Of a DNA stretch of 6,122 nt, positions 1-6,122 are shown in pieces. The translations under genes were made by a program, and so were the position numbers. This DNA is from Chloroflexota bacterium (lineage in GTDB: Bacteria > Chloroflexota > Anaerolineae > J102), in the NCBI GenBank assembly GCA_003353825.1, contig PIVW01000359.1:1-6122 (forward strand), in the 5' to 3' direction. The notes below the pieces were generated by a model that saw nothing but the letters and a program-made list of their open reading frames with translations, was not told the DNA's origin and searched no databases. The stretch's first letter is position 1; each line of letters starts with the position of its first letter.

Positions 1-1
1 C

Positions 2-82
2 CGAAATGAGACATCTGCTCAGTCCAGTATTCAGCAAATACAGGATTTTACCGAATATTATTCGGCAGAATCGCAGATCTGA
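2..82 (+). CDS. Possible 3' end of an upstream gene (26 codons)
   Basis: The frame starting at base 2 is open from the window edge to a TGA at 80-82 and would encode a polar tail rich in Gln, Ser and Glu, ending EYYSAESQI. The composition is plausible for a real protein C-terminus, but no domain can be recognised from 26 residues. Frame 3 is also open to a TAA at 84-86 and looks less protein-like. A hairpin (CCGAAT/ATTCGG, 51-65) lies inside the tail without a following T-run. The call rests only on the open frame and composition, so it is weak. Confidence 0.3.
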   Translation, partial: RNETSAQSSIQQIQDFTEYYSAESQI

Positions 83-434
83 TTAATTTTCGAAGGTTTT
101 GAACTAGCACCATTGGTTAGTATATACGTGTTGCGTGATGGCTGTGCAAACGGAATACGCCTTTCTATACTGACAACCGTATCTCCTCAATATCCCGGGC
201 ACTCGCCGAATAAATTCGGACTCTGGGGGCGGGGTTCTACGAACCTATGCCGAACGTCCACCTACATGGACGAGTGGTTCCCTCCAAGTTATTGAGAAGA
301 TACTTTTTTTAGTAGGAGCCATGCAAATTCCGCTCGGGCCGACACGATTAAGCCGATTTCCTCCTTGATCCCAGCCGATAAGTCGGGAGCCTGGCTTCCC
401 CCTCAACGTGGATGACGCGGCTCTCTTGTCGTTC
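83..434. other. Intergenic stretch, mostly without genes
   Basis: No credible gene is seen in this stretch. It contains copy A of the structured repeat (178-303), followed at once by a run of seven Ts (304-310), so the repeat's closing stem plus the T-run could act as an intrinsic terminator in the + direction. From 321 an ATG frame runs 15 codons to a TGA at 366 and then stays open in the same frame to 470. It may be the remnant of a dead gene, but the AGGAG at 314-318 is only two bases from that ATG, too close for a normal ribosome binding site. Confidence 0.6.
178..303 (+). repeat. Structured repeat, copy A (~126 bp, paired ends plus three hairpins)
   Basis: This is the first of two directly oriented copies; the other is at 1769-1895. 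The ends pair: GTATCTCCTCAATA (179-192) against TATTGAGAAGATAC (290-303), 13 of 14 positions. Inside are three hairpins. P2 is CCGAAT/ATTCGG (206-211 with 214-219). P3 is a GGCG/TGCC outer stem enclosing GGTTC-TAC-GAACC (228-251). P4 is CGTCCA/TGGACG (255-260 with 267-272). A 39-base core (227-265) differs from copy B by one base. It could be a MITE-like element with terminal inverted repeats or a non-coding RNA. No target duplication is visible at its ends, and no transposase is nearby. Strand is given by analogy with the flanking genes. Confidence 0.85.
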
Positions 435-495
435 ATTGGCCAATGCATTTTATTGACCAATGCATTTTATTGACCAATGTTACTTATTGACCAAG
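435..495 (+). promoter_or_regulatory. Four tandem ATTGRCCAAK dyads, 17-bp period (probable operator array)
   Basis: The dyad ATTGGCCAAT (435-444) is followed by ATTGACCAAT (452-461), ATTGACCAAT (469-478) and ATTGACCAAG (486-495). Starts are exactly 17 bp apart. The first copy is a perfect palindrome, extended to 12 bp with its flanks; the others differ at the centre or last base. Copies two and three lie in an exact duplicate of a 17-mer (440-456 and 457-473), and a third, diverged unit occupies 474-490. The array ends 22 bp before the hydrolase start codon and 8 bp before its ribosome binding site, a natural place for a repressor or activator array. Each later copy also contains TTGACC, a -35-like hexamer, but no convincing -10 box stands at the right distance. 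The binding protein is unknown. Confidence 0.65.
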
Positions 496-517
496 ACTTG
501 ACGTAAGGAGCTTATAA

Positions 518-1207
518 ATGTCTGTTACAATCACATCTCATGGTCATTCCACCTTCACCATCGCTAGCGATGGGACGAAACTTCTGATCGACCCTTTCTT
601 TACGGGCAACCCTTTGGCAAAAATCTCTGCGACTGATGTCGAGGCAGATTTCATTTTGGTCTCTCATGGCCATGATGATCACACCGGTGACCTTGTCGAG
701 GTCGCCAAACGCACCGGAGCACTTGTCATCGCCAATTTCGAGATCGTGGGTTGGCTTGGCAACCAGGGTGTCGAAAACGTCCATCCCCTTCATATCGGCG
801 GTGGCAATCAGTTCCCCTTTGGCCGCTGCAAAATGACCATCGCTCACCATGGCTCCGGTTTGCCCGATGGCAGTTATGGCGGTAACCCTGCCGGTTTTCT
901 GCTAAGTTTCAATAATGGTGCAACCGTTTACTACGCCGGCGACACAGCCCTGACCTATGATATGAAATGGCTTGCCGATTATGCCATCGACGTCGCCATT
1001 CTTCCTGTCGGCGACAATTTCACCATGGGACCGGACGATGCCATCAAGGCCGTGCAGTTGATCAAGCCAGAGACCATCATCCCTTGTCATTACGGTACCT
1101 GGCCCTATATCGATATCGACGTGAAAGCCTTTCAGTACCGTTGTATCTTAGAAGCATCCAGCGGTTGTGTGATATTGGCACCTGAAAGTTCCTACACGTT
1201 CGGATAA
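518..1207 (+). CDS. UPF0173-type metal-dependent hydrolase (metallo-beta-lactamase fold)
   Basis: This 229-residue protein has the full metallo-beta-lactamase signature. H50-G-H52-D-D54-H55 is the HxHxDH metal site. AHHGSG around H110-H111, the GDT at D142 and the CHYGTWP segment with H191 supply the remaining ligands. Length and motif order match the UPF0173/YtkL-like family of cytosolic metal-dependent hydrolases, whose natural substrate is generally unknown. There is no signal peptide. The start ATG is set by TAAGGAG at 504-510, seven bases upstream. The gene lies directly behind the four-dyad array, so it is the likely first target of whatever binds there. The DUF1858-type gene follows after an 87-bp gap with no evident terminator, so co-transcription is possible. 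All predicted metal ligands are present, so it should be active. The family call is strong; the substrate is not predictable. Confidence 0.93.
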   Translation: MSVTITSHGHSTFTIASDGTKLLIDPFFTGNPLAKISATDVEADFILVSHGHDDHTGDLVEVAKRTGALVIANFEIVGWLGNQGVENVHPLHIGGGNQFPFGRCKMTIAHHGSGLPDGSYGGNPAGFLLSFNNGATVYYAGDTALTYDMKWLADYAIDVAILPVGDNFTMGPDDAIKAVQLIKPETIIPCHYGTWPYIDIDVKAFQYRCILEASSGCVILAPESSYTFG

Positions 1208-1294
1208 AATAGTTTACACAAACACAACACACATTGTTGGATCAAGACTCCGGTAACCACACACGCCGAGACCTTGATCTCAGGAGGTTCACAC

Positions 1295-1738
1295 ATGACC
1301 ACCGTCGCCATTGTGCTGGCCGCGTTTGCGCTTGCCTATGCGTTTCTGACGCAGCGCAAACTCCAGGATGTCACACGACGCCTTGTACGTACCAACAGCC
1401 ATGTCTACGAGTTGTCAGCTCAGCTTGAGACGCTCGCAGATAAGCAGGAAGCTGAGAGGAAACAGTTGAGTTTCGAGATCAAACAAGCATCTGGGCAGAT
1501 CGAAATCGGCCCTAAAACCACCATTGGTGAGATTCAGACCGTCCATCCTGATGCTGACAGAATCTTGGGCGGTTTTCACATGGGAGGCTGCCAGAGCTGT
1601 GCGGTCGATCCGGGTGAAACCGTCGCCGATGCTTGCGAACGACTCGAAGTCAACGAAGCAGCCCTGTTGGCGGCCCTCAAAGATGATGGTGGCGAGATGA
1701 TTCCATTATCCCTAGGCAATATCGAACTGCAGTTTTGA
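1295..1738 (+). CDS. Membrane-anchored DUF1858-like CxxC protein
   Basis: The protein has 147 residues if begun at the ATG at 1295, which has AGGAGG (1282-1287) seven bases upstream. An in-frame TTG at 1274 would put that ribosome binding site inside the gene and is disfavoured. Three parts are visible. Residues about 3-19 are a hydrophobic helix (VAIVLAAFALAYAFL) that would anchor the protein. Residues about 20-68 are charged and Gln/Glu-rich, likely a coiled coil. Residues about 71-130 resemble DUF1858, the small disulfide-type domain often found with hybrid-cluster proteins: TTIGEI, then HPDADRILGGFHMGGCQSC with C99 and C102, and a further C114. Stand-alone DUF1858 proteins are usually short and soluble, so the anchor and coiled coil are notable. 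The pair of cysteines suggests a thiol or metal role. The domain assignment is from motif resemblance only. Confidence 0.8.
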   Translation: MTTVAIVLAAFALAYAFLTQRKLQDVTRRLVRTNSHVYELSAQLETLADKQEAERKQLSFEIKQASGQIEIGPKTTIGEIQTVHPDADRILGGFHMGGCQSCAVDPGETVADACERLEVNEAALLAALKDDGGEMIPLSLGNIELQF

Positions 1739-1768
1739 TGTTGCTGGTACGATTAGATTAACCTTTTT

Positions 1769-1895
1769 CGTATCTCTTCAATAGACTGGGACACTAGCTG
1801 AATGAATTCAGCCTCTGAGGGCGGGGTTCTACGAACCTACGCCGAACGTCCACCTACGTGGACGAGTTGATTCCTCCGAGTTGTTGAGAAGATAC
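1769..1895 (+). repeat. Structured repeat, copy B (~127 bp), just upstream of the double-CxxC gene
   Basis: This is the second copy of the element at 178-303, in the same orientation and about 80% identical by eye. The closing stem is GTATCTCTTCAATA (1770-1783) with TGTTGAGAAGATAC (1882-1895). Two of its differences from copy A leave G-U pairs in RNA. P2 is GCTGAAT/ATTCAGC (1797-1803 with 1806-1812); relative to copy A, one C-G pair has become T-A on both sides of the stem. P3 spans 1820-1843, with CGCC restoring a Watson-Crick pair that is G-U in copy A. P4 is CGTCCAC/GTGGACG (1847-1853 with 1858-1864), one pair longer than in A. It ends 32 bp before the next start codon, so it may lie in that gene's leader. 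Unlike copy A it is not followed by a T-run. Confidence 0.85.
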
Positions 1896-1927
1896 CTATT
1901 GTCACTCAAACTCGTTTAACCATTTAC

Positions 1928-2269
1928 ATGTACCCAAAAGCAGAAGTTCTTTTCCCTTCACCTCTCATCACCTGTTTACGCGAGTTACGCGGCGAAAAAT
2001 GGACAGCCCTGATAGATCGCGTGTCGCAGTTGCCGGAAACCGATCCGGATAATCTTGCATTCTGTCTGCTAATGATCCGCTTGGATGGTTGCCTTAAATG
2101 CTACAGCGGTAGTTATAAATTCATGCGTGGTTGTGAAGCCTGCGCTATCCAGAGTGTGATGCAATTCAAAGGAGATGAAGAGGATCTTGCCGAATTATAC
2201 GACCTTGCGCTAGCGGATATGCAGAAGTACCTTGCGGGCAAAGGCGCCCCATCGGATCGCTCCCTCTAG
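1928..2269 (+). CDS. Hypothetical protein with two CxxC motifs
   Basis: This is a 113-residue soluble protein that I cannot assign to a named family. Its six cysteines are at 16, 46, 55, 58, 69 and 72. The last four form two CxxC pairs (GCLKC and GCEAC) separated by ten residues, a spacing suited to binding zinc or an Fe-S cluster, or to redox-active thiols. The N-terminal part (PKAEVLFPSPLITCLRELRG) and the C-terminal acidic helix (EEDLAELYDLALADMQKYL) look conserved in character, and I recall similar uncharacterised proteins in Chloroflexota. There is no signal peptide or membrane segment. No clear ribosome binding site precedes the ATG; instead, structured repeat copy B ends 32 bp upstream. 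The peroxiredoxin fragment begins 8 bp after its stop, as in an operon. Confidence 0.75.
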   Translation: MYPKAEVLFPSPLITCLRELRGEKWTALIDRVSQLPETDPDNLAFCLLMIRLDGCLKCYSGSYKFMRGCEACAIQSVMQFKGDEEDLAELYDLALADMQKYLAGKGAPSDRSL

Positions 2270-2277
2270 CTTGCATC

Positions 2278-2454
2278 GTGGCGCTACCTATCATCAGTGA
2301 CCCCGCTCCTGATTTCGTCTTGCCCGGGCCTGACGGCGATAGGATCCGCCTCAGAAGTTTTCGGCCCAACTCTAACCTGTTCTTTACTTTTTGCCCGTTC
2401 GATTTCAGTCCTATCTGTTCGATACAATTGCCAGGACTGCAAGACTTGAACTAA
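2278..2454 (+). pseudogene. Truncated peroxiredoxin (AhpC/TSA family), N-terminal fragment
   Basis: A 58-codon frame starting at GTG 2278 reads as the first third of a thiol peroxidase. Residues 8-19 (DPAPDFVLPGPD) match the usual opening of AhpC/TSA and Bcp-like peroxiredoxins. Residues 33-47 give a beta strand (NLFFTF) and then P40-FDF-S44-PI-C47, the PxxxT/SxxC peroxidatic motif. The frame then stops at TAA (2452-2454) where a full enzyme would run on to roughly 150 residues, and the next gene starts only 7 bp later. The thioredoxin-fold core and any resolving cysteine are therefore missing. The simplest reading is a deletion that removed the rest. No ribosome binding site is seen, but the close spacing to the gene before suggests translational coupling. 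A functional mini-protein is possible but unlikely. Confidence 0.72.
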
Positions 2455-2461
2455 GAGCGTT

Positions 2462-3769
2462 ATGCCCAAAAAAATCGCAATCGTCGGCGCCGGTATCGCA
2501 GGGCTGTCTGCAGCCTATGATCTAACAGGGGCCGGCCATCAGGTAACACTGTTCGAAGCAGCAGCAGAGGTCGGGGGGCTGGCGGCAGGCTTTAAGGCGC
2601 CCCACTGGGATTGGACCCTGGAAAAGTATTACCATCACTGGTTCCAGAGCGACAGCTACATGCTGGGATTTATCGAGGAATTGGGCTGGAGCGATCAGGT
2701 TCATTTTCCACGCCCCTATACTGCAGTCTACCACGACGGAACCTTCCAGCTACTTGATTCCATTCCCGAAGCTGCCAAATTTACACTTCGTAATTTCTCA
2801 ATTTTTGATTTCATTCGATTCGGATCGGCGGGGCTCTATCTTCGCCTCACCCCCTGGTGGAAGCCGCTAGAAAAAGTGACGGCAGACGCCTGGATACGAA
2901 AATGGGTGGGCATGAACCTCTATCAAGCCCTATGGAGACCCTTGCTCGTCGGCAAATTCGGTGAAGAGAACTATGCTATCGTCAACATGGCCTGGTTCTG
3001 GGCCCGGATCAAGACGCGTACCACGCGTTTGGGTACGTTTGAAGGTGGCTTTCAGGCATTTCTGAATAAGCTGGCCGATGTTTTAGGCGCTAGAGGCGCC
3101 AACATCCAGCTTGCTTGTCCTGTGACAGCTATCCAGCGCACCGATGCTGGGCTCGCTGTGATGACCGACGGTGCTAGCGAGACCTTCGATGCGGTGATCT
3201 CAACCAGTTCACCCACAGTGATGGCTCGAATAGCCCCAGATCTGCCTGACAGTTATACTGCCAGTTTGCGAGCGCTCAAGTCGATGGGCGCGGTGGTCAT
3301 GGTTGTAACCCTCGACCGCCAGCTCACCAACTACTACTGGCACAACCTCCCCAAAGAAGCAGGCTTTCCCTTCCTGGCCATGGTCGAGCACACCAATTTT
3401 ATCGGGTCTGAGCACTTTGGTGGGGATCACATCCTCTATATGGGTGATTACCTCGATCCCGGCCATGCCTATTTCAACTTAAGCAAAGAGGAGCTGCTCA
3501 AGCAATTTCTGCCAGCACTCACACGGTTCAACCCTGACTTTGATCCCAGTTGGGTGAAGGACTCCTGGCTCTTCAAAACCAGGTACGCCCAGCCCATCCC
3601 TCCTGTCAATCATTCCAAAAACATCCCTCCTTTACGCACACCTGTGCCCGGCCTCTATTTTGCCAGCATGAGCCAGGTTTACCCCTGGGATCGTGGCACC
3701 AACTTCGCTGTCGAACTGGGACGCCGTGTGGCGGGTTATGTCATAGAGGATGTACAACAGGACAAGTGA
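2462..3769 (+). CDS. FAD-dependent oxidoreductase, amine-oxidase / protoporphyrinogen-oxidase-like
   Basis: This 435-residue flavoprotein has an N-terminal dinucleotide-binding fold: GAGIAGLSAAYDL (GxGxxG at residues 9-14), the acidic E32 that binds FAD ribose, and the EVGGLA motif at 36-41 typical of the amine oxidase/PPOX superfamily. The C-terminus (about 395-430) carries the matching FAD-binding segment PGLYFAS...YPWDRGTNFAVELGRRVAG. Length fits the family, and there is no signal peptide or C-terminal membrane helix. Related enzymes oxidise protoporphyrinogen, carotenoid precursors or amines, or work in polysaccharide and lipid pathways. Nothing nearby (no glycosyltransferase, haem or carotenoid gene) decides among these, so the substrate stays open. 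The start ATG lies 7 bp after the stop of the peroxiredoxin fragment and has only a weak AAGAG before it. The gene appears intact. Confidence 0.88.
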   Translation: MPKKIAIVGAGIAGLSAAYDLTGAGHQVTLFEAAAEVGGLAAGFKAPHWDWTLEKYYHHWFQSDSYMLGFIEELGWSDQVHFPRPYTAVYHDGTFQLLDSIPEAAKFTLRNFSIFDFIRFGSAGLYLRLTPWWKPLEKVTADAWIRKWVGMNLYQALWRPLLVGKFGEENYAIVNMAWFWARIKTRTTRLGTFEGGFQAFLNKLADVLGARGANIQLACPVTAIQRTDAGLAVMTDGASETFDAVISTSSPTVMARIAPDLPDSYTASLRALKSMGAVVMVVTLDRQLTNYYWHNLPKEAGFPFLAMVEHTNFIGSEHFGGDHILYMGDYLDPGHAYFNLSKEELLKQFLPALTRFNPDFDPSWVKDSWLFKTRYAQPIPPVNHSKNIPPLRTPVPGLYFASMSQVYPWDRGTNFAVELGRRVAGYVIEDVQQDK

Positions 3770-3795
3770 TCGCATAGTTTTCTGGAGATCAAGAT

Positions 3796-4023
3796 ATGTA
3801 TTGGCAGAATCATATAACTGTTGATCCTAACGTCTGTCATGGACAGGCGTGCTTCAAAGATACGCGCATAATGGTGTCAGTCGTTTTGGATAATCTCGCT
3901 GCAGGCAATTCGATTGACGATATCCTGCAAAGCTATCCATCATTGAACACTGATTCAATTCATGCCGCAATGGGATATGCAGCCGAGTTGGCCAAAGAGC
4001 GCGTACTTCCCTTCCCCGTGTAG
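3796..4023 (+). CDS. DUF433 family protein (antitoxin-like)
   Basis: This 75-residue protein matches the DUF433 pattern throughout: ITVDPNVCHGQACFKDTRIMVSVVLDNL at residues 7-34, then LAAGNSIDDILQSYPSL and the final helix IHAAMGYAAELAKE. The domain forms a small helix-turn-helix-like fold and is commonly the antitoxin next to a PIN-like DUF5615 toxin. TGGAGA at 3783-3788 sits seven bases before the ATG and supports the start. Here no toxin follows: the next 159 bp contain no DUF5615-like frame, and the neighbour downstream is the Mrp ATPase. It is either an orphan antitoxin, a stand-alone regulator, or what is left of a broken toxin-antitoxin pair. The family call is firm; the role is inferred. 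Confidence 0.88.
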   Translation: MYWQNHITVDPNVCHGQACFKDTRIMVSVVLDNLAAGNSIDDILQSYPSLNTDSIHAAMGYAAELAKERVLPFPV

Positions 4024-4096
4024 AGACATCCCAACGAGATAAATCCCTGGTTAAACGGACAAAGCGACATCAGACGCCAGCTCTTCGCCTGAAAAC

Positions 4097-4112
4097 AGCC
4101 CCTGAGGGGGCT
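4097..4112 (+). terminator. Weak hairpin after the DUF433 gene
   Basis: AGCCCC (4097-4102) can pair with GGGGCT (4107-4112) around a TGAG loop, giving a short GC-rich stem. No T-run follows, so it is not a classical intrinsic terminator; it may be an attenuator, an RNA-end stabiliser or chance. It is the only clear hairpin between the DUF433 stop and a second small dyad, CGAAT/ATTCG (4128-4139), upstream of the Mrp gene. Confidence 0.3.
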
Positions 4113-4182
4113 TCGTAACTTCAGCGACGAATTCATTCGGTTCGTTAACTCTCCCATACACCAAAATTTTAAGGATATTCAT

Positions 4183-5256
4183 ATGACCACCCAACCCACT
4201 GAACAAGCCGTCATGGCTGCCTTGAGTACCGTCCAGGAACCTGAACTACACCAGGACCTGGTTACACTGAATATGATCCGCGATCTGGAGATCGACGATG
4301 GCACTGTCGGCCTCACGGTCATGTTGACAACACCGGCCTGCCCCCTCAAAGGCAAGATCGAAGATGATGTACGCGGCGCCGTCATGCAAGTGCCGGGCGT
4401 GCGCCAGGTTGATGTTCGATTTGATGCCAATGTCCGGGCCGATAACCGTATTTCGGGGCGGCTGCAACTGCCCATCAAGAATATCATTGCCATCGCCAGC
4501 GGAAAGGGCGGGGTCGGTAAGAGCACGGTTTCCGTCAACCTGGCCATCTCCCTGGCGCAGTCAGGTGCAAAAGTTGGTTTGCTCGACGCCGACATCTACG
4601 GCCCCAATATCCCCCAAATGCTGGGCGTGTCACAGATGCCGGAACCCCAAAATCAGAAATTGATCCCGGCAAGAGCCTACGATATCCAATTTATGTCGAT
4701 GGGCTTTATGCTTCAGCCCGACCAGGCAGTGATCTGGCGCGGACCTATGCTGCATTCGGCCATCCGCCAGTTGTTCACCGATGTGGCCTGGGAAGAAGTG
4801 GACTACATGATCGTAGACCTCCCCCCCGGTACCGGCGATGCCCAACTTACCCTGGCGCAATCGGTGCCCCTAACCGGTGGTGTCATCGTTTCTACCCCGC
4901 AAGATGTGGCGCTCTCGGATGCCCGCCGTGGATTGGCGGCCTTGAGGCAGCTTCAGGTGCCGGTGTTGGGCATTATCGAAAATATGTCCTACTTCATCGC
5001 CCCCGATACCGGCCAACGCTACGAGATCTTTGGCCATGGTGGCGCCGAACGAGCCGCTCAAGAACTACGGGTGCCATTCCTCGGGCGTCTGCCTCTCGAT
5101 CCTCACGCCCGCGAAGGGGGGGACGTGGGCGAACCAGTGGTGATCGCCTATCCTGATTCACCGATCTCGCAGGCGTTTGCCGATCTCGCCCGGCAGCTTG
5201 CGGCGCAGGTTAGTGTCCTTAGTTTCCGGTCTGATCCGGAGTTGAAGATCATTTAG
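4183..5256 (+). CDS. mrp: Mrp/NBP35-family P-loop ATPase with N-terminal DUF59 (Fe-S cluster carrier type)
   Basis: This is a full-length 357-residue Mrp/ApbC-type protein. Residues about 1-80 are a DUF59 (MIP18-like) domain with the conserved TTPAC53P motif. The ATPase follows: GKGGVGKS (107-114, deviant Walker A), DADIYGPN (135-142), [10 protein letters not shown] (185-194), DLPPGTGD (212-219, Walker B/switch II) and ENMSYF (266-271). The family carries or inserts Fe-S clusters in the cytosol. The usual CxxC after ENMSYF, which holds a bridging cluster in many members, is absent: the segment reads IAPDTG, with A273 and T276 where cysteines would stand. C53 is the only cysteine in the protein. 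From memory, such cysteine-free forms also occur in alphaproteobacteria. AAGGA (4171-4175) seven bases before the ATG sets the start. The gene ends before a strong terminator and is preceded by 159 non-coding bases, so it is probably its own transcription unit. Confidence 0.95.
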
Positions 5257-5283
5257 CATTCTGTCAGATAGAAAAAGATTTTG

Positions 5284-5318
5284 AACCCGAACGGCCGCGG
5301 CCGTTCGGGTTATTTTAT
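5284..5318 (+). terminator. Strong palindromic terminator after the Mrp gene
   Basis: Bases 5284-5311 form a perfect 28-bp palindrome, starting AACCCGAACGGCC and folding into a GC-rich stem of up to 13 pairs. It is followed by ATTTTAT and preceded on the other side by an A-rich stretch (GAAAAAGATTTT, 5271-5282). It stands 27 bp after the Mrp stop codon. The symmetry and the flanking A and T runs suit termination in both directions. Confidence 0.88.
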
Positions 5319-5543
5319 GACATCGAGCACGTCTGGCGACAGCTCAAGAATCTTTCATACGACTTCTTATGCCTCATAGATGATCTGGATCATTGCTGGA
5401 TGTTCTAATATGGGATAATCTAGTGATATACGCAGCATGTTGAATGTGTGGTGTAACCATTGTCTGGTCCTTCGGGAATCAGATCTCGCCCTTGTTTTCC
5501 ATCACTCTGCCCTCCTTAACGCGCCTCCTATATATAACTATTA
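5319..5543. other. Non-coding gap between the terminator and the MITE-like element
   Basis: No credible gene is seen. A 35-codon frame (5437-5544) has no ribosome binding site and no recognisable product. A 6-bp dyad, ATGATC-TG-GATCAT (5380-5393), and a partial promoter, TTGCTG (5393-5398) with GATAAT (5414-5419) at a short 15-bp spacing, are present but weak. The stretch ends in an AT-rich run, TATATATAAC, just before the element at 5544. Confidence 0.5.
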
Positions 5544-5687
5544 AGAGTCCACTGAAAAAAGCCTATTAACCGCAGAGATCGCAGAGGAAAACATAGGGTT
5601 TTACGGGAAACACGCGTCCAAACCCCACCATTTTTGCTGTTGTCTCGGCTTTTACTGTTTGTTTAGACCCTTTTTTCAGGGGAGTCT
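5544..5687. mobile_element. MITE-like element, 144 bp, 18-bp inverted ends and ATTA target duplication
   Basis: The left end AGAGTCCACTGAAAAAAG (5544-5561) and the complement of the right end (5670-5687, read inward AGACTCCCCTGAAAAAAG) match at 16 of 18 positions without a gap. The element is flanked on both sides by ATTA (5540-5543 and 5688-5691), consistent with a 4-bp target duplication. The interior has no coding capacity. It contains AACCGCAGAGATCGCAGAGG (5569-5588), which resembles the AACCRCAGAG-type repeats that I recall as scattered through many environmental bacterial genomes. It is too short for a transposase, so it would be mobilised in trans. It ends 47 bp before the response-regulator start and may affect that gene's promoter. 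Confidence 0.65.
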
Positions 5688-5734
5688 ATTAATCGCCTCA
5701 AAGATCCACCGTCAAGTTCTTGGGAGCACTTTAT

Positions 5735-6019
5735 ATGACCCATCCTTTACAAGTGTTACTGGTCGAAGATGATTGGACGGTTCGGACTACACTGCGTGAC
5801 TTCTTAAGCAAACGAAACATGCAGGTAACAATTGCCGCCAGTTTGGAAGAAGTCATCAAAACCACCAGCTCTCCGCCGCCCGATGTGGCCATTGTAGACA
5901 TCGTATTGCCTAGGCGCACCGAAGGGCAGCCTCAGTTCGATCAGAATACAGGCATAGAGGTAGCACATCTTCTGCGCGAGCTTTATCCTGATGTAGGCAT
6001 TATCGGTGCTGTACCTTAA
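5735..6019 (+). pseudogene. Response regulator truncated within the receiver domain
   Basis: The frame encodes 94 residues. LLVEDD (8-13) gives the acidic pocket residues (E11, D12, D13), and VAIVDIVLP gives the phospho-acceptor D55. The 59-73 loop (PRRTEGQPQFDQNTG) is long, like receivers that I associate with Chloroflexota. The sequence then follows the receiver pattern (GIEVAHLLRELYPDVGII) and ends in GAVP-stop, where the conserved strand with Ser/Thr, the switch Tyr/Phe and the Lys strand should follow. About a quarter of the receiver and any output domain are missing, and no other frame downstream restores them. The start is ATG 5735, with GGGAG (5722-5726) eight bases upstream; the in-frame TTG at 5720 overlaps that site and is disfavoured. 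Without the lysine it should not signal normally. Probably a remnant, possibly still expressed. Confidence 0.75.
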
Positions 6020-6105
6020 CAATGCGGATAAATAGGGCGAAGTGAAATTCGACCAAAAGTGGGACAGGTGGCAAACTTACGCAAACAATTCACAAAGGAG
6101 CGCAT

Positions 6106-6122
6106 ATGTTTGAGCACCTGCT
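6106..6122 (+). CDS. 5' end of a gene running off the window
   Basis: An ATG at 6106 is preceded by AAGGAG (6095-6100) at five bases, the clearest ribosome binding site in this part of the window. The frame reads MFEHL before the edge. Nothing can be said about function. It lies 86 bp beyond the truncated response regulator, on the same strand. Confidence 0.55.

Follow-up and report, generated by a model that had tools for sequence, protein, structure and literature searches.

Two hairpin-rich repeats in a Chloroflexota contig are probably old MITE copies of an IS66-type, ISBst12-like insertion sequence

The ISBst12 group of the IS66 family includes ISDge4 of Deinococcus geothermalis, for which the excerpted text of the source gives ends of GTGACTACTCAGCA and GTAACTGCTCAGCA, a single ORF and a repeat of 8 bp (PMC12898284). 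MITEs have been assigned to other types of parent, an IS5-like element being proposed for MITEPsy1 (~100 bp; PMC3189936) and an IS982 element for MITECca01 (~240 bp; PMC9769881) in the available portions of these reports. A further class of short repeat comprises the REP palindromes with GTAG/CGTC tags, given as 20–40 bp in the part of the source available (PMC3733652). No description of a MITE from either the ISBst12 group or the Chloroflexota class studied here was recognised in the literature covered, which takes in few of the subscription journals, and one may therefore be in print.

The window analysed here (i.e. the whole stretch of 6,122 nucleotides) carries two same-strand repeats, at 179–303 and 1770–1895, which are 86% identical and show slight similarity beyond these limits. 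A first-pass annotation had placed them at 178–303 and 1769–1895; the copies are real, but one flanking base had been included on the left of each. The shared paired ends and three internal hairpins (P2, P3 and P4) described in that annotation were found in both copies as stated. Their parts are as follows.

179–303, + strand: probable MITE copy 1, an intergenic element of 125 bp lying upstream of the metallo-hydrolase gene
179–192, + strand: terminal inverted repeat on the left of copy 1, GTATCTCCTCAATA, differing from the family end at 1 position
206–219, + strand: P2 hairpin of copy 1, near-palindrome CCGAATAAATTCGG
228–251, + strand: P3 hairpin of copy 1, long form
255–272, + strand: P4 hairpin of copy 1, in which C·A replaces the closing C-G pair
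290–303, - strand: terminal inverted repeat on the right of copy 1, matching GTATCTTCTCAATA exactly when read from the - strand
1770–1895, + strand: probable MITE copy 2, 126 bp, between the genes at 1295–1738 and 1928–2269
1770–1783, + strand: terminal inverted repeat on the left of copy 2, GTATCTCTTCAATA, differing from the family end at 2 positions
1798–1811, + strand: P2 hairpin of copy 2, carrying the double change from C-G to T-A
1820–1843, + strand: P3 hairpin of copy 2, long form
1847–1864, + strand: P4 hairpin of copy 2
1882–1895, - strand: terminal inverted repeat on the right of copy 2, differing from the family end at 1 position

Both repeats are read here as old, gene-less MITE copies of an IS66-type, ISBst12-like insertion sequence whose transposase is encoded elsewhere (probability of about 0.93). 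At 125–126 bp they fall within the size range of MITEs (i.e. below about 300 bp) and contain no transposase ORF, the longest listed frame overlapping copy 1 being of 71 aa; no transposase was found within the 6.1-kb window. Both are bounded by 14-bp terminal inverted repeats, with mismatches of 1 and 0 in copy 1 and of 2 and 1 in copy 2, and the copies are multiple and dispersed, with two in 6 kb and seven close copies in another genome of the class (G299). A single-ORF DDE transposase, encoded elsewhere, would recognise the inverted ends GTATCTTCTCAATA (14 bp, often ~22 bp) and would move whatever sits between them, duplicating 8 bp of the target; mobilisation of these MITEs would thus occur in trans, through an IS66-type enzyme. 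Copy 1 showed no target duplication, its flanks (TGACAACC and TTTTTTTA) agreeing at 1/8 positions, and copy 2 showed no convincing one, with agreement at 5/8 (CCTTTTTC and CTATTGTC). These missing duplications fit old, decayed copies that are probably now immobile, and the insertion events of the window copies themselves stay putative.

Matching places in eight relatives lack the element. Eighteen fixed bases of P3, used as a pattern, had no match in genome contigs, and relatives were then gathered via a neighbouring protein. The gene order of hydrolase, gene 2, gene 3, FAD oxidoreductase and Mrp was kept in several relatives, with gene 2 absent or unmatched in some; among the proteins listed, the nearest other protein to the FAD-dependent oxidoreductase (2462–3769) was 79% identical and came from a Caldilineales MAG. 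In all eight relatives compared, no end with fewer than four mismatches and none of five module words was present in the gap before gene 3 or in the 409–439 bases upstream of the hydrolase. The former measured 31–167 bp in these relatives (i.e. between genes 2 and 3 in L001, L002, L020 and L021, and from hydrolase to gene 3 in the other four, where gene 2 was unmatched) as compared to 189 bp in the window, or 63 bp without the element.

The family ends were widespread in the class. The exact 14-mer GTATCTTCTCAATA was found in 63 of 396 sampled genomes of the Chloroflexota class to which G299 belongs, while the reversed control gave 1 match. The pattern GTATCTYYTCAATR was present in 4 of 32 genomes, with 64 copies in G021 and none of the reversed pattern in that genome; across all 32 genomes, the reversed control matched once, in G031. 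G021 is the genome that holds locus L021, and belongs to Chloroflexi bacterium HGW-Chloroflexi-1. A 4.1-Mb genome (G155) contained 990 end sequences when the 22-base version was searched with up to 3 mismatches. BLASTN of the genomes of 24 relatives detected pieces of the element in 12, with the P2 part lying in multi-copy hairpin repeats and the P4 part elsewhere, and the ends (GTATCTTCTCAATA and the reverse complement) in such genomes as G021 and G006. Viral contigs contained no match to the core pattern or the end pattern, and phages and plasmids gave no match to window positions 150–330 at an E-value of 0.1.

Paired ends lie 79–263 bp apart. Among 111 distinct paired-end elements in the fetched loci, an exact 8-bp duplication was present at 60, a 7/8 match at 13 and a match of 6/8 or fewer at 38. 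Shuffled right flanks yielded about 0.9 elements with 7 or 8 matches, a control that is uncorrected for the choice of the partner with the best duplication wherever an end had several partners. The first-pass annotation had proposed a covariance-model search of related genomes, and this was performed with a model (R1) built from the two window copies. At an E-value of ≤0.01, 30 of 298 genomes of the class were matched and close copies were confined to G299, with one (L131) at 145.6 bits and six others at 94–108 bits; at an E-value of 1e-6 and with stricter filters, matches among 400 genomes of the phylum were obtained in G299 and G042 only. All seven close copies in G299 were flanked by exact 8-bp duplications (e.g. 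TAGAAAAG, GTAGAGGG and TACCGCGC). The closest relative, L131, is 87–90% identical to the window copies and has a perfect 8-bp duplication; target duplication is thus a feature of the family, seen exactly in 60 of the 111 elements and also at L131. The P3 hairpin is short in the six other G299 copies (L161–L166; GGCG-TAC-CGCC) and longer on both arms in L131 and the window copies.

A candidate source of transposase was sought in 11–13 end-rich genomes using four transposase families, and 46 loci were fetched (i.e. 2 for IS256, 30 of 51 matches for DDE_Tnp_1, 7 for IS1595 and 7 for IS66). With bracketing defined as ends with up to 3 mismatches, 700–3500 bases apart and in opposite orientation, only one of the 46 loci was bracketed by family ends, an IS66-type locus (L314) in genome G101. 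This insertion sequence is of 1866 bp, has ends of GTATCTTCTCAATATTCCGGGGGTAGCG and GTATCTTCTCAATAGGTTGGGGTAGCG with the duplication AGTGACAT on both sides, and contains one ORF of 556 aa spanning positions 123–1790. Its transposase matched the Pfam family DDE_Tnp_IS66 (PF03050) at an E-value of 6.4e-13 (49.2 bits, cut-off 23.1) and scored 119.8 bits against NCBIfam NF033517, under the IS66 cut-off of 180. Exact 8-bp duplications were also found for full insertion sequences in G321 (L324; 1815 bp, with 2 mismatches at one end and 1 at the other) and G263 (1835 bp, its frame interrupted by one stop), which likewise code for transposases of IS66 type, the three duplications being AGTGACAT, AATTTCTC and TGCAGATG. 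Others in G151 (1849 bp), G084 and G212 had both ends present and no duplication. The full insertion sequences that share these ends wholly or nearly so (L314/L322, L326 and L324) lie in genomes other than those of the closest MITE copies.

Of 396 genomes, 25 had matches to the L314 transposase, and many of these matches were fragments. Ends occurred in 17 of these 25 genomes versus 46 of the 371 others (Fisher p 1.4e-9), with 8 genomes having the transposase alone and 325 having neither, in a table that assumes the same 396 genomes for both searches. The 46 genomes with ends alone, out of 63 end-bearing genomes, gave no transposase match at an E-value of 1e-10; the draft state of genomes may be responsible. 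The holder of the closest copies, G299, had just a 62-residue match, and no transposase was recognised when unpaired ends in the earlier loci were checked by eye for long elements.

From its ORF number, ends and duplication length, the partner insertion sequence is placed near the ISBst12 group. It resembles ISDge4, as far as the excerpted account goes, in its single transposase ORF with an IS66 domain, in its 8-bp target duplication and in having two ends that diverge beyond the first 14 bp, and the family 14-bp end shares 9/14 and 10/14 positions with the two ends of ISDge4 (PMC12898284). It differs from IS66/ISBst12 in that its transposase is distantly IS66-like, scoring above the Pfam cut-off and below that of NCBIfam, whilst the window element differs from ISDge4 in being of 125–126 bp and coding for no transposase. 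Similarity to MITEPsy1 and MITECca01, on the partial descriptions available, extends to inverted ends that resemble the ends of a complete insertion sequence, the lack of a transposase and the presence of several to many copies; unlike in those descriptions, the proposed parent here is IS66-type and the same ends enclose 20 clusters of interiors with no detectable similarity (PMC3189936; PMC9769881). The shared ends, the 8-bp duplications of relatives, the existence of an autonomous insertion sequence bounded by these ends and the absence of the element from the matching places of eight relatives strongly support one of the two options raised by the first-pass annotation, a folded small mobile element. 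What looked like a new RNA is thereby reduced to a mobile element of an ordinary and testable sort, and MITEs with IS66-type ends emerge as an abundant family.

The other option, selection on an RNA, had been drawn from differences between the copies that seemed to preserve a fold. The + strands of the two copies folded better than shuffled sequences (z -3.9 and -4.8, 200 shuffles each), and the - strands did likewise (z -3.9 and -3.8, 200 shuffles each). Of 38 pairs in an RNAalifold consensus, 2 were changed on both sides, 3 on one side and none was broken between copies. Stems held somewhat fewer of the 17 copy-to-copy substitutions than unpaired columns (6 over 72 paired columns versus 11 over 54 unpaired ones; Fisher p 0.066), the single gap being excluded from this count over 126 columns in total. 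The pair changes that had been listed do exist and none breaks a pair between the two copies, but polarisation with L131 as an outgroup gave a different picture: 6 of 36 pairs were changed in either copy, comprising 1 compensatory double change, 3 changes to G·U and 2 breaks to A·C. The compensatory change is the replacement of C-G by T-A on both sides of P2, as originally reported. A change between G-U and G-C in P3 is also present, but its direction is reversed, the G·U of copy 1 being derived and not ancestral. Similarly, the A-to-G difference said to lengthen P4 is a loss in copy 1 and not a gain in copy 2, L131 having G where copy 1 has lost the closing pair. The terminal stem carries one of the two breaks, a C·A mismatch at element positions 7/120 that is common to both window copies and hence invisible to a two-copy comparison. 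Covariation between two copies is weak evidence for an RNA, as these repeats illustrate.

The interior of the window subfamily contains a three-hairpin module that is also present in other repeats of the class. A set of 28 module copies, hand-chosen from 56 to thin near-identical ones, had 96.9% of cells paired and double changes at 9/16 pairs, as compared to 23–45% and 3–5 pairs for slid controls; the search pattern for the 56 copies had fixed the P2 core, demanded a paired P4 and asked for CT in the P4 loop, which leaves as unforced evidence in this set P3 and, from the other two hairpins, the outer pairs of P2 and the outermost of P4. Ten copies found by sequence similarity had 93.8% of cells paired and 3/16 double-changed pairs (slid controls, 35–51% and 0–1). 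Shuffles of this set reached the double-changed-pair count in 38/500 cases and the pair-type count in 297/500, these being the two of five measures that do not clearly exceed shuffles. P4 lay outside most of the matched stretches in the 10-copy set, where L088 is misaligned by one base in P4; the outermost P4 pair showed three pair types (3, 3 and 3 copies) with one copy unpaired, and the P4 loop was CTNC in 9/10 copies. The hairpins appear to be retained as hairpins across copies. Non-Watson-Crick cells comprised 9 G·U, 9 A·C and 5 others in the 28-copy set and 1 G·U, 6 A·C and 4 others in the 10-copy set. An RNA read from one strand should tolerate G·U more, and this lack of G·U bias agrees with DNA-level palindromes, kept either by function or by palindrome-correcting mutation.

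A structured RNA (i.e. a leader, small RNA or ribozyme-like molecule) whose stems are under selection and which was duplicated by chance is therefore improbable. The strong fold of the + strand would be expected of such an RNA, and the module covaries in both copy sets, with pairing partly imposed by the search pattern in the larger one, but palindromic DNA repeats can also produce covarying stems. Palindrome-correcting mutation is also able to create double changes. Against an RNA stand the similar folding of the - strand, the absence of any preference for G·U over A·C in either set, the 2 of 6 polarised changes that break pairs and the frequency with which shuffles match the pair counts of the 10-copy set. 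Neither window copy matched Rfam at E-values up to 1, a check that the first-pass annotation had suggested. An RNA duplicated by chance would, in addition, leave exact 8-bp duplications around relatives, 20 clusters of interiors without detectable similarity between the same ends and the element's absence from the matching places in eight relatives unaccounted for. The contrast drawn with plain DNA inverted repeats is likewise unsupported, the outer stem being a probable transposon terminal inverted repeat, and pairing between DNA repeats accounts for the hairpins better than a new regulatory RNA does. A palindrome of REP/BIME type mobilised by a RAYT (TnpA-REP) transposase can scarcely be credited. 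The repeats are short, intergenic and palindromic and occur in many copies, as described for REP palindromes in the excerpted source, but the window element is of 125–126 bp, its inverted ends (14–22 bp) start with GTAT and are shared with an IS66-type insertion sequence, and the family has 8-bp duplications (PMC3733652).

Compatible with the reading as MITEs of an IS66-type insertion sequence, and given an even chance, is a composite origin in which a stand-alone hairpin repeat, which may act as folded DNA or RNA, was captured as cargo by IS66-type ends. The module is present in six genomes (G009, G013, G008, G007, G003 and G042) that have 0 exact end 14-mers, and in G042 it sits in tandem arrays of 158–160 nt; a conserved hairpin module is thus known both inside and outside these ends. 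Capture could have proceeded in either direction, however, and module copies that do not have both ends could in some cases be MITEs in decay, with L134 and L196 keeping a recognisable right end only. A broader proposal, that IS66-type ends in this class are an interchangeable carrier which repeatedly captured unrelated palindromes, among them a module that exists independently elsewhere and retains its stems and P4 loop throughout the class, and that this module may function as folded DNA or RNA, is put forward tentatively as a possibility of lower probability. MITE sequences are also stated to form stable stem-loops in the available text of PMC10907252. The interiors of the 73 elements with duplications matching at 7 or 8 of 8 positions fell into 20 clusters without detectable similarity, and a representative of 10 of these 20 clusters had a z below -3, the value for the window type being -1.2.

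The three-hairpin module, i.e. inner hairpins P2, P3 and P4 of the MITE, was present in tandem arrays with a unit of ~158-160 nt at two sites on one chromosome of the sampled Chloroflexota genome G042:

L188, 1463-2721: tandem array 1, containing the three-hairpin module
L191, 1142-2526: tandem array 2, containing the three-hairpin module

Additional series, of lower regularity than these arrays, were observed in loci L190 and L193 of the same genome. In the 4.1 Mb genome G155, the transposase of the full IS66-type insertion sequence was matched over 106 residues only, despite the presence of 990 end sequences (<=3 mismatches across 22 bases).

Two further features were examined within the window:

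2278-2454: AhpC/TSA fragment of 58 aa, preceding the FAD oxidoreductase
5545-5686: second, MITE-like element with inverted ends near GAGTCCACTGAAAAAAG / CTTTTTTCAGGGGAGTC

In the latter, the inverted-repeat arms are each 27 nt long, show 78% complementarity and are separated by 90 nt, with TATTAA at either side of the element; its ends are unlike those of the element at 179-303 and 1770-1895. The AhpC/TSA match was likewise short (52-56 residues only) in the relatives L001, L002 and L020, so the fragment could represent either a short, conserved gene or an old relic. Directly past the Mrp gene, a perfect inverted repeat with arms of 14 nt (5284-5311) is followed by ATTTTA, possibly constituting an intrinsic terminator. 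Additionally, TTTATTGACCAATGCAT-like direct repeats with a spacing of 17 nt were observed ahead of the metallo-hydrolase gene (432-494).
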